Assembly (NCBI RefSeq): GCF_003259185.1
Contig: NZ_QGMP01000001.1
Span: 992,001 to 1,056,000, forward strand
Source of the DNA: Isoalcanivorax indicus
GTDB lineage: Bacteria > Pseudomonadota > Gammaproteobacteria > Pseudomonadales > Alcanivoracaceae
Direction: 5' to 3'
DNA: 64,000 nt
A model generated the notes under the pieces. It searched no databases. It saw nothing but the letters and a program-made list of their open reading frames with translations, and was not told the DNA's origin. The position numbers and the translations under genes are program-made. Below, piece after piece: positions 1 through 64,000 of the stretch (its first letter is position 1; each line of letters begins with the position of its first letter).

Positions 1-619
1 CATTGACCCATTCCCAGCCCAGGCCGGCAAAGTGGCCTTGCAGGATCGGTTCCGCCGCCAGGGCGCTGGCGTCACCGGCCCAGGTGCGGAAGCTGTCCAG
101 CGGCGTGGCCCCGGTCAGTGCATCGGCGCCCGGGTGGCGGTCCAGGAACAGCTGCCAGGACGTGGCCAGATCGGGGGCGGCGCCGGGGGCCAGCCAGCGG
201 GTCATTTCCACCGGGAAGGAGATCAGCAGCAGCACATAGCCGACCATGGCCGGGTTGAACGGGTTCATGCCCAGGCCGCCGTACAACTGCTTGGCGATGA
301 TGATGGCGCTGCCGACGCCGATCAGCGTCAGCCACCAGGGGGCGGTGGGTGGGATCGCCAGCGCCAGCAGCACGGCGGTGACCAGTGCGCTGTTGTCGCG
401 CAGATACAGCCCCACCGGCTTGCCGCGCGCTTTCAGTACGGCGGCTTCCGCGGCCAGAGCGATCAGCATGGCCCAGAGGACATTGATGACCGTGCCCCAG
501 CCGAACAGCCAGGTGAGCACCGCCAGGCCGGGCAGGGTGGCCAGCATGACCTGGCGCATCAGGGCGCCGGTGCGCTGGCTGCTGGTGGCATGGGGTGAGG
601 TGACGTGCAGCAAGGCCAT
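1..619 (-). CDS. rsxD: Rsx/Rnf complex subunit D, 3' end outside the window
   Basis: This is the N-terminal 206 codons of the membrane subunit RsxD (RnfD) of the ion-translocating ferredoxin:NAD+ oxidoreductase. The frame stays open from the ATG at 619 to the window edge, so the gene is cut by the boundary and not broken. Its start shares one base with the rsxC stop (TGATG), which indicates translational coupling. The translation has several hydrophobic helices and the TGATPL motif near residue 170; in this family the Thr carries covalent FMN. The gene order rsxA-B-C-D is the standard one, so rsxG and rsxE are expected beyond the left edge. Confidence 0.93.
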   Translation of the reverse strand, partial: MALLHVTSPHATSSQRTGALMRQVMLATLPGLAVLTWLFGWGTVINVLWAMLIALAAEAAVLKARGKPVGLYLRDNSALVTAVLLALAIPPTAPWWLTLIGVGSAIIIAKQLYGGLGMNPFNPAMVGYVLLLISFPVEMTRWLAPGAAPDLATSWQLFLDRHPGADALTGATPLDSFRTWAGDASALAAEPILQGHFAGLGWEWVN

Positions 620-3135
620 CAGGCGTCGTCTCCATCGCTCAGGCCCTGGTCGGCCACCGCCTGCTTCAGGGTGCGGGCCGTTTCCAGCGCCTCGTGTTCG
701 GCGGCGGCCAGTTCCTCTTGCAGTACATTGATGCGCTCTTCGTCACCGGCCTCGCGGGCGGTGGCCAGGGCGGCGGTTTTCTCGCGCACCGTGCTTTCCG
801 CGCGCGCGGCCCGCAGCTTCAGCGTCTTGAGATCGCTGCCGGTGCTGGCTTTCATGTCAGCCTTGGCGGCTTCCACCAGTTCATTGAGCTGGGTTTTCGC
901 CAGATCCGCTTTTTTCTTCAGCTTGTCCACGCGGGCGCGATGCGTGTCGATATCCGGCAAGCCGTCACGCTCGGCGCGCTCCAGTGCGGCGCCCGCTTCT
1001 TTCCATTGCTTGTGGGCCATGTTGAAGGCGGTCTTCAGTGCCTTCATGCGTTGCGCACGCTTGGCCCGTTCGGCCTCGGCGCGGGCGTCATCGTCGGCGC
1101 TGACCTGCGCGGTCGGGCTTTCCGGCGCTGTGCTCAGGGCCACCGCCGGGGATGCCGCCGGCGCCGGGCGGGTTTCGGGGGGCGTAGCCCGTGCGGCCGG
1201 GGCGGGTGCATTGGTCTTGGCGTCGCGCAGGGCAATCTTGAGTTCATCGGCGCGGGCCTTGAGCTGGTCGGCCTCGGCGCGCAGGTCGGCGGCGTTGTCC
1301 GCGCCTTGCTCTTCGGCCTCCTTCGCGGCCTTGACGGCGGCCTTGTAGGCCGATGACGCCTCGCCCACGGCTTTCTTCAGATCGGCCACCGGATCCGCGG
1401 CGGCCGGAGTGGCCTCGGCGCCGCTGGCCTTGCCATCGCGGACCGCCGCCTTGGCGGCATCGGCGGCAGCCTTGAGGCGATCAACGTCGGCGCGCAGGGT
1501 GTCCACGTCGTCACGCTCGGCCGCTTCCGCTTCGCGCAGGGCTTTTACGGCGCTCTTGTAGGCCGACGAGGCGGCCAGGGAGGCCTGCTTCAGGGCGGCC
1601 ATGTCTACAGCGGGCGCGGCGGCGTTGCCCGGTGCGCTCTTCTGGCGATTGGCTTCCAGGCGGGCCTGGCGCTTGGCGTCCTTCTCTGCCTTCTCGCGTT
1701 CCATGCGTGCTGTGCGTGCCTCGAAGCGCTCCCGTGCGCGGTCGGCTTTCTGATGTTCTGCCGCCTGCTGGCGGATGGCGCCCTTGGCATAGCGGTAATA
1801 CTGGACCAGCGGAATATGGCTGGGGCACACATAGGCGCAGGCGCCGCACTCGATGCAGTCCATCAGGTTGTAGTGCTGGGCACGGTCGAATTCGCTGGCC
1901 TTGCTGTACCAGTAGAGTTGCTGCGGCAGCAGATCGGCCGGGCAGACCTCGGCACAGGCACCGCAGCGAATGCAGGGCTGTTCCGGCTCGGGTTCCGGCA
2001 ACTCGGAAAAGGGGGCGGCAATGATGCAGTTGGTGGTTTTCACCACCGGGGCCCGCGGGTTGTCGATGCTGAAACCCATCATCGGGCCGCCCATGATCAG
2101 CCGTCCGGTGTGGGGCAGGGCGACGCCGCCGAAGGCGAGCAGGTCGGTCACCGGGGTGCCGATCAGTACGTCCACGTTGCCGGGCTCGGCAAAGGCGGTG
2201 CCGGTCAGGGTGGTCACGCGGCTGATCAGGGGTTCGCCGGCGCTGACCAGACGATGCAGAGCCCAGGCGGTGCCGGTGTTGTGGCAGACCACGCCGACGT
2301 CGACGGGCAGGCCGCCGCTGCGTACTTCCTTGCCGGTCAGTACCCGGATCAGCTGTTTTTCGCCGCCGGAGGGATACTTGGTCGGCACGGTGACGATCTC
2401 GATACCGGTGCCTGCCGCTGCCGCTCGCATGGCGGCAATCGCCTCGGGTTTGTTGTCCTCGATGCCGACCAGGGTTTCCATCGGCTGCACCAGGTGTTGC
2501 AGCACCTGGATGCCAGCGATGACACCGTCAGCGCGTTCACGCATCAGTCGATCATCGGCGGTGATGTAAGGCTCGCACTCCACGGCATTGATGATCAGCT
2601 GTTCGATGCGCTGGCTGTCGCGCACATTCACTTTCACGGCGGTGGGGAAGCCTGCGCCACCCAGCCCGGCAATGCCGGCGTCGCGAATCAGCGCTACCAG
2701 TTCGGCGCGTGGCAGGTCGCGGTAATCCGGGTGCGGGGTCAGGGTAGTCCAGCGGTCCTCGCCGTCGCTGTCGAGGACGATACACAGGGCATCCAGACCC
2801 GAGGGATGCTGGATCGGGCGTGCCTCGATGGCACGGATGATGCCGGACGTGGGGGCGTGCACCGGGGCGCTCACCGGGCCGCCGGGGTCGGCCAGTGTCT
2901 GGCCTTTCAGTACGCGATCGCCCACCTGTACGCAGGGAATGGCGGGGGCCCCCAGGTGCATGCTCAGCGGCAGTATCAGGGTCTGTGGCAGCGGGCCCGG
3001 GCGAATGGGCGTTTCGCTGGACAGCGTCTTGCGCTGCGGCGGGTGAATGCCGCCGTGGAAATCATGCAGGCGACGGCCCTTGTTATCTCCGGGGGTGGCG
3101 GTGCGTGCGGGACGAAACAGTGAAAGCAGGCTCAT
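619..3135 (-). CDS. rsxC: Rsx/Rnf complex subunit C with long repeat-bearing C-terminus
   Basis: RsxC (RnfC) is the NADH- and FMN-binding peripheral subunit of the Rsx/Rnf complex. The product has 838 residues from the ATG at 3135, which overlaps the rsxB stop by 4 bp. The core (about residues 1-480) contains a glycine-rich nucleotide-binding stretch ([12 protein letters not shown]) and two 4Fe-4S motifs, [12 protein letters not shown] and [12 protein letters not shown]. From about residue 512 to the end the protein is an Ala/Lys/Glu-rich coiled coil built of four degenerate units of about 60 residues, each beginning with a pattern like 'LKxA...AYKxAVKA'. Such tails occur in other gammaproteobacterial RsxC proteins; this one is longer than that of E. 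coli (740 residues in total). An in-frame upstream extension exists, but the 4-bp overlap and the usual MSLL-type start support 3135. Confidence 0.95.
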
Positions 3136-3719
3136 GGCAGGTTCACCACCGGAATGGTGCGTGCGGGCACGTTGCCGATGCCCGGCGGCCGTGACCAGCC
3201 CCAGGTTTGCAAGGTCGGTGTCACCTCTATCATGTCGATACAGTCCACCGGGCAGGGTTCGACACACAGGTCGCAGCCGGTGCATTCATCCACAATCACC
3301 GTATGCATGAGGCGGGCGGCACCCACAATGGCGTCCACCGGGCAGGCCTGGATGCACTTGGTGCAGCCGATGCACTCGTCCTCGCGGATGTAGGCCACTT
3401 TCTTGATGTCCGAGACGTCGCCGTGCTCGTCATCCAGCGGCAGGACCTCTCGGCCGAGCAGATCCGACAGCTCCTGGATGGTCTGCTCGCCGCCGGGCGG
3501 GCACTTGTTGTGTTCTTCGCCGTCGGCGATGGCTTCGGCGTAGGGACGACAGCCGGGATGGCCGCACTGGCCGCACTGGGTCTGCGGCAGGATGGCATCG
3601 ATCTGGTCGACGATGGGGTCGCCTTCCACCCGGAATTTCTCCGAGGCGAAGCCGAGGATGGCACCGAACAGGGCCGCCATGGCCAGCAGGGCCGCGACCG
3701 CAATCAGGATCGTGGTCAT
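3132..3719 (-). CDS. rsxB: Rsx/Rnf complex iron-sulfur subunit B
   Basis: RsxB (RnfB) is the ferredoxin-like electron carrier of the complex. Its 195 residues begin with one hydrophobic membrane anchor (about residues 3-25). A four-cysteine 4Fe-4S domain follows (CGQCGHPGC, then CPPGG). The C-terminal half has two bacterial ferredoxin motifs, [16 protein letters not shown] and [16 protein letters not shown]. It overlaps rsxA upstream and rsxC downstream by 4 bp each, so the four genes form one translationally coupled operon. Confidence 0.96.
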
Positions 3720-4300
3720 AGCCGGATCAGCCCGCTGAAGCCCATGAACGCCAGTGACATCAGACCGGCGGTGATCAGGCCGATGCTCGGGCCGCGAAAG
3801 GCGACCGGCACATCCGCCACGGCGATGCGTTCGCGCATGGCGGCAAACAGCACCAGTACCAGGGAAAAGCCGAGGGCCGCGCCCAGGCCATACGTCAGCG
3901 ACGAGAGAAAGGTGGTCTCGTCACTGCGCACGTTCAGCAGGGCCACGCCCAGCACCGCGCAGTTGGAGGTAATCAGCGGCAGGAACACGCCCAGAACGCG
4001 ATACAGCAGCGGGCTGGCTTTCTTGACGAACATTTCGGTGAACTGCACGGCGGCAGCAATCACCAGAATGAAAGAAATGGTACGCAGGTATTCGAGGCCG
4101 AAGGGCACCAGCACGTAAGCCCAGACGAGATAGGCCAGCACCGAAGACAGGGTCAGCACGAAGGTGGTGGCCAGGGACATGCCCATGGCGGTCTCCACCT
4201 TGTTGGAGACGCCCATGAAGGGGCACAGCCCGAGGAACTGGACCAGCACGAAATTGTTCACCAGCACAGCGCTGACGAGGATCAGCAGATACTCAGTCAT
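3716..4300 (-). CDS. rsxA: Rsx/Rnf complex membrane subunit A
   Basis: RsxA (RnfA) is an integral membrane subunit of about six helices that helps form the ion path. The product has 194 residues, close to the usual 193. I chose the ATG at 4300 (MTEYLLIL), the conserved start of the family, over an in-frame ATG five codons upstream. Family features include [15 protein letters not shown] near the N-terminus, with the conserved Cys, and ITSNCAVLG in the middle. It is the first gene of the rsx operon, with a candidate promoter at 4352-4380. Confidence 0.96.
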
Positions 4301-4351
4301 GGTCCGGGGGCTCAATGCTATACATGTCGTCTACCCTCGTGCGAGGGGCAT

Positions 4352-4380
4352 AGTATGCGGCAGCACCGCACCCTGCTCAA
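4352..4380 (-). promoter_or_regulatory. Candidate sigma-70 promoter for the rsx operon
   Basis: On the minus strand, a TTGAGC hexamer (4375-4380) and CATACT (4352-4357) are separated by 17 bp. Each matches the consensus at four of six positions. It lies about 50 bp upstream of the rsxA start. No FNR- or SoxR-like site was seen beside it. Confidence 0.35.
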
Positions 4381-4485
4381 GGTCGCTAGTGTCGCGCGTC
4401 CCGCGTCATGATGCCATGACGGGTAAACACCTCGTTTATTGATTGCGGGTGACAGATGCCGATCGGGCAACCCGCACCGGTGGGT

Positions 4486-4514
4486 GTGGCACCGGGGTAC
4501 GATAAAGGTATGAT
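4486..4514 (+). promoter_or_regulatory. Candidate promoter for the amidase-molybdoenzyme pair
   Basis: GTGGCA (4486-4491) and TATGAT (4509-4514) are 17 bp apart, about 45 bp upstream of the amidase start. The -10 element is good and the -35 element weak. The rest of the 256-base gap between rsxA and the amidase holds only short imperfect palindromes. Confidence 0.4.
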
Positions 4515-4556
4515 CGGTGAGCGCTATAAACAAAAAACACTGCTCGGGATACCTGT

Positions 4557-6050
4557 ATGAACTTTGAAGAATACCGCCGCCACGACGGACTGGCGCTGGC
4601 GGCGCTGGTGGCCAGGGGAGAGGTGACCGCCACAGAATTGCTGGAGATCGCCATAGCCCGTGTGGAAGCCGTCAATCCGCGCCTCAATGGCCTTATCCAT
4701 CCGCTGTTTGATGCGGCACGCCGTCGCGCCGCGGGGGCGCTGGGCGGGCCCTTCGCCGGGGTACCGATGCTGGCCAAGGATCTGTTTCAGGAGATGGCCG
4801 GAGCGCCGCACCACAAGGGCTGTGCCGGACTGCGTCGCGCCGGCGTGCTGGCAGAGCAGGATTCGGAGCTGGTACGCCGCTGGCAGGCCGCCGGGCTGGT
4901 GATCTTCGGTCGCACCAATACGCCGGAGTTTGGCGCCAAGGGGATTACCGAACCGCTGGCCTGGGGCCCGGCCCGCAACCCCTGGGATACGGATCGCACA
5001 CCCGGCGGGTCCTCTGGCGGCTCTGCGGCCCTGGTGGCTGCCGGGGTGGTGCCGTTTGCCGGTGCCAATGACGGCGGCGGCTCTATTCGTATTCCGGCCG
5101 CCTGTTGTGGCCTGTTCGGGCTCAAGCCGGGCCGTGGTCGCACGCCATGGGGGCCTGAATTTACCGAGGCCATGCATGGCATGGCGATCAATCATGTGGT
5201 GACCCGCAGTGTGCGTGACAGTGCGGCGCTGCTGGATGCCGTGGCCGGGAATGAACCGGGCGCCCTGTACAATATTGCACCGCCGGAGCGCGCCTTCAGC
5301 GAGGACGTCGGCCGTGACCCGGGGCGGCTGCGTGTTGCCTTCTCCACCCGCTCGCCCATCGGCACCCCGGTCGACCCGGAAGCCATCGCCGCGGTGGAAG
5401 CGACCGCGCGCCTGCTGGAATCCCTGGGCCATGACGTGGTGGAAGCTGAGCCGCAGCTGGACATGGAACAGATGACCATGGACTGGCTGAAAATGTGGTT
5501 CGCCCACTGCGCGGCCACCGTCGACGAGGTGCGTGCGAAGACGGGCTGCGGTGATGAGGGCTTCGAACCGGACACACTGGTGATGGCCGCGTTTGGTCGC
5601 CAGATTCGTGCCAATGAATATGTGGAGGTGTATCAGCGTGGCCAGCACTGTATGCGTCAACTGGCGGCTTTCCTCGGCAATCATGATCTCTGGCTGACGC
5701 CGACACTGGCCATGCCGCCTGCGCGCATCGGTGCATTGAACACCCCCGCCTGGCAGCAGCAGGTCTCGAAAATCACCATGAAACTGGGGGCCTCAGGGCT
5801 GGTCCTCAGATCCGGTATGGTCGAGACGATGGCAAAGGAAAATCTGAAGTACACGCCGTTTACCCAACTTGCCAATGTCACCGGCGTCCCGGCGATGTCC
5901 GTGCCGTTGCACTGGTGCGCCAACGGCCTGCCGTTGGGCGTCCAGTTTGTCGGCAATCATGGTGACGAAGGCAAACTGTTGCGGCTGGCGGCACAACTGG
6001 AACAGGCTCAACCCTGGTTTGATCGCGTACCGGCGGAGGTGAACGCATGA
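4557..6050 (+). CDS. Amidase signature family hydrolase
   Basis: A 497-residue amidase of the amidase signature (AS) family, which hydrolyses amide bonds with a Ser-cisSer-Lys triad. The candidate catalytic Lys lies in PMLAKDLF (about residue 76). The Gly/Ser-rich signature GGSSGGSAA follows near residue 155, and the nucleophile motif GGGSIRIPA near residue 178. Length and motif order are normal. Without GatB or GatC partners nearby, it is probably not the glutaminyl-tRNA amidotransferase subunit; the substrate cannot be told from sequence. Its stop overlaps the next gene by 4 bp, so it is coupled to the molybdoenzyme. No signal peptide is visible, so it should be cytoplasmic. Confidence 0.88.
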   Translation: MNFEEYRRHDGLALAALVARGEVTATELLEIAIARVEAVNPRLNGLIHPLFDAARRRAAGALGGPFAGVPMLAKDLFQEMAGAPHHKGCAGLRRAGVLAEQDSELVRRWQAAGLVIFGRTNTPEFGAKGITEPLAWGPARNPWDTDRTPGGSSGGSAALVAAGVVPFAGANDGGGSIRIPAACCGLFGLKPGRGRTPWGPEFTEAMHGMAINHVVTRSVRDSAALLDAVAGNEPGALYNIAPPERAFSEDVGRDPGRLRVAFSTRSPIGTPVDPEAIAAVEATARLLESLGHDVVEAEPQLDMEQMTMDWLKMWFAHCAATVDEVRAKTGCGDEGFEPDTLVMAAFGRQIRANEYVEVYQRGQHCMRQLAAFLGNHDLWLTPTLAMPPARIGALNTPAWQQQVSKITMKLGASGLVLRSGMVETMAKENLKYTPFTQLANVTGVPAMSVPLHWCANGLPLGVQFVGNHGDEGKLLRLAAQLEQAQPWFDRVPAEVNA

Positions 6051-8203
6051 GCACGCAGACCCATCATCGTACCTGTAATCTGTGCGAAGCCATGTGCGGC
6101 ATCGTGGTGACCCATGAGGCCGGGCAGATTGTCAGCATCAAGGGGGATCGCGACGATCCGTTCAGTCGCGGTCATATCTGCCCCAAGGCGGTGGCGCTGA
6201 AAGACATCCATGAAGACCCTGACCGTCTGCGCAAGCCGCTGGCGCGCACAGCGGACGGCTGGCAGGAAATCAGCTGGAAAGAAGCGCTGGATCGCGCCGC
6301 CGAAGGCATAGCCCGGGTGCAGCGCGAACATGGTCGCAATGCGGTGGGCACCTATCTGGGTAATCCCAATGTGCACAACACCGGTGCCATGTTGCTGGGC
6401 CGCCTGCTGCATGACAGTCTGAAAACGCGCAGCCGTTTTTCCGCTACCTCGGTGGACCAGCTGCCGCATCACATCGTGGCCCATCATCTGTTCGGGCATC
6501 AGTTGAAGATTCCCGTACCGGATATCGACCGCACCGATTTCATGCTCATCATCGGTGCCAACCCGGTGGCCTCAAACGGCAGCATCATGACGGTGCCGGA
6601 CGTGAAAAAACGCCTGCAGTCCATCGGCGAACGGGGCGGCAGGGTGGTGGTGATCGACCCTCGGCGCACGGAAACGGCGGCGCTGGCCAGTGAGCATCAC
6701 TTTATTCGCCCCGGCAGCGATGTACTGCTGCTGCTGGCGATGCTCCAGGTGCTCTATGCAGAGGGCCGGGTGCAACGGGATCACCGCACGCTGGCACTGT
6801 GTGACGGGCTGGAAGCGTTGCCGGATGCGGTCGCGCCCTGGACGCCAGAGCGGGTAGCGCCACATACCGGCATTGCGGCGGACAGCATTCGCCAGCTGGT
6901 GGCGGATTTCTGTGCCGCCGAGCGGGCCGTCTGTTACGGCCGTATGGGCGTTTCGGTGCAGGCATTCGGTCTGCTGTCGCAGTATCTGGTCATGCTGCTG
7001 AATCTGTTGACCGGCCGTCTGGATGAACCCGGTGGCCTGATGTTTACCCAGCCGGCCGTTGATGTGCTCAATCACACCGGCCCCGGGCGTCTGGGTCGCA
7101 ATCATACACGCGTGCGCGGCTTGCCGGATTTTGGCGGCGAGTTTCCGGTGGCGGCAATGGCCGAGGAAATTCTCACCCCCGGTGACGGGCAGATTCGTGC
7201 CATGGTGACGGTGGCGGGTAACCCGGTGCTGTCCACCCCCAATGGTGGGCAGCTGGATGAGGCGCTGGCGTCGCTGGATTTCATGGTGGCCATCGATTTC
7301 TACCTCAACGAAACCACGCGTCATGCGGATCTGATCCTGCCGCCGGTGAGTCCGCTGGAACGCGAACACTATGATGTGATCTTTCATATGCTGGCGGTGC
7401 GCAATACCGCCCGCTATGCGGATGCGCTGTTTGCACCGCCGAAAGACGCATTGCATGACTGGCAGATCTATCTGGAACTGGCCGACCGTCTGGCGCCACC
7501 GCGCTCGTTGCGCGAACGGGCGACGCGTGCGCTGATCCGTCGGCGCGGTCCGAAGGGGCTGTTGGCAATGATGCTGCGGTTTGGCGCCTGGGGCCGGGGC
7601 CTGCGGCCCGGTGGTCTGACGCTGGGCAAACTGCGCCGCAACCCCCATGGCATTGATCTGGGGCCTCTGATGCCGACGCTGCCAGGCGGTTTGCGCCATC
7701 GCGACAAGCGCATACACCTGCATCCTGACTTCTACCTGGCCGATCTGCCGCGCGTCGAGGCTGGTTTTCCGGAGGTGCCCGAGGCGGATAACGCCGCGCT
7801 GCTGATTGGCCGGCGTCATGTACGCAGCAACAATTCCTGGCTGCATAACAGTCATCGTCTGGTGAAGGGGAAGTCGCGGTGTACGGTGATGCTGCATCCG
7901 CAGCAAGCTGCCGCGCTGGGTATCGAAGATGGCGCGCAGATGCGTGTCACCTCCCGCGTGGGCAGCATCGAGCTGCCGGCGGAAGTGACCACCGATATCA
8001 TGCCGGGTGTTGTCAGTGTGCCGCATGGCTGGGGACATCAGCGTGCCGGTATTCGTCAGCAGGTGGCGCAGCAGCATGCCGGTGCCAGTGTCAATGATCT
8101 GACCGACGATCAACGGGTCGATGTGCTTTCCGGTAATGCGGCGCTGAACGGCGTGCCGGTTACCCTGGAGGCGGTGGATCTGGTGAAGGCGCCCGCGGCC
8201 TGA
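6047..8203 (+). CDS. Molybdopterin oxidoreductase (bis-MGD, 4Fe-4S)
   Basis: A 718-residue member of the DMSO reductase/formate dehydrogenase superfamily. The N-terminus has the 4Fe-4S ligands Cys10, Cys13, Cys17 and Cys45 (CNLCEAMCG and GHICPK). The centre carries typical cofactor-binding stretches such as FMLIIGANPVASNG and VVVIDPRRTETA. The C-terminal third contains the 'molydop binding' domain (MLHPQQAAALGIEDGA). There is no Tat signal, so it should be cytoplasmic. It has no iron-sulfur or membrane partner subunit nearby; its electron partner may be soluble. The electron acceptor and substrate are unknown. The 4-bp overlap with the amidase suggests one pathway. Confidence 0.88.
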   Translation: MSTQTHHRTCNLCEAMCGIVVTHEAGQIVSIKGDRDDPFSRGHICPKAVALKDIHEDPDRLRKPLARTADGWQEISWKEALDRAAEGIARVQREHGRNAVGTYLGNPNVHNTGAMLLGRLLHDSLKTRSRFSATSVDQLPHHIVAHHLFGHQLKIPVPDIDRTDFMLIIGANPVASNGSIMTVPDVKKRLQSIGERGGRVVVIDPRRTETAALASEHHFIRPGSDVLLLLAMLQVLYAEGRVQRDHRTLALCDGLEALPDAVAPWTPERVAPHTGIAADSIRQLVADFCAAERAVCYGRMGVSVQAFGLLSQYLVMLLNLLTGRLDEPGGLMFTQPAVDVLNHTGPGRLGRNHTRVRGLPDFGGEFPVAAMAEEILTPGDGQIRAMVTVAGNPVLSTPNGGQLDEALASLDFMVAIDFYLNETTRHADLILPPVSPLEREHYDVIFHMLAVRNTARYADALFAPPKDALHDWQIYLELADRLAPPRSLRERATRALIRRRGPKGLLAMMLRFGAWGRGLRPGGLTLGKLRRNPHGIDLGPLMPTLPGGLRHRDKRIHLHPDFYLADLPRVEAGFPEVPEADNAALLIGRRHVRSNNSWLHNSHRLVKGKSRCTVMLHPQQAAALGIEDGAQMRVTSRVGSIELPAEVTTDIMPGVVSVPHGWGHQRAGIRQQVAQQHAGASVNDLTDDQRVDVLSGNAALNGVPVTLEAVDLVKAPAA

Positions 8204-8264
8204 GCGCTGGCAAGCATGCCCCCCCTCCGCTATGGTTGGGACAACGCAATCCGCAGGGGGTGTC

Positions 8265-9887
8265 ATGTTTGCCAGAGAACGCGTCTATTTCTTTTCAGCA
8301 GGGCTGATTTTTCTTCTGGTGCTGCTGGGCGCGGGATGGTCTGATCAGTTTCGTCATGTGGCGGGGCTGGCGCTGGACGTACTGGGTCACTACTTCGGCT
8401 GGTTCTATTTGCTGGCCGTTTTCCTGTTCGTGGTGTTCCTGCTCTATCTGGCGATGGGCCGTTACGGCAAGATTCGTCTCGGCCCCCAGGACAGTGCGCC
8501 GGATTTCAGTTTTTTTTCCTGGATCAACATGCTGCTGTCCGCCGGGTTTGGCGTCGGGCTGGTGTTCTATGGCATGGCCGAGCCCATGCTGCATTACCTG
8601 ACGCCGCCGCACGGCATGGCGGAGGCCGGTACCGAGCAGGCGGCAGAGCTGGCGTTCCAGTACAGCTTCTTTCACTGGGGTATCAATCAGTGGGCGGCGT
8701 TTACGCTGGTGGGGCTGATTATCGCTTTCTTCCAGTTTCGCAAAGAGCGCCCCGGGTTGGTGTCCAACATGGTCGAACCCTTGCTGCGTGGCATGAAAAA
8801 GCCGGCGCCGGTGCTGGATGCCCTCAATGTGCTGGCGGTGATCGCCACGGTGATGGGCGTGGCGACATCCCTGGGGCTGGGGGTGTTGCAAATGAACGGC
8901 GGGCTGCATTCAGTATTCGGCTGGCCGGAGAATTTCTGGACCAAGGCCGGTATTCTCGGCGCCATGTTCCTGGTCTACACCGCCTCGTCCTATTCCGGGC
9001 TGGAGCGTGGCATCAAGGTGTTGAGTAATATCAACATGACCATGGTATTTGCCTTTCTGGCGTACCTGCTGTTCACCGGCCCGACGATTTACATCCTCGA
9101 AAACTTCGTCAACGGCATGGCCGGGTATCTGGGTAATTTCGTGCAGATGAGCCTGACCCTGCCGCCGCGTGACGGCAGCGGCTGGATGAACGAGTACACG
9201 GTGTTCTACTGGGCCTGGGTGATCGCCTGGTCGCCCTTTGTCGGGACCTTTATCGCGCGCATTTCCCGGGGGCGTACCATTCAGGAATTCGTCTTTGGTG
9301 TGTTGCTGGTGCCGCCCTTGCTGGCCTGCGTGTGGATCGCCGTCTTTGGCGGCACCGCCATGTACATGGAGCTTGAGGGTGCGGCACCGCTGGCCGCAGC
9401 GGTGGACGACAATATCACCACCGGCCTGTTCCGCATGTACGAGACGATGCCGTTCAGCACCCTGCTGTCGGCCCTGACCATGCTGGTGATCTTTATCTTT
9501 CTGGTGACGTCTGCCGATTCGGCCTCCTATATCGTGGCGCAGATGACCGATAACGGTTCGTTGAATCCGCCCCTGTACAAGCGCCTCAGCTGGGGGGTGC
9601 TGATCTCGGCGATCTGCTTCACGCTGATTGTGGCCGGCGGCCTGCGGGGGTTGCAGTCGGCCTCGCTGGTGGCGGCCCTGCCGTTCTCCATCGTGCTGTT
9701 CATGATCATGATCGTGCTGTTGCGCGAACTGGCGGCGGACCGTCGGGACATGCTGATCAATCTGTATCACCGCAACGACGCCACGCCGGTGGGTGGGGAT
9801 ATCTTCGAAACCGATGAGTTCAGTGGGCTGGATGTCGAGGAGCGCATCAAGCGGCGCATGGTGGTCCGCAATCCGAGGTTGAAATGA
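8265..9887 (+). CDS. BCCT family compatible-solute transporter
   Basis: A 540-residue betaine/carnitine/choline-type secondary transporter with about 12 membrane helices. The family signature around WVIAWSPFVGTFIARISRGR lies near residues 315-335. The glycine-rich AGFGVGLVFYGMAEP in helix 3 is the usual Na+/substrate region. I chose the ATG at 8265 because AGGGGG (8255-8260) precedes it at good spacing; the longer frame from 8232 lacks a ribosome site. The C-terminal tail is short and charged. With the downstream NhaD antiporter it fits osmotic and salt adaptation. The solute (betaine, choline, ectoine) cannot be decided here. Confidence 0.92.
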   Translation: MFARERVYFFSAGLIFLLVLLGAGWSDQFRHVAGLALDVLGHYFGWFYLLAVFLFVVFLLYLAMGRYGKIRLGPQDSAPDFSFFSWINMLLSAGFGVGLVFYGMAEPMLHYLTPPHGMAEAGTEQAAELAFQYSFFHWGINQWAAFTLVGLIIAFFQFRKERPGLVSNMVEPLLRGMKKPAPVLDALNVLAVIATVMGVATSLGLGVLQMNGGLHSVFGWPENFWTKAGILGAMFLVYTASSYSGLERGIKVLSNINMTMVFAFLAYLLFTGPTIYILENFVNGMAGYLGNFVQMSLTLPPRDGSGWMNEYTVFYWAWVIAWSPFVGTFIARISRGRTIQEFVFGVLLVPPLLACVWIAVFGGTAMYMELEGAAPLAAAVDDNITTGLFRMYETMPFSTLLSALTMLVIFIFLVTSADSASYIVAQMTDNGSLNPPLYKRLSWGVLISAICFTLIVAGGLRGLQSASLVAALPFSIVLFMIMIVLLRELAADRRDMLINLYHRNDATPVGGDIFETDEFSGLDVEERIKRRMVVRNPRLK

Positions 9888-9968
9888 CCTCCGGCCAGGC
9901 CTGCTGCCAAGGCCTCTTGCCGGTAGCGCGCTGAAGCGCTATTGCAGCCTTACAGGCTGTGCTAGCAT

Positions 9969-9991
9969 GCGCGCGACCGCCGGGCGCGCGC
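9969..9991 (+). promoter_or_regulatory. Hairpin in the nhaD leader
   Basis: GCGCGCG (9969-9975) and CGCGCGC (9985-9991) form a perfect 7-bp stem with a 9-base loop, 45 bp before the nhaD start. TTTT occurs a few bases further on. A second small palindrome, CAGCCT-TAC-AGGCTG, lies just upstream. They could be an attenuator or simply GC-rich leader structure. I see no known Na+ riboswitch. Confidence 0.3.
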
Positions 9992-10036
9992 GTCCGGTTT
10001 TCCTCCTCCTGTACCCGTTCGGGTGAGAAACTGGCC

Positions 10037-11485
10037 ATGCCCAAGCATGTCGGGTTGTGTCTTTCAGCAGTTCTGTTGTTCTGTCTCTCCCTGCCCGCTG
10101 CGGCGTCGTCGGGGATGCTTGATCTGACCCGGTCCGGGCCGGGTTACTTCGCCCTGATCATCTTCATCCTCGCCTACATGCTGGTGATGGGTGAAGAGAA
10201 GCTGCATCTGCGCAAGTCCAAGCCGGTGCTGGTGGCTGCCGGTATCATCTGGGTGACCATCGGTATCGTTTATGCCCGCGCCGGCATTGCTGATGTGACC
10301 GAGAGCGCCTTCCGCCATACGTTGCTGGAATTTGCCGAGCTGATGCTGTTTCTGCTGGTGGCGATGACCTATATCAACGCCCTGGAAGAACGTCGTCTGT
10401 TCGATGCCTTGCGTGCCTGGATGGTGCGCAAGGGATTCAGTTACCGGACCCTGTTCTGGCTGACCGGCCTGCTGTCATTCGTGATCTCACCCATTGCCGA
10501 TAACCTGACGACAGCGCTGCTGATGTGCGCGGTGGTGGTCAAGGTGGCAGAAGGCGACAGCCGCTTCATCAATCTGTGCTGCGTCAATATCGTGGTGGCG
10601 GCCAATGCTGGCGGCGCCTTCAGTCCGTTCGGTGACATCACTACGCTGATGGTGTGGCAGGCGGGCATGGTGAAGTTCTACGAGTTCTTTGCTCTGCTGG
10701 TGCCGGCCCTGGTGAACTACCTGATACCGGCCATCGTGATGAGCCTGTTCGTGGCCAACCGCAAGCCGGATACGGTCTACGAAGCGGTTGAACTCAAGCG
10801 TGGCGCTTTCCGTATTCTGGCGCTGTTCCTGCTGACCGTGGCCACGGCGGTGGCCTGCCACAGCCTGCTGCACCTGCCGCCGGTGCTGGGCATGATGACC
10901 GGACTCGGCTATCTGCAGTTCTTTGGCTACTTCCTGCGTCGTACCTTGCCGGGCTCGCTGGCGCGCAAGCGCTCGCTGGCGGAGCAGCGCGGCGACGAAG
11001 AGGCCCTCAAGCGGCTGGGGGGTGTGGTGCCGTTCGATGTGTTCAACCGGGTGGCACGCGCCGAGTGGGATACGTTGCTGTTTTTCTATGGCGTCGTGAT
11101 GTGTGTTGGCGGGCTGGGTTACATGGGCTATCTGGCGCTGCTGTCTGACACGCTTTACAGCAACTGGGATGCGACCTACGCCAATATTCTTCTGGGTGTC
11201 CTGTCTGCGGTCATTGATAACATTCCGGTGATGTTTGCCGTGCTCACCATGGCGCCGGACATGTCCCACGGGCACTGGTTGCTCATCACGCTGACGGCCG
11301 GGGTGGGCGGCAGCCTGCTGTCCATCGGTTCCGCTGCCGGTGTGGCGCTGATGGGGCAGGCCCGTGGCCACTATACCTTCATGGGGCACCTGCGCTGGAC
11401 GCCGGTGATCTTCCTCGGCTACGTCGCCAGTGTGCTCGCCCATCTCTGGCTCAACGCCGGGAGTTTCGCCCTGTTCGGAGGCTGA
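10037..11485 (+). CDS. nhaD: Na+/H+ antiporter, NhaD type
   Basis: A 482-residue sodium:proton antiporter of the NhaD/ion-transporter superfamily, which exports Na+ (and Li+) in exchange for protons at the inner membrane. The N-terminus from the ATG at 10037 reads as a signal-like hydrophobic segment ending in PAAAS, usual for NhaD proteins. Family stretches include FVISPIADNLTTALLM and ANAGGAFSPFGDITTLMVW, the two inverted-repeat ion-binding regions, and VIDNIPVMFAVLTM near the C-terminus. An in-frame extension to 9959 has no ribosome site and was rejected. It follows the BCCT gene by 149 bp with its own leader. Confidence 0.93.
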   Translation: MPKHVGLCLSAVLLFCLSLPAAASSGMLDLTRSGPGYFALIIFILAYMLVMGEEKLHLRKSKPVLVAAGIIWVTIGIVYARAGIADVTESAFRHTLLEFAELMLFLLVAMTYINALEERRLFDALRAWMVRKGFSYRTLFWLTGLLSFVISPIADNLTTALLMCAVVVKVAEGDSRFINLCCVNIVVAANAGGAFSPFGDITTLMVWQAGMVKFYEFFALLVPALVNYLIPAIVMSLFVANRKPDTVYEAVELKRGAFRILALFLLTVATAVACHSLLHLPPVLGMMTGLGYLQFFGYFLRRTLPGSLARKRSLAEQRGDEEALKRLGGVVPFDVFNRVARAEWDTLLFFYGVVMCVGGLGYMGYLALLSDTLYSNWDATYANILLGVLSAVIDNIPVMFAVLTMAPDMSHGHWLLITLTAGVGGSLLSIGSAAGVALMGQARGHYTFMGHLRWTPVIFLGYVASVLAHLWLNAGSFALFGG

Positions 11486-11488
11486 CAG

Positions 11489-11512
11489 GGGGCTCAGCGG
11501 ATGCTGAGCCCC
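11489..11512. terminator. Hairpin between convergent nhaD and DUF-type gene
   Basis: GGGGCTCAGC (11489-11498) and GCTGAGCCCC (11503-11512) form a perfect 10-bp stem with a GGAT loop, only 3 bases after the nhaD stop. It overlaps the last codons of the convergent gene. The T tract on the plus side is weak (ATTTC). It probably acts as a bidirectional terminator. Confidence 0.55.
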
Positions 11513-12237
11513 ATTTCATCGCCCAGCTGCGCGAGGATCTGCCGCGACTGATAGCTGACGATAAAGGGCAGGGATTCCTCTGTGGCACGCAGAATGCTGG
11601 AGCGGATGAACTGCCATTTGGTGTGTGCGCTGCGCACGGTGGGCACGGTTTCCTGTCGCAGCAGGCGTTCCCAATGGGCATCCATTTCGGTCACCAGCCT
11701 GGCCAGGTCGGTGTCCTTGTCTTCAAAGCTCAGGGCAAAGCCGCCGAAGGGGTTGGCGGCGACGTTCATGTAGCTGGCCAGTATGCGCATCATCTGCACG
11801 CAGGTTTCGCTCAGGTCGCCCTCGGCCTCTTCGTCGGCGGCCTGCAGCAATGCGCGGCGCAGACTGTCCCGGTGCAGGGTGTAGACGGATTGCAGGTAGC
11901 CGTCATAGCCGTGCACAAGTCCGGCGCCATCGTTGTCGCCCAGCATCGCCTTGCGCAGGCCACGCCAGTCGTCACCCAGTCGGGTGCGCTCTGCCGCAGG
12001 CAGGGTTGCCAGCCACTGTTGCATCTCCGGATCCAGTGATTCGAGCCGGTCACGCACCTGATCGGCCCGGCTGTCGTTGTCGACATCGTAATTCATCATC
12101 GAGGCTTCGGTGATCAGCAGGGTGTACTGGCCCGCCAGATATATCGGCGAGTCGGCCCAGGCAGGCAGGGTAAACAGGCACAAAAAAATGCACAGCAGGC
12201 GGCGCCCGCTGCGGTGAGAGCCCACAGTCGTTGTCAT
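11494..12237 (-). CDS. Hypothetical secreted protein
   Basis: A 247-residue protein with a clear Sec signal peptide (CIFLCLFTLPAWA, cleavage after about residue 28). The mature part is soluble and mostly helical. It resembles no family I can name. The start at 12237 is supported by GGAG about 8 bases upstream; an in-frame start 66 bases further out has no such site. It is transcribed towards nhaD. Acidic stretches (DVDNDSRADQVRDRLE) and ETCVQMMRILASYMN stand out. It is likely periplasmic, function unknown. Confidence 0.75.
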   Translation of the reverse strand: MTTTVGSHRSGRRLLCIFLCLFTLPAWADSPIYLAGQYTLLITEASMMNYDVDNDSRADQVRDRLESLDPEMQQWLATLPAAERTRLGDDWRGLRKAMLGDNDGAGLVHGYDGYLQSVYTLHRDSLRRALLQAADEEAEGDLSETCVQMMRILASYMNVAANPFGGFALSFEDKDTDLARLVTEMDAHWERLLRQETVPTVRSAHTKWQFIRSSILRATEESLPFIVSYQSRQILAQLGDEMGLSIR

Positions 12238-12331
12238 CAGCGTATCTCCGACGCTTTGGTTTTTATAGTTGGTCGTCGGCGTTGGCGCCGACGAATCCCC
12301 CATTTCAGTTCAATGTCTGGCCAATGCCCAG

Positions 12332-12628
12332 TCAGTTCCCGGGAAACAGGCGCTCGGTCACGACTTTCAGCTCCTGTGACAGGCGCTGCCAGCCTTGCTC
12401 CAGCTTCTGCCGGGTGTCTTCCCAGTTTTCTTCCACGCTCTCGTGTGCCTGACGCACACGATGTTCAAGGTCACGCAGGACCTGTTCGAGCTCCGGGCGG
12501 CGTTCTGCCCACTTGCGCTGGACGTCGTCTCGCGCCCCGCGCGCTTTTTCCTCCAGCTGGTCCAGCTCTCGGTCCCACTCATCCAGTTTCGCATGCAGGC
12601 GCTGGATATACTCTTTCCGGTGTGGCAT
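12332..12628 (-). CDS. Small coiled-coil protein
   Basis: A 98-residue, highly charged, almost wholly helical protein (repeated Glu/Arg/Gln heptads, from RKEYIQRLHAKLDEW to about residue 85). It has no signal peptide or membrane segment. The pattern resembles small coiled-coil stress proteins annotated as 'sll1863 family stress response protein', but I cannot confirm that. The gene sits between the secreted protein and the phosphodiesterase, all on the same strand. Confidence 0.65.
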   Translation of the reverse strand: MPHRKEYIQRLHAKLDEWDRELDQLEEKARGARDDVQRKWAERRPELEQVLRDLEHRVRQAHESVEENWEDTRQKLEQGWQRLSQELKVVTERLFPGN

Positions 12629-12696
12629 GTCGACCTCCCGTGCTACGGCTTCCGTGTCCAGGGCACCTCTACCATCCTACCGTTTGGGGCATGTGG

Positions 12697-13428
12697 TCAA
12701 GGGGGTAACGGTGGGCGCGTGTTGATCAGGATTTCCTGGGCGCCACTTTCCAGGGCGCGGTGTATATCCGCATCCGTTTCCGGCAGGAACGCCAGTACAC
12801 GGGCGCCGTGTCGCTGATAGGCTCTGATAATCGCACGCCGGAACAGGTTGCGGCCCAGGTAGCGTGGCGGCACCGAGTAGGTGCGTTGGCGCCGGATGTT
12901 GCCGAACTGGCTCATGCCGCACAGTACGGACAGCCCGGCGCGCCGGCATTCGCTGCGGTCTGCCATGGTCACGGCCTCGGGGAAGTATTCACGCAGCAGG
13001 GGGTAGTGCCGGTCCCGCCATAACAGGAAACGTGCCTTGCGAGGCAGCCATTGCAGGGCATGGTTGCGGCGCGCCCAGTCATGTAGCAGGGTAAGGGTAC
13101 GCTCGCCGGTTTCCGGTTTGATATCCAGAATCCAGTTCTGCCGGTCAAAGCGTTCGGCGAACTCGTCGAACAGGGGCAGAGGCTGACCATCCACCAGGCG
13201 TGCCTGGCGGATCTGATCTATCGAGAGATCATGGACATTGGCCTCGACGCCGCAAGTGCGCCGCAAGTGCGGGTCGTGATGCAGTACCAGCTGACCATCG
13301 GACGTGCAGCGCAGGTCGGTTTCCAGGTGCGTGAAACCGGCATCAACGGCGGCGCGGAAGGCCAGCATCGAGTTTTCAGCGTGGCGGTCGTGCAGGCCAC
13401 GATGGCTGATCCAGATGATCTCGCTCAT
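12697..13428 (-). CDS. Glycerophosphodiester phosphodiesterase family protein
   Basis: A 243-residue GDPD-family hydrolase, which cleaves glycerophosphodiesters to glycerol 3-phosphate and an alcohol. The catalytic pattern is intact: His9-Arg10 in ISHRGL, Glu36 and Asp38 in HLETDLR, and His51 in VLHHDPH. No signal peptide is present, so it should be cytosolic, like UgpQ. Length is normal. It stands alone on the minus strand, with the divergent GTG-initiated gene 84 bp away. Confidence 0.9.
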   Translation of the reverse strand: MSEIIWISHRGLHDRHAENSMLAFRAAVDAGFTHLETDLRCTSDGQLVLHHDPHLRRTCGVEANVHDLSIDQIRQARLVDGQPLPLFDEFAERFDRQNWILDIKPETGERTLTLLHDWARRNHALQWLPRKARFLLWRDRHYPLLREYFPEAVTMADRSECRRAGLSVLCGMSQFGNIRRQRTYSVPPRYLGRNLFRRAIIRAYQRHGARVLAFLPETDADIHRALESGAQEILINTRPPLPP

Positions 13429-13512
13429 GGTCCTGATCCTTTAGTCTGCATCATCATTATTGCGCTGTCAGCATGACCCTGCAAAGGGCGCCACAGGACC
13501 CCGGAGGACGCT

Positions 13513-13809
13513 GTGCATACCATCATCCTGCTTGTCTTCATTGCCGCGACCGGGTTTGCGGTGGTCTATGTGCACCGGATGCTGCCGCGACTGGTGCCCC
13601 GCCAGGGGCCGGTATGGCTGGCCCGGGGGGTGTTGACCCTTGTCGGAATCCTGTTCGGCGCCGCGATGGTGTGGCGCTTCGCCCAGCTCGAGGTAACAGG
13701 GGGTGCCGTGCCCGCAGTGCTGGTATTTGCCAGTGCTTTTGGCGTGACCCACGTGCCGGCAGCTTTTATCCTGTTCCTGAAACAGTTGGCGCGGCGTCAG
13801 GCATCTTGA
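13513..13809 (+). CDS. Small membrane protein, GTG start
   Basis: A 98-residue protein with three hydrophobic segments (about residues 3-20, 36-53 and 65-90). It starts at a GTG at 13513, supported by GGAGG at 13503-13507. I do not recognise the family. It ends just where the Anr-like box of the next gene begins (13806), so it is probably not cotranscribed with it. Confidence 0.6.
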   Translation: MHTIILLVFIAATGFAVVYVHRMLPRLVPRQGPVWLARGVLTLVGILFGAAMVWRFAQLEVTGGAVPAVLVFASAFGVTHVPAAFILFLKQLARRQAS

Positions 13810-13847
13810 CGTGTATCAAGGTTGGCGCACGCCCCGGATGTCATGAT
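13806..13847 (+). promoter_or_regulatory. Anr/FNR box and class II promoter of the USP gene
   Basis: TTGACGTGTATCAA (13806-13819) matches the FNR/Anr consensus TTGAT-N4-ATCAA with one mismatch. CATGAT (13842-13847) is a plausible -10. If that -10 is used, the start of transcription falls near 13854 and the box is centred at about -41.5, the exact class II position. Anr control of UspA-type proteins is established in Pseudomonas. Confidence 0.65.
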
Positions 13848-13891
13848 GGCCACTCATCATGGCAAGAACAGATACAGGCAGGAGGCACCTC

Positions 13892-14785
13892 ATGAGCAAG
13901 ACCTATTCGCTGCGCACTATCCGTGTGGCCACTGACTTTTCCGACTACGCCGATCGTGCCGCGCTACGCGGCGCCCGGCTGGCCGCCCTGCATGGTGTGC
14001 CAGGGGAGTTGGTGCACGTACTGGATGGCCCCGGGGTGCGCCGGGTCCGGGCCTTGCTGCCGGTGATCGCTACCCTGGAGAAGAACCTGGGCGAAGCCGC
14101 CGAGAAAGCGCTTGCCGCCAGTGTTGAGCAGGTCGAGGCGGCCACAGGGCAGGCCCTGACGCCGAAGCTGATGGAAGGCAACGTGATGGATGCCATGCTC
14201 AAGGGGGCCGATGCAGGCACGCTGGTGGTGGTCGGTGGCCAGGGCGAGCATGCCTGGCAGGACAAGATGCTGGGGACTACCGCCGAGCGCATTGTGCGCC
14301 AGAATACGGCGCCGACACTGGCCGTACACCGGGTGCCCGAGGGGGATTACCAGCGTGTTCTGGTGCCGGTGGATCTGTCGCGGGCCTCGGCGCCGGCCTT
14401 GCGCATGGCCGCTGCCATCGCGCCCGGGGCGCACATCAGCCTGTTGTTTGCCTACACGCCGATTCCGGCAGCGTTCGGCAGCTATCCTGTGATTACCGAA
14501 CACGATCTGAGTCGCGCCAAGGGGGAGCTGGACGCGCGCACCACCGCAGCGCTGGAAAAATTGCGTGATGAGTGTGGGCTGAGCGCCGACCAGGTGGACA
14601 TCATCAGTGCGCACGATTACCCGGCACGCATGATCCTGGACCGTATCAAGCGCGACAACGCCGATCTGGTCGTGATGGGCAAGCATGGTGACAACCGTGT
14701 GGCCGAGTGGCTGATCGGCAGCGTCACGGCGCGGGTGTTGAGCCATGCCGATTGTGATGTGCTGGTGGTGCCCGGTAGCGACTGA
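13892..14785 (+). CDS. Tandem universal stress protein
   Basis: A 297-residue protein with two UspA domains (about residues 5-145 and 150-297). Domain 2 keeps the nucleotide-binding pattern: VLVPVDLS at its start and MGKHG followed by GSVTARVL near its end. Domain 1 is more diverged (ATDFSDYADRA; VVGGQGEH). I took the ATG at 13892 because of an AGGAGG just upstream. The upstream promoter has an Anr-like box, so it is probably induced when oxygen is low. A DUF3096 gene follows on the same strand. Confidence 0.93.
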   Translation: MSKTYSLRTIRVATDFSDYADRAALRGARLAALHGVPGELVHVLDGPGVRRVRALLPVIATLEKNLGEAAEKALAASVEQVEAATGQALTPKLMEGNVMDAMLKGADAGTLVVVGGQGEHAWQDKMLGTTAERIVRQNTAPTLAVHRVPEGDYQRVLVPVDLSRASAPALRMAAAIAPGAHISLLFAYTPIPAAFGSYPVITEHDLSRAKGELDARTTAALEKLRDECGLSADQVDIISAHDYPARMILDRIKRDNADLVVMGKHGDNRVAEWLIGSVTARVLSHADCDVLVVPGSD

Positions 14786-14881
14786 GCGGTTTTTTCACAC
14801 TTTTGCATCGCCATCAGCGGTTTGCGGGCATGCTTGAACTCGAACGGCAGGAAACGCTGCCGCCGATAAAGGAGTTCAGGC

Positions 14882-15031
14882 ATGAACGTGAATATCGACC
14901 CCGCACTGCTGACGGCGTTGCTGTCCCTGGTGGCCGGTGTACTGATACTGGTAATGCCGCGCCTGCTCAATTACATCGTCGCGCTGTACCTGATCATCAT
15001 TGGTGTGGCCGGTATCCTGACTTACCTGTAG
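14882..15031 (+). CDS. DUF3096 family small membrane peptide
   Basis: A 49-residue peptide with two hydrophobic segments joined by MPRLLNYIVA, the hallmark of DUF3096. GGAG lies 7 bases before the ATG. It is shorter than most gene-calling cut-offs. It lies about 96 bp after the USP gene and may be read from the same Anr-dependent promoter. Its function is unknown; it should sit in the inner membrane. Confidence 0.8.
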   Translation: MNVNIDPALLTALLSLVAGVLILVMPRLLNYIVALYLIIIGVAGILTYL

Positions 15032-15052
15032 CGAGGCCCCTCTGTAGCGAGT

Positions 15053-16090
15053 TCAGTGGGCCAGCCGCCATGGCAGGATGACGCCAGCCTGCCACGGGAC
15101 CAATGTGGTGCCGTCGGCTTCGATATGCTGCGGCACCGTCCACTCACTGCGTTCCAGTGTCAGGGTATCGGCATTGCGCGGCAGGCCATAGAAGTCCGGC
15201 CCGTAGTGGCTGGCGAACCCTTCCAGCTTGTCCAGCTTGCCGTGCTCCTCGAAGAAGGTGGCGTACAGCGGCAGGGCGGCGGGCGCTGAGTAGCAGCCGG
15301 CGCAGCCGCAGGCGGCTTCCTTTTTGTTGCGCGCATGGGGCGCTGAATCAGTGCCCAGGAAAAAGCGCGGGTCGCCACTGAGAACGGCAGCCTGAATGCT
15401 TTCCTGATGTTCGCGCCGCTTCAGTACCGGCAGGCAATAATTGTGCGGGCGTATCCCGCCTGCCAGCAGATCATTGCGATTCATCATCAGATGTTGCGGT
15501 GTGACCGTAGCGGCCGTCAGGGTGTCGTGATCCTGCACGAACTGCACGCCTTCGCGGGTGGTGACATGCTCGAAGATGATCTTCAGCGCCGGGAACCGGC
15601 GCCGGATATCCAGCAGGTAGCGGTCGATAAACAGCTTTTCCCGGTCGAAGATATCGATATGCGATTCGGTGACCTCGCCATGCACCTGCAGGGGCAGGCC
15701 GTATTTTTCCATGGCCTCATACAGGTGCATGATCTGTGACGGATCGCGCACGCCGCTATCGGAATTGGTGGTGGCCCCCGCCGGATACAGCTTGCAGCCA
15801 TGGACGATGCCGCTGGCGGCTGCCTCGGCAATGTCTTCGGCTGTGGTCGCCCCGGTCAGGTACAGCACCATCAGGGGTTCGAAATCCACGCCTGCGGGCA
15901 CGGCGGCAAGAATGCGCTCCCGGTAGGCGCGGGCGTCCGCCGTGCGCACCACGGGCGGGGTCAGATTGGGCATGACGATGGCGCGGCGGAAGGTCATGGC
16001 CGTGGCCGGAACCGTCTCGTGGAGCATGCCGCCATCACGGAAATGCAGATGCCAGTCGTCCGGGCGAGTCAGTGTCAGGGTATCGGTCAT
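15053..16090 (-). CDS. pyrC: Dihydroorotase
   Basis: PyrC interconverts N-carbamoyl-L-aspartate and dihydroorotate in pyrimidine synthesis. The 345-residue length matches class II dihydroorotases (E. coli 348). The zinc site begins with WHLHFRDG (His-x-His). A metal Lys is expected in the GCKLYPAGATTN region, and later ligands in VHGEVT, FEHVTT and GTDSAPH. The ATG at 16090 follows a GAGGA; a 46-codon in-frame extension is not needed. It is a cytoplasmic, stand-alone gene divergent from the next membrane protein. Confidence 0.96.
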   Translation of the reverse strand: MTDTLTLTRPDDWHLHFRDGGMLHETVPATAMTFRRAIVMPNLTPPVVRTADARAYRERILAAVPAGVDFEPLMVLYLTGATTAEDIAEAAASGIVHGCKLYPAGATTNSDSGVRDPSQIMHLYEAMEKYGLPLQVHGEVTESHIDIFDREKLFIDRYLLDIRRRFPALKIIFEHVTTREGVQFVQDHDTLTAATVTPQHLMMNRNDLLAGGIRPHNYCLPVLKRREHQESIQAAVLSGDPRFFLGTDSAPHARNKKEAACGCAGCYSAPAALPLYATFFEEHGKLDKLEGFASHYGPDFYGLPRNADTLTLERSEWTVPQHIEADGTTLVPWQAGVILPWRLAH

Positions 16091-16226
16091 GGCGGGGTCC
16101 TCTCGGCAATGCGGGGCAGGCGGGCAAGGATAGCAGAGCCGCTTCCCCGGGTGTACGTTGGCGGCATGACATTCACCCCGGTTCGTGGCAGGCTCCCTGT
16201 ATCGCAGCTTGCCGGAAATGTTGCTC

Positions 16227-16724
16227 ATGTCATGGCGCCTGATGTGTCGTTCCCTGCTTTATTTTGTCCTCGCCGTGCTGGCCGCCAGCCTGCTCGGCAG
16301 CATCATCCAGACCCAGTTCAACCTCGCCAGTATTGCGGCGCTTGGCGGTGAAGTGCCGCTGGCGTTATGGCTGGCGACGACGCTTGAAGACGTGGTCGGT
16401 TTCGGCCCCTTGTATGCGGGCATGATGGCGGTGGCGCTGTTGCCGGCACTGCTGGTGGCGGCGCTGGTGTGGCGGCTCATGCCCGGCACGGCGCCGGGAC
16501 GCCGTGAGGGCCTGCGCCTGACACTCTACGCGCTGGCCGGGGCGGTGGGCATTTTCGCTGCCTTTCAGCTTGCCAACATGGCGGCCCCCATGCCAACGCT
16601 GATTGCGGCCACCCGTGGGGTTGGCGGCACCCTGGCCATGATGCTCAGTGGCGCCCTGGGTGGCTGGGTCTTTGCCCGCCTGCACAGCCTTGACCAGCCT
16701 CGTCTTGACCCACCCCCGGCCTGA
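16227..16724 (+). CDS. Hypothetical membrane protein
   Basis: A protein of about 165 residues with four or so hydrophobic segments. I do not know the family. The start is uncertain: ATGs at 16185, 16218 and 16227 are in frame, and GGAA about ten bases before 16227 is the best ribosome site. It is followed after 10 bp by the sugar dehydrogenase gene, so the two may be cotranscribed. Confidence 0.6.
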   Translation: MSWRLMCRSLLYFVLAVLAASLLGSIIQTQFNLASIAALGGEVPLALWLATTLEDVVGFGPLYAGMMAVALLPALLVAALVWRLMPGTAPGRREGLRLTLYALAGAVGIFAAFQLANMAAPMPTLIAATRGVGGTLAMMLSGALGGWVFARLHSLDQPRLDPPPA

Positions 16725-16734
16725 AGGAGTGACC

Positions 16735-17859
16735 ATGATTGCCCGTATTCATCAGAGTATTCGCCATCTGGCCTGGCTGGGTGGCGTGCTGTTGCTGAGC
16801 GCCCCGGCTCAGGCCGCTGACTATCATGTCGAGACAGTGGCCGACGGCCTGGCACATCCCTGGTCGCTGGCGTTCCTGCCGGATGGCCGCCTCCTGGTGA
16901 CGGAGCGGGCTGGCCATCTGCGTCTGATCGAGGCTGACGGCAGCTTGCGCGAGGCGCCGGTGAGCGGTGTGCCCGAGGCCTTTGTCAGTGGCCAGGCCGG
17001 GTTGAAAGATGTCGTGCTGGCGCCCGACTTCGAGGACAGCCGCGAGCTGTTCATCAGTTACGCCTGTGGTACCCGGCGGGCCAATGGCACCTGTCTGGCC
17101 CGTGGTCGCTGGCAGGACGACAGCTTCGCAGAGGTCGAGGTGATTTTCCGTGCCTCGCCGAACAAGACTGGCGACGCGCATTATGGCGCCCGGCTGGCGT
17201 TCCTGCCGGACGATACGCTGGTGCTGACCCTGGGCGACGGCTTTGACTACCGCGAGGCGGCTCAGGAGCCCGGCAGTCATATCGGCAAGACCGTGCGCCT
17301 GCACCGCGATGGCAGCGTGCCGGACGATAACCCCTTCGTCGGCCATGAAGGCGTGCTGCCGGAGATCTACACCCTGGGCCACCGGAACCCCCAGGCGATT
17401 GTCTACGATGCCGAGGGCGATCGTTTGCTGGCCCACGAGCATGGCCCGCGGGGTGGTGACGAAATCAACCTGCTGGAGCCGGGCAAGAACTACGGCTGGC
17501 CGCTGGTCACCCATGGCAAGGATTACACCGGGGCACGCATCACGCCGTTCGAGAGCTTGCCGGGTTTCGAGCCGCCGCTGCTGGACTGGACGCCGTCCAT
17601 TGCGCCTGCGGGCATGACGCTGTATCGCGGTGAGCTGTTCCCGGATTGGGACGGCCAACTGCTGGTCGCCGCCCTGGCCGGCAAGCGCGTGCACCGGGTG
17701 GTGCTGGAGAACGGTGCCGCCCGGGATGTCGAGCAACTGTTTGGTGAGCTGAACGAGCGTTTCCGTGATGTGCGTACTGGCCCGGACGGGGCTGTGTATT
17801 TGCTGACGGACAGCCCGCAGGGGCGTGTGTTGCGGGTGGTGCCGGCAGCGGAGCGCTAG
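16735..17859 (+). CDS. PQQ-dependent sugar dehydrogenase, YliI/Asd type
   Basis: A 374-residue periplasmic protein of the soluble aldose sugar dehydrogenase family (E. coli YliI, 371 residues), a six-bladed propeller using PQQ. It has a signal peptide (LLLSAPAQAA). Family stretches include LAHPWSLAFLPDG, the catalytic-His region, and YTLGHRNPQAIVYD. GGDEINLLEPGKNYGWP is the calcium/PQQ side. The ATG at 16735 is backed by AAGGAGTG. No PQQ synthesis genes lie in the window. Confidence 0.9.
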   Translation: MIARIHQSIRHLAWLGGVLLLSAPAQAADYHVETVADGLAHPWSLAFLPDGRLLVTERAGHLRLIEADGSLREAPVSGVPEAFVSGQAGLKDVVLAPDFEDSRELFISYACGTRRANGTCLARGRWQDDSFAEVEVIFRASPNKTGDAHYGARLAFLPDDTLVLTLGDGFDYREAAQEPGSHIGKTVRLHRDGSVPDDNPFVGHEGVLPEIYTLGHRNPQAIVYDAEGDRLLAHEHGPRGGDEINLLEPGKNYGWPLVTHGKDYTGARITPFESLPGFEPPLLDWTPSIAPAGMTLYRGELFPDWDGQLLVAALAGKRVHRVVLENGAARDVEQLFGELNERFRDVRTGPDGAVYLLTDSPQGRVLRVVPAAER

Positions 17860-17860
17860 A

Positions 17861-17883
17861 CGGGCTGCGCTATGCTCAGCCCG
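17861..17883. terminator. Weak hairpin between convergent genes
   Basis: CGGGCTG and CAGCCCG form a 7-bp stem with a 9-base loop between the sugar dehydrogenase stop and the ctaG stop. There is no T tract, so terminator function is only suggested by position. Confidence 0.35.
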
Positions 17884-17888
17884 GCACG

Positions 17889-18692
17889 TCAGGTATGCCG
17901 TCGCAACCAGGCATACCCGAGCCAGCTGATCGCCAGAATATAGGCAAGGCCACCCGGCACCCACATGATCAGCCCCGCCAGTTGCTGATCTGCCAGACTG
18001 CGTGCCTCGTCATAGATCGGGGCCTTGGCAAACGTCAGCAGCGCTCCCAGCAAACCGGTATGCATCAGTGTCAGCAGCAGCGCCACCATCGCCTTGCCGG
18101 TATTGATGGCGCTGCCTCGCAGTACCGACCACCAGAACAGCCAGCCGCTGAGCAGGAAACATAAATGCTCCAGCAGGTGCCACCAGACATGCTCCACGGC
18201 AATCATGTAGGGCCCGGGCGCATGCCACACCCAGATCATGGTGCCGTGAATCAGCGCCGTCAGCAGGGGATAACGCGCCAGCCGCAACAGGGGTTGCCAC
18301 AGGGGGCGCGCCAGATCACCGCTGGCGGCGCGCCACTGCGGTAGCGGCCGCCCCAGTACCCACAGAGGCGGGATGACCACCATCAGCAGCATGTGCTGGG
18401 TCATGTGCATGGCAGAACTGGTCTTGGCCCAGTCATCAAACGGGCCAAACAGGGCCAGTGCTGCGATCAGCATGCCAGCATGCAGATACCAGGCTTCGCC
18501 ACGTTTGGGCGGCAGGCGTCGCGCGCCGATGATATATGCCCCCCAGAGGATCGCCAGTGCCACGGCGCTGAGCAGCGCCGGGATACCCTCTGTGCCGCCC
18601 AGGATATCCAGCGGGCTGTGGGCGAGCGCCGCGTGCGGCAGAAGCCCGCCGGCGGCACCGAGCAACAGCGCACCGCGGGGTAGCCTAGACAC
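17889..18692 (-). CDS. ctaG: Cytochrome c oxidase assembly factor, CtaG (caa3) type
   Basis: A 267-residue membrane protein of the CtaG_b family, which helps insert copper in caa3-type oxidases. It has about seven helices and conserved histidines in SSAMHMTQHMLLM and LLEHLCFLLSG. The start is a GTG at 18692 that overlaps the preceding small gene by 8 bp (GTGTCTAG). The preceding residues of the longer frame lie inside that gene and are not plausible. It is the last gene of the oxidase cluster. Confidence 0.87.
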   Translation of the reverse strand: MSRLPRGALLLGAAGGLLPHAALAHSPLDILGGTEGIPALLSAVALAILWGAYIIGARRLPPKRGEAWYLHAGMLIAALALFGPFDDWAKTSSAMHMTQHMLLMVVIPPLWVLGRPLPQWRAASGDLARPLWQPLLRLARYPLLTALIHGTMIWVWHAPGPYMIAVEHVWWHLLEHLCFLLSGWLFWWSVLRGSAINTGKAMVALLLTLMHTGLLGALLTFAKAPIYDEARSLADQQLAGLIMWVPGGLAYILAISWLGYAWLRRHT

Positions 18693-19032
18693 AGGGCGGC
18701 AACACCAGAATCGGCAGGCCGGTGGCCAGGGTGCTGATGGCGGCAATGATGTGTCCGGCCCCGGCCAGCCGGGCAATGAAGGCATGCTCCCCGGCCTCGG
18801 GCGCACTGGCCCCGCGCCAGCAATAGCGGGCCATGGCCAGCAGGAACAGGGTCACCACCAGGGTCAGCAGCCCTAGCACGCCATTGATCGGCGTCAGCGG
18901 CCCGGCTTCGGGAGACGGCGCGCCGAGTGCGCAGCTCACGGACAACCCGCCGTAGACAGCGACAAACCAGATCGCCCAGATGACCAGACCCAGCGGCAGT
19001 TGTATCGGATGGTGGGGCGGTATGCGCAGCAT
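18685..19032 (-). CDS. Small membrane subunit of the cytochrome oxidase cluster
   Basis: A 115-residue protein with three membrane helices (about 15-37, 52-72 and 85-112). Its ATG shares one base with the stop of the subunit I/III gene (TGATG), and its end overlaps ctaG by 8 bp. By position and size it could be a subunit IV-like or assembly protein, but it shows no clear similarity to known subunit IV. The role is inferred from context only. Confidence 0.75.
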   Translation of the reverse strand: MLRIPPHHPIQLPLGLVIWAIWFVAVYGGLSVSCALGAPSPEAGPLTPINGVLGLLTLVVTLFLLAMARYCWRGASAPEAGEHAFIARLAGAGHIIAAISTLATGLPILVLPPCV

Positions 19033-21512
19033 CAATAGACACCCCAGCTCAGAGGAAAGGCAATCAGTACCAGCAGCAGCGCCCAGGCGACCAGCTGCGC
19101 GTAGCGCCACAACTGGCGCACGATCGGCAGTTCATAGGGGACGGCTGCACTGACCAGGCCCAGGGCTGCCCGGCGGGCCTGTAACAGGGTGGCCAACAGC
19201 GCAACGCCCACATGCATCAGCAAGTACAGTAGCATGACCAGCAATACGGCATCGTGGGCCTGCTCGCGCACCGCAAGTGGGGCCAGCAGCAACTGGCTGA
19301 TCAGCAGGGCCAACGCCAGCACGCCCGCACCGGCGATCAACAGAAGCTGTCGTGTCAGCCCGTGGGCGGGCGGCGTCATCAGGTGCCGGTAGCGCCATGA
19401 GGCCGCGGAACACAGCAGGGCGACGCCCAGCAGCAGGGGCCAGTGCAGCGGCGTCTGCGCCGGAAATTGCCACAGGGGGGCCACCGTCCACAGATAAAAC
19501 CAGCCAAACAACATCGACATGAACAGCGAGCCGCTGGCCAGCAGGCTGCTGTTCACCCCCCACAGGCCGGGGCTGTCGAGCCCGCGAAAATGCAGCGGTG
19601 GCTGATCGGGATCGGTGTTGCCCAGGGCATGTGCTTTGCTCGGGCCGTTGTACCAGGACCAGGCGCTGAGCAAGGTCACGCTGACCACCGCGCTGATGGC
19701 CGCCAGCGGATAGGCGCGCACCAGCAGCAAGACACATAGCGCGGCCAGGCTCAGGGCACAGACAAAGGGCCACCAGGAATTGCTCGGCAAATGTACGGTG
19801 TAGAGGGGCTTGCCGGATACCGGATCGCAACCCAGTGTTTCGCGACGTCCATGGGTCATGTCCGGCAGCCATATCTTGCCGTTATCGACCGGGGCGGGTT
19901 CCGCTGACGAGAATACCGGCAGCGGGTGGCGGCTGGTGACGGTGGGCAGGGTATCGAAATTCCAGTTTGGTGGCGGCAACGGCAGGGACCACTCCAGCGT
20001 GTCGCCCCGCCAGGGGTTGGCAGGCGCCTTGCGCCCGAAGCGGCCGTGCAGCACCAGGTCCAGCAGGACCATGGCGACCCCGGCAGTCATGATGAAGCCG
20101 CCGATGGACGAGATCAGGTTGGGCAGATCCCAGCCCAGGCCTGCTTCATAGGTATAGACGCGACGCGGCATCCCCATCAGGCCGGTGAAATGCATCACCA
20201 GGAAGGTGACATTGAAACCGATAAAGGTGAGCCAGAACCCCCAGCGCCCGAGCTGCATGGAAGGCATGCGGCCGGTGAACAGCGGCAGGTAGTAATAGAT
20301 GCCGGCGATCAACGGAAACAGCATGCCGCCGATCAGCACATAGTGCATGTGGGCCACCACGAAATGGGTGTCATGCACCTGCCAGTTGAAGGGTACCAGA
20401 GCCAGCATGACGCCGGTGAGGCCGCCGAAAACGAAGATCACCAGAAAACCGAACACCCATAGCATCGGCAGACTGAACCGGGGCTGACCGGCCCACAGGG
20501 TGGCCAGCCAGGCAAAGATCTGCACGGCCGTGGGCACCGCCACCAGCATGCTGGCGACGGAAAAGAATGCCTGCGCCAGCTTCGGAATGCCAACGGTGAA
20601 CATGTGGTGCACCCACAGACCGAAACTGATGAAGCCGGTGGTGATGACCGCCAGCACCAAAGCCCGATAGCCGATGATGGGGCGTCGCGCAAACACGGGT
20701 ATCAGTGTGGAAATGAGCCCTGCAGCGGGCAGGAAGATGATATACACCTCCGGATGCCCGAACAGCCAGAACAGGTGCTGCCAGAGCAGCGGGTCGCCAC
20801 CGCGGGCCACATCGAAAAACGCCAGCCCGCCAGCGCGCTCGAGTTCCAGAAGGATGCTGCCGAGAATCAGTGGCGGAAAGCCGAACACCACCATCACCGA
20901 GGTGACCAGCAGATACCAGGCCATCAAGGGCATGCGCGACAGCGACATGCCTGCGGTGCGGGTTTTCAGAATCGAGACCATCAGTTCGATGCCGGCGGTG
21001 ACCGCCGCGATCTCGACAAAGGTCACGCCCAGCAACCAGAAGTCTGAATTCAGCCCCGGGGAATAGACATCGCTGCTCAGCGGCGTGTACATGAACCAGC
21101 CGCTGGCCGGTGCCATGGCCAGCACCACACTGGACAGCAATATCAGGCCACCGAACAGGTAGCAGAAATAGCCGAACGCGCCCAGGCGCGGAAACGCCAG
21201 ATCGCGCGCGCCGATCAGCTTCGGCACCAGATACATGCCCAGCCCCTCCAGCATCGGCAGGGCGAACAGGAACATCATGATGGTGCCGTGCATGGTGAAC
21301 AGCTGGTTATAAATGTCTGCCGACATGAAATCCTGGTCGGGGAAGGCAAGCTGCGCGCGCATGAGCATGGCCATCAGGCCACCCACCAGGAAAAAGAACA
21401 GCCCGGTGAACATGAAACGCTTGCCGATGTTGGTATGGCTGACCACGGTGAGCGCACGCCAGCCACGCGGGTTGTGCCACACCTTTTCGCGGGTTTGTGC
21501 GGTTGTCGTCAT
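19032..21512 (-). CDS. ctaD: Cytochrome c oxidase subunit I fused to subunit III
   Basis: An 826-residue fusion. Residues 1 to about 540 are the heme-copper subunit I, and about 620-826 a subunit III-like part with seven helices. Subunit I has the active-site GHPEVYI (CuB His, cross-linked Tyr, and the D-channel Glu of A1-type oxidases), WVHHMF (CuB His pair), and HDTHFVVAHMHYVL (heme a3 region). The D-channel entry Asp is kept (GARDLAFP). Three proton-channel positions are unusual: the K-channel Lys is Gln in PTAVQIFAW (codon 20520-20522), and the D-channel Asn residues are replaced (GMY, PRLGAF). The ATG at 21512 overlaps the coxB stop by 4 bp. The subunit accepts electrons from CuA of CoxB. 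Confidence 0.93.
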   Translation of the reverse strand: MTTTAQTREKVWHNPRGWRALTVVSHTNIGKRFMFTGLFFFLVGGLMAMLMRAQLAFPDQDFMSADIYNQLFTMHGTIMMFLFALPMLEGLGMYLVPKLIGARDLAFPRLGAFGYFCYLFGGLILLSSVVLAMAPASGWFMYTPLSSDVYSPGLNSDFWLLGVTFVEIAAVTAGIELMVSILKTRTAGMSLSRMPLMAWYLLVTSVMVVFGFPPLILGSILLELERAGGLAFFDVARGGDPLLWQHLFWLFGHPEVYIIFLPAAGLISTLIPVFARRPIIGYRALVLAVITTGFISFGLWVHHMFTVGIPKLAQAFFSVASMLVAVPTAVQIFAWLATLWAGQPRFSLPMLWVFGFLVIFVFGGLTGVMLALVPFNWQVHDTHFVVAHMHYVLIGGMLFPLIAGIYYYLPLFTGRMPSMQLGRWGFWLTFIGFNVTFLVMHFTGLMGMPRRVYTYEAGLGWDLPNLISSIGGFIMTAGVAMVLLDLVLHGRFGRKAPANPWRGDTLEWSLPLPPPNWNFDTLPTVTSRHPLPVFSSAEPAPVDNGKIWLPDMTHGRRETLGCDPVSGKPLYTVHLPSNSWWPFVCALSLAALCVLLLVRAYPLAAISAVVSVTLLSAWSWYNGPSKAHALGNTDPDQPPLHFRGLDSPGLWGVNSSLLASGSLFMSMLFGWFYLWTVAPLWQFPAQTPLHWPLLLGVALLCSAASWRYRHLMTPPAHGLTRQLLLIAGAGVLALALLISQLLLAPLAVREQAHDAVLLVMLLYLLMHVGVALLATLLQARRAALGLVSAAVPYELPIVRQLWRYAQLVAWALLLVLIAFPLSWGVY

Positions 21513-22225
21513 TCCCCGGCCTCCTGCTGATCGGCCAGCCAGGCCTGCCAGTCGTCTTCTGCCAGCGCCTCCACGGTCAGTACCATATGGGCGTGGCGCA
21601 GGCCGCAGAACTCGGCGCACTGGCCACGAAAGCGCCCGGGGGCATCGGCCTGCAGGCGCAACACATTGGTGCGCCCGGGAATCATGTCGATCTTGCCGCC
21701 AAGGCGTGGCACCCAGAACGAATGGATGACGTCAGCGCTTTCCAGATGAAAGTCCACCGGCCGCCCGGCGGGCATGATGATATGGTCTTCCAGCGTGATG
21801 CCGGTGTCCGGGTAATGCACTTCCCACCACCATTGGTGGCCAGTGACCTCGATCTTCATTGGCGCTTCGGTCAGCGGCAGGGGCAGCATGCGATGGCCGA
21901 TGGGAATGCCGAAGGCCAGTAGCACGGTGATGGCGACAAGGGGCAACGCCAGGCCGCCGCCGATCAGCCAGCGACGGGCAATGCGCTGCTCGGTATCCTG
22001 ATCCGTTGGTGGCGGCGTGCGGAACTGCGCCCACAGCCACAGGCCGCATACCGCCAGCAGCACCACAGCGGACACGCCCAGCATCCACCACCACAGCAGC
22101 GCGACATCGCGGGCGGCGCTGCCCGCCGGTGCCAGGGCGGACTGATCGCCGCCGCAGGCCGTCAAGCTGCCTGCCAACACCAGCAAGCACGGCAGGCGGG
22201 CCTGCCTTGATGCCGACGGTGTCAT
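21509..22225 (-). CDS. coxB: Cytochrome c oxidase subunit II, lipoprotein
   Basis: A 238-residue CuA subunit. The N-terminus has a lipobox (LAGSLTAC), so it should be lipid-anchored as well as holding two membrane helices (about 45-70 and 90-115). The periplasmic domain has the aromatic stretch HQWWWEV and the CuA site GQCAEFCGLRHAHM, with both Cys, the His and the Met present, so it accepts electrons from cytochrome c and not quinol. There is no fused cytochrome c domain. The longer open frame upstream runs into the divergent DUF2231 gene; the ATG at 22225 is the best start. Confidence 0.93.
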   Translation of the reverse strand: MTPSASRQARLPCLLVLAGSLTACGGDQSALAPAGSAARDVALLWWWMLGVSAVVLLAVCGLWLWAQFRTPPPTDQDTEQRIARRWLIGGGLALPLVAITVLLAFGIPIGHRMLPLPLTEAPMKIEVTGHQWWWEVHYPDTGITLEDHIIMPAGRPVDFHLESADVIHSFWVPRLGGKIDMIPGRTNVLRLQADAPGRFRGQCAEFCGLRHAHMVLTVEALAEDDWQAWLADQQEAGE

Positions 22226-22270
22226 GGTGCAGGCTGATGCCTTCCGTTGCTGCCGGATGTCCCTGACGCC

Positions 22271-22747
22271 ATGCCTGCCTCGCCTGCCGACGATACCCCG
22301 AAAACCATTCCCAGCCGGGCGGCCATCGCCGGGCACCCGCTGCATCCGATGATGGTGCATTTTCCCGTCGCCGCCCTGATCGGCGTGCTCGGCGCCGACA
22401 TCGGCTGGTTTCTGACCGGCGACCTGTTCTGGGCGCGAATGGGGCTGTGGCTGGCGGGCGTCGGCGCCGTGGGGGGCTGGCTGGCCAGCATCGCGGGTCT
22501 GGTGGATCTGCTGACCGTGGGCGCCATTCGTCGCCTGATTACCGGCTGGCAGCACGCCATCCTGGCTGTGATGATGTTGTCGGTGGCCTCCCTGAACTGG
22601 CTGTTGCGTCTGGCCTGGGGCGAGGTGGTGATCTTGCCCTGGGGCATGCTTCTGGGCTGGCTCACCGCAGGTCTGATTGCCATGGCGGCCTTCCTGGGCG
22701 GGCGCCTGGTGTACGAGAAAGCCGTGGGGGTTGAGGTGGATTCCTGA
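22271..22747 (+). CDS. DUF2231 membrane protein
   Basis: A 158-residue protein with four helices. The N-terminal HPLHPMMVHFPVAAL is the DUF2231 signature, which looks like a heme- or metal-facing His cluster. The ATG at 22271 is preferred over an upstream TTG. It is divergent from coxB with only 45 bp between, so their promoters overlap. Members are often found by cytochrome and redox genes; the function is not established. Confidence 0.8.
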   Translation: MPASPADDTPKTIPSRAAIAGHPLHPMMVHFPVAALIGVLGADIGWFLTGDLFWARMGLWLAGVGAVGGWLASIAGLVDLLTVGAIRRLITGWQHAILAVMMLSVASLNWLLRLAWGEVVILPWGMLLGWLTAGLIAMAAFLGGRLVYEKAVGVEVDS

Positions 22748-22752
22748 GGTCG

Positions 22753-23196
22753 TCATAGCGGCGTCGCCAGGACCAGCCACAGAACGCCGACAATGAGCAG
22801 TGCGCTGACGGCCATGAGGGCATGGCAGAGCAGGGCCATGGCGCGAAGGTCACCTGCTTCATGGCGCTGGATCAGCCAACCGTTGAGCGCATGGCAGACG
22901 ACCATGCCCGCCACCAGTAGCAACTTGGCCAGCAACCACAGCGGCAGCGCAGGAGAGTCGGCTTGCGGATCGACCACACCGGTAAACAGCAGCGAGCCGG
23001 AGATGATGGCCAGCAGGGCCACGGGCGTGGCAAACAGGGTATAAACGCTGCGCGGCAGGGCGCGGGGCAGCACCGGGGAGGTGGCGTCACCGGTCTGGCA
23101 AACCCGCCCGCAACTGTGAATGAGCGCAGGCAGGTACAGCAGCGCGCCGCACCAGAGTGACAGGGTGGCGATGTGCAGGATCTTGATCCAGGGCAT
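22753..23196 (-). CDS. CopD/HemJ-like four-helix membrane protein
   Basis: A 147-residue protein with four hydrophobic helices. The start WIKILHIATLSLWCGALLYLP carries the conserved His and the W-x-G-x-x-x-Y/P pattern seen in CopD- and HemJ-like proteins. GGAGG before the ATG at 23196 decides the start. It converges on DUF2231. A role in copper or heme supply for the neighbouring oxidase is an inference. Confidence 0.7.
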   Translation of the reverse strand: MPWIKILHIATLSLWCGALLYLPALIHSCGRVCQTGDATSPVLPRALPRSVYTLFATPVALLAIISGSLLFTGVVDPQADSPALPLWLLAKLLLVAGMVVCHALNGWLIQRHEAGDLRAMALLCHALMAVSALLIVGVLWLVLATPL

Positions 23197-23321
23197 CCTT
23201 CCTCCGCATCCAGCGGTCATCATACGGAGCGCATATCACCGGGTCCACCCGGTTACAGTTTTTACATTTGTGCCGCGCAGGTTTGACCGATACTGTATCT
23301 CGCAATCGCGATGGAGTTGTC

Positions 23322-24539
23322 ATGTCCGCAGTATCCCTGTTTCGTTTTCCCGTTGTGGCCGCCGTGCTGGCGTTCCTGTTTGCGTCCTCGCCAGCCTGGG
23401 CCATTCCCGATGCGGAGACCTTTGCTGCCTGTGTCAGTGATCTGGGCCATCAGGCACGGCAGGCGGGCGTTTCCGCGCCGGTGGTGGCACGCAGCCTGGA
23501 CACGATCAGCCTGAACGAGCGCGTGATCGAGCTGGATCGCGCGCAGCCCGAGTTTACCGCCAGTTTTGCCGGCTATTTCAATACCCGCATGAGCGAGCAG
23601 CGCATTCAGCGCGGGCGAGAGATGTACCGCGAGCATCGCACGCTGCTGGAACGCGTTGCTCGTGAGTACGGTGTGCCCGCGCAATACCTGGTGGCGTTCT
23701 GGGGCATGGAAACCAACTACGGCAGTTTCTTTGGCCGCATGTCCATTCTTGATTCGCTGGCGACCCTGGCCTGTGAGGGGCGGCGCGGTGCCTATTTTTC
23801 CACCGAGTTCGTCAACGCGTTACGCATTATCGATGAAGGCGCGATCACCGCAGAGCGCATGCAGGGCTCCTGGGCAGGCGCCATGGGGCATGTGCAGTTC
23901 ATGCCGTCGGTATTCCTGCAGCATGCGGTGGACTATGACGGCGATGGTCGCCGCGACCTGTGGGGCAGTATTCCCGATGCCATGGCTTCCGCAGCGAATT
24001 TTCTCAGCGCGATTGGCTGGCAGACCGGCGAGCGCTGGGGCCGCGAGGTGCGGTTGCCGTCGTCGTTTCCGTTCGAACATGCCGGGCTCAATCAGCGCAA
24101 GACACTGACCGAGTGGCGGCAACTCGGTGTGCGCATGGCCGATGGCAGCGCCTTGCCGAACGCCGACATGCAGGCCTCGTTGCTGCTGCCCTCGGGTCAC
24201 CGTGGCCCCGCTTTTCTGGTGTATGACAATTTCCGTGTGATCATGCGCTGGAACCGTTCGGAATTTTATGCGCTGTCGGTGGGCCATCTTGCTGATCGCA
24301 TTGCTGGCGGTGGTGCCCTCTATAGAGCGCCCGTAGAGGCGCCGCGCCTGCATCGTGACCAGGTCAAGCAATTGCAGACGCTCCTCAACGACAAGGGCCA
24401 TGATGCCGGAGAAGTGGATGGCATTCTTGGTCCTGGCACGCGCACAGCGATCAGTCGTTATCAGCAAGCGCAGGGCATGGTGGCTGACGGTTTTCCTGAT
24501 CGTGCCGTGCTGACACGGATTGGCCTGGAACTGGATTGA
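23322..24539 (+). CDS. Lytic murein transglycosylase, MltB family with PG-binding domain
   Basis: A 405-residue periplasmic enzyme that cleaves the peptidoglycan glycan chain to 1,6-anhydro ends. It has a Sec signal peptide (about residues 1-27, ending SSPAWA), an SLT_2 domain with catalytic Glu130 in FWGMETNYGS and MGHVQFMPS, and a C-terminal PG_binding_1 repeat (LQTLLNDKGHDAGEVDG...LGPGTRTA). A GGAG upstream supports the ATG at 23322. No lipobox is visible, so it is likely soluble. It overlaps sbcB by one base (TGATG). Confidence 0.92.
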   Translation: MSAVSLFRFPVVAAVLAFLFASSPAWAIPDAETFAACVSDLGHQARQAGVSAPVVARSLDTISLNERVIELDRAQPEFTASFAGYFNTRMSEQRIQRGREMYREHRTLLERVAREYGVPAQYLVAFWGMETNYGSFFGRMSILDSLATLACEGRRGAYFSTEFVNALRIIDEGAITAERMQGSWAGAMGHVQFMPSVFLQHAVDYDGDGRRDLWGSIPDAMASAANFLSAIGWQTGERWGREVRLPSSFPFEHAGLNQRKTLTEWRQLGVRMADGSALPNADMQASLLLPSGHRGPAFLVYDNFRVIMRWNRSEFYALSVGHLADRIAGGGALYRAPVEAPRLHRDQVKQLQTLLNDKGHDAGEVDGILGPGTRTAISRYQQAQGMVADGFPDRAVLTRIGLELD

Positions 24540-25999
24540 TGACCGAACAGACTTTCTACTGGCACGATTACGAAACCTGGGGCGCCAATCCCGCCGTGGA
24601 TCGGCCGTCGCAGTTTGCCGGTGTGCGCACGGACGCCGACCTGAACATCATTGGCGAACCGCTGATGCTGTACAGCCGCCCCTCGCCGGATTACCTGCCG
24701 CATCCCGAGGCATGCCTGATTACCGGGATTACGCCGCAACAGGCGCTGGAAGAGGGCGTGCCGGAAGCCGAGTTCATCGCCCGGATTCATGCTGAACTGG
24801 CTAAACCCGGCACCTGTGCTGTGGGCTACAACAGCATTCGTTTCGATGACGAAGTGACCCGCCACACCCTGTACCGCAATTTCTTCGATCCCTATGCCCG
24901 CGAATGGCAAAACGGCAATTCCCGCTGGGATCTGATCGACGTCGTGCGCCTGTGTCATGCGGTGCGCCCGGACGGTATCCGGTGGCCGCAACGGGAGGAC
25001 GGCACGCCCTCGTTCAAGCTGGAGCGGCTGACAGCGGAAAATGGGCTGGCCCATGAAGCGGCCCATGATGCGCTCTCGGATGTCACGGCTACGATTGCGC
25101 TGGCGCGCCTGATTCGCGAGCGGCAGCCGAAGTTGTTCGAGTATGCGCTGTCCATGCGTTTCAAACATGAAGTCTCGAAGCAACTCAATGTGATCAGTCA
25201 GCTGCCGGTACTGTATGTGGCCGGGCACATACCGGCTGCACGCTTCTGTGCCGCCATTATGATGCCGCTGGCCCTGCACCCCACGAATCGCAACAGCGTG
25301 CTGTGTTACGACCTGAGTGAAGACCCGGCGGATCTGATCAGCCTCGATGCCGACGCGATCCGTGCGCGTGTCTTTGCTTCGGCCCGTGAACTGGGCGATA
25401 CACCACGCATCCCGCTGCGCGAAATCCAGGTCAATCGCTCGCCCATGGTCGCCACCGTCAAACTGGTGGATGAGTCCGTGGCGGCACGCCTGGATATCGA
25501 TATGGCCACCTGTCGTCGACACTGGCAGCAACTGCGTGATGCGGGAGACCTGACCCCCAAACTTCACCAGATCTATGCTCAGCGGGAATTCGCCGAAAGC
25601 GCCGACGACCCGGATCTGCAACTCTACAGCGGTGGTTTTTTCAACGACAGCGATCGCCGCATGATGGATCAGGTTCGGGAAACATCGCCGGAGCAACTGG
25701 CAAGCTTGCGACTACCGTTCCAGGATGGCCGCCTGGCCGAAATGCTGTGGCGTTATCGTGCCCGCAATTACCCGGCGACGCTGTCACCGGGTGAGGTGAC
25801 TGAATGGATGCGGTTTTGCCTTGAACGGCTGCAGCAGGGCAGCCACGGCGCGCTGGGGCTGGCCGACCTGCGCGCCCGGCTGGACGCGCTGCGCACCGAG
25901 GTCGGCGATGACCGCAGCCAGCATATTCTGGACGAGCTGGCTGATTACGCCGATCAGCTGGAGCAGTATCTGGGTGCGGGCGCCGATCAGCTGTCCTGA
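24539..25999 (+). CDS. sbcB: Exodeoxyribonuclease I
   Basis: SbcB (ExoI) digests single-stranded DNA 3' to 5' in recombination and mismatch repair. The 486-residue length is near E. coli's 475. The DEDDh nuclease motifs are present: Asp10/Glu12 in WHDYETWG, YNSIRFDDE, and HEAAHDALSDV. The SH3-like and helical ExoI C domains follow. The ATG at 24539 overlaps the transglycosylase stop. The last 13 bases overlap the convergent FKBP gene. Confidence 0.95.
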   Translation: MTEQTFYWHDYETWGANPAVDRPSQFAGVRTDADLNIIGEPLMLYSRPSPDYLPHPEACLITGITPQQALEEGVPEAEFIARIHAELAKPGTCAVGYNSIRFDDEVTRHTLYRNFFDPYAREWQNGNSRWDLIDVVRLCHAVRPDGIRWPQREDGTPSFKLERLTAENGLAHEAAHDALSDVTATIALARLIRERQPKLFEYALSMRFKHEVSKQLNVISQLPVLYVAGHIPAARFCAAIMMPLALHPTNRNSVLCYDLSEDPADLISLDADAIRARVFASARELGDTPRIPLREIQVNRSPMVATVKLVDESVAARLDIDMATCRRHWQQLRDAGDLTPKLHQIYAQREFAESADDPDLQLYSGGFFNDSDRRMMDQVRETSPEQLASLRLPFQDGRLAEMLWRYRARNYPATLSPGEVTEWMRFCLERLQQGSHGALGLADLRARLDALRTEVGDDRSQHILDELADYADQLEQYLGAGADQLS

Positions 26000-26697
26000 T
26001 GTACTTCCAGCAATTCCAGTTCAAAGATCAGTGCGGCATGGGGGCCGATGTGGGCGGGCGCGCGCTCGCCATAGGCCAGTTCTGGCGGAATGGCTACGCG
26101 CCATTTGTCGCCTTCTGACATCTGCAGCAATGCTTCGCGAAATCCCGGGATGACGCGGCTGAGCGGGAAGGTGGCTGGCTCGCCCCGCTCTACTGAGCTG
26201 TCAAAAACGGTACCGTCGGCCAGGGTGCCATGGTAGTGCACGGTCACGCGGTGTTCCGGCGCGGGCGGCCGGCTGCCGTTTCCCGAAGCCAGCACCTCGT
26301 ATTGCACACCACTGTCGAGCGTGACCACGCCGGGACGGTTGGCGTTCTCTGACAGAAAGGCCTCGCTGCGGCGACGATTTTCTTCCGCCTGGGCCCGGGC
26401 GGCGGCTTCCCGTTCGGCACCCTGCTCTTGCTGATATTCGGCAACCAGCTGTTCCATGGTGTCGTGATCGAGCAGCGCCCCTTCGCCGGACTGTTGCGCC
26501 CGGATGCCTGCCAGAAAAGCGTCGGTGTCAATGCCTGTCATCTGCGACAGCATTTGTTCGGAGAGCTGGTAGCCCACCGCATAGGACTGCTGCTGTGCAC
26601 GGGATTCCAGCGCAGTGGTGTTGCCCCCCGGCGTGCTGCATGCCGATACAGTAAGGCCCAGCAGGGCCAGGCCCAGGATGATGGTTGTGCTTTTCAT
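25987..26697 (-). CDS. FKBP-type peptidyl-prolyl isomerase lipoprotein (FkpA/Mip-like)
   Basis: A 236-residue envelope chaperone. The lipobox LTVSACS gives lipid attachment at about Cys20. The N-terminal helical dimerisation domain (FKBP_N, about residues 25-130) has a Glu/Ala/Arg-rich helix. The FKBP domain follows (about 140-236: VTVHYHGTLADGTVFDSS, VIPGFREAL, IPPELAYGE). I placed the start at 26697 after GGAGATC; a 49-codon in-frame extension was rejected. The 3' end overlaps sbcB by 13 bp, so no separate terminator is possible. Confidence 0.93.
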   Translation of the reverse strand: MKSTTIILGLALLGLTVSACSTPGGNTTALESRAQQQSYAVGYQLSEQMLSQMTGIDTDAFLAGIRAQQSGEGALLDHDTMEQLVAEYQQEQGAEREAAARAQAEENRRRSEAFLSENANRPGVVTLDSGVQYEVLASGNGSRPPAPEHRVTVHYHGTLADGTVFDSSVERGEPATFPLSRVIPGFREALLQMSEGDKWRVAIPPELAYGERAPAHIGPHAALIFELELLEVHQDS

Positions 26698-26842
26698 GTG
26701 GAGGATCTCCCGGATCGTTGTATTGATGGTGAACGTCCGGATAGTACGGGCATCGTTGTTCCGGATAGAACCGGCAAAACAGGAAAACTGAGATTTCCTG
26801 AAATGATATGATGGCGCTGTGATATGACGTACCGGAGCAGAC

Positions 26843-27373
26843 ATGGCTGATCGCGAATCCGGCGGCCCGGAGGTGGTGCTGGTGGATGCACAGGATCGTC
26901 CGCTGGGAACACTGGAGAAGCTGGCCGCCCATCAGCAGGGCGCGCTGCACCGTGCCCTGTCTGTGTACCTGTTCAACAGCGCGGGTGAATTACTGATGCA
27001 GCGGCGGGCGGCGGATAAATATCATTGCGGCGGCCTGTGGGGTAACAGCTGTTGCAGTCACCCCCTGCCCGGTGAGCCGGTGGCGCAGGCTGCCGTGCGT
27101 CGGGTGCGAGAAGAATTGGGTCTGGACTGTGTCCTGACGCCGCTGTGCGAGTTGTCCTATCGTGCGCCGGTGACCAACGGCCTGATCGAGCACGAATACC
27201 TGCATGTGTTTGTTGGCTACACCGACGAACATCCGCAACTGGCACCCGAGGAAGCAGACGCCTGGCGCTACGAGTCCTTGCCTGATCTGACCAGGGCGCT
27301 GGTGGAGACGCCAGAAGTCTACGTGCCCTGGCTGGCGCCGGTACTGCCGGCGGTGCGGCAGGCGCTGTCCTAA
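26843..27373 (+). CDS. idi: Isopentenyl-diphosphate delta-isomerase, type I
   Basis: Idi interconverts IPP and DMAPP for isoprenoid synthesis. The 176-residue Nudix-fold protein has the catalytic Cys in NSCCSHP (aligned with E. coli Cys67) and metal ligands His36 and His73. The catalytic pair Glu116/Glu118 lies in LIEHEYLHVF, and the Nudix-like helix reads VRREELGL-type (RVREELGLD). GGAG precedes the ATG by 7 bases. It is divergent from the FKBP gene. Type I Idi is patchy in gammaproteobacteria, so it may have been acquired at some point, although codon use looks native. Confidence 0.94.
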   Translation: MADRESGGPEVVLVDAQDRPLGTLEKLAAHQQGALHRALSVYLFNSAGELLMQRRAADKYHCGGLWGNSCCSHPLPGEPVAQAAVRRVREELGLDCVLTPLCELSYRAPVTNGLIEHEYLHVFVGYTDEHPQLAPEEADAWRYESLPDLTRALVETPEVYVPWLAPVLPAVRQALS

Positions 27374-27388
27374 GGCCAGGCCCTGATG

Positions 27389-28284
27389 TCAGGCACGGTG
27401 TTGAGAAGCTGTTTCGCTTTCGCTGCGTAATGCCTGGACTTCGGCTTCCGGTAACTCGGTGACGTCGGCAATGCTGGCATTGTCCAGGCGAGTCTTCTGA
27501 ATCAGCTTTCGGGCGGTGGCCACTCTGGCTTCTCGCAAGCCGCGTTCGAGGCCCTGTTCGAGACCTCGTTCCAGGCCCTGTTCCCTGAACCGTTCTGCAA
27601 ACCCTGTCATGGTGGTTGCCTCCTGCTGGTAGTGCTGTTCAAAAATCATACGCTCATTATTGTCGAGGCAGGTGTAGATGTCGACAAAGGTGGTGTACTT
27701 GGCGCGCTTGTCCGGGTTGTGCTCAAGAGCGTCCAGCCCTCGGATGGCGCTGGCATAGATGGCCAGTTTCAATTCGGGCGGCCAGCGCATGGTGGGTAAG
27801 GTCAGCCGGGCCACGATGTTGGGGCTCTCCAGGTAGTGCTCGGCAGGCATATCCGGCAGTACACAGCGAATATACCGAAAGCGCAGATAGTCGAAGAACT
27901 CGTTGCCCAGCACGATGCTCTCTGGTGCCCGGCGAGGCCGGTTGAGAAACACCACCACGGGCACCACCCGATCCGTGCCGAACAGCTCGGCCAGAGACAG
28001 GCTGTAGCGGGCCAGTTTATGCACCGAGAAACTGCCGGGGCGGTATGTTGCTCGATCACAAACAGCAGCGCTTCACAGCGCCCGTCGGGCCATTCCAGCA
28101 GGAGGGGAATATCCAGTTCCAGAAAGCGGTCGCTGAGGCGGTCCTTGAGCTGTTCCTCGCGGATGGGGGTAATAACCACCGCATCATCCAGATGGGTGGC
28201 TTCTTCCGGTGCAAACAGTTCAAGCGCCTGGCGAGGGTAGTCGAGTATCAGGTTCTTGAAATTCTGGTCATGGCTGTCCGGCAT
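27389..28284 (-). pseudogene. Rpn/YhgA-like nuclease, frameshifted
   Basis: Two open frames together make one Rpn family protein (PD-(D/E)XK, 'recombination-promoting nuclease/putative transposase') of about 300 residues. The first frame runs from the ATG at 28284 to about 28036 and carries FLELDIPLLLEWPDG and LLFVIEQ, the nuclease core. The second continues to 27389 and holds VHKLARYSLSLAELFG and the C-terminal GLERGLEQGLERGL repeats typical of the family. Adding one base in the GCCCCGG tract (plus strand 28035-28041) would join them. It is either a recent one-base deletion, a sequencing error, or slippage on the C/G run. The gene stands alone on the minus strand. Confidence 0.8.
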
Positions 28285-28474
28285 CGGGTTGTCATCCTTG
28301 ATCGTCGCCGTGATGTGTTGGCAGCGATGATCATGCCGAGCAGGAAGGAAACTGTCTGTCAGCCTCAGCGGGTGATTCTTGTAGGCAGGTTGCCAATACG
28401 CCCTGGCCTGCACCGGCATATGGGGCAGCCGACAGCGGAAAGAAGTTGCCAGCCGCGAGCCAGAGGGGAAGTAT

Positions 28475-28517
28475 GCTGGGCTGGTGCGCCAGTCCGATTC
28501 GCTGTGCTCAGCCCAGC
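28475..28517 (-). terminator. Long-loop hairpin downstream of ahpF
   Basis: GCTGGGCTG (28475-28483) and CAGCCCAGC (28509-28517) form a perfect 9-bp stem with a 25-base loop, 15 bp beyond the ahpF stop. There is no T tract. It could end the ahpF transcript, but the evidence is position only. The rest of 28285-28531 shows nothing further. Confidence 0.35.
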
Positions 28518-28531
28518 CTACGTGTGTGTTG

Positions 28532-30082
28532 TTAGCTGCGAATCAGGTGGTCGAAGGCGCTGAGGGCGGCCTTGGCCCCTTCACCCACAGCAATCACGAT
28601 CTGCTTGTAGGGCACGGTGGTCACGTCACCGGCAGCAAAGATGCCGGGGATCGAGGTGGCACCACGGTCGTCGATGATGATCTCGCCGAAGCGGCTCATC
28701 TCCACGGTGCCGGTCAGCCATTCGGTGTTCGGCACCAGGCCGATCTGGACAAACACTCCGGCCAGCTCAACGCGATGTTCTTCGCCGCTGTTCCGGTCCT
28801 TGTACACCAGGCCGTTGACCTTGCCGCCGTCGCCGGTGATTTCGGTGGTCTGGGCGCTCACCTGCACGGTCACGTTGGGCAGACTGTTCAGCTTCTTCTG
28901 CAACACCGCATCGGCACGCAGCTTGCCATCGAATTCCAGCAGGGTGACGTGCTCCACCAGGCCTGCCAGGTCAATGGCGGCTTCCACGCCGGAGTTGCCG
29001 CCGCCGATCACGGCGACTTTCTTGCCCTTGAACAGCGGGCCGTCGCAGTGCGGGCAGTAGGCCACGCCCTTGCCGCGGTATTCCTTTTCCCCGGGCACAT
29101 TCACTTCGCGCCAACGGGCGCCGGTGGCCAGAATCAGGGTTTTCGCTTTCAGCTTCGCGCCCGAGGCAAACTCCACTTCATGGAGGGCGCCATCGGTACC
29201 CGGAATCAGCTTCTGCGCGCGCTGCATATTCATGATGTCCACGTCGTAGCTCTGCACATGCTGTTCCAGCTGCGCGGCCAGATGCGGGCCATCGGTTTCC
29301 TTCACCGAGATGAAATTCTCGATAGCGTTGGTGTCCAGCACCTGGCCACCGAAACGTTCGGCGGCCACGCCGGTGTTGATACCTTTGCGGGCGGCGTAGA
29401 TGGCCGCCGCTGCGCCGGCCGGACCACCGCCGACCACCAGCACGTCGAAGGCGTCCTTGGCGTTCAGCTTCTCGGCGTCGCGGGCGGCGGCGCTGGTGTC
29501 GATCTTGCCGAGGACTTCCTCGACGCTCATGCGGCCCTGACCGAAGTGCTCGCCATTGAGAAAGACGGTCGGTACGGCCATCACCTGACGCTGCTCCACT
29601 TCGTCCTGGAACAGGGCGCCGTCGATGGCCACATGCCGGATGTTCGGGTTGAGCACGGCCATCAGGTTCAGGGCCTGTACGACATCCGGGCAGTTCTGGC
29701 ACGACAGCGAGAAATAGGTCTCGAAGCTGAAGCGGCCTTCAATGCCCTTGATCTGGGCGATGACGTCATCGCTGACTTTGGGCGGGTAGCCGCCGACTTG
29801 CAGCAGGGCCAGCACCAGCGACGTGAATTCGTGCCCCATGGGAATGCCGGCAAACACGATGCCCGTGTCTTCCCCCGGGCGATTGATGGCGAAAGACGGC
29901 TTGCGCGCATCGTTGCCCGCCGTATTCAGGGTGATCTTGTCGGACATGCCTTCTATTTCACGCAGCAGGTCCAGCAGTTCCTGTGATTTGCTGCCGTCAT
30001 CCACGGACGCGACCAGCTCCAGCGGCTGTTCGATGCGGTCCATGTAGGCTTGCATTTGCGCTTTCAGATTCGCGTCCAGCAT
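28532..30082 (-). CDS. ahpF: Alkyl hydroperoxide reductase subunit F
   Basis: AhpF is the FAD/NADH-dependent disulfide reductase that recharges AhpC. The product has 516 residues (E. coli 521). The N-terminal double thioredoxin fold has a CxxC at Cys128-Cys131 (SCQNCPDVV). The FAD motif GGGPAG lies near residue 218. The catalytic CPHC is at Cys343-Cys346, the NADH motif [10 protein letters not shown] near 360, and the C-terminal FAD stretch reads GIFAAGDVT. The start at 30082 (MLDANLK) matches the family start. It lies 189 bp after ahpC with a strong hairpin between, so expression may be lower than that of ahpC. Confidence 0.96.
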
Positions 30083-30231
30083 GTACGGGGTCTCCACCAT
30101 CAGATCAGTTCAGTTTTTCGGAATTGCAGATACAGCAACGCCCGGGAAAGCCGTCGCAGCCCATGCCAGGCCGCTTGTGGCAGCGAGGCGGGTTTGCGCA
30201 GGATAAGGCCAGCCCGGGCGAATTCAGTGCC

Positions 30232-30255
30232 GGCCAGCGCCGTCAGGCGCTGGCC
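30232..30255 (-). promoter_or_regulatory. Strong hairpin in the ahpC-ahpF gap
   Basis: GGCCAGCGCC (30232-30241) and GGCGCTGGCC (30246-30255) form a perfect 10-bp stem with a 4-base loop, 16 bp after the ahpC stop. No T tract follows on the minus strand. It is likely a partial terminator or an RNase-protecting hairpin that sets the ahpC:ahpF ratio. Confidence 0.55.
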
Positions 30256-30271
30256 TTGCCGGATGACCGAC

Positions 30272-30835
30272 TCAGATCTTGCCAACCAGGTCCAGAGACG
30301 GTGCCAGGGTGGACTCGCCTTCCTTCCACTTGGCCGGGCAGACTTCACCCGGGTGGGCGGCCACGTACTGGGCTGCCTTGACCTTGCGCAGCAGGTCGGA
30401 GGCGTCACGGCCGATACCTTCGGCGGTCACTTCCACAGCCTGGATGACACCCTGCGGATCGACGATGAAGGTGCCACGGTTGGCCAGGCCCTGATCTTCG
30501 CGCAGCACGTCAAAGTTGCGGCTGATCTGCATGGTCGGGTCGCCGATCATGGTGTACTTGATCTTGCGGATGGTGTCGGAAGCGTCGTGCCATGCCTTGT
30601 GGGTGAAGTGGGTATCGGTGGATACGGAGTAGATTTCCACGCCCATCTTCTGGAATTCGTCGTAGTAATCAGCCACGTCGCCCAGTTCGGTCGGGCAGAC
30701 GAAGGTGAAGTCGGCCGGGTAGAAGAAGAACACAGCCCATTTGCCTTTTACATCGGTGTCGCTGACTTCGATGAATTCGCCGTTCTTGAATGCTTGTGCC
30801 TTGAACGGTTTGATTTCGGTGTTGATCACTGACAT
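30272..30835 (-). CDS. ahpC: Alkyl hydroperoxide reductase subunit C (peroxiredoxin)
   Basis: AhpC is a typical 2-Cys peroxiredoxin that reduces peroxides. At 187 residues it equals the E. coli protein. The peroxidatic Cys47 is in FTFVCPTEL and the resolving Cys166 in EVCPAKW. AAGGAG precedes the start. It is the first gene of ahpC-ahpF; a palindrome about 75 bp upstream may be an OxyR-type site. Confidence 0.97.
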
Positions 30836-30910
30836 GTCATTAAGCTCCTTCGAAGGTGTTGTCGATCAGACGGGGTGTAGCATACGGCCTGTTGGCCGAT
30901 ATTCATAATG

Positions 30911-30932
30911 GATAGCTGATATGGCTGCTATC
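30911..30932 (-). promoter_or_regulatory. GATAGC/GCTATC palindrome upstream of ahpC, possible OxyR site
   Basis: GATAGC (30911-30916) and GCTATC (30927-30932) are inverted repeats with a 10-base spacer. The ATAG/CTAT half-sites fit OxyR, but the spacing is longer than the textbook N7 between them, so the match is partial. It lies 76-97 bp upstream of the ahpC start. The remaining sequence to 31084 shows no gene. Confidence 0.35.
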
Positions 30933-31084
30933 GGTTTTGCCAATACATGTGCCGCAGCCCGCGCGCTGTCCGCGCAGCCCTGCACCAGCTTCGTGAGGGG
31001 TGGGGGCGGTGTGACTGATTTCAATGGGTTGCGCGGGCTGAGTGGTTGTTTTTTGAGCATTTCCCTGCGCCGACCTGGTGCGCC

Positions 31085-32143
31085 TCAGGCGCGCAGGGCC
31101 GACAGATCGCCCTGTTGCAGGCGTTGCAGGTCTTCCACCAGCGCTTCGGAGCGCTTCATGGCCTCGCCCCAGTCGCGGATACGCTGCTCGTCCGGCATGC
31201 GATTGAAGTCGCGCCGGTCGGGAATGCGCCCGTTGGGTAATCCGGCGACCCAGTCATCGCTGGGGCAGAGAATGACCACGTTATCGTAGTGACGCGGGTT
31301 GGCGCGGCGCCATTTCAGGGCCTTGTCAAACCAGCCCGGCGTGACACGCGGGTAGAAATGCGGATAGAGCACCAGGCCGTCCTGGCTGAACGGAATGTCG
31401 AAGTGGTAGTCGGTGATGCCGCCATCGTAGTAGATGCCGGGGCCGGCACCGGGAATGTCCGGGATGCCGCTGAGCACCAGTGGAATGGCCCCTGAAGCCA
31501 GAATGGCGGGGCGCAGATTATCGGCGGCCAGGGCCACCTGGCGGGTGGGCAGATCCTTCAGGTGATAGAAGGGCGGCTGGTCGTCGGCGGCGTGGAACAG
31601 CACCCGCTCGAAGAAACCGCCCAGGGTGCGGCGGTGCACGGCATTGGCCAGGGCGGTCAGGCCCAGGCCGGCGGCTTGCAGCGCGCGTTGCCGGGCCGCG
31701 TTGAGGCCGCGCGCGCGGGCGGCGATCAGGTTCAGTTTGATGACCGGGTTGTTGAGCACCTGCTGCACGGCCGCGTCGCCGGGCAGCACTGCATCAAGCA
31801 GGCGATGAGTGTGCCGGGTGATTTCGTCGAAACCCATGCCGGGGGCATAACAGATATGTTGATAGGCCTCGGCGAAGCGGCGCGAGGCGGCGGCCGGATC
31901 GGCCTGGGCAAAGCAGGCAAAGCGCCAGGCCCCGGCGGACGACCCGATCAGATGCAGAGGCGTGTCACGTCCGGCAAAGAAGTCGCCGAACAGATATTCG
32001 TCCAGCTTCGCCAGGGCCAGCCACTTGGGCCCGCCGCTGGCGCCCACCATGACGCGGATGTCCTCCTGACGCAGGCCATCCTTCTCGATATGGGCGCGGG
32101 CGCGGGCACCCGCGATAACGCGCAGCGCAGGCTGTCTGTTCAT
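31085..32143 (-). CDS. Patatin-like phospholipase
   Basis: A 352-residue patatin-fold lipid hydrolase. The nucleophile elbow is GSSAG in LIGSSAGAW (near residue 75), and the catalytic Asp lies in YYDGGITDYH. An oxyanion-type Gly stretch (GASGGPKW) precedes. No signal peptide is seen. It begins 4 bp after the metG stop, so it is probably cotranscribed with metG. The substrate (phospholipid or acyl ester) is unknown. Confidence 0.83.
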   Translation of the reverse strand: MNRQPALRVIAGARARAHIEKDGLRQEDIRVMVGASGGPKWLALAKLDEYLFGDFFAGRDTPLHLIGSSAGAWRFACFAQADPAAASRRFAEAYQHICYAPGMGFDEITRHTHRLLDAVLPGDAAVQQVLNNPVIKLNLIAARARGLNAARQRALQAAGLGLTALANAVHRRTLGGFFERVLFHAADDQPPFYHLKDLPTRQVALAADNLRPAILASGAIPLVLSGIPDIPGAGPGIYYDGGITDYHFDIPFSQDGLVLYPHFYPRVTPGWFDKALKWRRANPRHYDNVVILCPSDDWVAGLPNGRIPDRRDFNRMPDEQRIRDWGEAMKRSEALVEDLQRLQQGDLSALRA

Positions 32144-32147
32144 CAGT

Positions 32148-34208
32148 TCAGCGTACTTCCATGCCAGGCTCGGCGCCGCTGTCCGGGCTGAGCAGGAAAA
32201 TTTCACTGCCACCGGGACCGGCAGCCAGCACCATGCCTTCGGACAGCCCGAACTTCATCTTGCGCGGCGCCAGGTTGGCCACCATCACCGTCAGACGGCC
32301 TTCGATATCCTCTGGCGCATACTTCGCCTTGATGCCTGCGAAGACGTTGCGGGTGTCGCCGTGGCCAATATCCAGCGTCAGTTGCAGCAGCTTGTCGGCT
32401 CCCTCGACATGGGCGGCTTTGACGATTCGCGCTACGCGCAGCTTCACTTTGCTGAAGTCGTCGATGCTGATCGGCTCGTCATTCCCGGCAGGCGCTGCCT
32501 GTTTTTTCTTTGGCTTGCTCTGCTTTGTCGGGGCGGTTTCGGTGGCCGTCTGCGCTTCGCCGCTGGTGTCTTTCGAGTCAGCCAGCATGGCGTCCACCTG
32601 TGCCATGTCCACGCGGTTGAGCAGGGCGCTGAAACGGTCGATGGCGTGCTCGCCCAGCAGCCGATCGGCATCCTGCCAGCGCAGTGGCTCAACCTTCAGA
32701 AACGCCTCGGCTTTTTCTGCCAGCGTGGGCAGCACCGGCTTCAGGTACAGCGCCAGCAGGCGGAACACGTTCAGGGCCGTGGCGCAGACGGCCAGCACCT
32801 CGGCCTCGCGGCCGTCCTCTTTTGCCAGCTTCCAGGGGGCACGTGCCTGAATATATTCATTGGCCTGGTCGGCCAGCAACATGATTTCGCGCATGGCCTT
32901 GCCAAATTCGCGGGTTTCGTACAGCGCGGCGATCCCCGTGGCGGCTTGCTGCACGCTCTGCACCAGCTCGGCATTGTCCAGCGTGGCGGGCAGGGTGCCG
33001 CCGAACTTGTGCACGAAGTTGCCGGTGCGGCTGGCGATGTTCACTACCTTGCCGACCAGATCGGCATTGACCCGCTGCACGAAGTCTTCCAGGTTCAGGT
33101 CGAAATCATCCACGCCCTTGCCCAGCTTGGCAGCAAAGTAATAGCGCAGATATTGCGGGTCCAGATGTTTGAGGTAGGTGCTGGCCTTGATAAAGGTGCC
33201 ACGCGATTTCGACATCTTGGCGCCGTTGACGGTGACGAACCCGTGCACGTGCAGGGCCGTGGGCTTGCGCAGCCCGGCGCCTTCCAGCATGGCGGGCCAG
33301 AACAGGCCGTGGAAATTGACGATGTCCTTGCCGATGAAGTGGTGCAATTCGGCATCGGAATCGGCTTTCCAGTAATCGTCGAAGTTTTCGCCGGTCCTGT
33401 CGCAATAGTGGCGGAAGCTGGCCATGTAGCCCACCGGTGCGTCCATCCACACATAGAAATACTTGCCCGGCCAGCCGGGAATCTCGAAACCGAAGTAGGG
33501 GGCTTCGCGGCTGATGTCCCAGGGCTGCAGCCCGGCGTCCACCCACTCACGCAGCTTGTTGGCTACGCTCGGTTGCAGGGCGTCGCTGGCGAGCCAGTCA
33601 CGCAGCATGGCTTCGAACTTCGGCAGATCGAAAAACAGTTGCGTGGTGGGCTTTTCCACCGGGGTGGCGCGGGTCAGGGTGGAGTAGGGGTCCACCAGTT
33701 CGCCGGGCGTATAGGTGGCACCGCAGACTTCACAATTGTCGCCGTACTGATCGGCCGCGCCGCATTTCGGGCAGGTGCCGCGCACGAAGCGGTCGGCCAG
33801 GAACATGCCCTTGACCGGGTCATACAGCTGGGTGATTTCCTTTTCCAGGATATGGCCCGCGTCGCGGTTGGCCAGATAGATCTGCTCCGACAGCGCGCGA
33901 TTTTCCGGGCTGTGGGTGCTGTGGTAGTGATCGTAGCGGATCAGGAAGGCAGCAAAGTCCTGCTCATGCTCGGCCTGTACCCGGGCGATCTGCTCTTCCG
34001 GGGTCAGACCCTGTTCCTCGGCCTTGAGCATGATGGCGGTGCCATGAGCATCATCCGCGCACACGTAGATACAGTGCTCGCCACGCATCTTCTGGAAGCG
34101 CACCCAGATATCCGTCTGGATATGCTCCAGCATATGGCCCAGGTGAATCGAGCCGTTGGCGTAGGGCAGGGCACTGGTCACCAGAATCTTGCGTGGTGCG
34201 TCGGTCAT
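32148..34208 (-). CDS. metG: Methionine--tRNA ligase
   Basis: MetG charges tRNA-Met and initiator tRNA with methionine. The 686-residue product has the HIGH-type motif SIHLGHMLE near the N-terminus, a zinc knuckle ([18 protein letters not shown]), KMSKSRGTF, and a C-terminal EMAP/Trbp-like tRNA-binding domain (about residues 580-686) after a Lys/Ala linker. It is cytoplasmic and essential. In several relatives metG is next to apbC; here apbC lies 24 kb away. Confidence 0.97.
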
Positions 34209-34283
34209 GGCGCGGGAAGTCCGTCAGCAGGTCAGGGCGCCCAATGATAAGGGCCGGGGGGCGTTGGTGCCACCCGTCCGGAT

Positions 34284-37133
34284 TCAGGCATCCACCTGGC
34301 GGCGCAGGGAGCGGCGAATGGCATCGATGACCTGATCGCGGGACACCGGTTTGCTCAGGTAATCATCCACCCCCGCATCGCGGGCGTGCTGGACATGCTC
34401 GGCGGAGGCATGGGCACTCAGCGCGATGATCCAGCTGCGGATGCCGGTGTCCTGCTCCCCAGCCCGGATCTGCCGGGTGGCCTCATAGCCGTCGATGGTG
34501 GGCAGCTCCGAATCCATGAAAATCACGTGCCATGGCTGCCGTGCCCGCTGAACCTGAAGCAGAGCTTCATCGCCATCACTGACCAGCGTCGCGCGAATGC
34601 CTGCTGTACGCAGTATCGAGTCGATGACCAACTGGTTGACAGCATTGTCCTCCACCACCAGCACGCGCAGACCACTGAGTTCATCCTGTTCGCTGGGCGT
34701 CTCGCCACGGCGCGGCAGGGGAGACGCGGCGGCGGGCTTGCGAACCGGTGTCAGGCGGCCGATCAGCAAGCCCCGCAGCGCACGGGCGCGAACTGGCGTT
34801 TCCAGCAGTGGCGCCGCAAGACTCAGGTCGGTGGCGGCGTCGGTCGTACTGGGCTGCTCCCCGGTGGCACCGGCGAGCAGCAGGGCAGCAGGGCGCAGCG
34901 TATCCGGCATGGCGGCCAGATCATCACGGAAGCGCCGGTTGACCAGCAGCGCATCGAACGGCTGCCATGATGCCGCTCGCTCCAGTCGTTCACGGGCCTC
35001 TTTCATGGTGCGGCAGTCATCGACCTCCATGCCCCAACGGGCAGCCATCTGCGAGACGCTCAGGCAGAACGACGGATCCGGATCGACCACCAGCAGGCGT
35101 TTGCGTTGCAGGGCGGGGACCAGCGCTGGCGCGCTGCTGCTGCGGCTCTTCACCGTGAACCAGAAGGTTGCACCACGCCCCGGGGAGCTGTTGACGCCGA
35201 TGTCGCCGCCGAGCATCTCGCACAGGCGCTTGCTGATCGCCAGGCCCAGCCCGGCACCGCGTCGCTGCCGTGGCCCGCTGCCTTCGGCATGGCCGAACTC
35301 GCGGAACAGGTTGCGCTGCTGGGTATCGTCGAGGCCACAACCGGTATCGGACACCTCGAACTGGAGAATACAGTTGCCCTGCGCATCAGGCGGCTGCCGC
35401 AATGCCACATGCAGGGCGATTTGCCCATGGTCGGTAAACTTGAAGGCGTTGCTGATCAGGTTGGTGATGACCTGTTTGAGGCGCACCGGATCGGTATGGA
35501 TCACTTCCGGCACGCGGCTGTCCAGATAGGTATGGATAGGCAGGTTGCGCTCGCTGGCCAGCAGGGCAAACAGTGATACGCAATCATCCACCAGATCCTC
35601 CACCCGGACCTCTGTGCTCTCCAGTTCCAGTTTGCCGGCCTCGATGCGCGAATAATCGAGAATGTCGTTGATCACCGTGAGCAGCGACTGGGTAGACTGG
35701 AAAATGGTGTCCACATATTGCGACTGCTGGTGCGACAGCGGCGTGCGCCGCAGCAGGTCGGTCATGCCCAGCACGCCATTCATGGGCGTGCGGATCTCGT
35801 GACTCATGGTGGCGAGGAACTCACTCTTGGCCTGATTGCGGGCGCCGGCCTTGAAGGCTTCCATTTCTGCCAGGGCACGTTCCTGTACCGAAGACGAGTA
35901 CTCCCCCTTGAGCCGGTTGATGCGCCAGGCCAGCGCAAACGACAACAGCACCACTTCGATGAAGACGCCCACCTGGACGAGGTACTCGGTGAACGCATTG
36001 CGCGGTATCCAGCCGAACTTGCTCATCGCCATGGCAGCGGTACCGACGATGAAGCACACCCAGGCGATGGTGAAGAGGCGCGCCTCCGGGTCGCCCTGCC
36101 GTGTGCGCAGCAGCCCCACCGCCAGGATGCTCAGGTCCATCAGCAGGATGGCGAACACCTGAATCGGCAGGATCAGGAACCGGTCGACGAAGGGCGTGAT
36201 GGCCAGCAGGCCGACACCGATGCCGACATGAAAGCGCAGCAGGCTCGCCAGGTGCGGTGCGCGCTGCTTCAGATCAAGGAAGTGGATGGTGAACAGGGGC
36301 GGCAACAGGACGATGAGCGGCAGCAGATACATGGTGCCGTAGGCGCTGATCAGCGCACTGCCTGGCCAGACGTAACGCTGGGCGAAGCCATGCAGGATCG
36401 CCAGGAACAGCGTGATGGTGAAGGACCAGGCCACATACAGCAGGTAGACCCGCTCGCGGATCGAGAAGTACAGGCACAGGTTGTAGAGAATCATTACCAG
36501 CATGGCGCCGAAGAACAGACCCTGCAGGAGCAGGGTGTTCTGCGCCCCCCGTTCCATGGCGCCGCGCTCCAGGACCGCCAGCGGGACCTGAAGGCTGTAC
36601 ACGGAACTGATGCGCAGGAAGGCGTCGGCGCTGTCGCCGGGCGTCAGGGCCAGCGGGAACGTCGGAAGCTGGTAGGGATAGGGACGCAAGTCATAGCGCA
36701 GGTCATTGCCGGCGCGCGCCACATCGATGACGGTGCCGTCCTCCTGCCGTAACCAGAAATCGATTTCCGCAAGCAGGGAATAACCCACCTGCAACAGCCA
36801 CTGCTGGCCCGGGTCGGCCTGATTGTCCAGCCTCAGACGCAGCCAGCACTGGTCCCGGGTGAAACCGCGATTGGGAATCCTGTGGCCCACCGGCTGCCAG
36901 TCCAGTATCTCCGGATCAGCGAGTACCGCATCGGCGCGGGGCGCCTCGTCCGGTGACACGCAATGGATCAGGGCGTGACGATGCGCATCACGGTGGGTCA
37001 GCGGCTGGTCCTGCAGCGTCAGAACGGCTGCGGCGCCGACACCCGGGCACAGCCCGAGCAGCAGTGCAAGGCACCCCGCCAGCCACGCCAGAGGTCGCCC
37101 ATTCGCCCGGCGCGCACTCGTCATTGATTGCAT
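34284..37133 (-). CDS. 7TMR-DISM hybrid sensor histidine kinase with degenerate and intact receivers
   Basis: A 949-residue membrane kinase. It has a signal sequence (about 15-35), a periplasmic 7TMR-DISMED2 domain (about 40-185), a seven-helix 7TM-DISM block (about 200-395), and HisKA with the phospho-His in [11 protein letters not shown] (near 445). The HATPase has NAFKF, GCGLDD and GAGLGLAI. A receiver-like domain follows (about 680-780) whose phospho-acceptor region reads FDALLVNR, with Asn where Asp is expected, and then an intact receiver (about 820-940, IFMDSELPTIDGYEA). No regulator gene is adjacent. The signal is unknown; DISM kinases sense carbohydrates or cell-surface cues. Confidence 0.9.
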   Translation of the reverse strand: MQSMTSARRANGRPLAWLAGCLALLLGLCPGVGAAAVLTLQDQPLTHRDAHRHALIHCVSPDEAPRADAVLADPEILDWQPVGHRIPNRGFTRDQCWLRLRLDNQADPGQQWLLQVGYSLLAEIDFWLRQEDGTVIDVARAGNDLRYDLRPYPYQLPTFPLALTPGDSADAFLRISSVYSLQVPLAVLERGAMERGAQNTLLLQGLFFGAMLVMILYNLCLYFSIRERVYLLYVAWSFTITLFLAILHGFAQRYVWPGSALISAYGTMYLLPLIVLLPPLFTIHFLDLKQRAPHLASLLRFHVGIGVGLLAITPFVDRFLILPIQVFAILLMDLSILAVGLLRTRQGDPEARLFTIAWVCFIVGTAAMAMSKFGWIPRNAFTEYLVQVGVFIEVVLLSFALAWRINRLKGEYSSSVQERALAEMEAFKAGARNQAKSEFLATMSHEIRTPMNGVLGMTDLLRRTPLSHQQSQYVDTIFQSTQSLLTVINDILDYSRIEAGKLELESTEVRVEDLVDDCVSLFALLASERNLPIHTYLDSRVPEVIHTDPVRLKQVITNLISNAFKFTDHGQIALHVALRQPPDAQGNCILQFEVSDTGCGLDDTQQRNLFREFGHAEGSGPRQRRGAGLGLAISKRLCEMLGGDIGVNSSPGRGATFWFTVKSRSSSAPALVPALQRKRLLVVDPDPSFCLSVSQMAARWGMEVDDCRTMKEARERLERAASWQPFDALLVNRRFRDDLAAMPDTLRPAALLLAGATGEQPSTTDAATDLSLAAPLLETPVRARALRGLLIGRLTPVRKPAAASPLPRRGETPSEQDELSGLRVLVVEDNAVNQLVIDSILRTAGIRATLVSDGDEALLQVQRARQPWHVIFMDSELPTIDGYEATRQIRAGEQDTGIRSWIIALSAHASAEHVQHARDAGVDDYLSKPVSRDQVIDAIRRSLRRQVDA

Positions 37134-37160
37134 CCTGCCCCCCGCTGTCAGCGGTACATC

Positions 37161-37188
37161 TTACGTCCTGTTGGTTACGTCCTGCTGG
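37161..37188 (+). repeat. Tandem 14-bp duplication in the kinase/PhoD gap
   Basis: TTACGTCCTGTTGG is followed at once by TTACGTCCTGCTGG, one mismatch in 14. It sits in the divergent intergenic region, just before the -35 element of the PhoD-type gene. It may be replication slippage or a doubled regulator site. Confidence 0.6.
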
Positions 37189-37190
37189 GG

Positions 37191-37219
37191 TTGGTACTTT
37201 ATTCCTATCCGTTTATGGT
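37191..37219 (+). promoter_or_regulatory. Candidate promoter of the PhoD-type gene
   Basis: TTGGTA (37191-37196) and TATGGT (37214-37219) are 17 bp apart, each four of six to consensus. It lies about 60 bp upstream of the start. Confidence 0.4.
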
Positions 37220-37248
37220 AGCGGTCGGTCATGTCGCAGAGCAAGGGA

Positions 37249-37287
37249 CAATGCGGGTCAACAATGCGGGGTAAGCAATGCGGGTAG
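37249..37287 (+). repeat. Triplicated CAATGCGGG over the PhoD start codon
   Basis: Three imperfect 12-14-bp direct repeats (CAATGCGGGTCAA, CAATGCGGGGTAAG, CAATGCGGGTAG) each contain an ATG. The first two ATGs (37251, 37264) open seven-codon frames that stop before or just after the true start (37278). The best ribosome site (AAGGGA) is in front of the first ATG, so the leader peptides may compete with the main start. Confidence 0.6.
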
Positions 37288-38714
37288 AACCTTTTTCGGT
37301 CGGCCCCATCATCGGCGCCTGTGAGCCTGACAGCGCGCGCCTGTTCGGGCGCGCTGCCATGACGGCCTTCAATCTGTCCGGCAAGGCCATGCTGGGGCGC
37401 GTCCGCTGGCGTCAAGCGGGGCAGGCAGACTGGCAGCCCGCGCAGGCGTTTCGGCTGAACACCAACTTTGACGGCAGCGGCGTTGCCGTGCTCCACGGGC
37501 TGACCCCCCGGACGGTGCATGAATATCAGGCCGGCTGGGTTCTGGACGCCGATGCCCCGGCGTCGCTGCTCGACTGGCGAGCCCTGCCGATCTACCGCTT
37601 CCGCACAGCCCCGGCCGAGCGCGATGCCCCCGCCAGCCTGCTGCTCGGCTCTTGCAGCTACCGCTTCTTCGACCTCGGCGGCCTGATCTCGGACGACCGC
37701 GCCGACAAGACCTTCAAGGCCATGCATGCCCATCAGCAGCAACACGGGCCGGTGGACTTCACCATGCTGTGCGGCGACCAGGTCTACGCCGACCCACTGA
37801 ACCGCCTCGGTGCCCTGAGCGACGAGGCCTGTTACCTGCAGCTTTACCGTCGCGTCTTCGGCCAGCCTGGCATGCGCGAGCTGATGGCCAACACGCCGAC
37901 CTACATGATCCTTGATGACCACGAGATCGAGGACAACTGGCCCGCCCACGCCTCCCCGGCAGACCGCATCGGCAAGTTTCCGGCCGCCATCAAGGCCTAC
38001 CAGATCTATCAGGCTTCGCATGGCCCGGCCATGCCACTGGACCCCACCGGCTGCTGGCCCGACCGCGACCCCGACCACCTGTGGTACACCTTCAGCCACG
38101 GCTGCGCCGATGTGTTCGTGATGGATGTGCGTACCGAGCGGCAATTGCAGGGCGGCAAGCGCGACGTGCGCATGATCTCGGCGGAGCAGGAGCAGGCGCT
38201 GCTTGACTGGCTGGCGACCTCAACCGAGCGGGTCAAGCTGATCGTGTCTCCGGTGGTGGTGTTCCCGGACAACCGGCGGCTGTTCCGCCGAAGCGATGCC
38301 TGGGAGGGCTTTGTCCATCAGCGACGCCGCATTCTTGACGCTGTTCGCCGACTGAACCTGCGCCGCGTGGCGTTTCTGTCCGGCGATGTACACGCTTCGC
38401 TGGTGGCGTCGCTGCATACGCGAGGCCACGATGGCAAGCCGCTGACGATTCATAACGTGGTCAGTTCGGGGTTGTTCTGGCCCAGCGCGCTGATGGCATT
38501 CCGCTGGTACAGCCCGATGATCCAGTCTTCCGGGCGCCTGGCCACGGGAGGACTCTGGTCCTGGAATCGCTATCGGGTCGCCCTGTGCAATCGGGTTTAC
38601 AGCCGCGATGCCTTTGCGCGCATCGAGGTATCGCCGGCGCAACTGAGGTTCCGGTTGTTCGACCGGAGGGGGGATGCCTTGCCGACGCACGATGTGGATG
38701 TCGACTGGGGCTGA
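37278..38714 (+). CDS. PhoD-type metallophosphatase family protein
   Basis: A 478-residue member of the alkaline phosphatase D family. The metal-site motifs are LCGDQVYADP and ILDDHEIEDNW. Later ones are FLSGDVHASL and the C-terminal His region. Unlike classical PhoD it has no Tat or Sec signal, so it is probably cytoplasmic. The usual substrate class is phosphodiesters or phosphomonoesters. The ATG at 37278 is the third of three repeated ATGs. Its 3' side opens into the 620-base non-coding region. Confidence 0.85.
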   Translation: MRVEPFSVGPIIGACEPDSARLFGRAAMTAFNLSGKAMLGRVRWRQAGQADWQPAQAFRLNTNFDGSGVAVLHGLTPRTVHEYQAGWVLDADAPASLLDWRALPIYRFRTAPAERDAPASLLLGSCSYRFFDLGGLISDDRADKTFKAMHAHQQQHGPVDFTMLCGDQVYADPLNRLGALSDEACYLQLYRRVFGQPGMRELMANTPTYMILDDHEIEDNWPAHASPADRIGKFPAAIKAYQIYQASHGPAMPLDPTGCWPDRDPDHLWYTFSHGCADVFVMDVRTERQLQGGKRDVRMISAEQEQALLDWLATSTERVKLIVSPVVVFPDNRRLFRRSDAWEGFVHQRRRILDAVRRLNLRRVAFLSGDVHASLVASLHTRGHDGKPLTIHNVVSSGLFWPSALMAFRWYSPMIQSSGRLATGGLWSWNRYRVALCNRVYSRDAFARIEVSPAQLRFRLFDRRGDALPTHDVDVDWG

Positions 38715-38778
38715 CGTGACGTGTAGGCAATGGCTTACAGAAAGTGTCGGCAATCTCCTGCATCCACGGGGCGGCTTC

Positions 38779-38881
38779 ACAGCTAATCTGTACGCGGACT
38801 CAAGGACTGAGTAGTGCAACACGGATGTTGATCCTCTATACAGCCTGTTTCGATCGCCCGCCCCCAGCGGGCGTTTTTTTT
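38779..38881 (+). ncRNA. Candidate structured small RNA or 3' UTR
   Basis: Three small hairpins in a row, ACAG/CTGT (38779-38791), ACTCA/TGAGT (38798-38812) and CAACA/TGTTG (38817-38830), lead into a strong intrinsic terminator. No good open reading frame with a ribosome site is present. No clear promoter was found, so it may be processed from the phosphatase mRNA. The first part of the gap (38715-38778) shows nothing more. Confidence 0.4.
38855..38881 (+). terminator. Intrinsic terminator
   Basis: CGCCCGC (38855-38861), CCCCA loop, GCGGGCG (38867-38873), then eight T. This is a textbook rho-independent terminator for plus-strand transcription, ending the PhoD-type transcript or a small RNA. 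Confidence 0.9.
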
Positions 38882-38918
38882 GGCGTTGTGCTCCATGCTG
38901 TGTTGGTTTGGTGGTTGT

Positions 38919-39037
38919 GGCCCTCGGGGGGCGGGTAAAGGGTTTCTGGACACGCTGCAAGTACATCCCTGTAAGCTCTCGTTCGGCATCCATGCCTCTC
39001 GAAGGTCCAGAAACCCTTTACCCGCCCCCCGAGGGCC
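38919..39037. repeat. Long palindromic element 1
   Basis: Two perfect 33-bp arms (38919-38951 and 39005-39037) enclose a 53-base loop. The arms read GGCCCTCGGGGG outwards and TTTCTGGAC inwards. The loop contains GTACATCCCTGTAAGC and GTTCGGCATCC, similar in order and orientation to the loop of element 3. Flanks differ from those of elements 2 and 3, so this is a second subtype. It is non-coding. Confidence 0.9.
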
Positions 39038-39120
39038 GTCACGCGCAGCCCGGTTAACGACTTCCAGCCAACTGAAAGCCTGGTTCTGGCGACAAGCTAC
39101 GACGTGCCAGCGGTGAAGTG

Positions 39121-39260
39121 ACCTCTGAACTGAGGCCTCGGGGAGGGGTAAGCCCTTCCAGAAGTGTGTGAGGCAGGAAGCCGAACGCAAGCCTACAGGG
39201 ACGTATTTACGGCGGCTTCTGGAAGGGCTTACCCCTCCCCGAGGCCGCGCTACGAAGCAC
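39121..39260 (-). repeat. Long palindromic element 2
   Basis: Perfect 31-bp arms (39134-39164 and 39216-39246) enclose a 51-base loop (39165-39215) that is the exact reverse complement of the loop of element 3. The inner 12 bp of the arms (CCCTTCCAGAAG type) are shared, and the outer arms differ but remain paired. On the outside, a CCTC/GAGG mini-hairpin and a GCTACGAAGCAC stretch are also shared with element 3. The stretch between elements 1 and 2 (39038-39120) is unassigned. Confidence 0.92.
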
Positions 39261-39271
39261 ATGACAGCCCA

Positions 39272-39300
39272 CTGAAATCCCCCAGCCCCTGACGTATACT
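39272..39300 (+). promoter_or_regulatory. Promoter of the DUF2288 gene
   Basis: CTGAAA (39272-39277) and TATACT (39295-39300) are separated by exactly 17 bp, 35 bp before the start codon. The -10 is strong. It starts only 12 bp after the end of palindromic element 2. Confidence 0.55.
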
Positions 39301-39334
39301 GCGCCGCCGGAAACCGGCCATCATCGGAGATTGC

Positions 39335-39622
39335 ATGTCCGAGCTTATCGATACCCTGAATCGGGAAACCGCGCGCATCAGCTGGAGTGAGTTGCAGCCG
39401 TTCTTCGCGCGTGGCCAGACCGTGGCCGTGGACCCGGCGCTGGATCTCGTGGCCGTCGCCGCCGCCTTCGCCCGGGACGACAAGCCCACCGTGCAAGGCT
39501 GGATGGAGGGCGCCCGCGTGGCCGTCGTTACGGACGCCCAGAGCGCCGCCTGGCTGGACGCCGATGCCGACATGTGGGCCGTGGTGGTGGCGCCGTTTGT
39601 GCTGGTGCAGCCGGTCGCCTGA
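39335..39622 (+). CDS. DUF2288 family protein
   Basis: A 95-residue cytoplasmic protein. LNRETARISWSELQPFFARG and VDPALDLVAVAAAFARDD match the DUF2288 pattern, as does AVVVAPFVLVQ at the end. GGAG precedes the ATG. The function is unknown. It is convergent with the GST gene and 22 bp from it. Confidence 0.82.
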   Translation: MSELIDTLNRETARISWSELQPFFARGQTVAVDPALDLVAVAAAFARDDKPTVQGWMEGARVAVVTDAQSAAWLDADADMWAVVVAPFVLVQPVA

Positions 39623-39644
39623 TAACCGGGGGGCGGCAGGGAGG

Positions 39645-40304
39645 TCAGCGCTGGACCATTGTTTTTGCCGCAGCCAGTACCGAGGCCGGATCGAGATCAC
39701 CCGGGACCTTGACGCCGCGGTCGACAGCGGGCCGAGCGCGTAACTGCTTCAGCCAGCGTTGCAGGTGAGGCAAGTCACTGATATCCACGCCGGACCACTC
39801 ATGAGTGCGTGCCCAGCACCAGTTGGCAATGTCCGCGATCGAATAGTCCCCGGCCAGGTATTCGTGCTCCTTCAGGCGCCCGTCGAGCACCGAGAGCAGG
39901 CGCTTCGACTCGTTCTGGTAGCGGTCGATGGCCACCTGTATCTTTTCCGGCATATAGCGGAAAAAGACATTGGCCTGGCCCATCATCGGGCCCACGCCGC
40001 CCATCTGGAACATCAGCCACTGGATGACCTGCGAACGCCCGCGCGCATCGGTGGGACACAGCCGGCCTGTCTTCTCGGCCAGATACAGCATGATGGCGCC
40101 GGATTCGAACACCGCAAAGCCCTCTTCGTCGTGATCGACGATGGCGGGGATGCGGCCGTTCGGGTTGATGGCCAGGAAGTCGGGGGTTTTCTGTTCGCCT
40201 TTCATCAGGTCCAGGGCGATGACCTGGTAAGGCAGGCCCATTTCTTCGAGGGTGACCGAGGCCTTCCAGCCGTTCGGCGTGGCGGCGGTATAGAGATCGA
40301 TCAT
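39645..40304 (-). CDS. Glutathione S-transferase, Nu class (YfcG/YghU-like)
   Basis: A 219-residue GST. The start [16 protein letters not shown] carries the TPNG motif of YfcG/YghU, in place of a catalytic Tyr or Cys. [12 protein letters not shown] and [11 protein letters not shown] are the usual glutathione-binding loops. The C-terminal all-helical domain has [12 protein letters not shown]. Nu-class enzymes act as glutathione-dependent disulfide reductases. It is divergent from the next hydrolase. Confidence 0.92.
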
Positions 40305-40355
40305 GACAACTCCACAATGCCATCATAGGGATGGTGATCATAACAGGTGTAATGC

Positions 40356-41015
40356 ATGACAGAACTGACATGGCAGCCTGCCGCGTCACCGCGGGCGACG
40401 TTGCTGCTGGCCCATGGCGCCGGGGCCGGGCAAGACAGTGAGGCAATGATCGCGTTGACGGACGCGTTGACGGCGGCAGGCATCACCGTGGTGCGGTTCG
40501 AGTTTCCCTACATGGTGCGTCGTCGGCAGGACGGTCGCCGTCGGCCGCCGGATCGCCAGCCGGTGTTGCTGGCCGCGTTTGCGGCGGCGCTGGCGCAGGT
40601 CGCGGCGGACCCGCGTTGCACGCGGCCATTGCTGGTGGGTGGCAAGTCCATGGGCGGGCGCATGGCGACGCTGCTGATGGCGGGTGACGAGGCGCCCGCC
40701 GACGTGGCGGGGGTGGTGTGCTTCGGGTATCCGTTTCACCCGCCGGGCAAACCGGAGCGGTTGCGTCTGGATCACTGGCCCGCGCTGACGGTGCCGTTGC
40801 TGGTCTGCCAGGGGGAGCGGGACACCTTTGGCAGCCGTGCGGAGGTCGAAGGCTATGCCCGTGAAGGATTGCTGCCGGACGCGGTGCGGCTGCTGTGGCT
40901 GGCGGACGCCAACCATGATCTGACGCCACGCAAGGCAAGTGGTCTGACCCGGGCCGACCATCTGCAGGCGTGCGGCCGGGCCCTGCAAGCCTGGGGGCCG
41001 GTCAAGGCTTTCTGA
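40356..41015 (+). CDS. Alpha/beta hydrolase, KANL3/Tex30 family
   Basis: A 219-residue alpha/beta hydrolase. LLAHGAGAGQDSE is the oxyanion region, GKSMGGRMA the nucleophile elbow (Ser near residue 97), and NHDL gives the His; CQGERDTFG supplies the acid. The family is of unknown substrate. An ATG four bases earlier is out of frame. The 3' end overlaps the convergent GNAT-C39 gene by 14 bp. Confidence 0.87.
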   Translation: MTELTWQPAASPRATLLLAHGAGAGQDSEAMIALTDALTAAGITVVRFEFPYMVRRRQDGRRRPPDRQPVLLAAFAAALAQVAADPRCTRPLLVGGKSMGGRMATLLMAGDEAPADVAGVVCFGYPFHPPGKPERLRLDHWPALTVPLLVCQGERDTFGSRAEVEGYAREGLLPDAVRLLWLADANHDLTPRKASGLTRADHLQACGRALQAWGPVKAF

Positions 41016-42114
41016 TCAGTACTGCGGTGCGCAAGCGGTTGCGCCCGAAGCGCGCCATGCGACCAAAATCGGCGCGCGCGATGGGCAGGTACTGGCAATC
41101 CAGATCGGTCTGCACGCCGTCTTCCGGGTCCGGGTCGTGCAAATAGAGAAAGTCCTCGTCGAACGCCGACAACAGGACCCAGTGTGGTGTGCGCTTGCCG
41201 TCCATCTGCCAGGTGGAAATCAGGATCAGCGGCATGGCGCCCTGTTCCAGCCCTCGGGTCAGGGCCTGTTGGGTAATCTCCCGATAATGCACGGTAATCC
41301 CGGCCTGTTTGCTGCGACGTACGAAATCCTTGTGCACCATTTCGATGATGTGTTTTTTTTCTTCGTTGCGCACGCTGTCGACGAACAAGGGGCCTTTCTG
41401 GCTGATCCAGACGTCGGCACGGAAGCCCCGTTCGACGGCGGCCAGCGCCAGGCCCAGCGGGTGGCAGCCGCCGTGTCCGGCGGTCATGAAGATGGTGGTC
41501 GCCTCGCGCCAGATCTGCACTTCATCGCGTTGTTTCAGTTTCAGGTCGTTATCCAGCGCTTTCATGGCCATCATCAGTGAGGCCGGGCCACAGGTGAAGT
41601 CGGTGGTCTGCCGGTACCAGGGCACGGGTTTCTGCCACAGGGTGGCATCGAAATGGCGGATACGTTTCTGGTAGCGCAGGGCGTCCTGGTGATCTTCGTA
41701 GTAATCGCGGTATTCGCCGAAGCGCAGGTAGCCCATGCTCTCGTACAGGGCGATGGCGGCATGGTTGTCCTTGCGTACTTCCAGGCGCAGGGAAATGCGC
41801 TGGGCGTCCAGGGCGGCTTTCTCGGCCGCCTGCACCAGCTTGCGGCCCAGGCCCTGGCCACGGCACTGGTCGCTCACGGCGATGGAGTACAGACGCGCCA
41901 GCGAGGTGCCGCGATGCAGGATGACCAGCACATAGCCGACCAGTTGCCGGTGCTGCTCGGCGACGATCAGTGCGCCGTGTTCGGTGGTCAGCCAGCGGCG
42001 CAGGCTGCGTCGGCTCAGACGGTCGGTGTCGAAGGTGCGTTTTTCCAGGGCCTCCAGCGCATCCAGATCGTCCAGATGCCCTTGGCGCAGGGTAATGGGC
42101 GATGTCCGCGTCAT
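41002..42114 (-). CDS. GNAT acetyltransferase fused to C39-like peptidase
   Basis: A 370-residue two-domain protein. The N-terminal RimI-like acetyltransferase (about 5-165) has the acetyl-CoA loop QCRGQGLGRKL. The C-terminal part (about 170-370) resembles a C39 cysteine peptidase: Cys in TDFTCGPASLMMAM, His in TPHWVLLSAFD and Asp in YLHDPDPEDG. The product starts at the ATG at 42114, which overlaps the stop of the DUF2817 gene by 4 bp. Such fusions occur beside RimK-type ligases in other genomes; none is adjacent here. It likely modifies and cleaves a peptide, but the substrate is unknown. Confidence 0.88.
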   Translation of the reverse strand: MTRTSPITLRQGHLDDLDALEALEKRTFDTDRLSRRSLRRWLTTEHGALIVAEQHRQLVGYVLVILHRGTSLARLYSIAVSDQCRGQGLGRKLVQAAEKAALDAQRISLRLEVRKDNHAAIALYESMGYLRFGEYRDYYEDHQDALRYQKRIRHFDATLWQKPVPWYRQTTDFTCGPASLMMAMKALDNDLKLKQRDEVQIWREATTIFMTAGHGGCHPLGLALAAVERGFRADVWISQKGPLFVDSVRNEEKKHIIEMVHKDFVRRSKQAGITVHYREITQQALTRGLEQGAMPLILISTWQMDGKRTPHWVLLSAFDEDFLYLHDPDPEDGVQTDLDCQYLPIARADFGRMARFGRNRLRTAVLIRKP

Positions 42115-43220
42115 GATTGTTCCTTGTCGCGATGTCTGTCGCGATGCATCCCGGTCAGTGCCAGATCGATCACCTGGCGGGCCCGGAACAATACCAGTTG
42201 CTGCCACTGTGCGGCATCAGGACAGAAGTGCGCGCGCATGGCGTGCTTGACGGCCCGGGTCGTGTCGGCATGCCAGTCCGGCATGCCCTGCTGATGCAGG
42301 CGATGATCCTGCAGCAGGACGTCGAACAGGGCGTCGGTGCTGAAGGTACCGAATTCCAGAGTCACGAAACAGCTGCGGGCGTCCATGATGGCGTGCCAGG
42401 CATAGTCCAGCAGGCCGGTTTTCGGCACCGACGATGAGGTCCCCGCCAGCGGCAGCGTGACGGCGTCGCCATACCAGCGTTGCGCGGTACGGGTGCCGTC
42501 GCTGTCCGGATCATGGTCGCAGATGATCTCGCCATAGCCATAGGGTCCCAGGCCGGTGTGCAGATCGATCACTGCCAGCTGGCGGCCAGCCAGCGCGTGG
42601 TCGTGGATCAGGGTTTCTACCAGTTGCCGTCCGTGGGCGGGCCCGGTGCCGCCGAAGAAGGGTCCGGCCGGGTCCTGGTACTGGCCGCCGCTGACGGCGA
42701 TCTCGAGCGCGGCGCGGCCGTGGGCATCGGCGTAGGCCGCCAACGCGGATTGCCGGGCGGCGGCATCCTCGCCCAGCAACAGGTCGCGCAATTGCGCGTA
42801 ACCGGGGTTGAGGGGGCGTGGTGCGTTGAAATCAATGAAGTTGCGATTCAGGTCGATCCCTTCGGCGTCGCAGCGACGTAACCAGGCGCAGCCCCAGGGG
42901 TTGAGCAGATGCACCAGCAGCAGCGCGCAGTCGGGCGGCAGGGTCAGGTGCTGTGCGGCCAGGCGACGTACCAGGTCCTGCTGGATGGCGCTGCCTGCCA
43001 GCCCTTCGACACCGTGCGTGCCGGACAGCACCACCAGCACCTGTGCCGCCTCCTTCGGCCCCTGCCAGAGGCTGTGGCTGGCCAGTGCTTCGCCCAGCGG
43101 GCCACGTTGTGCCAGGGGGTGTTCGCGCAGGGTGCCCAGCGCGGCAGCATGGGTGGCGAAGTGTTGTGTGCCAGCGTATTCGTGCGGAAAGGGCATGGCA
43201 GGGGGCAGGGCTGACAGCAT
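42111..43220 (-). CDS. DUF2817 (M14-like) metallopeptidase
   Basis: A 369-residue protein of the DUF2817 family, related to zinc carboxypeptidases. Metal motifs include VLSGTHGVEGLAGS (His and Glu), LNRNFIDF and IDLHTGLGPYG, with Glu in FVTLEFGTFS as the likely catalytic base. No signal peptide is present. It is translationally coupled to the GNAT-C39 gene, which suggests a common peptide substrate. An alternative start eight codons inside is possible. Confidence 0.85.
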   Translation of the reverse strand: MLSALPPAMPFPHEYAGTQHFATHAAALGTLREHPLAQRGPLGEALASHSLWQGPKEAAQVLVVLSGTHGVEGLAGSAIQQDLVRRLAAQHLTLPPDCALLLVHLLNPWGCAWLRRCDAEGIDLNRNFIDFNAPRPLNPGYAQLRDLLLGEDAAARQSALAAYADAHGRAALEIAVSGGQYQDPAGPFFGGTGPAHGRQLVETLIHDHALAGRQLAVIDLHTGLGPYGYGEIICDHDPDSDGTRTAQRWYGDAVTLPLAGTSSSVPKTGLLDYAWHAIMDARSCFVTLEFGTFSTDALFDVLLQDHRLHQQGMPDWHADTTRAVKHAMRAHFCPDAAQWQQLVLFRARQVIDLALTGMHRDRHRDKEQS

Positions 43221-43304
43221 GGTGTAACCAGCAACGATGGATGACAGGGACGATTCTGTATCAAGCCTAGCCTGACCAGCCCCGCGCCGCCAGCAACACC
43301 GGTG

Positions 43305-43841
43305 TCAGTCGGTGCTGGCGGGCGTTACGGTGACCATTTCGCCGCGATGGTCGGCAATGTACAGGCTGCCGTCGCTGACGTTGACCTGCCAGGCGAAGGT
43401 GCGTGGCAGGTCACGAGCCAGTGTATCCACAGCGTCCCAGGGCAGTACGCAGACACTGGCGCGGGACTGCTTGCGCACGTCCTTTTCCACCCGCTTCCAC
43501 CATTGCGGCCACTGCCGCCCGTAGGGGATGACCGTGACCCGGGCGGCACGCAGGCATGCCTTGCGCACCCGGTCGGCATCCGGCTCGCCCACATCGACCC
43601 AATGGCTGATGTTGTCGTGCAGGTCCCTGGCCAGCAGATCGGCCTCGTCGCGCGTGGACAGGCCGCTGCCGAAAGTCAGTGCCGGTTCGGGGAACAGGCA
43701 CCAGGCCAGCAGGCGCGCCACCATCCGTTGCGGTGTCTCCGAGGGGTGCAGGGCCAGCGTCAGCCGTTCATGGCCGAAATGGTTGCGGTCCGTATCGGCG
43801 ATATCGATATCGGCGTGAAAGACCGTTGCGCTCAGTGCCAT
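43305..43841 (-). CDS. yaeQ: YaeQ family protein
   Basis: A 178-residue protein matching the YaeQ family in length and motifs (DRNHFGHERLTLALHPSET, WVDVGEPDADRVRKA). The fold is PD-(D/E)XK-like, and a nuclease role has been suggested for the family. It lies 3 bp from the DUF4442 gene stop on the same strand. Confidence 0.93.
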   Translation of the reverse strand: MALSATVFHADIDIADTDRNHFGHERLTLALHPSETPQRMVARLLAWCLFPEPALTFGSGLSTRDEADLLARDLHDNISHWVDVGEPDADRVRKACLRAARVTVIPYGRQWPQWWKRVEKDVRKQSRASVCVLPWDAVDTLARDLPRTFAWQVNVSDGSLYIADHRGEMVTVTPASTD

Positions 43842-43844
43842 GGC

Positions 43845-44330
43845 TCAGCTGCTTTTTTTCGCGGGTTTTTCAGTCACCCACAGATGAATGGTGCCCTCGA
43901 CGACCACGGTGTCGTCATCACGCAGGGCGCGTACGGCGACAGCCACTTCCGGGCCATTTTCCCAGGCGCCGGGAGCGACTTCGGCAATGACACGAATATC
44001 GGTTTCTGCCTTGGCGGTGTAGCGCACGTCCATGCCTTTGGGAATCCAGCGCAAGTGCGCAGGAATCGAGGCTTCTGCCACCACCCCCATGGCAAATTCC
44101 AGGCCGTTGCAGATGGCGATCACGTGCACGGTGCCAATATGGTTTTCCACGGCGCGGCGTTTTTTCAGCAAGGCTTCGCAATAGTTGGGGCGCAGCGTCT
44201 GCAAACGCGGCCGCACGGTGCCGAAGTAGGGAGCCTTGCGGCAGATGGCCATGGAAAACAGGGTTTTCCCGGCGGGCAGTTTTTCCATTTTCTGGTACAG
44301 GGCCATGACCGGATTGGGTTTCTGGCTCAT
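43845..44330 (-). CDS. DUF4442 hotdog-fold protein
   Basis: A 161-residue protein of the DUF4442 family, a hotdog fold related to thioesterases. Features are NHIGTVHVIAICNGLEFAMG, which carries the helix Asn/Glu region, and VRYTAKAETDIRVIAEV. The start at 44330 is chosen over a 29-codon extension without ribosome site. It is probably cotranscribed with yaeQ and divergent from the next thioesterase-like gene. Confidence 0.83.
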   Translation of the reverse strand: MSQKPNPVMALYQKMEKLPAGKTLFSMAICRKAPYFGTVRPRLQTLRPNYCEALLKKRRAVENHIGTVHVIAICNGLEFAMGVVAEASIPAHLRWIPKGMDVRYTAKAETDIRVIAEVAPGAWENGPEVAVAVRALRDDDTVVVEGTIHLWVTEKPAKKSS

Positions 44331-44454
44331 CGGGCGTCTCCTGCAGGTCATGCGCGATATCGTCGTGCGCGGTGGTCGGCCATTGTCCATGTCTGTCAAG
44401 CCGGAGGGAAGCCGCATCTGCTACACTTCTGCGCTTTGTTCTCCGGGGATCCCT

Positions 44455-45264
44455 ATGACTGAAGTGCTGTTTGACCGTGATGGTGAGGTCTATCTGCCGA
44501 CGCCCGCCAGCGGCAGCCCCTGGCATCCGAACATGCTGCACGGGGGTGCCGTATCCGGATTGTTCGGTTTCGGTGTCGAGCAGCAGGCCACGGCCTGGCC
44601 CGATTTCCGCCTTGGTCGCTTGACCATGGACCTGCTGCGGCCGGTGCCACGCGCGGCGCTTAAGCTGAGCAGCCGGTTGCGCCGTGACGGGGGGCGTCTG
44701 AAGGCACTGGATCTGGCGCTGCACCATGACGGCAAGCTGGTGGCCAGCGCCAGTGCGGTGTTGCAGAAGGCGCATGCGATCACCTTGCCCGCGCACGCAC
44801 CCACCCCCGCTGTGCCCCCGCCTGGCCCTGACGGGCTGGCGGAAACCGGCATCCAGGCGATGCTGGACGCCAAGGGTCTGAAGATCCCCCGGGGGCTCCA
44901 CTCTCGTGTGCAGCTGCGTCCGGTGACGCCCTGGAACGAGAGCGGGCAGGGCACCAGTTGGTTGAACCTGCCGGTGACCATCGTTGCCGGGACGCCGCTG
45001 ACGCCGCTGGTACGGGCGACCTTGCTGAGTGATCTGAGCAACGGCGTGGCGCAGCTCAATCTGGGCAATGCCACCGGTACCATCAATGCGGATATCAACC
45101 TGAACCTGTTTCGGTATCCCGACAGCGAGTGGCTGGCGATCCAGGCACAGACGCAGCTGCAGCCAACGGGCCTCGGGCTGGTGCAGGGCACACTGTTCGA
45201 TACCCGCGGGGCCATCGGCTATGTGACCCAGGTGGTGCAAAGCTACGGCGAATTTACCGGCTGA
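44455..45264 (+). CDS. Acyl-CoA thioesterase-like double-hotdog protein
   Basis: A 269-residue protein with two hotdog halves, TesB/'thioesterase family protein' like. HPNMLHGGAVSGLFGFGVEQ is the first catalytic-helix region (about 25-45). The second half has TLLSDLSNGVAQLN and GLVQGTLFDTRGAIGYVTQ. I placed the start at 44455; the longer frame overlaps DUF4442 antisense. The acyl substrate is unknown. The spermidine synthase-like gene follows after 12 bp. Confidence 0.85.
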   Translation: MTEVLFDRDGEVYLPTPASGSPWHPNMLHGGAVSGLFGFGVEQQATAWPDFRLGRLTMDLLRPVPRAALKLSSRLRRDGGRLKALDLALHHDGKLVASASAVLQKAHAITLPAHAPTPAVPPPGPDGLAETGIQAMLDAKGLKIPRGLHSRVQLRPVTPWNESGQGTSWLNLPVTIVAGTPLTPLVRATLLSDLSNGVAQLNLGNATGTINADINLNLFRYPDSEWLAIQAQTQLQPTGLGLVQGTLFDTRGAIGYVTQVVQSYGEFTG

Positions 45265-45276
45265 GGCGGGCTATTC

Positions 45277-46017
45277 ATGGCAGTGATCTGGCAGGCCGGG
45301 CGCAACGGTGTCGAGTATGAGGTGCGCCGCCATGGCCGCACCCTGCGGCTGTATGCCAACGGGGTACAACATTCCGAATTCCATCCGCGCCGTCTGGTTA
45401 CAGGCAGTGTCTGGGATCTGTTGTGGCTCCCGGCGTTGCTCACCGAGCCCACGAGTCTGCGTCGGGTGCTGGTGCTGGGATTGGGGGGCGGCAGTCTGGT
45501 GCCGCCCGTGCGCAAGCTGGTGGACCCGGACCTGTTTTTTGCCGTCGAGCTGGACCCGTTGCATCTGGAGGTGGCGCGTGAGCATTTTGGCGTCGGTGAT
45601 TTCGGGGTCGAGACGTTTTGCGCCAACGCGGTGGACTGGGTGGCGGCTTACGATGGCCCGCCCTTCGATCTGGTGATCGAGGACCTGTTCGCTCCCGCCA
45701 ATCGTGAGGTGACCCGGGCGGTGGCTGCCGACCGGCGCTGGTTGAAGGCGCTGGACCGGCTGGTGAGCGATGACGGGGTGCTGGTGATGAATTTCGGCGA
45801 CTGGCGTGAGTACCGCGACAGTGATGCCGCCAGCAAACCGCGTGGCTGGGCCAACGGTTATCGACTGGCCACACCGGACTGCCACAATGCCGTGATTGCC
45901 TGGACCCGTCGCAGTAGCAGTAGCAATGGCCTGCGTCGCCGGGTGCAGGCCGAGCCCGAACTGGCCCGCGCCCTGGCGCTTGATGATTTGCGTTACACGG
46001 TGCGTCGGCTGTTCTGA
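45277..46017 (+). CDS. Spermidine synthase-like methyltransferase-fold protein
   Basis: A 246-residue Rossmann-fold protein with VLVLGLGGGSLVP (motif I) and AVELDPLHLEVAREHF (acidic loop), and a region like LVIEDLFAP. It resembles 'spermidine synthase-like' proteins of unknown substrate rather than SpeE, as it lacks the N-terminal beta domain. It probably forms an operon with the thioesterase-like gene. Its stop is 1 bp from the convergent slt. Confidence 0.82.
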   Translation: MAVIWQAGRNGVEYEVRRHGRTLRLYANGVQHSEFHPRRLVTGSVWDLLWLPALLTEPTSLRRVLVLGLGGGSLVPPVRKLVDPDLFFAVELDPLHLEVAREHFGVGDFGVETFCANAVDWVAAYDGPPFDLVIEDLFAPANREVTRAVAADRRWLKALDRLVSDDGVLVMNFGDWREYRDSDAASKPRGWANGYRLATPDCHNAVIAWTRRSSSSNGLRRRVQAEPELARALALDDLRYTVRRLF

Positions 46018-46018
46018 A

Positions 46019-47998
46019 TCACTCGGTGGCCTGCTGCAACAGCGCCATGTGATAGCCCGGGTGGCGCTCATGGGCCTCGATCAGTGCGACCCGCTGCCCG
46101 CCTTCACCGTCCAGTCTCTGCAACAGCACCCGATAGGCCAGCACGGCCTGCACGTATTCCCGTGTTTCACGGAAGGGAATGGACTCCACCCACACATCGA
46201 ACGGCAGGGTGGTGTCACCAAGCCAGTCATCCACACGGTGCCGCCCGGCGTTGTAGGCGGCCAGCGCCAGCAGCCGGTTGCCCTGGTAGCGGCTGATCAG
46301 GTCGGCCAGGTAGGTGGCGCCGAAGCGGATGCTCAGTTCCGGCACCATCAGGGCATCGTTGTCCGGTGCCTCTTCCTTCAGCCAGCCGGCAATCTGCGCC
46401 GCCGTGCCGGGCATGATCTGCATCAGACCGCGCGCCCCCACGGGCGACACGGCATGGCTGTGGAACGCGCTTTCGCGCCGCGCCACAGCCATCAGCAGAT
46501 AAGGGTCCATGTCGCGTTCCCGGGCAACGGCCATGAAGGCGTCACGGTAGGCGCGCGGGAAGCGCCAGGTCAGCACATTGTGGGCGCCCGCATGGATGGC
46601 GGCATCGACCACCAGGGCATCCCACTGTCGTGACAGCGCGTAGTTGGCCAGCGCGTGGGCGGTGGCGTTGTCCCCCTGGCGCAGCAGTCGCAGCCATTCG
46701 TCGCGCGCCAGCGAGGGTTCATCAATGGCCAGCAGCAGGGCGATGCGGGTCAGTGCGGCATCATCCTTCGGCAGCGCGGTTTCCGGTGCGCTGGTCTGGT
46801 GCAACGCATACGGGACGTTGATCTGGTCTGCCGCTGCAAAGGCCCAGAAGTTGCGTCGCTGGGCGGCCTGCTGCCAGGCGTGCCTGGCCAGTTCCGGTTC
46901 GCCCACGGCCTGGTAGGCGCGCCCCAGCCAGTACTGCCAGCGGGACTCCTGCTGCTCGCTGGCAGGCAGCCGCGCGATCCAGGCGATCACGTGGTACCAC
47001 TGCTGCTCGGCAATGGCCCGGCGCGCCCGTTGTTCGATCAGGGCATCGCTGCCATGAGCCAGCAGCCAGCGGTCCAGCCAGGCCCGGTTCTCCGGCAGAT
47101 CACGAATGGTGGAGAAGAAGGCGATCCGGCGCTCGGCGTTGGCGCGTGCCGTTTCCGAGAGCGCCGGTTCGTGCTCGATCAGGGTGTTCAGCGCCTGCAG
47201 GGCCGCCACGGTGTCGGTGCTGGCCATGCGATGCAGCCCGGCATCAACAAGCTGGGTGCGCTGCACCCGGGTCAGGCCATCCGGCAGATCGAGAATGCGC
47301 TCGGGCTGGTTGAACACCTGCCGCAGCAGCAGACCGGCATCGGCCATGTCGTCGCTGAGCAGCTCACCGAGATGACGCATCAGGGCCGGATCGCCAGCGC
47401 GAAAGGCGAGCAGCTTGCGTTGCCAGATCAGGCTATCGTCGATGACCCCGGCGCGACGGGCCGCATCGAAGAGCGGGTCGCAGGCGGCGGGACGCGAGTT
47501 GCCATGCAGCCACAGGCTTGGTATTTCGGCCCAGGCCTTCTTCGGGTCCTGGTCATGGATGGCGCGCCAGTAGTAGCACACCAGTTCATCGGTGACCGGC
47601 GGTGTGGTGCGGAAGGTACGCAGCTTGCGCCATTCGCCGGCGCGCCCGTACTGACTGATGGCCACGCGCTCCATGCTGGCGGCCAGCGGCAGATCGGCAT
47701 AGCGCTCGCGATAGCGATTGACCTCGGCGGGTGAAGCGCCGGGCAGCGCAGCGCGCAGGCGATGGAAATCCAGGTACCCCTGCAAGGGATGGTTCGGGCC
47801 CAGCGCCGCTTCCAGTGTGTCCAGGCGTTCGAAATCGCGGTCGCGGGCAGCGTCCAGCGCGGCACGGAACAGCGCCGGATCAAGCGCAGCCTCCCGTTCG
47901 GTCGCGGCGGAGCCGGGTTGCACCAGCAGAAGTCCGGCCACCAGCAGGGCCCACAGGCCCTGGCGCGGAGAACGTGACAGGGGGGCGAGCAGCGTCAT
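46019..47998 (-). CDS. slt: Soluble lytic murein transglycosylase
   Basis: A 659-residue periplasmic enzyme: signal peptide (LLVAGLLLVQPGSAA), a long superhelical ring domain (about 40-470), and a C-terminal SLT catalytic domain with AVARRESAFHSHAVSPVGARG (Glu near residue 495) and GLMQIMP. E. coli Slt70 is 645 residues. The start is uncertain: the ATG at 47998 gives a clean signal peptide, while a double ATG at 48032-48037 would add 13 residues. Confidence 0.92.
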   Translation of the reverse strand: MTLLAPLSRSPRQGLWALLVAGLLLVQPGSAATEREAALDPALFRAALDAARDRDFERLDTLEAALGPNHPLQGYLDFHRLRAALPGASPAEVNRYRERYADLPLAASMERVAISQYGRAGEWRKLRTFRTTPPVTDELVCYYWRAIHDQDPKKAWAEIPSLWLHGNSRPAACDPLFDAARRAGVIDDSLIWQRKLLAFRAGDPALMRHLGELLSDDMADAGLLLRQVFNQPERILDLPDGLTRVQRTQLVDAGLHRMASTDTVAALQALNTLIEHEPALSETARANAERRIAFFSTIRDLPENRAWLDRWLLAHGSDALIEQRARRAIAEQQWYHVIAWIARLPASEQQESRWQYWLGRAYQAVGEPELARHAWQQAAQRRNFWAFAAADQINVPYALHQTSAPETALPKDDAALTRIALLLAIDEPSLARDEWLRLLRQGDNATAHALANYALSRQWDALVVDAAIHAGAHNVLTWRFPRAYRDAFMAVARERDMDPYLLMAVARRESAFHSHAVSPVGARGLMQIMPGTAAQIAGWLKEEAPDNDALMVPELSIRFGATYLADLISRYQGNRLLALAAYNAGRHRVDDWLGDTTLPFDVWVESIPFRETREYVQAVLAYRVLLQRLDGEGGQRVALIEAHERHPGYHMALLQQATE

Positions 47999-48101
47999 AA
48001 GGGTACAGCCTGATCCGTATGCGGTGGGGGGCATCATTGCCCCGGTTCACAGCAGTGTAGGAAAAGTAAGTGAACACCAACAGTAGGGAATTTGTAAAAA
48101 C

Positions 48102-49088
48102 TCAATTCTGCAGTCGAGCGTGCCAGACCCGGAAGCGACGGTTCTCCTGCGCTACCGTCACCTGGGCAAAGTGCTGTGCCAGCCAGTCGCCATAGGGGAG
48201 CCCCTGATTGGCCACCAGCCACAGGCTGCCGCCGCGCTGCAGGTGGCGCGGCGCCTCGCTGATCAGGCGCTGGGTGATGCCGGTGTGGTGCGCCAGCCCG
48301 TCGTGAAAGGGCGGGTTACTGATCACGGTGCGAAAACGAGGCGCCCCGGCGCCGCCGGGCAGGCCGCTATACAGATCGCTGTGATACACCCGGGCTGTCA
48401 GGTCATTGGCCGCCAGACTGCGCTCGGTCGCGGCGACGGCGCTGGTGCTGACATCCACGGCGCTCACCTCCAGCCCCCGGCGAGCCAACTGGGCGGTGAG
48501 GATGCCTGCGCCGCAGCCGATATCCAGTACCGGGCCGTGCAGTGTGATGTCGGCGAGCGTATCGAGCAGCAGAGCGGTGCCGTCATCCAGGCGCCCGTGG
48601 CTGAACACCCCGGGCAGGCTGCACAGCGTCAGGCCATCGCAGTGCCAGCGGCGCTCGAACTGATCGAGGGTCACGGGGGGGTGCGGCGACAGGGTGCCGC
48701 GGAACAGCTTGCAGTGCCGTGCACTGTCGAGTGATTCCGGCTCGCCACACAAGGCGGCGAACTGCTTCAGGGCGCCGCGAATGCCGCCCTTGCCCGGGCC
48801 CACCAGCCAGCATTCGGTGGGCCGGGTGATGCTGCCCGCCAGGGCGGCCAGCAGCAGATCAAGGCGCTCGCGTGATTTCGGCAGGATGATGATCAGCAGA
48901 TCGGTGTCGGCGGGGACGTCGGGCAGCACTTGCGCCTGATCCAGAGGCAGGCTGGCGAGTTCGCCGTGCAGGGTGATCCGGGCCGCGGGCAAGTGGGCCA
49001 GTGCGGCATCGTCAGCGTCGACGATCAGCGCATGGCGACCGGCGAGCAGTGCCTGCTGGCGTTCGAGCAGGCGCGTGGTGTTTTCCAT
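48102..49088 (-). CDS. rsmC: 16S rRNA m2G1207 methyltransferase-like protein
   Basis: A 328-residue methyltransferase matching RsmC (E. coli 343). The C-terminal domain has VLDIGCGAGILTAQLA (motif I) and the catalytic NPPFHDG. The N-terminal half is the degenerate methyltransferase-like domain that aids RNA binding. It modifies guanosine in 16S rRNA. It follows the epimerase by 38 bp, which holds the 13-bp repeats. Confidence 0.9.
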   Translation of the reverse strand: MENTTRLLERQQALLAGRHALIVDADDAALAHLPAARITLHGELASLPLDQAQVLPDVPADTDLLIIILPKSRERLDLLLAALAGSITRPTECWLVGPGKGGIRGALKQFAALCGEPESLDSARHCKLFRGTLSPHPPVTLDQFERRWHCDGLTLCSLPGVFSHGRLDDGTALLLDTLADITLHGPVLDIGCGAGILTAQLARRGLEVSAVDVSTSAVAATERSLAANDLTARVYHSDLYSGLPGGAGAPRFRTVISNPPFHDGLAHHTGITQRLISEAPRHLQRGGSLWLVANQGLPYGDWLAQHFAQVTVAQENRRFRVWHARLQN

Positions 49089-49098
49089 CAGGGCTTTC

Positions 49099-49137
49099 CA
49101 TTACAACATGCCATCACAACACGCCATTACAGCATGG
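49099..49137 (-). repeat. Three tandem 13-bp repeats at the epimerase/rsmC junction
   Basis: CATTACAACATGC, CATCACAACACGC and CATTACAGCATGG lie head to tail. The third contains the stop codon of the epimerase. Read on the minus strand, they give a series of ATG/TAA or TGA triplets between the two genes. It probably arose by slippage. Confidence 0.7.
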
Positions 49138-50110
49138 CTTCCGCACGCATCCAGTCGATGCATTCCCTGAGCATGGTTTCCAGAGATACCTTGCTGTTGA
49201 AGCCCAGTTCCTTTTCGGCTCTGGCGCTGCTGGCGACAACGCGGTTGGTGACCAGCGCCACCTTTTCCGGCGTCAGTCGGGGCTCGTCGCCGGTGATCAG
49301 GGCGGCGAGCGGATAAAGATGCCCGGCCAGACGTAACAGCAAGGGTGGCACCGTGCGTCTGGGCGGCTTGCGGTCCAGCAGTTTACAGACGACGCGCACA
49401 ACGTCCAGCAGGCTGGCATCAATGCCTGACAAAATGTAGTTGGCGCCGGTGCGGCCCTTTTCCCAGGCACTCAGATGGGCACGGGCGACCTCGCCGACAT
49501 GGCAGAAGCTGCCGCTGCCGGGCGGTACGCCGGGCAACTTGCCCGCATTGATCAGCGAAATCAGCTGCGACCAGTTATGGGTATCGCCCGCGCCAATGAT
49601 GCCGCAGGGATTCAGGATGACGGCGTCGAGGCCTTCGGCGATGCCTTTTCGTACCTCCTGTTCGGCAAGGTATTTGGTGCGGTTGTAGCTGATCCAGTCA
49701 TGCTCGGCGGTCGACGGCGTATCTTCATCGATAGGTTGCTTCTGGATGCCGTAGGCGGAGATGGACGAGGTATGCACCAGTCGTTTTGCACCACGCGCCA
49801 GGGCGGCGGCGACCACCGCGCGGGTGCCGACCACATTGTCGCGGTACTGGCTCTGATCCTGGCGCCGCCACAGCGAGGTGTTGCCGGCGATATGGAATAC
49901 GGCATCGGCACGCTCGGGCAGCACCTCGGTGAGCTGGGCGACATCATGCATCTGGGCGGCCACCGGGCGCGCGCCGAGCGCTTCGAGGCGCTCGCGATTA
50001 CCGCGCGGGCGGTGCAATGCGGTCACCTGCCACCCCTGCGCCTTGAGCAGGGTGATGACGTGGCCGCCGACAAAGCCGGCGCCTCCGGTGACGAAGGCAT
50101 GTTGCGTCAT
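49127..50110 (-). CDS. NAD(P)-dependent epimerase/dehydratase
   Basis: A 327-residue extended SDR protein. The nucleotide motif is VTGGAGFVGGHV (residues 7-18), and the active site is SYNRTKYLAE (Tyr-x-x-x-Lys) with HTSSISAYG before it. It resembles dihydroflavonol reductase/3beta-HSD-like members rather than sugar epimerases, but the substrate is unknown. The start at 50110 is chosen; the 48-codon extension lies in the gap towards slyD. Confidence 0.88.
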   Translation of the reverse strand: MTQHAFVTGGAGFVGGHVITLLKAQGWQVTALHRPRGNRERLEALGARPVAAQMHDVAQLTEVLPERADAVFHIAGNTSLWRRQDQSQYRDNVVGTRAVVAAALARGAKRLVHTSSISAYGIQKQPIDEDTPSTAEHDWISYNRTKYLAEQEVRKGIAEGLDAVILNPCGIIGAGDTHNWSQLISLINAGKLPGVPPGSGSFCHVGEVARAHLSAWEKGRTGANYILSGIDASLLDVVRVVCKLLDRKPPRRTVPPLLLRLAGHLYPLAALITGDEPRLTPEKVALVTNRVVASSARAEKELGFNSKVSLETMLRECIDWMRAEAML

Positions 50111-50265
50111 TCTGGGGCCTCCGGCTGATGCAGCGTGCGAACAGGGTGCTCCGCAGCATAACCAAGCCCGGCGCCCGGCGCCAAGTCGGATCCGCACGGG
50201 CATGACTGGACCGACCGGCACAGCAGACAGATAATGGCGCCCCATCACTCGCACAGAGGCACATC

Positions 50266-50748
50266 ATGAAGGTTGAAGCAGGCAAGGTCGTCAGTTTCCA
50301 CTATGCGTTGTACGACAGCGAGGGCACCCTGATCGAGCAGTCCTCCCCGGAGACGCCGACGCTTTGCCTCATGGGTGCGGGTAATATCATCCGTGGTGTG
50401 GAAGCCGCCTTGACGGGTCGTGAAGCCGGTGACCATATTGATGTGCAGATCAGCCCGGAAGACGGCTACGGTCACCGCGACGAGAACATGACCCAGCGCC
50501 TGAGCGCCAAGTATCTGCGCCATGCGGGCAAGCTGCGCCCGGGTATGCGGGTACCGGTACAGACCGATGACGGACAGCGCTGGGTGACGGTACTGAAAGT
50601 CGGCCTGAAGACCGTGGATGTGGACGCCAATCACCCGCTGGCCGGACAGACATTGCGATTCGTGATGGATATCCATGAGGTGCGCGACGCCTCGGCGGAA
50701 GAAAAGTCCCACGGCCATGCCCATGGCCCGGGCGGTCATCAACACTGA
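50266..50748 (+). CDS. slyD: FKBP-type isomerase/chaperone SlyD
   Basis: A 160-residue SlyD: FKBP domain with an insert-in-flap chaperone domain (about residues 70-125). VVSFHYALYDSEGTLIEQS and GREAGDHIDVQISPEDGYG are the hallmarks. The C-terminus is His-rich (HGHAHGPGGHQH), a short metal-binding tail. It handles folding and nickel supply. It is divergent from the epimerase, 155 bp apart. Confidence 0.93.
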   Translation: MKVEAGKVVSFHYALYDSEGTLIEQSSPETPTLCLMGAGNIIRGVEAALTGREAGDHIDVQISPEDGYGHRDENMTQRLSAKYLRHAGKLRPGMRVPVQTDDGQRWVTVLKVGLKTVDVDANHPLAGQTLRFVMDIHEVRDASAEEKSHGHAHGPGGHQH

Positions 50749-50812
50749 TGGCGTAGCCGTATTGCGCAGTAGCAAAGTGACGGTGATTTGACTATATTGC
50801 GCGTTCTGGTTT

Positions 50813-50886
50813 GCGGGTGTAGTTCAATGGTAGAACGGCAGCTTCCCAAGCTGCATACGAGGGTTCGATTCCCTTCACCCGCTCCA
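50813..50886 (+). tRNA. tRNA-Gly, anticodon CCC
   Basis: A 74-nt cloverleaf: acceptor GCGGGTG/CACCCGC, D-arm GTTC/GAAC, anticodon arm GCAGC-TTCCCAA-GCTGC giving anticodon CCC (reads GGG), and T-arm GAGGG-TTCGATT-CCCTT. The CCA end is encoded. It has no clear -35/-10 pair in the 60 bases upstream. The kinase gene ends 10 bp later on the other strand. Confidence 0.97.
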
Positions 50887-50896
50887 CCTTTCCGTG

Positions 50897-53191
50897 TCAG
50901 GGTTTGTCCTGATTGCGCTGCTCGAAAGACATCACCTGCAGCGTGCGCTCCAGCCCCAGTTCCGACAGCAGTTTCTGCACGGCGTCCTTGCGCACCGGCT
51001 TGCTGAGAAAGTGATTCATGCCGGCGTCGCGCATGCGTTGCCGCTGCTCTTCCATGACATGCGCCGTCAGGGCCACGACGGGCACCGCAGGCAGTCCGGC
51101 GTCGGTTTCCAGCTGGCGTATCGCCCGGGTGGCGGCAAATCCGTCCAGTACCGGCATTTCGCAATCCATCAGCACCAGATCGAAGGCGCCGCCTGCAGCG
51201 CGGTAGGCGGCCACCGCTTCTTCGCCATTGACGCAGACCACCGGGTGAATCCGCAGGGCGGCAAGGATGGCCAGAATGACATCGCGGTTGACGTCGTTGT
51301 CTTCCGCAATCAGCACGCTCAGGTGGTCGAACCGGTTATGTTCGCTGATGCGAGGCTGTTCGGTGGCGCGCATGCCGTGCCGGTCCAGCAATTGTGACAG
51401 GCTGCTGGCGGTGACCGGTTTGGGCAGGGAGCGATAGGGCAGGGTGTCCGTATCCAGCGGTGCCACCAGGCAGACACGGTCGTGGTAGCGGGCCAGTTGC
51501 TCGCGTCGCTCGTTATCCAGCTTCTCGAACAGCGCATGATCCACCAGCATGTGCCGATAGCGTGCGCCAAGGTCCAGATGCGAGGGGTCGCTGGCCGCGG
51601 TCACGCTGACGCCCAGGAAGCGCAGCATGCCCTGCATGGCCTGTTGTGCAGGGCCAGCCGGGCAGAGCAGTAACACGGGCCCCGGGTCGAGGTGGGGGTG
51701 GCCGTCTTGCTGCGTGTCGTGTGGCAAGGGCAGCGTGACGCTAAAGCAGGAACCCGCCCCGGGACGGCTGTTTGCGGTGATGTCGCCGCCCATCTCCCGC
51801 GCCAGCTTCTGGCACAGCGCCAGGCCCAGGCCGCTGCCGCCGAAGCGTCGGGAGGTGCTGTCATCAGCCTGGGTGAAGGCATCGAAGATGACCTGCATCT
51901 GATCCGGCTGGATGCCGATGCCGGAGTCTTCGACGTCAATACGTACCTGCCCGCTGTCGTTGTGTTCCTTCACCCGGACAAGCACATGCCCGGCGCGGGT
52001 GAACTTCAGGGCGTTGTTGATCAGGTTCAGCAGTATCTGCCGGATACGGAGCGGATCCCCCTGTACCTGCCGGGCATGGCGCAGCTGCACATCCAGCACC
52101 AGCTCCAGACCTTGCTGGCGGGCGATGCCGGCAAAGGCGGTCACGGCGTCCTCCACCAGCAGCTGCAGGTCCAGGGGAATATGCTCCAGAGTCAACTGGC
52201 CTGCTTCGATCTTCGAGTAATCAAGGATGTCATTGAGAATGGCCAGCAGGTTTTCGCTGGAATGCTGCATCAGATGCAGATAATGCCTCTGGCGCTCGTC
52301 CAGCTGCGTGCTGGTGAGCAGGTCCAGAATCCCGATGATGCCGTTCATCGGGGTACGGATCTCATGGCTCATGGTGGCCAGAAAATGACTCTTGGCACGG
52401 CTGGCGCTTTCTGCCCGGATGCTTTTTTCCTGCTCCGCCAGGCGCTGCTGCTGTTCGTGGCGCAGTGCGATTTCCGTTTCTTCACGGCGCGCGATATCCA
52501 TGCGCAGGCTGTCGCGCATGTGGTTGAGTGCATCGGCGATGTCCTGCAATTCATCCCGTTCGTTCTGGTCGCGCTCCAGTGTGAGCGGCGTGTCCAGCGT
52601 CTGCAGGCTGAGGCCCCGTGCATAGGTGGCGATACGGCGCAGGTGGCGGGTCAGCATGAAGCGCATCAGGGCGATGATGATGAACGCAATGAGCAGGGTT
52701 TTCAGTGTCTGGAACAGGGCGATGAACACGGCGTGTTCCGCTACCCGCTGATGGATCGGGGCATGGGTCAGTGACAGCACCAGATCGCCAAGGTATTCGA
52801 CGCTGCCGTCATCGCGGGTATAGCGTAAGGGCAGGGTTTCCTGGTGCAGCCCCTCCCAGCGGTCACCGGCGGCCAACGAGCGGCTGGCGCCGTCCCAGTG
52901 CTGCCATGCCACCTGGGCGATGTCGATTTCAGGGAGCCGGGCAAGCGCATCAAGCTGGGCCTGCAACTGGGCTTCGTCGAAATTCCACAGGGCGAGACTG
53001 ATGGCGGGGAGGGTGCTGGTTTCCAGCTGCTCCAGCTGGCGTTCCAGGGAGGAAACGCCGGTGCGGTATTCGCGGCCCAGCAGCAGCAATACCGCCACCA
53101 GCGTGATCACGGAACTGATCAGCACGATGGCGCCCATCAGCCGGAAGGCCAACGGGTTCTGTTGACGATAAGCGCGCCAGTGCTGGCCCAT
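50897..53191 (-). CDS. Hybrid sensor histidine kinase with degenerate and intact receivers
   Basis: A 764-residue kinase: two membrane helices (about 18-38 and 155-180) around a periplasmic sensor of about 115 residues, a HAMP-like linker, and HisKA with [11 protein letters not shown] (near 278). The HATPase has INNALKF, DSGIGI and GSGLGLAL. A receiver-like domain without phospho-Asp follows (VLLLCPAG.., about 515-610), then a true receiver (about 630-745, [17 protein letters not shown]). It resembles the BarA/GacS layout without an Hpt. No response regulator is nearby. Confidence 0.9.
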
Positions 53192-53223
53192 GATGACCTG
53201 TGCTCCCTGCGTTATGAATCTGA

Positions 53224-53243
53224 CAACGCCCTCTCTGGCGTTG
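53224..53243. promoter_or_regulatory. Leader hairpin of the hybrid kinase
   Basis: CAACGCC-CTCTCT-GGCGTTG is a perfect 7-bp stem with a 6-base loop, 33 bp upstream of the kinase start. The role is unknown. Confidence 0.35.
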
Positions 53244-53326
53244 CGGTGTTATTTCCTGCAATCCATGTTACGTGGGCCGTCAAGCCGCTGGCAATGTGCT
53301 GAGGCGGCATTCTGTCGGCTTTTGCG

Positions 53327-53344
53327 GCGCGCCCGGCGGCGCGC
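53327..53344 (-). terminator. GC-rich hairpin after the patatin gene
   Basis: GCGCGCC-CGGC-GGCGCGC forms a 7-bp stem 5 bp past the patatin stop. The T tract is missing, so it is only a weak terminator candidate. Confidence 0.35.
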
Positions 53345-53348
53345 GGCG

Positions 53349-54821
53349 TCAGGATACCTGGGGGCTGCTGACCAGGCGCAGGCGGCGCAGCTTTTCTGCC
53401 TCCATGCGGTCCAGGCGTGTCAGGCAGTCATGGAAGGTGCGGCTGATCCGGGTGGTGTTGCGGATCATGTCCATGCGCGGCCAGGTGGTGCGTTCTCCCA
53501 GACGAATGTAACGGCGCACGTCCTCGACGCTGGGGTTTGCCAGCACCCGGAGCAGGCCAAGCGGGCGTCTGGGGGGGACCAGATTGATATCACCGATGTA
53601 TTTCTGTTGTACCACCGAACGGGCCTTGTCGATGATCAGGCCGATGTCGTTGGATTCCACCCGCGTCTGCACCAGCTCCAGGCCAAAGCGCAGGTTCATG
53701 GCGACATTGCGGATGGCCCAGTTGGTCATCACCGGCACCACGCCACGGTTGTTTTCCGAGCGCGAAATGAAAGGCACCACGTGAGGGTTGGTCTGGCTGA
53801 CGATGGCGTGGTTGACGCCATACAGGCGGGCCAGTCGACGGATCGGCAGGTCGTCCTTGATCGAACCGTCGACAAACTTCCGGCCCGGAATATAGGGCAC
53901 CTTGTCCCCTTCCAGATTCTTTGCCCACAGGCTGACCGGCGGATAGATCCCGGGAATGGCACAGGAGGCCAGCGACGCCTTGCGGATCAGCACGTTGGGT
54001 GAGGTACGCCAGTTGAGCAGCCGCGCATGCTGGTGACGGTCATAGGGGCTGACCGGAATATTGATTTCGCGGCCAGTCTTGCGATACGCCTCTTCAAAGG
54101 TCATGTCCGGAATGTTTTCTTCCAGGCAGGCTTCCAGGTGGTCGCCATCGAGCACCGGCGTACCGCGCAGCATGCCCTTCCAGCCGATATAGCGGAACGC
54201 CTGCAAGTACAGGTTTTCCGGTTCGAGCCTGGTCTGCAGTTCGCTGTCGGCGTGACTGCCCACTACCGCAGCGATAATGGAGCCAGCGCTGGAGCCGGAG
54301 ATCACCGAGGGCAGCAGGTCCTCTTCCCACAGCGCTTTGCAGACACCGATATGGAACAGCCCCAGCGCAGCACCGCCGGAGAGCATCAGACAGCTCTGGC
54401 CGAAGGCCTGACCGGTGGTCTGGAAGAAATCCAGTTTTTCCTTGAAGGGAAATTCCTCGAAATCGTTGTCGCACAGGTAATCCAGCGCGGTGCTGACCTC
54501 GTTCAGATAGGTCTCGATCAGGCGCTTGGTGCCAGTGCGGGTGTAGCGGTACAGCTGCGGGTTGGAGATATTGCCCAGATTGCCGTGCAGCCCCTCGTGC
54601 AGATGGAATACCAGCTTGTTGACGTCGCCACGCTCGCGCGCCTGGCGGATCTGTGCCAGCCGGTTGCGAATCAGTTCATAGTCATAGTGACGGGAACGAT
54701 CAATGTCCTTCCAGTCGTCTGCACCGGACCGGCGGTCGTGTTCGGCGCTGGCTTCGTGCCACTCCTGATAGGTGGCGGCATGTTCAATGGCCCGTTCGAG
54801 CTGGCGCAGGGCACGTTTCAT
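53349..54821 (-). CDS. Patatin-like phospholipase with DUF3336 domain
   Basis: A 490-residue protein: N-terminal DUF3336 (about 1-140), then a patatin domain with SGGAALGLFHIG (oxyanion), GSSAG in VISGSSAGSI (nucleophile) and DGS in KFVDGSIKDDLP (catalytic Asp). It has no signal peptide. The architecture is that of the yeast TGL4-type lipases and bacterial homologues acting on neutral lipids or phospholipids. The start at 54821 was chosen over a 27-codon extension. Its promoter contains a palindrome at 54896-54910. Confidence 0.9.
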   Translation of the reverse strand: MKRALRQLERAIEHAATYQEWHEASAEHDRRSGADDWKDIDRSRHYDYELIRNRLAQIRQARERGDVNKLVFHLHEGLHGNLGNISNPQLYRYTRTGTKRLIETYLNEVSTALDYLCDNDFEEFPFKEKLDFFQTTGQAFGQSCLMLSGGAALGLFHIGVCKALWEEDLLPSVISGSSAGSIIAAVVGSHADSELQTRLEPENLYLQAFRYIGWKGMLRGTPVLDGDHLEACLEENIPDMTFEEAYRKTGREINIPVSPYDRHQHARLLNWRTSPNVLIRKASLASCAIPGIYPPVSLWAKNLEGDKVPYIPGRKFVDGSIKDDLPIRRLARLYGVNHAIVSQTNPHVVPFISRSENNRGVVPVMTNWAIRNVAMNLRFGLELVQTRVESNDIGLIIDKARSVVQQKYIGDINLVPPRRPLGLLRVLANPSVEDVRRYIRLGERTTWPRMDMIRNTTRISRTFHDCLTRLDRMEAEKLRRLRLVSSPQVS

Positions 54822-54886
54822 GCGGGGGTCTCCGTTTAGGGCAGTGCACAATGACACAGTTGTTATTGTGAATGAGGCATGCCCCG

Positions 54887-54915
54887 AGTATAGCGATGGC
54901 ACCGTGCCATGTCGG
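54887..54915 (-). promoter_or_regulatory. Patatin promoter with palindromic operator in the spacer
   Basis: On the minus strand, CCGACA (54910-54915) and TATACT (54887-54892) are 17 bp apart. The spacer contains a perfect palindrome ATGGCAC-C-GTGCCAT (54896-54910). This is the typical layout for a repressor site. I cannot name the regulator. Confidence 0.6.
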
Positions 54916-54918
54916 TAA

Positions 54919-55950
54919 TTAACTGGTCTTATTGTCGGACACGGGCGCGACGTAAAACAGACAATCGCTGGCTGCGATGTCCGCCCTCCCGGTGGCCATG
55001 AACAGATGCAGGGGCTGGCGCGGCGTCAGGGCGCCATCGTGGCTGGTGAAGAGTTCGCCGAGCACCGGGCGCCCCCGGTGGTCACGGGCCACCAGGGCGG
55101 CCAGGCCGCTGGTTCCCAGTGCCGCCAGCGTGTCGCCGGGGCGGCACAGGTCGAAGTTGTGCCGGGTAATATCGGCCGCCAGGGTGACATCGGCCTGGTC
55201 GGCCGGATCAAAACTCAGCCGTGCGCCCTGGGCCAGCTCGACCCGCACGGGATTATGGAACACCTTGAGCGTGTCGGAGGCGGGGAGGGCGCCAAACAGG
55301 TTGTCGCTGGCCGCATAGCGATGGATGACCTGGGCTGCATGGGCATCCGCCTGCGGGTCACCGCTGCCGCCGCACTCCACGGTCAGGGTCGGAAACAGGT
55401 GCTCGGCGGCGTCCATCAGTGCGCCCAGGCGTAAATCAGTCACGATCAGATGGTCGCAGAACAGGCTGGCAAAGGCGCGATGACGGGCGTCATCGAGCAC
55501 GGAAACGGCAAATGGCGGACTGCGGCCTGAGGTGTTATGCAGATCCAGCACCGCCTCCGGCCCCAGCGCCACCAGTTCCGCCATGATCGCCTGGGCCAGG
55601 CGGCCCGGGGCATCCTGCCAGGGCGCCCGGAAACAGCGGTTCAGATCCCGCTCGCCGGGCAGATGCCGGTGACTGAAACGCGGCGGGGTGCGCGCTGCCT
55701 CGACACTGGCAATGATCACCAGCAGGTCTGTGGCCGGTGTTGCCAGTCCTGCGCGCCACCAGGTATGCAGCCCCCTTAGGCCCGAGGGCTCGTTGCCGTG
55801 CAGCAGTGTCACCAGCGCCCGCGACCGACTGCGGTCAGCGCCCGGCACCTGCAGCATGGCCGGTCCCGGCAGTGCCTCCAGCCAGGCCTCCAGGGAGGCC
55901 GGCGGGGGGCGGGCGGGGTCCAGCCGATGCAGTACCAGCGGGTCAGTCAT
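54919..55950 (-). CDS. Succinylglutamate desuccinylase/aspartoacylase-like protein
   Basis: A 343-residue zinc hydrolase of the AstE/ASPA family. Zinc ligands are in VTLLHGNEPSG (His and Glu) and VLDLHNTSGR (His), with the catalytic Glu probably in LTVECGGSG. The C-terminal beta domain is normal. The start ATG at 55950 lies inside the end of the GCS2 gene (8-bp overlap), so the two are coupled. It is not the arginine-pathway AstE by context, as no astCADB genes lie around. The substrate may be an N-acyl amino acid or peptide made by the GCS2 protein. Confidence 0.85.
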   Translation of the reverse strand: MTDPLVLHRLDPARPPPASLEAWLEALPGPAMLQVPGADRSRSRALVTLLHGNEPSGLRGLHTWWRAGLATPATDLLVIIASVEAARTPPRFSHRHLPGERDLNRCFRAPWQDAPGRLAQAIMAELVALGPEAVLDLHNTSGRSPPFAVSVLDDARHRAFASLFCDHLIVTDLRLGALMDAAEHLFPTLTVECGGSGDPQADAHAAQVIHRYAASDNLFGALPASDTLKVFHNPVRVELAQGARLSFDPADQADVTLAADITRHNFDLCRPGDTLAALGTSGLAALVARDHRGRPVLGELFTSHDGALTPRQPLHLFMATGRADIAASDCLFYVAPVSDNKTS

Positions 55951-57403
55951 GACGGCCAGCCCTGGGCCAGGTGTGCACGGGGGCGCCGTCGGCCTGATGC
56001 TGCGCGTACTGCGCCAGCAGGGCACTGGCGGCATGCTCATCGCCGCCCAGTGCATGAAAACCGGCGCGCAGCCAGCGACTGCCGGTCTGCCCGCTTTCCA
56101 GCCGTGCCTGAATCAGGGCCAGCTGCTGATCGGCTTCATCGGCATGGACCCCCAGCGCCAACAGACCCTCACGGCTGGCGGGCAGCAGCTCGCGCACGAT
56201 GTCATCCAGGCGCCGGTCAAACAGCTCGATCTGCGTCTTGCAGGGCCACACCAGGCGGGCCGACAGTCCCTCCCGCGCCGCCGCCACCAGATTGTATTCG
56301 GCGTAGCGGAACGGCAGTGCGGCGGTCAATTCACGCATGCGCGGCCGCAGGCTGTTGGCCGCACCGATCAGGAACGCCGTGGTGGCGGCCATATCGGCCC
56401 CGGTAGGCCCGGCGGGCAGGGCGCGCATCTCGATGCGCAGGTGGCCGCCCTCCACCGGATCGAAGACCGGGCGATTCCACAGCCACACGGTGCCCTGATG
56501 CAGACGCAGTTCCTGCAAGGCATCGTCTGGCGCGTCACTGCATTCCGGCAGGATCGGTGGGTACAGCGCCACACTGCTGGCAAACAGCTCCCAGGCACTG
56601 TCCCGCACCCAGCCCTCACCAAAGGCGACCCGGGCGGGCGGACGCCAGCGCGGGTGACGACTGCCACGACTGTCGATGGACTGCCGGAACAGCGCAATGC
56701 GGGTTTCTTCCCACAGGCTCTGGCCGAACAGCAGCGGGCTGTTGCCCGCCATGCCCAGGGCCAGGGGCGTCACCATCTGGATGGCGTTGTACCAGTCCGC
56801 GAAATCCCGTGCCGGGACACGCAGATGTACCTGCCAGGAGGTATTGGCGCCCTCCAGCGACACATCGTCGCTGCACAGCTCCACCACGCCCTCGGGGGCC
56901 TCGATATGAATCCTGAAGGGCTCACCGCGGATGTCCCGCAGACCCCGGGCCAGCGCGTGGTACCGCGCTTCGTCAGTCATGCAGCCATCAAAATCGGCGC
57001 GCTGCAATGTCGGCAGGATGCCGACCGCCAGCACCCGCCCGTTCAGCTGCCGGGCATGCTCATTCAGCATGGCCAGTGCCTGTTGCACAGTGGTGGCCAT
57101 ATGACGGAACGGCGCCCCGGCCGCTGGCAGCGGGTCCAGGTTGTATTCGAGGTTGAAACGGTTGAGTTCCAGCTGCAGATGCGGGTCGTTGATCAGCGCC
57201 AGCAGGGCCTTGTTCTGGCCCATCGGGCAGAAGGTGTCATCGGTCAGGTAGAGCTCCAGTTCGGCCCCCAGAGTGCAGGGGCCATGGTCGAGCTGACCGC
57301 TTTTCAGCTTGCCGGCCAGAAGCGCCAGTTGAGTGCGCACGCGGTGCGCAAAGCGCAGGTAGTCCTCATCCGTGTAGTCCTGCCGTTGCGTGCTGCCACC
57401 CAT
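55943..57403 (-). CDS. Glutamate--cysteine ligase family (GCS2) protein
   Basis: A 486-residue carboxylate-amine ligase of the GCS2 family (PF04107). The ATP/metal region includes LGAELELYLTDD near the N-terminus and NRFNLEYNLDP. SWQVHLRV and HLRIEMRALPAGPT are conserved metal/glutamate loops. It is not the E. coli GshA type. It could be a glutamate-cysteine ligase or join another amine; the coupled AstE-like hydrolase suggests a dedicated metabolite. It lies 24 bp from the SIMPL gene stop on the same strand. Confidence 0.86.
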   Translation of the reverse strand: MGGSTQRQDYTDEDYLRFAHRVRTQLALLAGKLKSGQLDHGPCTLGAELELYLTDDTFCPMGQNKALLALINDPHLQLELNRFNLEYNLDPLPAAGAPFRHMATTVQQALAMLNEHARQLNGRVLAVGILPTLQRADFDGCMTDEARYHALARGLRDIRGEPFRIHIEAPEGVVELCSDDVSLEGANTSWQVHLRVPARDFADWYNAIQMVTPLALGMAGNSPLLFGQSLWEETRIALFRQSIDSRGSRHPRWRPPARVAFGEGWVRDSAWELFASSVALYPPILPECSDAPDDALQELRLHQGTVWLWNRPVFDPVEGGHLRIEMRALPAGPTGADMAATTAFLIGAANSLRPRMRELTAALPFRYAEYNLVAAAREGLSARLVWPCKTQIELFDRRLDDIVRELLPASREGLLALGVHADEADQQLALIQARLESGQTGSRWLRAGFHALGGDEHAASALLAQYAQHQADGAPVHTWPRAGRHD

Positions 57404-57427
57404 GGGCGCTCCTGATCTGTCGTGGCT

Positions 57428-58147
57428 TTACTTCAGTTCGAAACGCACCTGCACCTGACGGGTCAGCGTGATTTCCCCCGCACTGTAGGCGCTGCTGGTG
57501 TCCGCGCTTTCGCGCGCCATGGCCAGCATCGGCTGAGGGCCCTGGTGGCCACTCTGCTCACGAATGATGACGGCTTCACCCAGTTCGCGACCCGCGGCTT
57601 GCGCCAGGGTTTCGGCCTTGTCGCGGGCATTGGCTACCGCCTTCTGCAAGACCTCACGCTCATGGGCCTGCGGGTCAGCCAACTCGGCGCTGGCCTGGTG
57701 CAATTCAGTAAAGCCCAGTTGGGTCAGGCCTTCGAGCAGATCGGCATAGGCCTCAATCCCGTCCACGGCCAACTCGATATCCCGGGCGACACGATGCCCG
57801 ATCAGTTTGCGCTCCGGCTGCCACTGCCATTCTGGCTGGATGGTGATGCCGGTGGCACGCACTTGACGCTCCGGCAGACCCAACGCCTCGGCCAGGCTCA
57901 GCGCGGCGCGGATTTCACTGTCCACCTCCTGCTTCATGCCCGGAATATCATCCCCGGACCGGCTTGATACAGCGCGCACGCGGAAGCGATCCGGCGTGGT
58001 CTTGATTTCCCCGTATCCAGCGACTTCGACAGTATCCCGTTCGGTGGTGTGGCCGCCGCAGCCCACGATCAGACTCGCGCTGGCCAGCAGCAGCAGGGGC
58101 AGGAGGGGCAAGCGCAGTAGCGGCAAATGCAGGCGACGTGGCGCCAT
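57428..58147 (-). CDS. SIMPL (DUF541) domain lipoprotein
   Basis: A 239-residue envelope protein. A Leu-rich signal (LPLLPLLLLASASLIVGC) ends in a lipobox-like VGC, so lipid attachment is likely. The SIMPL domain follows (about 40-235), as in YggE-like oxidative stress proteins. It starts 103 bp from the divergent apbC. The function of the family is not settled. Confidence 0.85.
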   Translation of the reverse strand: MAPRRLHLPLLRLPLLPLLLLASASLIVGCGGHTTERDTVEVAGYGEIKTTPDRFRVRAVSSRSGDDIPGMKQEVDSEIRAALSLAEALGLPERQVRATGITIQPEWQWQPERKLIGHRVARDIELAVDGIEAYADLLEGLTQLGFTELHQASAELADPQAHEREVLQKAVANARDKAETLAQAAGRELGEAVIIREQSGHQGPQPMLAMARESADTSSAYSAGEITLTRQVQVRFELK

Positions 58148-58250
58148 AATGTGTTCCTCATTCTGGTTTGTTTCGTGTGCTGCGGTGTTGGCGCAGCCTT
58201 GTCTCCGGTATCATGTCGGCCTGGCAAATCACCGGCCCGGCAGAAACCCC

Positions 58251-59345
58251 ATGAGCAATCCGGATTACGCTATCAGACAGGCATTGGCGCAGGTAGTGCC
58301 CGATGCGCTTGGTTGTGACCTCGTCAGCGCCGGTGTCATCCGTCAGCTTGAGGTGAGCGATGACACGGTCACGCTGGCCGTACAGTTCGGTTTCTCCCTG
58401 GCAGCGCTGGAGCATACCTACCGCCACCTGATCACGGCGGCCGTCAGCCCGTTGCTTGACGGTCGCACACTGGCCCTGACACTGGAAGGGCGCATCCAGA
58501 CCCATCGGGCCCAGAACCAGATGTCGTCCTTGCCGGGCGTGCGCAATGTCATCGCCGTGGCGTCGGGCAAGGGCGGCGTCGGCAAATCCACCACCGCGGT
58601 CAATCTGGCCCTGGCGCTGGCGAGCGAGGGTGCCCGCGTGGGCATGCTCGACGCCGATGTGTTCGGCCCCAGCCTGCCTTTGATGCTGGGTCTGCCTGCG
58701 GGCACCCGTCCTGGCGTGCGCGAGCAGAAGTATTTCATTCCCCCACGTGCCCACGGTATCCAGGTGATGTCCATGGGCTTCCTGGTCACGGAAGACACCC
58801 CGGTGGTCTGGCGTGGCCCCAAGGCCAGCGGTGCGTTGCAGCAGCTGATCGGCCAGACCGACTGGGATGATCTGGACTACCTGATTGTCGATCTGCCCCC
58901 CGGCACGGGGGATATCCAGCTGACGCTGGCGCAACGCGTGCCGGTCACTGGCGCGGTGATCGTGACCACGCCGCAGGATGTGGCCTTGCTGGATGCGCGC
59001 AAGGGCATCGAGATGTTCCGCAAGGTGGGCATCAGTGTGCTGGGCGTGGTCGAAAACATGGCCGTCCACCTCTGCAGCCAGTGCGGGCACGCCGATCATG
59101 TCTTTGGCGAGGGTGGCGGCGCCCGTCTGGCAGAACAGTACCAGACGACCTTGCTGGGCAGCCTGCCGTTACTGGCGGGCATCCGCGCGCAGGCCGACAG
59201 CGGCACCCCCTGGGTCGCCGCCCGGCCCGACAGCCCGGAGGCGGCGCTCTATATCAATGCGGCCCGACGGCTGGCGGGGCGCTTGTCTCTTCAGGGGCGC
59301 GGGCAACAGGCCATAGTGCGTATGGCGATGCAGACTACTCACTGA
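58251..59345 (+). CDS. apbC: Iron-sulfur cluster carrier ATPase ApbC/Mrp
   Basis: A 364-residue Mrp/NBP35-type P-loop ATPase that carries and transfers 4Fe-4S clusters. Residues 1-90 form a MIP18-like (DUF59) domain. The deviant Walker A is ASGKGGVGKSTT (near residue 110), and the cluster-binding CxxC is in LCSQCGH. The ATG at 58251 is used; the open frame upstream overlaps the SIMPL gene antisense. Palindromic element 3 follows its stop by 25-40 bp. Confidence 0.95.
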   Translation: MSNPDYAIRQALAQVVPDALGCDLVSAGVIRQLEVSDDTVTLAVQFGFSLAALEHTYRHLITAAVSPLLDGRTLALTLEGRIQTHRAQNQMSSLPGVRNVIAVASGKGGVGKSTTAVNLALALASEGARVGMLDADVFGPSLPLMLGLPAGTRPGVREQKYFIPPRAHGIQVMSMGFLVTEDTPVVWRGPKASGALQQLIGQTDWDDLDYLIVDLPPGTGDIQLTLAQRVPVTGAVIVTTPQDVALLDARKGIEMFRKVGISVLGVVENMAVHLCSQCGHADHVFGEGGGARLAEQYQTTLLGSLPLLAGIRAQADSGTPWVAARPDSPEAALYINAARRLAGRLSLQGRGQQAIVRMAMQTTH

Positions 59346-59369
59346 TGGTTGGTGTGTTTGGACGGTTGG

Positions 59370-59510
59370 GTGCTTCGTAGCACGGCCCCGGGGGAGAGGG
59401 ACACCCTTCCAGAAGCCGCCGTAAATACGTCCCTGTAGGCTTGCGTTCGGCTTCCTGCCTCACACACTTCTGGAAGGGTGTCCCTCTCCCCCGGGGCCTC
59501 AGTCAGAGGT
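59370..59510 (+). repeat. Long palindromic element 3
   Basis: Perfect 32-bp arms (59384-59415 and 59467-59498) flank a 51-base loop (59416-59466) identical to the reverse complement of the loop of element 2. It is bordered by a small hairpin GTGCT-TCGT-AGCAC (59370-59383) and a CCTC/GAGG mini-hairpin (about 59496-59508), both with counterparts in element 2. It fills part of the 347-base gap between apbC and dcd. The remainder (59511-59692) shows no gene or clear signal except the dcd ribosome site. Confidence 0.92.
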
Positions 59511-59692
59511 TGCCGGACGTGCGTACTCCGTAGCCTTCCGGTTGCATGCTGGTGATGTTTCCCTCGCTACAGCGCCGGTGGCGTCAGTGAACCCGGAAAC
59601 AAGGCCGAAGTGCCAGCAGGGTGCACAACGTGATCCGGCTGACGTACCATTCGCCGCTACGTCGCGACAAACCATCTGCCGAGGGAAGGTAC

Positions 59693-60262
59693 ATGAGCAT
59701 CAAGTCAGACCGCTGGATTCGCCGCATGGCCGAAGAGCAGGGCATGATCGAGCCGTTTGCGCCGGAGCTGATCCGGCAGAACAGCGAAGGCGGCAAGATC
59801 ATTTCCTATGGCACGTCCAGCTATGGTTACGACGTGCGCTGCGCCGATGAATTCAAGGTGTTCACCAATATTCATTCGGCCACGGTCGACCCCAAGAACT
59901 TCGACGAAAAGAGTTTTGTCGACGTGCGCGGTGACTACTGCATTATTCCGCCCAACTCCTTCGCCCTGGCCCGCACCGTCGAATACTTCCGTATTCCGCG
60001 CAGTGTTCTGACCATCTGCCTGGGCAAGTCCACCTATGCCCGTTGCGGCATCATCGTCAATGTGACGCCGCTGGAACCGGAATGGGAAGGGCATGTGACG
60101 CTGGAGTTTTCCAATACCACCACCCTGCCCGCCAAGATCTACGCCAACGAAGGTGTGGCGCAGATGCTGTTCCTGGAATCCGATGAAGTGTGCGAGACCT
60201 CTTACAAGGATCGCGGCGGCAAGTACATGGGCCAGCGCGGCGTGACCCTGCCGCGCGCCTGA
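59693..60262 (+). CDS. dcd: dCTP deaminase
   Basis: Dcd converts dCTP to dUTP for dTTP synthesis. The 189-residue length is usual (E. coli 193). [12 protein letters not shown] and [29 protein letters not shown] contain the active site with the catalytic Glu. GAGGGAAGG precedes the ATG at 59693; the longer frame from 59621 has none. It is cytoplasmic. Confidence 0.96.
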
Positions 60263-60275
60263 TGATCGAATACCA

Positions 60276-60302
60276 CAGCGTCGCCGCTATTCGGCGGCGC
60301 TG
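60276..60302. terminator. Hairpin between convergent dcd and DUF3108 gene
   Basis: CAGCGTCGCCG (60276-60286) pairs with CGGCGGCGCTG (60292-60302), an 11-bp stem with one G-T pair and a 5-base loop. No T tract on either side. It overlaps the last codons of the DUF3108 gene. Confidence 0.4.
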
Positions 60303-61078
60303 CGGAAAGGCCCCTCATAGTCGGTCAGTCGCAACTCGCCATACAGGCCACGGCTTTCTACATGGCGACCGCGAATCAGCATGTAGTCCATGCTCGGCGC
60401 CAGCCAGAAAACCGTGTAGCGGCTGCTGTCGGCATCGCGACGCTTTTCGATGCGTACGGTCTCCAGCTCACCCAGCGGGGTGCGCAGGGTTTCGTGCCCC
60501 ACCACCTGGATATGATGCTGGCGTACCCGTGTGCCGTAGGCGGTGGTGACAGAATACTCGGTTTGTTCATCGCTCATCAGGCAGGGCGCGGTGAGCAGCA
60601 TGGTGAGTTCATCCACGGTGCCCGGTTCGATGTCGTATTCGGAGATTTCTTCCTCGCCATTGCTGGAGCTGGCGTTGATCACGCGCGGTGTCCCGTCGTC
60701 CCAGACGAAATCCATGAAATGGTCGCGCTCGCGACGAAAGCCGCGGAAGTGATGCATGTAGTGCTGGGTGTACGGCTGGCAATCCTGCCACCGGAAGATG
60801 CTGAGTTCGGTGTTCTGCATCAGCCGTGAGTCAACGCTCATCTGCATGCGATAGACGCCCTCGGTATCCCCGGCCTCCAGCACCAGTTCGGCGCGGATGG
60901 GGGTGGGGATGCGGCTGACGCTGACCCGGTATTCCGCGCGGAAGGGTTGCAGGGTGCGTGTACCGGCAGGGTCTGCCTGCGGGAGGTCTTGCGCTGCTGC
61001 GGGGATCACCGCAGCGAGGGCGAGCAGGGCGAGGCCGGACCAGGCGTAGCCCGACCCGCCAGACAGGAACATGCGCAT
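60287..61078 (-). CDS. DUF3108 family secreted protein, copy 1
   Basis: A 263-residue protein with a signal peptide (about 1-29, LALLALAAVIPAAAQ). The mature part fits DUF3108: FRAEYRVSVSRIPTPIRAELVLE and, near the end, VRIEKRRDADSSRYTVFWLAPSMDYMLIR. Predicted beta-rich and periplasmic. It lies 10 bp after copy 2 in the purM-purN operon. Function unknown. Confidence 0.88.
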   Translation of the reverse strand: MRMFLSGGSGYAWSGLALLALAAVIPAAAQDLPQADPAGTRTLQPFRAEYRVSVSRIPTPIRAELVLEAGDTEGVYRMQMSVDSRLMQNTELSIFRWQDCQPYTQHYMHHFRGFRRERDHFMDFVWDDGTPRVINASSSNGEEEISEYDIEPGTVDELTMLLTAPCLMSDEQTEYSVTTAYGTRVRQHHIQVVGHETLRTPLGELETVRIEKRRDADSSRYTVFWLAPSMDYMLIRGRHVESRGLYGELRLTDYEGPFRSAAE

Positions 61079-61088
61079 GCAGTGAGGC

Positions 61089-61817
61089 CTATGGGTTGCG
61101 AAGCACCAGTTCGTATTGCCCGTCGCCCTCGTCCTGCACCATGCGGATCAGGGCGTAGCCGAGCTCCGGGGCGAACCATAGCAGGGTCTGGCGATCACTG
61201 TCATCGTCACGCACGCGTTCCACTTTGAGTGTATTGAAGCGGCCTGCAGGGACGCGCACGCTTTCTTCGCCGATAACCTGATACACCATGTCCTCGCGGC
61301 GGCGTTCGCTGGCCACGTCGAGGCTGATGTTGTCGCGTTGGCCGCGCATCAGGGCGCATTGCAGGCCCAGGGTCTGCGACAGGATGTCGGTGGTGTGGTC
61401 GCCGATCTCGTAGGTGCGGTCGTCGGCGCCGTCGCGCCGGGCCAGGGCGGTGCCAGCGTCGCGGTCCAGTTCCAGACGGGCCTCGCGGGTGCGGCCCAGA
61501 CCGCGGCGGCGGTATTCATACGCGGTGCTTTGCGGCACGCAGTCTTGCCAGGTGAAGAACGTGGTTTCGCGGATGGAGCCGAGCCAGTTACGGGCGCGGA
61601 TTTCCATTTTCCAGCTGCCGTCGTTGCGACGTTCAAGGGTGCGTTCGGCGGCAATCGAGAAGGGAACACCGGAACCGCTCAGGCCGTAAGTCATGCTGAA
61701 CGGCTGGATCACGGGGGGTGCCTTGTCGGTGTCAGCGTTGGCGCTGAGTGCCAGCAGGCCGGTCAGCGAGATCAGGGTGATGCCACTGGTAACCCTGTTC
61801 AGGAAGTGTTTGCCCAT
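61089..61817 (-). CDS. DUF3108 family secreted protein, copy 2
   Basis: A 242-residue paralogue of the preceding protein, with a signal peptide ([14 protein letters not shown]). Shared motifs are FSMTYGLSGSGVPFSIAAER, WQDC and LKVERVRDDDSDRQTLLWFAPELGYALIR. Its first 86 bases overlap the end of purN in another frame, so the two reading frames share DNA through the signal peptide region. Confidence 0.88.
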   Translation of the reverse strand: MGKHFLNRVTSGITLISLTGLLALSANADTDKAPPVIQPFSMTYGLSGSGVPFSIAAERTLERRNDGSWKMEIRARNWLGSIRETTFFTWQDCVPQSTAYEYRRRGLGRTREARLELDRDAGTALARRDGADDRTYEIGDHTTDILSQTLGLQCALMRGQRDNISLDVASERRREDMVYQVIGEESVRVPAGRFNTLKVERVRDDDSDRQTLLWFAPELGYALIRMVQDEGDGQYELVLRNP

Positions 61818-62418
61818 CCAGTTCCACTCCGTGGTCAGTCAGCCGCAAGCGGCCATCGGCGCGCCAGGCGAGCACCTGCGGATAGAGCAGGTGTTCGCTG
61901 GCCTGTACCCGCTTTGACAGGGTGGCGGGTGTATCGTTCGCGTGCACCGGTACCCGTGCCTGGGCAACGAGCGGGCCGCCGTCCAGTTCGTCAGTGACGA
62001 AGTGGATCGAGCAGCCATGCTCCGTGTCGCCGGCGTCCAGTGCGCGTTGATGTGTGTTCAGGCCCGGGTAGCGCGGCAGCAGGGACGGGTGAATGTTAAG
62101 CAGGCGTCCGGCGTAGTGTTGCACGAAGGTCGTTGTCAGGATACGCATGAAGCCAGCCAGCACCAGCGTCTCGGGGGCAAAGGGGTCCAGGGCGTCGATC
62201 ATGGACTGATCGAAGGCCTCGCGGCTGGCGTAGTCGCGGTGGTTGATCTCCAGGGTCGCCAGGCCGTGTTCGCGGGCACGCGCCAGGCCACCGGCATCCG
62301 GACGATTGCTGAGAACGCAGACGATCTGCGCCGGCAGGGTGCCGGCCTGGATGGCGTCGATCAGCGCCTGGAGATTGGTGCCGCTGCCACTGATCAGCAC
62401 GGCAAGACGGTGTGTCAC
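61732..62418 (-). CDS. purN: Phosphoribosylglycinamide formyltransferase
   Basis: PurN formylates GAR in purine synthesis using 10-formyl-THF. The 228-residue product has [15 protein letters not shown] and the catalytic Asn/His in [22 protein letters not shown] and the Asp in [19 protein letters not shown]. It is about 15 residues longer than E. coli PurN, and that extension is the part that overlaps the DUF3108 gene. It overlaps purM by 4 bp. Confidence 0.96.
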
Positions 62419-63461
62419 GCCTTGCTGCCCTCGATCACCACATCCGGGTCGCCGTCGTGGCTGACGATGTCACCCAGCAGCCAGGCGTCTTCGCCGCAGG
62501 AGGTCATCAGGGCCAGGGTCTGGTCGACGCTGCCGTCGGGCACCACGATGACCATCCCCACGCCGCAGTTGAAGGTGCGGTACATTTCGGCGGTCTCGAC
62601 CTGGCCCTGTTCCTGCAGCCACTGGAATACCGGTGGCCAGGTCCAGCTGCCGCTGTCGATGCGGGCGCGGGTCCCCTCGGGCAGGACGCGCGGCAGGTTT
62701 TCGGGCAGGCCGCCGCCGGTGATATGGGCGAGTGCATGGACATCGCCCTGGCCCAGCAGCTTGAGCAGGGATTTCACATAGATGCGGGTGGGTGCCATCA
62801 GGGCGTCGATCAGGTGGACGCCGCCAACGCGGGTATCCTGGTCATAGTCGGCCTGCTCGAGAATGCGGCGGATCAGGGAGTAGCCGTTCGAATGGGGGCC
62901 GCTGGCGCCCAGGGCGATCAGTTTGTCGCCAGCGCGGACCTTGCTGCCGTCAAGAATGCTGTCGCGTTCCACCACGCCGACGCAGAAACCGGCCAGGTCG
63001 TAGTCTTCGCCTTCATACATGCCCGGCATTTCTGCCGTTTCGCCGCCCACCAGAGCGCAGCCGGCCAGCTCGCAGCCTGCACCGATACCGCTGACCACGC
63101 GGGTGGCGGTCTCGACATCCAGTTTGCCGGTGGCGTAGTAGTCCAGGAACATCAGCGGCTCGGCGCCGCCGACAATCAGATCGTTGACGCACATGGCCAC
63201 CAGGTCGATGCCCACGGTGTCGTGGCGGTCGTGCTGCATGGCCAGGCGCAGCTTGGTGCCGACGCCGTCAGTACCGGCCACCAGAACCGGTTCGCGGTAA
63301 CCGGCCGGCAGGGCACACAGGGCGCCGAAACCGCCCAGCCCGCCGAGCACTTCCGGACGCCGGGTGCGCTTGGCGATCGGTCCGATTTTCTTGACCAGAG
63401 CATTGCCGGCGTCGATATCGACACCTGCGTCACGGTAGCTGAGGGGTTTTTTTTCAGTCAT
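62415..63461 (-). CDS. purM: Phosphoribosylformylglycinamidine cyclo-ligase
   Basis: PurM closes FGAM to AIR. The 348-residue length is standard (E. coli 345). [12 protein letters not shown] and [11 protein letters not shown] are signature loops; [16 protein letters not shown] is conserved at the C-terminal half. The start at 63461 was chosen over a 9-codon extension. It is the first gene of purM-purN-DUF3108-DUF3108, as found in pseudomonads. Confidence 0.97.
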
Positions 63462-63488
63462 GGCGCGCTCCTGGTGGCGAGGGCGCAC

Positions 63489-63517
63489 ATTCTAGGGCCT
63501 GTGCCCCCGCTTGTCAT
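63489..63517 (-). promoter_or_regulatory. Promoter of the purM operon
   Basis: On the minus strand, ATGACA (63512-63517) and TAGAAT (63489-63494) are exactly 17 bp apart, each five of six to consensus. Transcription would begin about 20 bp before the ATG. No PurR-type palindrome was found. Confidence 0.6.
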
Positions 63518-63661
63518 CGACGCTGATCAAGGCTTCGGCGGGCCAGGGGCACTTGTGCGGAGCTGGCGGGTCTGATCTGCCGTCTCCCTGTATACGGGGC
63601 GGTCGCTCCGTCCGTGGGAAATATGGATAATGAGCCTCGCCGCAAACCGGACGGATACGTC

Positions 63662-64000
63662 ATGACGCACACTGTTTTCCTGCCAAGCGCCTCCTTTTTT
63701 TCCCCGCGCATGTCTCTGCGCCGCCAGCCGGTGTGGCTGGTCCTGCTGGGCTGTCTGCTGCTGGCCATGGGGACTCCCGCGACCGCCCAGACCGTGAACC
63801 TCAACACCGTGCAGGTGCCGGTGGCCGACCGCAGCGCCGGGGCGCGCAACGAGGCGCTGCGTGAGGCGCTGACCGTGATGCTGGTGCGTATCAGCGGGCA
63901 GACGGCGGTGTCCGACCTGCCGGGGGGCGCCGGATTGCTGGAGCGTCCGGCCAGTTGGGTGGAGCAGTTCAGCTACAGCGGTCGTGACGGTGATCTGACC
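63662..64000 (+). CDS. DUF2066 family protein, 3' end outside the window
   Basis: The first 113 codons of a secreted protein are seen, with a signal peptide (LVLLGCLLLAMGTPATAQ). VQVPVADRSAGARNEALREALTVMLVRISG is the start of DUF2066. The start may be the ATG at 63662 or one at 63710, which gives a more typical signal. It is divergent from purM, the usual arrangement in pseudomonads. The gene is cut by the window edge. Confidence 0.85.
   Translation, partial: MTHTVFLPSASFFSPRMSLRRQPVWLVLLGCLLLAMGTPATAQTVNLNTVQVPVADRSAGARNEALREALTVMLVRISGQTAVSDLPGGAGLLERPASWVEQFSYSGRDGDLT

Follow-up and report, generated by a model that had tools for sequence, protein, structure and literature searches.

Structure of the palindromic unit

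The window, a stretch of 64,000 nucleotides of Isoalcanivorax indicus, lies on contig C1 of a 3.44-Mb genome in 9 contigs. Between an upstream gene (37278-38714) and a downstream gene (39335-39622) lies a unit of two long hairpins, A and B. The whole unit spans 38892..39260, with approximate ends set by flank line-up and by the BLAST matches of many other copies, which begin or end at 38892-38893 and at 39257-39260.

Hairpin A occupies 38919..39037. Its left (38919..38951) and right (39005..39037) arms are each 33 nt long, 100% complementary, and enclose a 53-nt loop. Hairpin B lies at 39134..39246, with arms of 31 nt (39134..39164 and 39216..39246) that are likewise 100% complementary around a 51-nt loop. 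These coordinates confirm the mismatch-free arms and the loop lengths reported in an earlier note on this DNA; the gap between the hairpins, given there as 83 bp, is actually a 96-bp spacer (39038..39133). Spacers of 96 bp were found in six other A-B units of the same genome and of 99 bp in three further ones. As the note had also recognised, the loops are related and run in opposite directions: the minus strand of A aligns with the plus strand of B. These are the strands on which the loops read GGA, hereafter the GGA strands. The pair forms one head-to-head unit, and the same architecture recurs in further copies.

A hairpin scan located a third copy in the window, a single B-type hairpin at 59384..59498 (C1:1051384-1051498 of the same genome, G000) with its GGA strand on minus. 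Its arms (59384-59415 and 59467-59498) are 32 nt long and 100% complementary, with 51 nt between them. When loops of up to 150 nt were allowed, perfect arms reached 33 nt in the window and no more than 11-13 nt in 30 Markov-1 resamples. The palindromes are real, with arms far beyond chance.

An intrinsic-terminator-like site is present on the plus strand at 38855..38881, in the interval between the upstream gene and the unit (one found, 0.6 expected in shuffles). Neither hairpin A nor hairpin B is followed by a terminator-like T-run. A consensus scan returned no sigma-70-like promoter in the 96-bp spacer; it did mark a sigma-70-like site outside the unit, on the plus strand at 39272..39300, before the downstream gene. 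The sequence GCTACGAAG or a near form flanks several B hairpins on both sides, for example at 39247-39259 in the window, and looks like a direct repeat or recombination site.

The GGA strand of each loop is able to form two small hairpins, with A-N-GGA-N loops closed by C-G. In A, hairpin 1 reads GGC-ATGGAT-GCC; in B it reads GGC-AGGAN-GCC, with the shorter loop A-GGA-N. Hairpin 2 is TAC-ANGGAN-GTA or CCC-ANGGAN-GGG. In the window, A carries GGC-ATGGAT-GCC at 38985..38996 and TAC-AGGGAT-GTA at 38962..38973, both on the minus strand and both recognised from the sequence and a 40-copy alignment; their GGAs are 23 nt apart. The TAC/GTA stem of the second alternates with CCC/GGG between copies. 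On the plus strand, B carries GGC-AGGAA-GCC at 39172..39182 (sequence, alignment and fold) and TAC-AGGGAC-GTA at 39194..39205 (sequence and alignment). The latter is present when the whole of hairpin B is folded and absent when the B core is folded alone. Folded alone, the window cores were no more stable than their shuffles (z = -0.37 and -0.17), so the case for this structure rests on comparison and not on energy.

Copy number and distribution

A covariance-model search of the genome and its relatives, proposed in the earlier note as a check, recovered a large family. The model, R1, was built from 40 copies of the same genome (39 distinct) with class C left out. Its rows were hand-picked from 77 scanned hairpins, of which four had no assigned strand (three cross-pairings or spacer hairpins and one B copy with an insert). 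R1 gave 123 matches in this genome, both palindrome strands counted; 67 distinct places reached E of 2e-17 or better. The hairpin scan added 13 outside those 67, namely ten of class C, with ~23-bp arms, a 67-nt loop and GGA hairpins too, and three with a deletion or insert. The family thus numbers about 80 hairpins in this genome. Class A accounts for 43 of the hairpins, among them C1:2281648, in fact a B that has been shortened. Hairpins lie at or near the ends of draft contigs at C2:1, C3:77, and C6:58 and 12498 of this genome, at C5 and C9 of G001 and at several places in G005. Assemblies therefore break at the hairpins, and copy numbers are likely underestimated.

Matches to R1 were obtained in 20 of the 46 genomes of the host's family, a survey whose zeros may hide weak matches because stricter filters were used, and whose counts may include second strands of one palindrome. 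In the host's genus, four of seven genomes gave 75, 54, 53 and 41 matches and the other three gave zero. Among other genera, all 13 genomes of g3 and all three of g5 had matches, with none in the 17 genomes of g8 or the six remaining genomes. The A-type core pattern occurred in at least 22 stretches from Alcanivorax, Alcanivoracaceae or Gammaproteobacteria records, a floor since this pattern misses the B and C types. Blastn against plasmid and phage records returned no family match, and viral contigs contained no match to one exact A-type pattern, by which B and C types are missed.

Covariation and strand bias

The claim that pairing rather than arm sequence is kept was borne out by the 40-copy alignment. 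Among its 1744 cells, 99.8% were paired, and 30 of the 48 pairs had changes on both sides. Cells changed on both sides numbered 388, a value reached by none of 500 shuffles, and one-sided changes were rare (2 of 1744 cells). When partners were slid by 1-3 columns as a control, 37-51% of cells paired.

The remaining mismatches were strongly strand-biased. Read on the GGA strand, 5859 arm pairs from 197 distinct hairpins included 54 G·U against 5 A·C. Reduction to 81 representatives at most 90% alike left 26 against 3, which 7 of 20,000 sign flips reached; when the plus strand of the contig was used instead, the same representative pairs gave 13 against 16. In the host genome alone the values were 15 and 3. 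Three of 200 hairpins had been dropped (two outside the length limits, one REP-like) with the G·U and A·C counts unchanged, and the strand assignment requires at least one GGA loop per hairpin. This excess indicates selection on the GGA strand in single-stranded form. The bias is most simply explained by RNA; tolerance of G·T would also fit an ssDNA hairpin.

Small loops of the form A-N0/1-GGA-N were conserved on these changing stems. In 224 hairpins chosen by their arms alone, two such stem-loops were present in 178, one in 46 and none in 0; the sample is not blind, because the loci were fetched as family matches, and may include a few hairpins of another repeat. Both N positions of the loop took all four bases. 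In g3 and g5 the stem of hairpin 1 is often entirely different and the GGA loop is retained, as in TTTGGC-CAGGGATG-GCCAAA and GTCAAA-CAGGATG-TTTGAC. Small loops that lack the GGA or its A (ATGTTT, AGAGAC, AGAGAT and GCGGAT) were seen once each. Shortly 3' of many hairpins, for example those at L244, L254 and L013, stands another TGGAG, CTGGAG or ACGGAG, a possible unpaired third GGA.

Turnover between relatives

Comparison with orthologous sites of G005, the closest species, shows both arm sides changing together, and in one orthologous unit the hairpin-2 part switches blockwise between the TAC and CCC forms. These changes point to replacement from other copies and not to slow point compensation, with unpaired outcomes removed by selection. 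Palindromic DNA that is neutral, its arms kept identical by nothing but template switching or ectopic conversion and no structure selected, would account for the replacement of arms and loop blocks as blocks and for the rarity of one-sided changes. From conversion, however, one would expect neither the conservation of loops while stems change nor a bias towards one strand in the mismatches that are left. This reading is already disfavoured by that bias, and we consider it very improbable.

The unit itself varies between relatives. The site of the window's A-B unit holds A-C in G003, A and C at contig ends in G001, A facing the other gene in G005, and none of these hairpins in G004 and G006. 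The latter two genomes, which have no R1 matches, carry at L138 and L137 a short CCGGC-AGGGAT-GCCGG hairpin with a GGA loop, placed after the phosphatase gene and past the same terminator. A further A-C unit of G003 separates two convergent genes; the window counterparts of these genes abut at about 46018-46021, which represents an empty site. A target-site duplication of the kind that MITEs leave was not readable there, the relatives being too diverged.

In all 8 distinct instances observed, a palindromic insert of ~78 nt starting GTGAG(A/G)CAAG occupied a GGA-loop tip and followed directly on A-N-GG; these came from loci that had been fetched for their hairpins, a survey in which insertions elsewhere would go unseen. 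The loci are L014, L020 and L032 of the host genome and L136, L140, L145, L154 and L158 of its relatives. The host locus L025 is the intact counterpart of the insert-bearing L154 of G005. No such insert was found in the window. REP-targeting insertion sequences (ISPpu9, ISPpu10, ISPsy8 and others) similarly represent a secondary mobile sequence that aims at palindromic repeats (PMC1525189), whereas the insert here is just ~78 nt long and located at the tip of the loop.

Orientation and genomic placement

Close pairs were mostly divergent, with the GGA strands pointing apart. This held for 27 of 27 in the host genome and 23 of 25 in other genomes (14/15 in G055, 6/6 in G010, 3/3 in G019 and 0/1 in G052). 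Loci of a wider class sample gave one divergent pair out of two. The 10 hairpins of G022 were all single, with no pair.

Gene placement was analysed for 46 units of the host genome built from the hairpins of loci L001-L060, a subset of the copies, with neighbours called by a simple codon model made for this analysis; 27 of the 46 are the close pairs just mentioned. For the 42 units with both neighbours called, these were convergent in 20, tandem in 20 and divergent in 2; the window's 53 gene pairs divide into 13, 26 and 14, respectively. Where the left neighbour reads towards the unit (28 units), the hairpin begins a median of 40 nt past the stop codon. Both observations would suit elements that act at gene ends, whether by stabilising 3' ends, by terminating transcription or by insulating converging transcripts from each other, with the GGA loops an incidental legacy of ancestry. 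Yet a gene reading towards the unit meets the near hairpin in antisense orientation, and selection at the mRNA 3' end should therefore give the opposite mismatch bias. In the window, moreover, no T-run follows the hairpins and the neighbouring gene retains its own terminator. A gene-end function as the basis of the family seems to us quite improbable.

The inverted doublets raise the main rival to an RNA element, namely strand-specific ssDNA hairpins that a transposase would recognise much as REP/REPIN or IS200/IS605 ends are recognised, with the GGA loops as transposase contacts. Dispersed copies in inverted doublets are REPIN-like (PMC3116915). The filled site in G003 and its empty counterpart in the window, together with the strand-biased tolerance of G·T, fit such a mechanism as well, and the placement of the insert exactly at the loop tip suggests that the tip is exposed as ssDNA. 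The single-strand (Y1) transposase that the earlier note had suggested might be linked to the repeat was searched for, and no association with the elements was found. Y1 genes were present in 17 of the 20 genomes that bear elements and in 20 of the 26 that do not, all three g5 genomes bear elements with no Y1 hit, and at one Y1 locus in each of 15 element-bearing genomes there was no R1 match. The rival thus lost its main prediction, linkage to a Y1 gene, in the genomes and loci surveyed; the loops, in addition, agree with the CsrA/RsmE consensus discussed below. We regard it as unlikely, and an enzyme other than Y1 could still move the units.

Identity with REP/RAYT systems was tested in the same way and was unsupported, neither Y1 association nor linkage having been found in these surveys. 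REPs are shorter than these hairpins and carry other motifs. The family shares with REP, BIME and REPIN sequences its extragenic dispersed palindromes, inverted doublets and compensatory hairpin changes (PMC3116915), and differs from REP/REPIN with RAYT in having no Y1 transposase association. At L242 and L245 of G055, a TTGTGGGAGCGGGC-type palindrome, presumably a Pseudomonas-like REP, adjoins the units.

Relationship to TwoAYGGAY RNA

The core resembles TwoAYGGAY (RF01731), a named RNA family. This motif was listed in 2010 without a function as a probable RNA of human gut, Gammaproteobacteria and Clostridiales (PMC2864571). Rfam clan CL00106 includes both RsmY and TwoAYGGAY. In PMC4333381, CsrA binding of TwoAYGGAY is predicted, GGA motifs are said to occur two by two to suit the dimeric CsrA, and tandem GA is described for the motif. 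The RsmE consensus appears as A/U-CANGGANG-U/A in PMC6849547, and our loops, on their sequence, agree with it in fixed and variable positions.

A search of the whole host genome with RF01731 gave seven hits, one above the 43-bit cut-off (51 bits) and six below, all coinciding with places from R1 or the hairpin scan. The copy scored at 51 bits in that search is omitted by cmscan. The window copies had no TwoAYGGAY match at E of 5 or 10, and an Rfam scan of the window at gathering thresholds returned tRNA only. Matches of the palindromes to eukaryotic microRNAs at E of 5, none of which attained the gathering score, were put down to the long stem alone and rejected.

In the class sample, RF01731 hits at 1e-4 occurred in 18 of 369 genomes, some with several; these counts are lower bounds, at most seven candidates per genome having been scored. 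Many of the fetched hits had long arms and GGA loops, and four of the five close pairs from other Gammaproteobacteria among the RF01731 matches listed were divergent. The family here shares with TwoAYGGAY an outer stem around two adjacent GGA-loop hairpins, and RF01731 hits in other Gammaproteobacteria are likewise often several per genome. Opposed G-A/A-G steps under hairpin 1 are invariant in the 40 A/B copies, as seen in the alignment alone, and are missing from g3 copies with long hairpin-1 stems. The family differs from TwoAYGGAY in that the second loop position takes any base and not only Y, in that about a fifth of the sampled hairpins (46/224) have one loop, in that most copies are unhit by RF01731, and in its near-perfect arms of ~30 bp.

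The earlier note saw no match to REP, BIME or ERIC repeats and would have taken a match to any named repeat family as evidence against its reading. The core does have such a likeness, to the RNA family TwoAYGGAY, but no description of TwoAYGGAY as a dispersed repeat was found in the literature searched. The TwoAYGGAY anatomy was already on record and its binding of CsrA already proposed; its occurrence as a high-copy, mostly divergently paired dispersed repeat appears to be new, as far as our literature searches reach. Among the papers listed by our literature searches, none combined CsrA with palindromic or mobile repeats.

Discussion

The earlier note left a choice among DNA cruciforms, transposase substrates, recombination sites and structured RNA. 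The present data narrow this choice to a strand-specific single strand, which fits best, and the loop motif favours RNA. We consider it somewhat probable that the family is a dispersed, insertion-capable repeat that specifies a structured RNA of the TwoAYGGAY type from its GGA strand and binds CsrA. What the comparisons show is the fold and the selection on it; transcription, CsrA binding and titration by the family are steps that we infer.

According to this model, RNA of the GGA strand would be made by read-through or from a weak promoter. Each long hairpin would then present A-N-GGA-N stem-loops closed by C-G, two as a rule, while the ~30-bp arms would clamp both CsrA sites. Two sites with the GGA spacing of hairpin A are the arrangement expected for a CsrA/RsmA dimer. 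Binding of a CsrA dimer by the RNA might lead to titration in proportion to copy number; alternatively, the element may mark the RNA end that carries it. Selection on the single strand, along with the replacement of blocks by those of other copies, would keep the arms paired. The host genome encodes one CsrA gene of 62 aa.

Several observations stand against the chain from RNA to CsrA. The consensus scan marked no promoter in the spacer, a fraction of the hairpins has a single loop, some GGA loops have been lost, inserts occupy loop tips, and R1 matches nothing in three of the seven genomes of the genus. The dRNA-seq map of Alcanivorax dieselolei B-5 also counts against it: 549 sRNAs were annotated with Rfam and, in the portion of that report accessible to us, TwoAYGGAY is not named and only two CsrA-related sRNAs are reported (PMC9788540), although genome G019, which we take to be that of this strain, has 24 R1 matches.

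Tens of dispersed copies with CsrA sites on divergent strands might together act as a distributed CsrA sponge, a mobile decoy; we put this forward tentatively, as a doubtful extension of the RNA model. CsrB, CsrC, RsmX, RsmY and RsmZ each come from a single sRNA gene that has many sites and a regulated promoter. The present family resembles them in its ANGGA hairpin loops for CsrA dimers and differs in that a hairpin offers no more than two loop sites, the hairpins are many and separate, and no promoter was found.

A fold selected on one strand of a high-copy repeat gives a concrete reason to test, in marine bacteria that are harmless, why the loops resemble CsrA sites. If CsrA is bound, the family would be a spreading repeat wired to a global post-transcriptional regulator, and its dose would differ between close relatives, from no R1 match to between 41 and 75 within the genus. 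Were the distributed sponge to prove true, copy number would tune a global regulator, and whole lineages would gain or lose it.
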